DNA of 11,153 nt. It comes from Actinomycetes bacterium (GTDB lineage Bacteria; Actinomycetota; Acidimicrobiia; Acidimicrobiales; RAAP-2). The stretch lies in NCBI GenBank assembly GCA_021777285.1, contig JAJYDR010000076.1:1-11153 (forward strand), in the 5' to 3' direction. The notes beneath the pieces were generated by a model. That model ran no database searches and was not told the DNA's origin. It worked only from the letters and a program-made list of their open reading frames with translations. Below are positions 1 to 11,153 of this stretch, in pieces (the first letter of the stretch is position 1; every line of letters starts with the position of its first letter). A program made the position numbers and the translations under genes.

Positions 1-630
1 CGTCGAGGTGTCTCGTCAGTGGCCCTCGATCTACCGGGGTTCGGATCCTCACCACCCCCAACGGTCGCGGGCGGTGCGCGTCTCTACGCGTCACTGGTCA
101 CGCCAGTACTGGCGGCGCTCGGCCGCCCGGTCGTGCTCGTCGGACACTCCTTCGGTGGCCGCATCGCCACGGTGATCGCGGCCAACCACCCGGAATTGGT
201 GACGAGCGTGATCGTGACCGGGACGCCGCTACTGCACAGCCCGGTCGTCGTGCGCTCGCCGCGCCCGTACCGCTTGATCCGGTGGCTCCACCAGCGAGGT
301 TGGCTTTCGGACGAACGCCTCGAGGCGGCACGACACAAGTACGGTTCGACGGACTACCGGGCGGCGTCAGGGATTGTCCGTGACGTGCTCGTGGCGACCG
401 TGGCGGAGGGGTACGAGGAAGAACTCGCGCGTCTCGAGGTGCCCGTAGTCATGTTGTGGGGCGAGCTCGATACTGTCGTGCCGGTCGCGGTCGCCGAGCG
501 CGCGAACGAACTGCTCCATGCCCCCGACGTCGACGCGCGCCGGCTCCGTGTTCTTAAAGACGTCGGACATTTCGTGCCCAATGAAGCCGCCTCGACACTG
601 GCCGATCTCATCGTTGAGGTGATGTCGTGA
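1..630 (+). CDS. alpha/beta hydrolase, 5'-truncated by the window edge
   Basis: This is the C-terminal part of a cytoplasmic alpha/beta-hydrolase-fold enzyme. The frame stays open to base 1, and the first residues run into a strand-turn motif (ALDLPGFG) that lies inside this fold, so the GTG at 19 is internal and the true start is upstream of the window. The catalytic triad is visible: the nucleophile elbow GHSFGG has its Ser codon at 148-150, the Asp in WGELD is at 469-471, and the His in DVGHF is at 568-570. A helical lid of about 70 residues lies between the elbow and the Asp strand. The stop overlaps the GTG start of the Mur ligase gene (GTGA), so the two are probably translationally coupled. 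The substrate is unknown. The operon context suggests an ester or amide linked to cell-wall precursor metabolism, but that is inference. Family assignment is secure; function is not. Confidence 0.9.
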   Translation, partial: RRGVSSVALDLPGFGSSPPPTVAGGARLYASLVTPVLAALGRPVVLVGHSFGGRIATVIAANHPELVTSVIVTGTPLLHSPVVVRSPRPYRLIRWLHQRGWLSDERLEAARHKYGSTDYRAASGIVRDVLVATVAEGYEEELARLEVPVVMLWGELDTVVPVAVAERANELLHAPDVDARRLRVLKDVGHFVPNEAASTLADLIVEVMS

Positions 631-2189
631 CCATCGTCATCGTGGTACTCGCCTCCCTCGCGGTGGCCGGGGCGTACGTGGCCCAACTCGTCCGCTGGTT
701 GCGTGTTCTCCAGCGTGAGCACTACGTCGCCGCCTCACTCCCTCGGTTTCTGGGGCGGTGGACCTCGCCCCAGGTTGGGTCGGCGTCCACGCCGGCGCGT
801 CGCAACCTTCGCCGGCCGCTCACGCTCAGCCACGTGATGTTCATCGGCCTGATGCTCGGACTGCTGTTGGCGAGTCCCGTGGTGTTGGTGCTCGACGCGA
901 TCCTCTACGGCTGGCTGTGTCCGACCGGGCTCACCCTACGGGGTCGCACCAGTGCCCTGCGCTGGACACGTCGGGCCATAACCATCGCGGTCACGGCGAG
1001 CGTCATGGCGGTCGCGATTGCGCTGCTCGGCGCGCTGACACCGCAACCATGGTTCGGTGCGGTCGTCGTCGTCTGGGCGGTGCCGATGTTGCTCGATCTC
1101 GCGACGCGACTGTTGTCGCCTTACGAGGACCGGCGCGCGCGCTCGTACGTGGAGCGGGCGCGTGAGCGCCTGGTGCGCGTGGCGCCAACGGTCGTCGGGA
1201 TCACCGGCTCCTACGGCAAGACGTCAACGAAGAACCATGTGGCGCAATTAATGGGCGGCTCGGTCGTAGCCTCGCCGCGGAGCTTCAACAACCGTGCGGG
1301 GCTTTCGCGGGCGATCAACGAGAACCTGGGCGACGGGACCTCGGTCTTCATCGCCGAGATGGGCACCTTCGGGCCCGGCGAGATCCGCGCCATGTGCGAG
1401 TGGTGCCCGCCGACAGTCGCCGTCGTTACCGCGATCGGGCCCGTTCACCTGGAACGCATGAAGTCGCTCGACGTGATCGACGGCGCCAAGTTCGAGATCA
1501 CCGAGCGCGCGTCGGTCGTCATCCTCAATGTCGACGACGAGCGCCTGCGGCGCTGGGTCGATCGCCTCGAGGCGTCGGGCAAGCGAGTCGTGCGGGCCGG
1601 ATCCACGTCTACGGACGCCCAGGTTCGCGTGGCTCGCGATGGTTCGCAGTGGCGCATCGAGGTGGAGGGTGTCGAGCCACTCCACCATCCGACCATCGTG
1701 GGCGTCCAGCCGAGCAACCTCGCCTGCGCGATTGCGACCGCGATCGAGCTCGGTACCGACCCGGGCGTGGTGCTGGGCCGGCTCAACGCCGTCACATCGG
1801 TCGCCAACCGGGCCAACGTCGTCGCGGCGCCATCGGGCGTCGTGGTGATAGACGACACGTTCAACGCCAACCCGGCGAGTGCGGCGGCTGCCCTGGAGGT
1901 GCTGGTCGGACTGGATGCCGCGGGTCGTCGCGTGCTCGTGACTCCCGGGATGGTCGAGCTCGGTCGCGATCAGTACGGACAGAACCTCGCGTTGGCGCGC
2001 CGCGCCAACGCACTTGGTGTTGAGCTCGTGGTGGTGGGGCGGACCAACGCCCTCGCGCTGTCGGTCGGGTATGACCGGCCGCCCCGGCGTTTCGACCGAC
2101 GTGAGCAGGCCGTGGCGTGGGTTCGTGAGTCCCTGGTCGCCGGCGACGCGGTGCTGTATCTCAACGACTTGCCCGACAACTACCCTTGA
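627..2189 (+). CDS. membrane-anchored MurF-like Mur ligase (D-Ala-D-Ala-adding type)
   Basis: The 520-residue protein starts at GTG 627, overlapping the previous stop. Residues 1-160 hold about four hydrophobic segments (about 1-20, 68-95, 117-136 and 142-160), where classical MurF has its soluble UDP-MurNAc-peptide-binding domain. From residue 187 the Mur ligase core begins. It has a P-loop GITGSYGKTSTKNH (191-204), a probable metal ligand Glu244 in IAEMG, an IGPVHLE motif with His274, and AKFEI with Lys288 at the position of the usually carbamylated lysine. The MurF-type C-terminal signatures DDTFNANPAS (409-418) and PGMVELG (440-446) follow. The protein ends in NDLPDNYP, an ending I recall from this MurF-like subfamily. 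The known family reaction joins a D-Ala-D-X dipeptide to a UDP-MurNAc-peptide using ATP. The membrane module suggests a lipid-linked or membrane-localised acceptor, which is inference. The next gene is a Ddl-like ligase, a natural supplier of the dipeptide. This is probably not the only MurF in the cell. Confidence 0.87.
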   Translation: MTIVIVVLASLAVAGAYVAQLVRWLRVLQREHYVAASLPRFLGRWTSPQVGSASTPARRNLRRPLTLSHVMFIGLMLGLLLASPVVLVLDAILYGWLCPTGLTLRGRTSALRWTRRAITIAVTASVMAVAIALLGALTPQPWFGAVVVVWAVPMLLDLATRLLSPYEDRRARSYVERARERLVRVAPTVVGITGSYGKTSTKNHVAQLMGGSVVASPRSFNNRAGLSRAINENLGDGTSVFIAEMGTFGPGEIRAMCEWCPPTVAVVTAIGPVHLERMKSLDVIDGAKFEITERASVVILNVDDERLRRWVDRLEASGKRVVRAGSTSTDAQVRVARDGSQWRIEVEGVEPLHHPTIVGVQPSNLACAIATAIELGTDPGVVLGRLNAVTSVANRANVVAAPSGVVVIDDTFNANPASAAAALEVLVGLDAAGRRVLVTPGMVELGRDQYGQNLALARRANALGVELVVVGRTNALALSVGYDRPPRRFDRREQAVAWVRESLVAGDAVLYLNDLPDNYP

Positions 2190-2215
2190 TAGTCGGTCTA
2201 GGAACGAGGTGAGCG

Positions 2216-3322
2216 GTGGCGAGTGGTGTGATCTACGGTGGGCCGTCGCCCGAGCACGACGTGTCGATCCTGACGGGCCTGCAGGCTCTGCGTGAGTTAC
2301 GTCGTACGGATACCAACGCGGTGGGGATCTACTGGACTAAGACTGGTGACTTCTACCAGGTGACCGCCGACGTCGAGGCCGAGGCGTTCGTCGACGGCGT
2401 GCCGCGTGGATCGTCGTCGCTCTCGCTTCGCCTGGGTGATGGTGGCGGCTTCTTCAGTGCGGGCGGGCGCCTCGGCAAAGACCGTCGACTCGACGTGGAT
2501 GTGGTCGTGCTGGCGACGCACGGTGGTCCTGGGGAGGACGGGACGCTCCAGGCGGCCCTCGACCTCGCGGGCCTGGCATACACGGGGCCAACCGTGGCCG
2601 GCGCCGCACTGGGGATGGACAAGTGGTCCTTTGGCGCCGTGGCTGCGGCGGCCGGGTTACCCACGCTGCCCCGGGTCTTACTGAGTGACGCGAGCACGTC
2701 GTTGCCCTTTGACGGGCCCTATATTCTGAAGCCGCGTTTTGGCGGGTCGTCGATCGGTATCGATGTCGTCGACGACCTGGAGACAGCTCGGGCTCGACTG
2801 CGCACGAACAGCCACTTCGTCCTTGGCTGTGTGGTCGAACCGTTCCGCGCCGACCTGTACGACGTCCAGGTCGCCGTGCGCACCTATCCCACGCTTACGC
2901 TGTCGGCTATCGAACGACCCCTGCGACGCGCCGTCGCTTCGGAGATCCTCGACTACCGCGACAAGTACGTGGGCGGCGATGGGATGGTGTCCGCGCCCCG
3001 AGAGATCCCCGCGGTCCTCGCCCCGGGCCAGGCCGAGCGGATCATCGAGGTCGCTCGGGCCGTCGCCACGGTGGCGTCGGTCCGCGGCGTGGCTCGGATC
3101 GACTTCCTCGCGAATGCCGACGAAGTCTTCCTCAACGAAATCAACACCATCCCGGGTTCACTCGCGAAGCACCTCTTCGTTGAGCCGGTCGTGCCGTTCG
3201 GCCAGCTGCTGGCTGACCTGGTGGCCGAGGCCCGCGAGCGACCGGCCCACCGCTACAGCTCGGCGGGCGCCGACGGACTCGTCCTACGCAGCGCCGGTTC
3301 GATCGCCGCCAAATTGGCGTAG
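2216..3322 (+). CDS. ddl: D-alanine--D-alanine ligase-like ATP-grasp enzyme
   Basis: The 368-residue protein starts at GTG 2216, just after a GAGGTGA ribosome-binding stretch (2206-2212) and 26 nt after the Mur ligase stop. It has the Ddl motif order: GGPSPEHDVS (8-17), HGGPGEDGTLQ (102-112), a DK pair (135-136), KPRFGGSSIG (172-181), the omega-loop DYRDKY (246-251), and RIDF (294-297) followed by LNEINTIPG (306-314). Probable Mg ligands are Asp296, Glu308 and Asn310. The family joins two D-Ala molecules with ATP hydrolysis in the cytoplasm and feeds MurF. Two positions depart from textbook Ddl. The ADLYDVQVAV segment (212-221) has Asp216 where a Glu is usual. The loop after NTIPG reads SLAKHLF instead of a Thr-x-x-Ser type that binds the second D-Ala carboxylate. 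Acceptor specificity may therefore differ (D-Ala-D-X). Family is very sure; the exact dipeptide is not. The symbol is used in the family sense only. Confidence 0.88.
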   Translation: MASGVIYGGPSPEHDVSILTGLQALRELRRTDTNAVGIYWTKTGDFYQVTADVEAEAFVDGVPRGSSSLSLRLGDGGGFFSAGGRLGKDRRLDVDVVVLATHGGPGEDGTLQAALDLAGLAYTGPTVAGAALGMDKWSFGAVAAAAGLPTLPRVLLSDASTSLPFDGPYILKPRFGGSSIGIDVVDDLETARARLRTNSHFVLGCVVEPFRADLYDVQVAVRTYPTLTLSAIERPLRRAVASEILDYRDKYVGGDGMVSAPREIPAVLAPGQAERIIEVARAVATVASVRGVARIDFLANADEVFLNEINTIPGSLAKHLFVEPVVPFGQLLADLVAEARERPAHRYSSAGADGLVLRSAGSIAAKLA

Positions 3323-4903
3323 TCGCGGCACCCGTGCCAGGGCGTCGGTGAGCACGTCGCTGAACGGGTCGAGCAGTCGACCACGCTCGATCGCCCAGTA
3401 GGCCCGTTCGACGTCGCCGACAGCGAGAGACACGTCGTGCAGGGCCAGCGCAGCCCATTCACCGTCGCGCTGGAGTCGCGCCAGATGGCCTTCGACCGTG
3501 AACCACTCGAATCCGTGACGCACACCGACGAGTGGTTCACCGTGCACCAGGCTGAGGGCTTGGATCAAGAGGGGTGCCGCGTCGCCCGTAGAGCGCCGCC
3601 GGGCGTCGCGGATGAGGTCGTGGAACTGCCCCACGTCACTGGCGACACCGTGCACGCGGTAGAGGCCGTCGGCCGACACCGGCTGGAGCCGTGGGCCGTC
3701 GGCGTCGGTACCGAGGCTGCGTCGGACGCTCGTGGCGGTGTTGGCGAGGGTGCGCAGCGAGGCGTCGACGTCGGCGTGCACCAACACGCGCGATCGGAGC
3801 CGGTCGCCGCTCACCGCTTCGCCGCGATGCATGGTGATGTAGGCGACCATTTCTATGCAGCGCCGACGTAGTGACGGTGTGAACGGTTCGAGGAGTCCGT
3901 GGATTAGGGGGTCGGGTCGCAGCAGTTCCACGAAGATGTCGGTCGCGTCCCGCGGGACCTCGCCTTCGGTGAACCCGGTGTAGGAAACCGTCGCCTCGTG
4001 GATCTCCGCTCGTACGTCGCGGGAGCGATCGATGGTCACGCTGCACGCTTTCAGTGCGTCGTCGAGTTCATCGCTGTCGCCGAGGTAGACGACGAGATGG
4101 CGTCGGACGGACCGGATGGCGAGTGCGCGCAGGAAGTCGTAGTCGACGTCGGTGGCGACGATGCGTCCGCCGTCGTGCAGCCCCACCATGTTCTCGACGA
4201 GCTCGCCTCGCGTCCAGTGGGGTGGGATTCGAAGTCTGCCGCCCTCGCGCGCGAAGGACACCAGCGGCTCGGTGTCCTCATCGTCGAGAACGCACGCGAC
4301 GACCGGTTCGTCGTCGAGCAGGGGCGCGGCGTAGGCGAAGTCACGCGCCACTCGGACCACGCCGTCTCGACGCGTGCCGATGGCGCGTCGCAGGTGGCTG
4401 ACGAGCGAAGGGTCGGCTTCTCGCAGCTGGGCGATCAGGTCATCGATCTCGTCGTCAGGGGTCTGTTGGTAGCGAGCCTGGTCGCGCCGTCGCTTGGCCG
4501 CGAGGGCCAGGGGCAGCGCGCCGAGCACGTTCGTCGCGCGGGGGCGTTGTCGTGGGCTGTGGTGTTCGACCGTGGTCGTGACGACGCCGTGAGCGGGAGC
4601 GCTCGGGTGGACCGATGCCGACGCCGACGGCCCGAGCGCGAGTATCGCGACGATGAGTCCGGCGAGCCAGGCCGTTCCGCCGAGCCCGAGAACGACGCCA
4701 TGGCGCAGGCGACCGACGTCGCGAACGAGTTGGATGACGAAGGCGATCCAGAAGATCGCGAGCGCAAGGAGCAACGCCCGAATCAACGTGACGTCGGTCC
4801 GGTGAGCCGCGACGGTCCACCTCGTCACCACGACGTAGGGGGTGAGCACGAAGTAGACGCCGAGAGCGATTCCGTGCAGTGGCCCCGAGGCGAATCGTCT
4901 CAC
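3284..4903 (-). CDS. membrane-anchored BTAD/winged-helix transcriptional regulator
   Basis: I place the start at GTG 4903-4901, which overlaps the TGA stop of the upstream gene (GTGA) and gives 539 residues. The same frame stays open back to 5542, but that part is a shadow of the upstream gene. Hydrophobic segments at about 8-26, 38-60 and 68-92 form an N-terminal membrane module. A second short hydrophobic stretch (125-136) is followed by a basic AAKRRR. Residues about 183-330 form an unrecognised alpha/beta domain. Residues about 340-420 look like an OmpR/SARP-type winged helix, with helices around RRRCIEMVAYITMHRGEAVSGDRL and a closing wing GLYRV (413-417). Residues about 421-530 look like a helical bacterial transcriptional activator (BTAD) domain. 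Related actinobacterial proteins, as I recall them, often carry a LysM domain between the membrane part and the cytosolic part; none is visible here. It probably senses the envelope and regulates transcription from the membrane (inference). Its 3' end overlaps the Ddl-like gene by 39 bp. Confidence 0.82.
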   Translation of the reverse strand: MRRFASGPLHGIALGVYFVLTPYVVVTRWTVAAHRTDVTLIRALLLALAIFWIAFVIQLVRDVGRLRHGVVLGLGGTAWLAGLIVAILALGPSASASVHPSAPAHGVVTTTVEHHSPRQRPRATNVLGALPLALAAKRRRDQARYQQTPDDEIDDLIAQLREADPSLVSHLRRAIGTRRDGVVRVARDFAYAAPLLDDEPVVACVLDDEDTEPLVSFAREGGRLRIPPHWTRGELVENMVGLHDGGRIVATDVDYDFLRALAIRSVRRHLVVYLGDSDELDDALKACSVTIDRSRDVRAEIHEATVSYTGFTEGEVPRDATDIFVELLRPDPLIHGLLEPFTPSLRRRCIEMVAYITMHRGEAVSGDRLRSRVLVHADVDASLRTLANTATSVRRSLGTDADGPRLQPVSADGLYRVHGVASDVGQFHDLIRDARRRSTGDAAPLLIQALSLVHGEPLVGVRHGFEWFTVEGHLARLQRDGEWAALALHDVSLAVGDVERAYWAIERGRLLDPFSDVLTDALARVPRLRQFGGDRTGAA

Positions 4904-5532
4904 GGCGTGGGAACGATCTGCCAGTGAACGGGGCCGACAGACTGGCTGGTCAGCAGGAGTCGGCAGGTCGTCAATGTGTCGATGCTGATCGACCCGCCCA
5001 CCACAACCGTCGAGCCCGAGCAAGTCAGCTGTTCGAGCATCGGTGCGCTCGACTGGACGGTCCAGGTTCCTGGGCCTTGCATCGGGACCTCCTCGGTGGA
5101 TCCGGCCGAGGGGAGACTTCCGACGAGCGCGCCGCTCGCGGCGCCGCCGATCAGCGATGAGGCGGGTGACGGCTCGATCGCGGCGGTCGTCGTTAATGAT
5201 GGCGAGCTTGATCTCGCGGTCGCGGTGGCGGTGCGAGTGCTCGGAGTCGTCGTGATCGTCGTCGGTACTGGTTCGGTCGGCGTCGTCGATCGGCTCGTCG
5301 CGGTTGTCGTGGTCGTCGGTTTCAATCGGACGACGCGCACTTCGTCTCTCGACGCGACCCTCGATGTTCGCGCGACGACTTTGGGCGGACTCGAGACCGT
5401 GAAGACGAGGACCAGGAGCAGGATCGGACTCGACCACTGCACCAGGTGCGCCGCTCGCAGCGACGTCACGCGAAGCATCATGAATCCACGGTATCGACGA
5501 GGGCGACCGGTCGCCAAACTGGGTGAGGTCAT
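4900..5532 (-). CDS. membrane-anchored Thr/Ser-rich extracytoplasmic protein, unknown function
   Basis: This 210-residue protein (ATG 5532) has an Arg-rich N-terminus, one hydrophobic segment (about 34-48) and then a low-complexity Thr/Ser/Pro linker (about 71-125) typical of exported actinobacterial proteins. It ends in a small compact domain (about 151-210) beginning GPGTWTVQ, with two cysteines (171 and 190) that could form a disulfide. I read it as an N-in anchor or uncleaved signal holding a small domain outside the membrane. ATG codons at 5481 and 5478 are possible later starts; 5532 is preferred because it lies 6 nt after the preceding stop. The stop overlaps the GTG of the BTAD regulator, so the two proteins are likely made in step and may interact. 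The domain sits where LysM-type sensor domains are found in related fused regulators, but I see no LysM signature. It is the likely sensor half of the pair, by context only. Confidence 0.8.
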   Translation of the reverse strand: MTSPSLATGRPRRYRGFMMLRVTSLRAAHLVQWSSPILLLVLVFTVSSPPKVVARTSRVASRDEVRVVRLKPTTTTTATSRSTTPTEPVPTTITTTPSTRTATATARSSSPSLTTTAAIEPSPASSLIGGAASGALVGSLPSAGSTEEVPMQGPGTWTVQSSAPMLEQLTCSGSTVVVGGSISIDTLTTCRLLLTSQSVGPVHWQIVPTP

Positions 5533-5538
5533 GGCCGC

Positions 5539-6234
5539 TCACACGAGGAACCGGTAGGCGAAGCGCTGAAGTTCGTTCTGCAGTGATTGCGGTGCGCAGT
5601 GGTCACTGCCACCCAGTTCTCGCCACGACCGACCCTCGTAGATCCGGGCGTACGCGAGTCGTGCCAACCGGTCGTGCGGTCCACCGCGATAGGCGGCGAG
5701 TCGGGTCTCGAGCGGCGAGTTGGCGGGGGCGGCGACGTCGTCGAGGCAGTTGACCGTCTGCATTGCGACCTTCTCCTTCAGGAGCCAGCGGCGAACCCGC
5801 GCGCGGAGCGCTGAGAGGATGTCGGGGGCCGCGTATGGGCGCGACTGACCAGCCCACTGCGCGAGGAGTTCGCTCGCCAGCGAAATCGCGACGCCGACGG
5901 TCTCACTCGGCTCGGTCACGACCCCGGCGCCGAAACGGAGCTGACGACAGACGTTCACGATCCCCGGCAGCAGCGTCTGGAGTAGTGCACGGTGGACATC
6001 GGGGTCTGCGGCGTCCTCGAGCATGATCTGAACGAGTTGGGCGCGCTCGCTCACGGTGCGTCCGCCACGTACTTCGAGGGCGTCGACGAGGTCACCGAGA
6101 TCCTCGATCCCGTCTAATGGCGCATCGACGTGGCGCTCGCGAAGCCGATACAGGGCCGTCGTGGAGGGACCTCGATGGGCCAGGTGGCGCCAGTCGGTGC
6201 GGAGTTGATTGAGGACGTCGTAGGAATGTGTCAT
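5539..6234 (-). CDS. sigma-like helix-turn-helix protein, conserved hypothetical
   Basis: The chosen start is ATG 6234, giving 231 residues. The frame stays open to an ATG at 6348, but the extra 38 residues (rich in Cys and Arg) would be read through the TCATGAC repeats of the divergent promoter region and look non-coding. No strong ribosome-binding site is visible. Residues about 67-100 (LVQIMLEDAADPDVHRALL then LLPGIVNVCRQLRFG) and 110-155 form helices that I recall from an actinobacterial family of sigma-like proteins. The C-terminus (about 188-231) carries LARLAYARIYEGRSWRELGG and a second helix ending QNELQRFAYRFL, shaped like sigma region 4. It has no visible region 2, so it is probably a DNA-binding regulator or partner rather than a full sigma factor (inference). 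It is the first gene of the operon with the exported protein and the BTAD regulator; the gap to the next gene is 6 nt. Confidence 0.72.
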   Translation of the reverse strand: MTHSYDVLNQLRTDWRHLAHRGPSTTALYRLRERHVDAPLDGIEDLGDLVDALEVRGGRTVSERAQLVQIMLEDAADPDVHRALLQTLLPGIVNVCRQLRFGAGVVTEPSETVGVAISLASELLAQWAGQSRPYAAPDILSALRARVRRWLLKEKVAMQTVNCLDDVAAPANSPLETRLAAYRGGPHDRLARLAYARIYEGRSWRELGGSDHCAPQSLQNELQRFAYRFLV

Positions 6235-6302
6235 GTGACGAAGTCCACTGGGACGTGCGCGTCGGTTCGCGCACTGACGGGTAACTCGAAACGCACCAGT
6301 TT

Positions 6303-6321
6303 TCATGACACGGATCATGAC
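6303..6321. promoter_or_regulatory. candidate operator: two TCATGAC copies, 12 nt apart
   Basis: TCATGAC occurs at 6303-6309 and again at 6315-6321. The core TCATGA is itself palindromic, so the unit TCATGA-CACGGA-TCATGA is both a direct and an inverted repeat. It lies in the 134-bp spacer between the divergent genes at 6234 (-) and 6369 (+), about 50-65 nt upstream of the predicted + strand start site. On the minus strand it follows a TTGTCC that could be a weak -35 box. A dimeric regulator could bind here and affect both directions. The repeat is seen directly; the role is inference. Confidence 0.4.
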
Positions 6322-6356
6322 GTGGACAACGCATAGCGTCGCGCACATACACGACG

Positions 6357-6362
6357 TAGGCT
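6357..6362 (+). promoter_or_regulatory. -10 hexamer TAGGCT of a likely leaderless promoter
   Basis: TAGGCT fits the actinobacterial -10 pattern TANNNT and ends 6 nt before the ATG at 6369, so transcription would begin at or next to the start codon. There is no purine-rich ribosome-binding site in front of this gene (the six bases before ATG are GCCCCC), which supports leaderless translation. No convincing -35 is seen. Confidence 0.5.
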
Positions 6363-6368
6363 GCCCCC

Positions 6369-6707
6369 ATGGACATCGAGGCCTTTTATGAACAGAACGA
6401 GACGCGCCGTGAGAGTGCGGAGTTCGAGTTCGGCGACGAATGGACCGACGAGGCGGGTAATACCTACCGCCTGTCCTGGATCGAAGCCACGGGCGAGCTC
6501 TATCTGATGATCGGCCCAGAGGCGACGGTGAGTGAGGACATCTTCGGTGACTTCCTCGTCGCTGACGAACCCGTGAGCGGATTGACGGTCGTGGTCATCG
6601 GGACGGTCGGTTCACTCGGTGCGGTGGAGGATCAACTCGAAGGCTGGGAAGACGCGATGCTTGAGGAGAATTCACTCGAGTGGCTCTACGAGCGATTTAA
6701 CGACTGA
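6369..6707 (+). CDS. small very acidic conserved hypothetical protein
   Basis: The 112-residue protein starts at ATG 6369, a start supported by the -10 hexamer placed just before it. It is strikingly acidic: I count 29 Asp/Glu against 4 Arg and no Lys. There are no membrane segments, cysteines or signal peptide, so it should be a soluble cytoplasmic protein. The pattern (DEWTDEAGNTYRLSWIEATGELYL near 23-46, a variable middle with a strand-like LTVVVIGTV, and a C-terminal helix ending SLEWLYERF) suggests a small alpha/beta fold. I recall similar short proteins starting MDIEAFYE in other actinobacteria, with no assigned function. It is divergent from the sigma-like gene and convergent with the lipoprotein gene. 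It is real by composition, promoter and family resemblance; its role is unknown. Confidence 0.78.
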   Translation: MDIEAFYEQNETRRESAEFEFGDEWTDEAGNTYRLSWIEATGELYLMIGPEATVSEDIFGDFLVADEPVSGLTVVVIGTVGSLGAVEDQLEGWEDAMLEENSLEWLYERFND

Positions 6708-6763
6708 CGGACGAACGGGGCATCAGGCTCTCGTCCCAGTCGCTGTCAAAACGGTGCAACTTG

Positions 6764-6786
6764 GTCTAGTCGGCGTTGGCCGAGAC
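6764..6786. terminator. weak hairpin between convergent genes
   Basis: TCGGC (6770-6774) pairs with GCCGA (6779-6783) over a GTTG loop. GTC/GAC flanks (6764-6766 and 6784-6786) extend the stem past a 3-nt bulge. It lies in the 83-nt spacer between the convergent stops at 6707 and 6791. No T-run follows on either strand, so it is at best a weak or factor-assisted bidirectional terminator. Confidence 0.25.
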
Positions 6787-6790
6787 GACA

Positions 6791-7165
6791 CTACAGATAC
6801 GGTGTCGGCGACTGGGCGATTCGGCACAGGTGGGTGAGCGACGGGATCAGGTCGGCGATGGGGACGCGCTCGGCTTCGTTGATCGTGGTCATGAGGGGAT
6901 TCCAGCCACCGTCACTCGAGGTGGCCGACGCGGCGTAGGGCGTAGCGCGTAGTAGTTCGGCCAAAGCGTTGGCCTCGAGACGAGTCCGTGTCGAGGCAGC
7001 GATGTCGGGTTTCGTGCTCTCACGATAGGTAGCGAGCGATCGGTCGACGTATCGGCAGGCGATGCGGGCTTGGGTTACCGCGCCGGAGGTACCACACGAA
7101 CTCAGCGCCAGCGCCGACGTGGCCACGAGAACCAAGGGAACCAGACGCCGAATCAGGCCAGCCAC
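6791..7165 (-). CDS. small predicted lipoprotein, unknown function
   Basis: The 124-residue protein starts at GTG 7165. Its N-terminus is a classic lipoprotein signal: MAGLIRR, a hydrophobic core (8-20) and the lipobox LSSC with Cys24. The mature part of about 100 residues would be tethered to the outer face of the membrane. It is mostly helical and holds Cys37 and Cys114, a possible disulfide pair. The first 13 nt overlap the end of the upstream 185-residue gene, so the two are co-transcribed and probably coupled. No catalytic motif is visible. The lipoprotein class is well supported; the function is unknown. Confidence 0.8.
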   Translation of the reverse strand: MAGLIRRLVPLVLVATSALALSSCGTSGAVTQARIACRYVDRSLATYRESTKPDIAASTRTRLEANALAELLRATPYAASATSSDGGWNPLMTTINEAERVPIADLIPSLTHLCRIAQSPTPYL

Positions 7166-7710
7166 GAGTCCGCGGCTTGAAGGAGGAAGTCACTGATGGT
7201 ACGTCCGTGCTCGAAGACATCGCACAGTGGGTCCTCGCCCTTAGCCACCTGGCTGAGCGAGATCGCGCGACGAGCAACGATGGCGATCCGGCGTTCGCTC
7301 GACTCGGTGGGTGAGGCGAACGTGTCCGTCGCGGTGACTTCGAGGGGTAAATCCACACCACCAATCGGTGCAAGGTCGATCGCCAGTCGTAACAAGTCGG
7401 GGCCGTGCGGCATCGGCGGCAGACTCCAGGTCAGGATCAACGGGAAGTGGAAGTCGTCGGGCGGGTCAACGTCGTCGGGCAAGCCCATGACCGCATCTTC
7501 GAACGCGAGCAGGGTTCGCGGGTCCACGTCTAGTTCGACGTGTAGGTCAACCGGTCCGCCGCATCCATCCTCGGGGTGAAGGTCAACCTCCCAGGCTTGG
7601 CGCAAGGAGTACGTTTCGACGAAGTGCCGCTCATCGTGCACGTGGAAACCGTGAGTGACCGCGTGGTCCTTGAGATCGGCTACGAAACCGGCGACGTCGA
7701 TAGCGGCCAT
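7153..7710 (-). CDS. conserved hypothetical protein, 185 residues
   Basis: The gene starts at ATG 7710, directly behind a -10 hexamer. The protein has no signal or membrane segment and should be cytoplasmic. Notable stretches are a His/Asp/Glu-rich segment, WEVDLHPEDGCGG (40-52) followed by VDLHVELDVDPRTLLAFED, then FHFPLILTWSLPP (87-99) and LPLEVTATDTF (121-131). I recall similar actinobacterial proteins with the WEVDLHPEDGCGGP core but no function. The acidic/His clusters could bind metal (speculative). It overlaps the downstream lipoprotein gene by 13 nt. It lies 50 nt after the GH3 gene on the same strand, though its own promoter and an intervening hairpin argue for separate transcription. 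Confidence 0.8.
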   Translation of the reverse strand: MAAIDVAGFVADLKDHAVTHGFHVHDERHFVETYSLRQAWEVDLHPEDGCGGPVDLHVELDVDPRTLLAFEDAVMGLPDDVDPPDDFHFPLILTWSLPPMPHGPDLLRLAIDLAPIGGVDLPLEVTATDTFASPTESSERRIAIVARRAISLSQVAKGEDPLCDVFEHGRTISDFLLQAADSWLA

Positions 7711-7717
7711 CAGTTCA

Positions 7718-7723
7718 AGATTA
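7718..7723 (-). promoter_or_regulatory. -10 hexamer TAATCT of a likely leaderless promoter
   Basis: Read on the minus strand, TAATCT fits TANNNT (one change from TATAAT at several positions is tolerated) and leaves 7 nt before the ATG at 7710. No Shine-Dalgarno-like sequence lies in those 7 nt. Transcription would start at or next to the ATG. No clear -35 is seen. Confidence 0.5.
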
Positions 7724-7725
7724 GT

Positions 7726-7750
7726 CGTCGCGCTGTGACGTGCCGCGACG
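7726..7750 (-). terminator. hairpin just after the GH3 gene
   Basis: CGTCGCG (7726-7732) and CGCGACG (7744-7750) form a perfect 7-bp stem with an 11-nt loop, beginning 10 nt after the GH3 stop codon (minus strand). Only a short, mixed ACTAATCTT follows instead of a T-run, so termination would be inefficient or factor-assisted. The -10 of the next gene sits immediately beyond it. Confidence 0.35.
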
Positions 7751-7760
7751 CCGAGCCGAC

Positions 7761-10298
7761 CTACAGCCGTAACGACAGTCGAATTGGCAGATACGCCGAC
7801 GACTGGCCGATGTCGACGTGGTAGGTACCGGGCACCACGGTGAACGTTCCGTGGCGGAAGATCTCGAAACTTCGCCGGTCCGCCGAGAGGACGACGGTCG
7901 TTTGTGCGCCGGCTTTCAGGAGCACGCGGGCGAACGCGCGTAACTGCTCGGGGGGTTCACCGGCACGAGCGGGGTATGAGACGTAGAGCTGGACGACGTC
8001 CGCACCGGTTCGGTGACCTGTATTGGCGACCTCTACCGAGACCCTCACCCCCGTGGCGGTGCGCCGAAGGCGGGCCCGTCGAAGGGCGAAACTCGTGTAG
8101 GAGAGGCCGAATCCGAAGGGGAAGAGCGGACGCACGTGGTTGGCTTGGTACCAGCGGTAACCCAGGTCGAGGCTGGACGCGAACTCGACGGTTCCGTCAA
8201 CGCCCGGGAAGAAGCGCGGCGATGAATTCGCCATCGCGTTCATTGACGTGGGAAACGTCAAAGGAAGTCGACCCGAAGGATTGACGGCACCGGTCAGGAC
8301 CGGTGCAATCGCGGCCCCATCGACCTGACCGGGATACCACGCTTCAAGGACCGCGGCGACCTGTCCGAGCCACGGCATCGCCACGGCACCGCCCGTCTCA
8401 AGGACGACGATGGTGTGTCGGTTCGCCGCGGCGACGGCCTCAATGAGCGAATTCTGATCGCCCGGTAGATTCAAGTTGGGTCGGTCGGCCCCCTCAGAGG
8501 TCGGCGCGCTCGCCACCACGATCACGTACTGGGCGTGACGGGCGATCCGGACGGCCTTCGCGATCGCCGGGGTGGCGTCAACGAGGCCAAAGGTCGGTGC
8601 CGGGTGGTCGCGGATGTCGAACCAGGTGACGCGAAGCGTGTAGTCGCGACCCGATCGAAGTTTGATCGCGGTGGTGATCAGGTCAGGCGAGTGAAGTCCC
8701 CGTGACGCGATGAGCAGTCGGCCGTTTACGTATACCCAGGTGTCGCCGAACTGTCGAAACGCGACGTCGTAGATTCCTGTTCGTTTGGCCCGGAACTTCA
8801 CCTGTGAGGACGTCCAGTTGTCGCCGGTGCCCGGCGTCGTGGCCGTGGCGACGCTCGGCGTGACGTTGCCACCACGATCGATTCCGATGTCCGCTTTGCC
8901 CGGCTCGCCCACCTGGCTGAATCGGGTGATGAGCCTGAGTGGTGTGCCTGATTCGATGACGATGTCACGGCGAGACTTGACGTTGGGTATGTAAATGTCA
9001 CCGGGCGCGTAGGCGAGACGGACACCACTGCCCAGGGCCTGGCGCAAGGCGTTGAACGGGGTGGTCACCGACGTGGCCACGACGGCCGCGCTGCCCCCGC
9101 CGACGCTCATCGGCACTTGGCTCGCCGCGAGGCCGATGACGGCGATCGATCGGACAGACACAGGAAGCGGAAGTATCCGATGGCGATTCTGCAGCAGGAC
9201 AACGCTGCTTTCCGCGGCACGGAGGGCGATTGAGACGTGAGCGGGTGTTGAGACGTTAGCGCTCAGGGAGAGGCGCAGCGGATGTGCGACGAGGCCGAGG
9301 GCGAACATGGGGGTGAGGATCGAGTGAACGGCGCGGTCGAGGATGCCGATAGGCAACCGGTGGTGGATGACAGCGCTGATGAGGCCACCGGTTGAGACTG
9401 GTTTGAGCATGGCGATCCCGGCGCGAAGGGCCGCGACCGGGTCTTCGACCGCGCCGAGATCCGAACGAACGAAACCAGTGAACCCCCAAGACCGTAGCGT
9501 TCGGTAGACGTAGGGACTCGAACAGGTATTGACGCCGTTTAATGACCCGTAGGAGCACATCAGCGACGCCACGTGGCCCTGTTGCACCGCGGCTTCGAAG
9601 GGGGCGTTGTAGATCTCGGCCAATGCTCGCGCCGACACGCGTTGATTGAGCCGGGCGCGTGCGGTCTCCTGGGTGTACGCGGTGAAGTGTTTCGCGTCGG
9701 CAATCTCGCCGAGTGATTGGATTCCGCGGATCGCGGCCACGCCAAGCACAGCGGAGAGGTACGGATCCTCACCGTAGGTCTCAAAGATCCGACCGCTCAG
9801 CGCGATGCGCGCCAGGTTGAGATTCGGCGCCTGTACCCCGTCGATCCCCTTCGCGCGAGCTTCACTGGCCAGAACGCCGGCGACGGCCCGGGCGAGTGAT
9901 GGATCAAAAGTGGCGCCGATTCCAATCGCCGCGGGCAGCTGCGTCACGAACTGCAGACCGTTGGCGACACCGTTTGGACCATCGGTCAATGTGAGTGGCG
10001 GGATGCAGAGGTTCGGAATCCCGACGTTGGCGTTCTCGAGCGGGGGATAGGTGGAGAGTGCGACGAAGTTGACCTTCTGGGCGAGCGTCATATGCGCGAC
10101 GACTTCGCTGGCGAGAACCGACGCTGGCGCGCTGTGCTGTACCGATTGACGAACCCACGGACATCGGGCGGCGGGACGGATGACCCCGACGGCCACCGGT
10201 AACCGGGGGCTCGCTCCAGCGCCCGACGAGCGCGCGGTGAACACGAAGGTGGCCGAAACGAGGACCAGTGCCACCACGGACCAGAGACGTCGCGTCAC
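7761..10298 (-). CDS. secreted GH3 glycosidase with inserted PA14-like domain (beta-glucosidase/xylosidase type)
   Basis: The start is GTG 10298, supported by GGGAG 8 nt upstream, giving 845 residues; a TTG at 10313 is the alternative. An N-terminal signal (core about 5-21, then a small-residue region SSGAGAS) indicates export. The GH3 N-domain includes LTDGPNG (about 104-110), GRIFETYGEDP (169-179), KHFTAYTQE (203-211) and the nucleophile Asp280 in VRSDLGA. The GH3 C-domain begins near 360 with SSVVLLQN. It is interrupted at about 465-575 by a PA14-like beta module (DNWTSSQVKFRA, then DTWVYVNGRLL). It resumes with VIVVASAP and SEGADRPNL, where Glu602 is the probable acid/base, and ends with a fibronectin-III-like domain (about 745-840, ADVVQLYVSYP). 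The family releases terminal beta-linked glucose, xylose or similar from oligosaccharides; PA14 insertions in GH3 are thought to tune substrate length. It is monocistronic or first in its unit. The exact substrate cannot be read from sequence. Confidence 0.92.
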   Translation of the reverse strand: MTRRLWSVVALVLVSATFVFTARSSGAGASPRLPVAVGVIRPAARCPWVRQSVQHSAPASVLASEVVAHMTLAQKVNFVALSTYPPLENANVGIPNLCIPPLTLTDGPNGVANGLQFVTQLPAAIGIGATFDPSLARAVAGVLASEARAKGIDGVQAPNLNLARIALSGRIFETYGEDPYLSAVLGVAAIRGIQSLGEIADAKHFTAYTQETARARLNQRVSARALAEIYNAPFEAAVQQGHVASLMCSYGSLNGVNTCSSPYVYRTLRSWGFTGFVRSDLGAVEDPVAALRAGIAMLKPVSTGGLISAVIHHRLPIGILDRAVHSILTPMFALGLVAHPLRLSLSANVSTPAHVSIALRAAESSVVLLQNRHRILPLPVSVRSIAVIGLAASQVPMSVGGGSAAVVATSVTTPFNALRQALGSGVRLAYAPGDIYIPNVKSRRDIVIESGTPLRLITRFSQVGEPGKADIGIDRGGNVTPSVATATTPGTGDNWTSSQVKFRAKRTGIYDVAFRQFGDTWVYVNGRLLIASRGLHSPDLITTAIKLRSGRDYTLRVTWFDIRDHPAPTFGLVDATPAIAKAVRIARHAQYVIVVASAPTSEGADRPNLNLPGDQNSLIEAVAAANRHTIVVLETGGAVAMPWLGQVAAVLEAWYPGQVDGAAIAPVLTGAVNPSGRLPLTFPTSMNAMANSSPRFFPGVDGTVEFASSLDLGYRWYQANHVRPLFPFGFGLSYTSFALRRARLRRTATGVRVSVEVANTGHRTGADVVQLYVSYPARAGEPPEQLRAFARVLLKAGAQTTVVLSADRRSFEIFRHGTFTVVPGTYHVDIGQSSAYLPIRLSLRL

Positions 10299-10306
10299 GG
10301 GGTCAG

Positions 10307-10311
10307 CTCCC
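10307..10311 (-). promoter_or_regulatory. ribosome-binding site GGGAG that fixes the GH3 start
   Basis: On the minus strand GGGAG is followed by 8 nt and then GTG at 10298. This spacing is good for the GTG start and cannot serve the TTG at 10313, which overlaps and precedes it. This is why the shorter 845-residue protein is preferred. Confidence 0.6.
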
Positions 10312-10342
10312 AATCCCGAACATCAACGTCTCCAGTCGTTTT

Positions 10343-10429
10343 GCTGCCCCGACGAGTTGGGAGCCGCCCCGAATTGTAAGGGGTGATGGCCATCGGGTCA
10401 GCTCGCTATGCACCGAGGCGCCGCCCCGA
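10343..10429. repeat. three copies of GCYGCCCCGA in the divergent promoter region
   Basis: GCTGCCCCGA (10343-10352), GCCGCCCCGA (10363-10372) and GCCGCCCCGA (10420-10429) lie in the same orientation. The second abuts the minus-strand -10 and covers the predicted GH3 transcription start. The third abuts the plus-strand -10 of the phosphatase gene. The first two are 20 bp apart, about two helical turns. The motif is GC-rich, so chance is less unlikely than for the other repeat, but its placement against both -10 boxes suggests a shared regulator. Confidence 0.4.
10373..10401 (-). promoter_or_regulatory. promoter of the GH3 gene: CTGACC-17 nt-TACAAT
   Basis: On the minus strand TACAAT (10378-10373), one base from the -10 consensus, lies 17 nt after CTGACC (10401-10396), which matches four of six -35 consensus bases. 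Transcription would start near 10366, giving a 5' leader of about 68 nt with its own ribosome-binding site. Repeats described separately overlap both boxes. Confidence 0.55.
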
Positions 10430-10435
10430 TACGGT
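10430..10435 (+). promoter_or_regulatory. -10 hexamer TACGGT of a likely leaderless promoter
   Basis: TACGGT fits TANNNT and leaves 7 nt before ATG 10443, so the transcript would begin at or next to the start codon. No Shine-Dalgarno sequence is present in the 7 nt. A possible but poor -35 (TATGCA, 10407-10412) lies 17 nt upstream. Confidence 0.5.
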
Positions 10436-10442
10436 GGATTCG

Positions 10443-11153
10443 ATGAGTGACCTGTTCCCGACACTGCGAGACTGCGCCGATGAGATCGGTCGATCGATCG
10501 AGGCTCACCGGGGCCGCGGTTACTCGGGTCTTCGAGAGTCTCAGTACCACCTCGACGTGGTCGCTGACGAGGTCGCACGACGAGTACTCGGTGCGGCGGG
10601 CTGGCGAGTCGTGAGCGAGGAGTCCGGTGTCACGGGATCGGGGCCGTTGACGGTGGTCGTTGACCCTATCGACGGTTCGACGAATTGTGATCACGGCGTT
10701 CCATTTTTCGCGACGAGCCTCGCGGTGCTGGCGGAAGGTGAGCTCGTAGCGGGCTACGTGGTCAACCACGCCACCGGTACCACCTACCAAGCCGAGCGGG
10801 GTGCGGGAGCCACCCGCGACGGGGTGACGATTGCGACGAGCGGACGTACCCGTCTCCGCGACGCGATCGTGGCGTTCTCGGGACTGCCGTCCCACCACGC
10901 GGGATGGGCTCAGTTCCGAGCCCTCGGCGCCGCGAGCCTCGAAATCTGCCTGGTCGCGGACGGTTCACTCGACGCGTATGGCGTTGCCCAGCAGTCGACC
11001 CTCAATCCCTGGGACTACCTAGCCGGGCTCTTGATTGCCCGTGAGGCAGGCGCCGCCGACACCGACTACCGCGGTGAGCAACTCGTGACTGATGGTGCGG
11101 TAGTTCGGCGTCCGCTGATCGCGGCCACAACGTCACTGCTAGGGGAGCTCGTA
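10443..11153 (+). CDS. inositol monophosphatase family phosphatase, 3'-truncated by the window edge
   Basis: The frame is open from ATG 10443 through the end of the window (237 codons), so only the last part is missing compared with the usual 250-280 residues. The family signatures are present. EE at 59-60 follows VVS, DPIDGSTN (74-81) carries metal ligands Asp74 and Asp77, and NPWDYLAG (188-195) holds the third-metal/catalytic Asp191. GAASLEICLVADGSLDAYG (162-180) matches the dimer and substrate-site region. The family removes phosphate from small sugar or inositol phosphates, 3'-phosphoadenosine 5'-phosphate, fructose 1,6-bisphosphate or histidinol phosphate with Mg2+. Which one applies here is not clear from motifs. 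It is a soluble cytoplasmic enzyme. It is divergent from the GH3 gene and shares a repeat-rich promoter region with it. The start is supported by the -10 hexamer placed 7 nt upstream. Confidence 0.9.
   Translation, partial: MSDLFPTLRDCADEIGRSIEAHRGRGYSGLRESQYHLDVVADEVARRVLGAAGWRVVSEESGVTGSGPLTVVVDPIDGSTNCDHGVPFFATSLAVLAEGELVAGYVVNHATGTTYQAERGAGATRDGVTIATSGRTRLRDAIVAFSGLPSHHAGWAQFRALGAASLEICLVADGSLDAYGVAQQSTLNPWDYLAGLLIAREAGAADTDYRGEQLVTDGAVVRRPLIAATTSLLGELV

Follow-up and report, generated by a model that had tools for sequence, protein, structure and literature searches.

The textbook order of the soluble pathway to the bacterial wall precursor is MurC-MurD-MurE-MurF-MraY. Three described systems lie closest to the locus analyzed here: MurF itself (family TIGR01143; structures 3zl8, 4cvm and 1gg4); MurT of MurT/GatD, the lipid II isoglutaminyl synthase, which amidates D-Glu with a glutaminase partner; and the van glycopeptide-resistance operons, in which a Ddl-like ligase stands next to a MurF-like gene. 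The literature matches listed included nothing on a membrane MurF or an absent murF; some of them concerned the muscle MuRF proteins. We analyzed a stretch of 11,153 nucleotides from an Acidimicrobiales genome (the window), for which the original prediction was a trio of linked genes forming a D-Ala-D-X pathway at the membrane, separate from the canonical murF and ddl.

Results

Organization and conservation of the gene trio

Positions 1-3322 of the window contain three genes, all on the plus strand. The 3' part of an alpha/beta hydrolase gene (1..630; 209 aa present, the start lying beyond the 5' window edge) is followed by a membrane Mur ligase of the MurF clade (627..2189; 520 aa, GTG start) and, 26 nt downstream of the ligase, by Ddl (2216..3322; 368 aa, GTG start). 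The start of the ligase and the stop of the hydrolase overlap by 4 bp, an overlap also found in 41 of 81 complete loci. The predicted linkage of the three genes was confirmed in relatives: 81 of the 94 loci have the complete trio on one strand, and the remaining 13 run into a contig end, with at most 725 bases left on the side of the missing gene. The gap between ligase and Ddl exceeds 100 bases in 9 of the 81 loci, with a maximum of 1227 (L269). This grouping is far beyond chance, and it is retained where the ligases of relatives share just 34-44% identity with that of the window, L152 being a stretch without Ddl. The genome-level evidence comes from relatives of the window organism, the nearest of which (L001 and L004) have 93% ligase identity.

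Searches of plasmid and phage records revealed no single place covering 80% of the query (among the best 40 of 120 and the best 10 of 18 matching records, respectively), and the trio was absent from three plasmid regions inspected. In Agrobacterium pusense, secretion genes adjoin the genes of a hydrolase and of a member of the Mur ligase family. The whole-genome survey covered Actinomycetota; similar ligases may occur in Alphaproteobacteria.

Domain structure and phylogenetic position of the membrane Mur ligase

Pfam analysis of the ligase detected Mur_ligase_M (PF08245, 9.4e-24) and Mur_ligase_C (PF02875, 1.6e-8), both above their cut-offs, and no Mur ligase N-domain (PF01225) at E <= 0.001. 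PF01225 was also absent from two distant members of the membrane form at E <= 0.01, and was detected in both controls, a MurF and a MurE. Residues 2-185 are predicted to form helices, several of them hydrophobic, from hydropathy and from a model built with AlphaFold2 (pLDDT 93 on average), with the Mur fold beginning at residue 188. A membrane domain (residues 1-185; 627..1181, plus strand) thus stands where the UDP-MurNAc-binding domain would be, in agreement with the replacement originally proposed. Within this domain R23, Q29, E31, Y33 and W45 are invariant across both alignments (74 and 29 rows), and T114 and R116 are invariant in one alignment and not in the other. When compared alone with solved folds, the membrane domain gave no Foldseek match at E <= 0.001.

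The remainder of the ligase resembles MurF. It contains the ATP-binding loop T-G-S-Y-G-K-T-S-T (residues 193-201; 1203..1229, plus strand) and a D-D-T-F-N-A-N-P motif (residues 409-416; 1851..1874, plus strand) of a type associated with MurF. This association was upheld by a search with the pattern D-x-[FY]-N-A-N-P, which matched the membrane ligase in 32 of 45 genomes and gave no match in 13; one additional match was found elsewhere in 3 of those 32 genomes. The top ten Foldseek matches of the ligase were every one a MurF crystal structure. TIGR01143 (MurF) was the best family, yet at 179.8 bits against a cut-off of 288.6, and no MurT model was among the Pfam/NCBIfam matches at E <= 0.001. 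In a quick tree of 86 rows with SH-aLRT support values, the membrane forms made up a single clade (100) that was sister to MurF (99) and away from MurC, MurD and MurE, so that the separate clade raised as a possibility in the original prediction was recovered. The membrane form therefore groups as the sister of MurF and shares its motifs and fold.

No canonical MurF detected where the membrane form occurs

The original prediction held that the trio acts beside a canonical murF and ddl. In the 45 membrane-form genomes, counted as genomes and not as independent events and mostly draft metagenome bins whose completeness is not stated, canonical MurF above the TIGR01143 cut-off was found in 0, and MurD above its own cut-off in 41. 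In a sample of the phylum (n=198), canonical MurF was present in 0 of 16 membrane-form genomes (15 clear cases and G088, counted from a C-terminal fragment where a contig stops) versus 176 of 182 others. A sample of the class (n=148) yielded 71 genomes with the membrane form, 72 with canonical MurF, 0 with both and 5 with neither, and the same exclusion was observed within 31 assemblies of 0.6-1.1 Mb.

Gene order in the dcw cluster gave a similar result. In clusters from genomes with the membrane form, ordered by stop codon, mraY came immediately after murE in all 43, with no MurF present, and murF sat between murE and mraY in 20 of 20 control clusters. The stop-to-stop distance from murE to mraY was 1010-1079 bases in 41 of the 43 clusters, and 1261 and 2176 in the other two. 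At L187 the mraY frame opens 7 bases past the murE stop and continues, and at L287 the longest mraY frame opens 100 bases past it, leaving no space for murF in either. Next-best murF matches were considered as candidates for a canonical dcw MurF and rejected, the four tested being MurE at 438-448 bits. In one cluster tested, MraY belonged to its usual Pfam family and carried its signature. FtsI in one cluster tested retained its transpeptidase domain, and D-Ala-D-Ala ends are therefore presumably still required.

Ddl and hydrolase

Both Dala_Dala_lig_N and Dala_Dala_lig_C were found in the Ddl of the trio by Pfam. For the window Ddl, TIGR01205 was the best NCBIfam family by score, at 179 bits and under the cut-off of 245.65; none of the 30 nearer genomes and 10 of the 15 more distant ones had a Ddl above this cut-off. 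A K-Y pair, which presumably bears on D-Ala specificity, was invariant in all 85 rows with letters at that site. A van-type resistance ligase was rejected as an identity for this protein: the van-type and D-Ala-D-Ser/D-Lac models among its best 25 families reached at most 109.5 bits versus 179 for the Ddl model, the van models being far under their own cut-offs. The trio Ddl is the sole clear Ddl in 41 of 45 membrane-form genomes (29 of 30 nearer and 12 of 15 more distant); G169 has two Ddl matches of similar strength, G076 a partial second match at a contig edge, and G030 a weaker second one. Since the relatives have no other murF above cut-off and mostly no other clear ddl, the trio is probably the housekeeping set, and the separate pathway of the original prediction is not upheld.

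The hydrolase in the window matched Abhydrolase_1 (Pfam, E 1.2e-18), and the hydrolase resembled many hydrolase families, none above an NCBIfam cut-off. The presumed catalytic residues are highly conserved (Ser in 88 of 88 rows, His in 87 of 87, Asp in 95% of 88). The full-length protein of L001 (7219-7977 of that locus) has 252 aa and by eye no hydrophobic N-terminus or secretion signal; from its sequence, the hydrolase is probably cytosolic.

Discussion

We infer the activity of the membrane ligase, its lipid acceptor, the order of steps and the role of the hydrolase from computed results, namely clade, fold, motifs, gene order and the finding of no canonical MurF. Judged from sequence, these bacteria most likely have the membrane form as their only enzyme for adding D-Ala-D-Ala, and a large group of environmental bacteria that have been little studied appears to have exchanged soluble MurF for a membrane-embedded version. 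These data suggest that the step now takes place later in wall building, at a lipid-bound stage. MraY would transfer a tripeptide in place of the pentapeptide, the acceptor of the ligase would be undecaprenyl-PP-MurNAc-tripeptide (lipid I) or lipid II-tripeptide, and the pentapeptide would be finished at the membrane prior to flipping. The hydrolase, predicted to be a serine hydrolase of the cytosol and probably translated together with the ligase, may edit the same peptide. We give a probability of roughly 0.6 to the membrane ligase being the only MurF and acting on the tripeptide of lipid I or lipid II after MraY. We hold with slightly less assurance, at a little better than even odds, that roughly half of a single actinobacterial class, and probably more classes too, run a re-ordered peptidoglycan pathway in which MraY takes the tripeptide, the membrane MurF completes the pentapeptide on lipid I/II, and soluble UDP-MurNAc-pentapeptide is never made.

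A lipid acceptor is considered most likely in view of the loss of the uridine-binding domain and the presence, in its stead, of a membrane domain whose basic loop holds invariant residues. By analogy with MurT, which uses lipid II, the ligase probably uses lipid I/II-tripeptide, and the membrane-held acceptor of the original prediction is to this extent supported. Loss of the UDP-binding domain is no proof of such an acceptor, as the remaining domains could still use UDP-MurNAc-tripeptide near MraY, and the comparison of the membrane domain with solved folds revealed no lipid-binding site. The score of the ligase under the MurF cut-off and the five class-sample genomes with neither form also weigh against our reading. 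The ligase could accordingly be the sole MurF on the soluble substrate, its helices merely docking it near MraY with the order of steps unchanged. Canonical MurF would be equally absent in this case, the ligase bears the motifs of MurF chemistry, and mraY comes after murE in the cluster, its product being of the usual type in the one cluster tested. However, the uridine-binding N-domain of Mur ligases was not found, the five residues invariant in both alignments go beyond the needs of a bare anchor, and MurT is a Mur relative able to act on lipid-linked precursors; we regard a soluble substrate as possible, at appreciably lower odds than a lipid one.

Two further explanations remove the trio from the main pathway. 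It might serve another polymer or a small peptide, with an unrelated, unrecognised enzyme performing the MurF step; the family is one without a known activity, and the neighborhood in A. pusense would fit such a role. The sole clear Ddl, the sister relationship to MurF, and the exclusion of canonical MurF even among the small assemblies argue against this, and we consider it improbable. Still less probable, and in our estimate very unlikely, is an additional specialised D-Ala-D-X pathway alongside housekeeping MurF and Ddl: the second Ddl matches in G169, G076 and G030 speak for it, but no canonical MurF above cut-off was found in the 45 genomes or in the 71 of the class sample, and none in the 43 dcw clusters, and one clear Ddl only is present in 29 of the 30 nearer and 12 of the 15 more distant genomes.

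Soluble MurF thus appears to be lacking from a whole group of environmental bacteria, among them some with assemblies near 1 Mb that are either streamlined or incomplete, and the membrane form that they keep gains in interest as part of a probable housekeeping set. Should the acceptor prove to be a lipid, a core antibiotic-target pathway would have no fixed order of steps, and MurF inhibitors directed against the UDP pocket would meet no pocket in these bacteria. Annotations of 'MurF' in these genomes take on another meaning, and the conserved hydrolase becomes a candidate wall enzyme.

Comparison with known systems

The membrane form shares with MurF the middle and C-terminal Mur ligase domains, although it scores under the family cut-off. 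It differs in having about 185 residues, mostly membrane helices, without a UDP-MurNAc-binding domain, and in its place outside the dcw cluster, beside Ddl and the hydrolase. The Ddl of the trio shares both Pfam domains with known Ddl (TIGR01205) and differs by its linkage to the membrane ligase. The van operons are alike in pairing a Ddl-like ligase with a MurF-like gene; a published survey reports van-like genes in 0 of 216 Acidimicrobiales and 0 of 214 candidatus Actinomarinales assemblies (PMC8698665). In contrast to MurT, which is paired with GatD, the membrane ligase has MurF motifs and adjoins a hydrolase and Ddl.

Conservation of the Gene Cluster

The window opens with three genes on the same strand. 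ORF analysis and domain search identified the 3' part of an alpha/beta hydrolase gene (1–630), whose start lies beyond the window edge; it is followed by a Mur ligase of 520 residues (627–2189), with a 4-bp overlap at the hydrolase stop, and by a Ddl (2216–3322) that starts 26 nt past the ligase. A scan of named genome contigs retained 80 loci, with titles mostly of Acidimicrobiaceae, Acidimicrobiales, actinobacteria or Actinomycetes, together with five of Acidobacteria and one of Saccharibacteria; 14 stretches from other genomes brought the set to 94 loci. The complete trio was found on one strand in 81 of the 94 loci and was also present in 19 of 20 further class-mates, showing that the grouping is kept in relatives, as the original prediction required. 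Seven of the other 13 loci were without Ddl and six without the hydrolase, with no more than 725 bases to the contig end on that side in each. A Ddl match was sought in the 515 bases 3' of the ligase at locus L013 and none was found, nor was a Ddl found beside the hydrolase and ligase of the class-mate locus L352. Hydrolase and ligase share 4 bases in 41 of the 81 complete loci and a single base in 7; many of the other overlap values are inflated by the longest-frame rule of the script. The ligase–Ddl gap was 0–100 bases in 67 of the 81 and exceeded 100 bases in 9, mostly second-group loci, with a maximum of 1227 (L269).

Three ORFs past the trio recur in many relatives: one of 752 aa (3284–5542, minus strand), which overlaps the 3' end of Ddl and which we call 'BTAD' as a working label only, one of 269 aa (5539–6348, minus strand), and one of 112 aa (6369–6707, plus strand). 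NCBIfam matches were sought for all three and none was found. A glycosidase-like protein (7761–10313, minus strand) matched NCBIfam arabinopyranosidase, glucosidase and xylosidase models, all below cut-off, and is followed by an inositol-phosphatase-like protein (10383–11153, plus strand); each of these two genes lies near the trio again in some relatives. On an Agrobacterium pusense plasmid (L326, 2907–7143), a gene of 3168 bases for a Mur ligase family protein adjoins an opposite-strand alpha/beta hydrolase, and type I secretion genes are found in the same region; this arrangement differs from that of the trio.

Domain Organization of the Ligase and Hydrolase

The window ligase contains the middle and C-terminal Mur domains according to domain search. 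The UDP-MurNAc-binding N-domain (PF01225) was sought in this protein and not found; it was not found in two distant members of the membrane form either, and one MurF and one MurE control were positive. Residues 1–185 form a mostly hydrophobic helical domain, based on hydropathy and an AlphaFold2 model (mean pLDDT 93). Loops 21–66 (nine Arg/Lys versus one acidic residue) and 98–114 (three versus none) would be cytosolic by the positive-inside rule. Within the membrane domain, neither alignment (74 and 29 rows) shows any variation at R23, Q29, E31, Y33 and W45; T114 and R116 are invariant only in the first, of 74 rows, and their invariance is thus alignment-dependent. The presumed catalytic residues of the hydrolase are kept (Ser in 88/88 and His in 87/87 alignment rows, Asp in 95%), as are S159, D161, Y162, R170 and E179 (88/88). 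It is probably a cytosolic serine hydrolase; an NCBIfam search gave no family over cut-off.

Search for Canonical MurF and Additional Ddl in Relatives

The original prediction treated the trio as a possible extra D-Ala-D-X pathway beside housekeeping murF and ddl. The counts that bear on this rest on relatives' genomes rather than the window's own, mostly draft bins of unstated completeness, and the whole-genome searches were made within Actinomycetota. In each of the 30 genomes holding the loci, the membrane ligase was the top murF match in a profile search, and a MurF over the TIGR01143 cut-off was found in none of them (0/30), nor in any of 15 more distant membrane-form genomes (0/15); contig ends truncate the trio in two of these, removing the Ddl in G100 and most of the ligase in G088. 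The next murF matches came from ligases of the dcw cluster (the cluster with FtsI, murE and mraY), and the four tested proved to be MurE at 438–448 bits. MurD exceeded its own cut-off in 41 of the 45 genomes, demonstrating that such profile searches do work here. By stop-codon order, mraY was the next labelled gene after murE in all 43 membrane-form dcw clusters containing both, and MurF was labelled in none of the 43; two clusters with a longer murE–mraY distance have no room for murF either. In control clusters murF lay between murE and mraY (20/20), these controls being among the strongest canonical-MurF genomes of a 198-genome phylum sample and not a random draw.

Canonical MurF exceeded the cut-off in 176 genomes of that phylum sample, none of which belongs to the 16 membrane-form genomes; G088, counted among these 16, holds a C-terminal ligase piece only. 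A class sample of 148 genomes contained 71 with the membrane form, each matching A2 with an E value no weaker than 1.1e-106, 72 with canonical MurF, none with both and five with neither; these tallies, like those above, count genomes and not independent events. Assembly size was 0.6–1.1 Mb in 31 of the 71. Eleven second-group genomes and G169 were not in the class sample, itself a draw, and so may belong to other classes. No housekeeping murF over the cut-off was found alongside the membrane form, either in the relatives (0/45) or in the class sample (0/71).

MurE-like ligases outside the FtsI-MurE-MraY order were observed at L180 (genome G010), L251 (G020) and L277 (G110); G020 and G110 have a dcw MurE besides. 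Acidimicrobiales-type genomes (L171–L190, L252–L261) have a dcw cluster without a labelled murD, MurD over cut-off being found elsewhere, and murD is near mraY in most of clusters L276–L290.

A separate housekeeping ddl fared little better, a single clear Ddl being the rule. The trio Ddl was the sole clear one in 29 of the 30 genomes holding the loci, the exception, G030, having a second match at E 6.2e-21. Further matches in these genomes (E about 5e-14 or weaker) were mostly in long frames, as would be expected of other ATP-grasp enzymes. Of the 15 more distant genomes, 12 had one clear Ddl. G169, which carries the L264 trio, has a second Ddl of similar strength away from it (G169:C2:123747–124661), a partial second Ddl lies at a contig edge in G076, and no clear Ddl was found in G100, whose contig ends about 200 bases past the ligase match. 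The K-Y pair, which would indicate D-Ala rather than D-lactate specificity, is kept in 85/85 Ddl rows with letters at that position.

Proposed Acceptor of the Membrane Ligase

MurF chemistry is a well-supported prediction for the cytosolic domains of the membrane ligase, based on homology. The FtsI transpeptidase domain is kept in the one dcw cluster tested, and pentapeptide ends are therefore presumably needed in these bacteria. Because the N-domain is exchanged for membrane helices, a lipid I or lipid II tripeptide fits as the acceptor, and the enzyme would act as a MurF on this membrane-bound substrate. The same helices could merely dock MurF at the membrane, with the UDP precursor remaining the substrate, an alternative that we consider less likely.

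Among the literature matches listed, mostly non-subscription papers and including passages of PMC6085368, PMC8871954 and PMC8698665, neither a membrane MurF nor murF-less bacteria of this group is described, and nothing was found on the architecture of the protein or on what the membrane form replaces. The existence of the membrane ligase is already recorded, since public protein names, either MurF or 'Mur ligase family protein', cover it.
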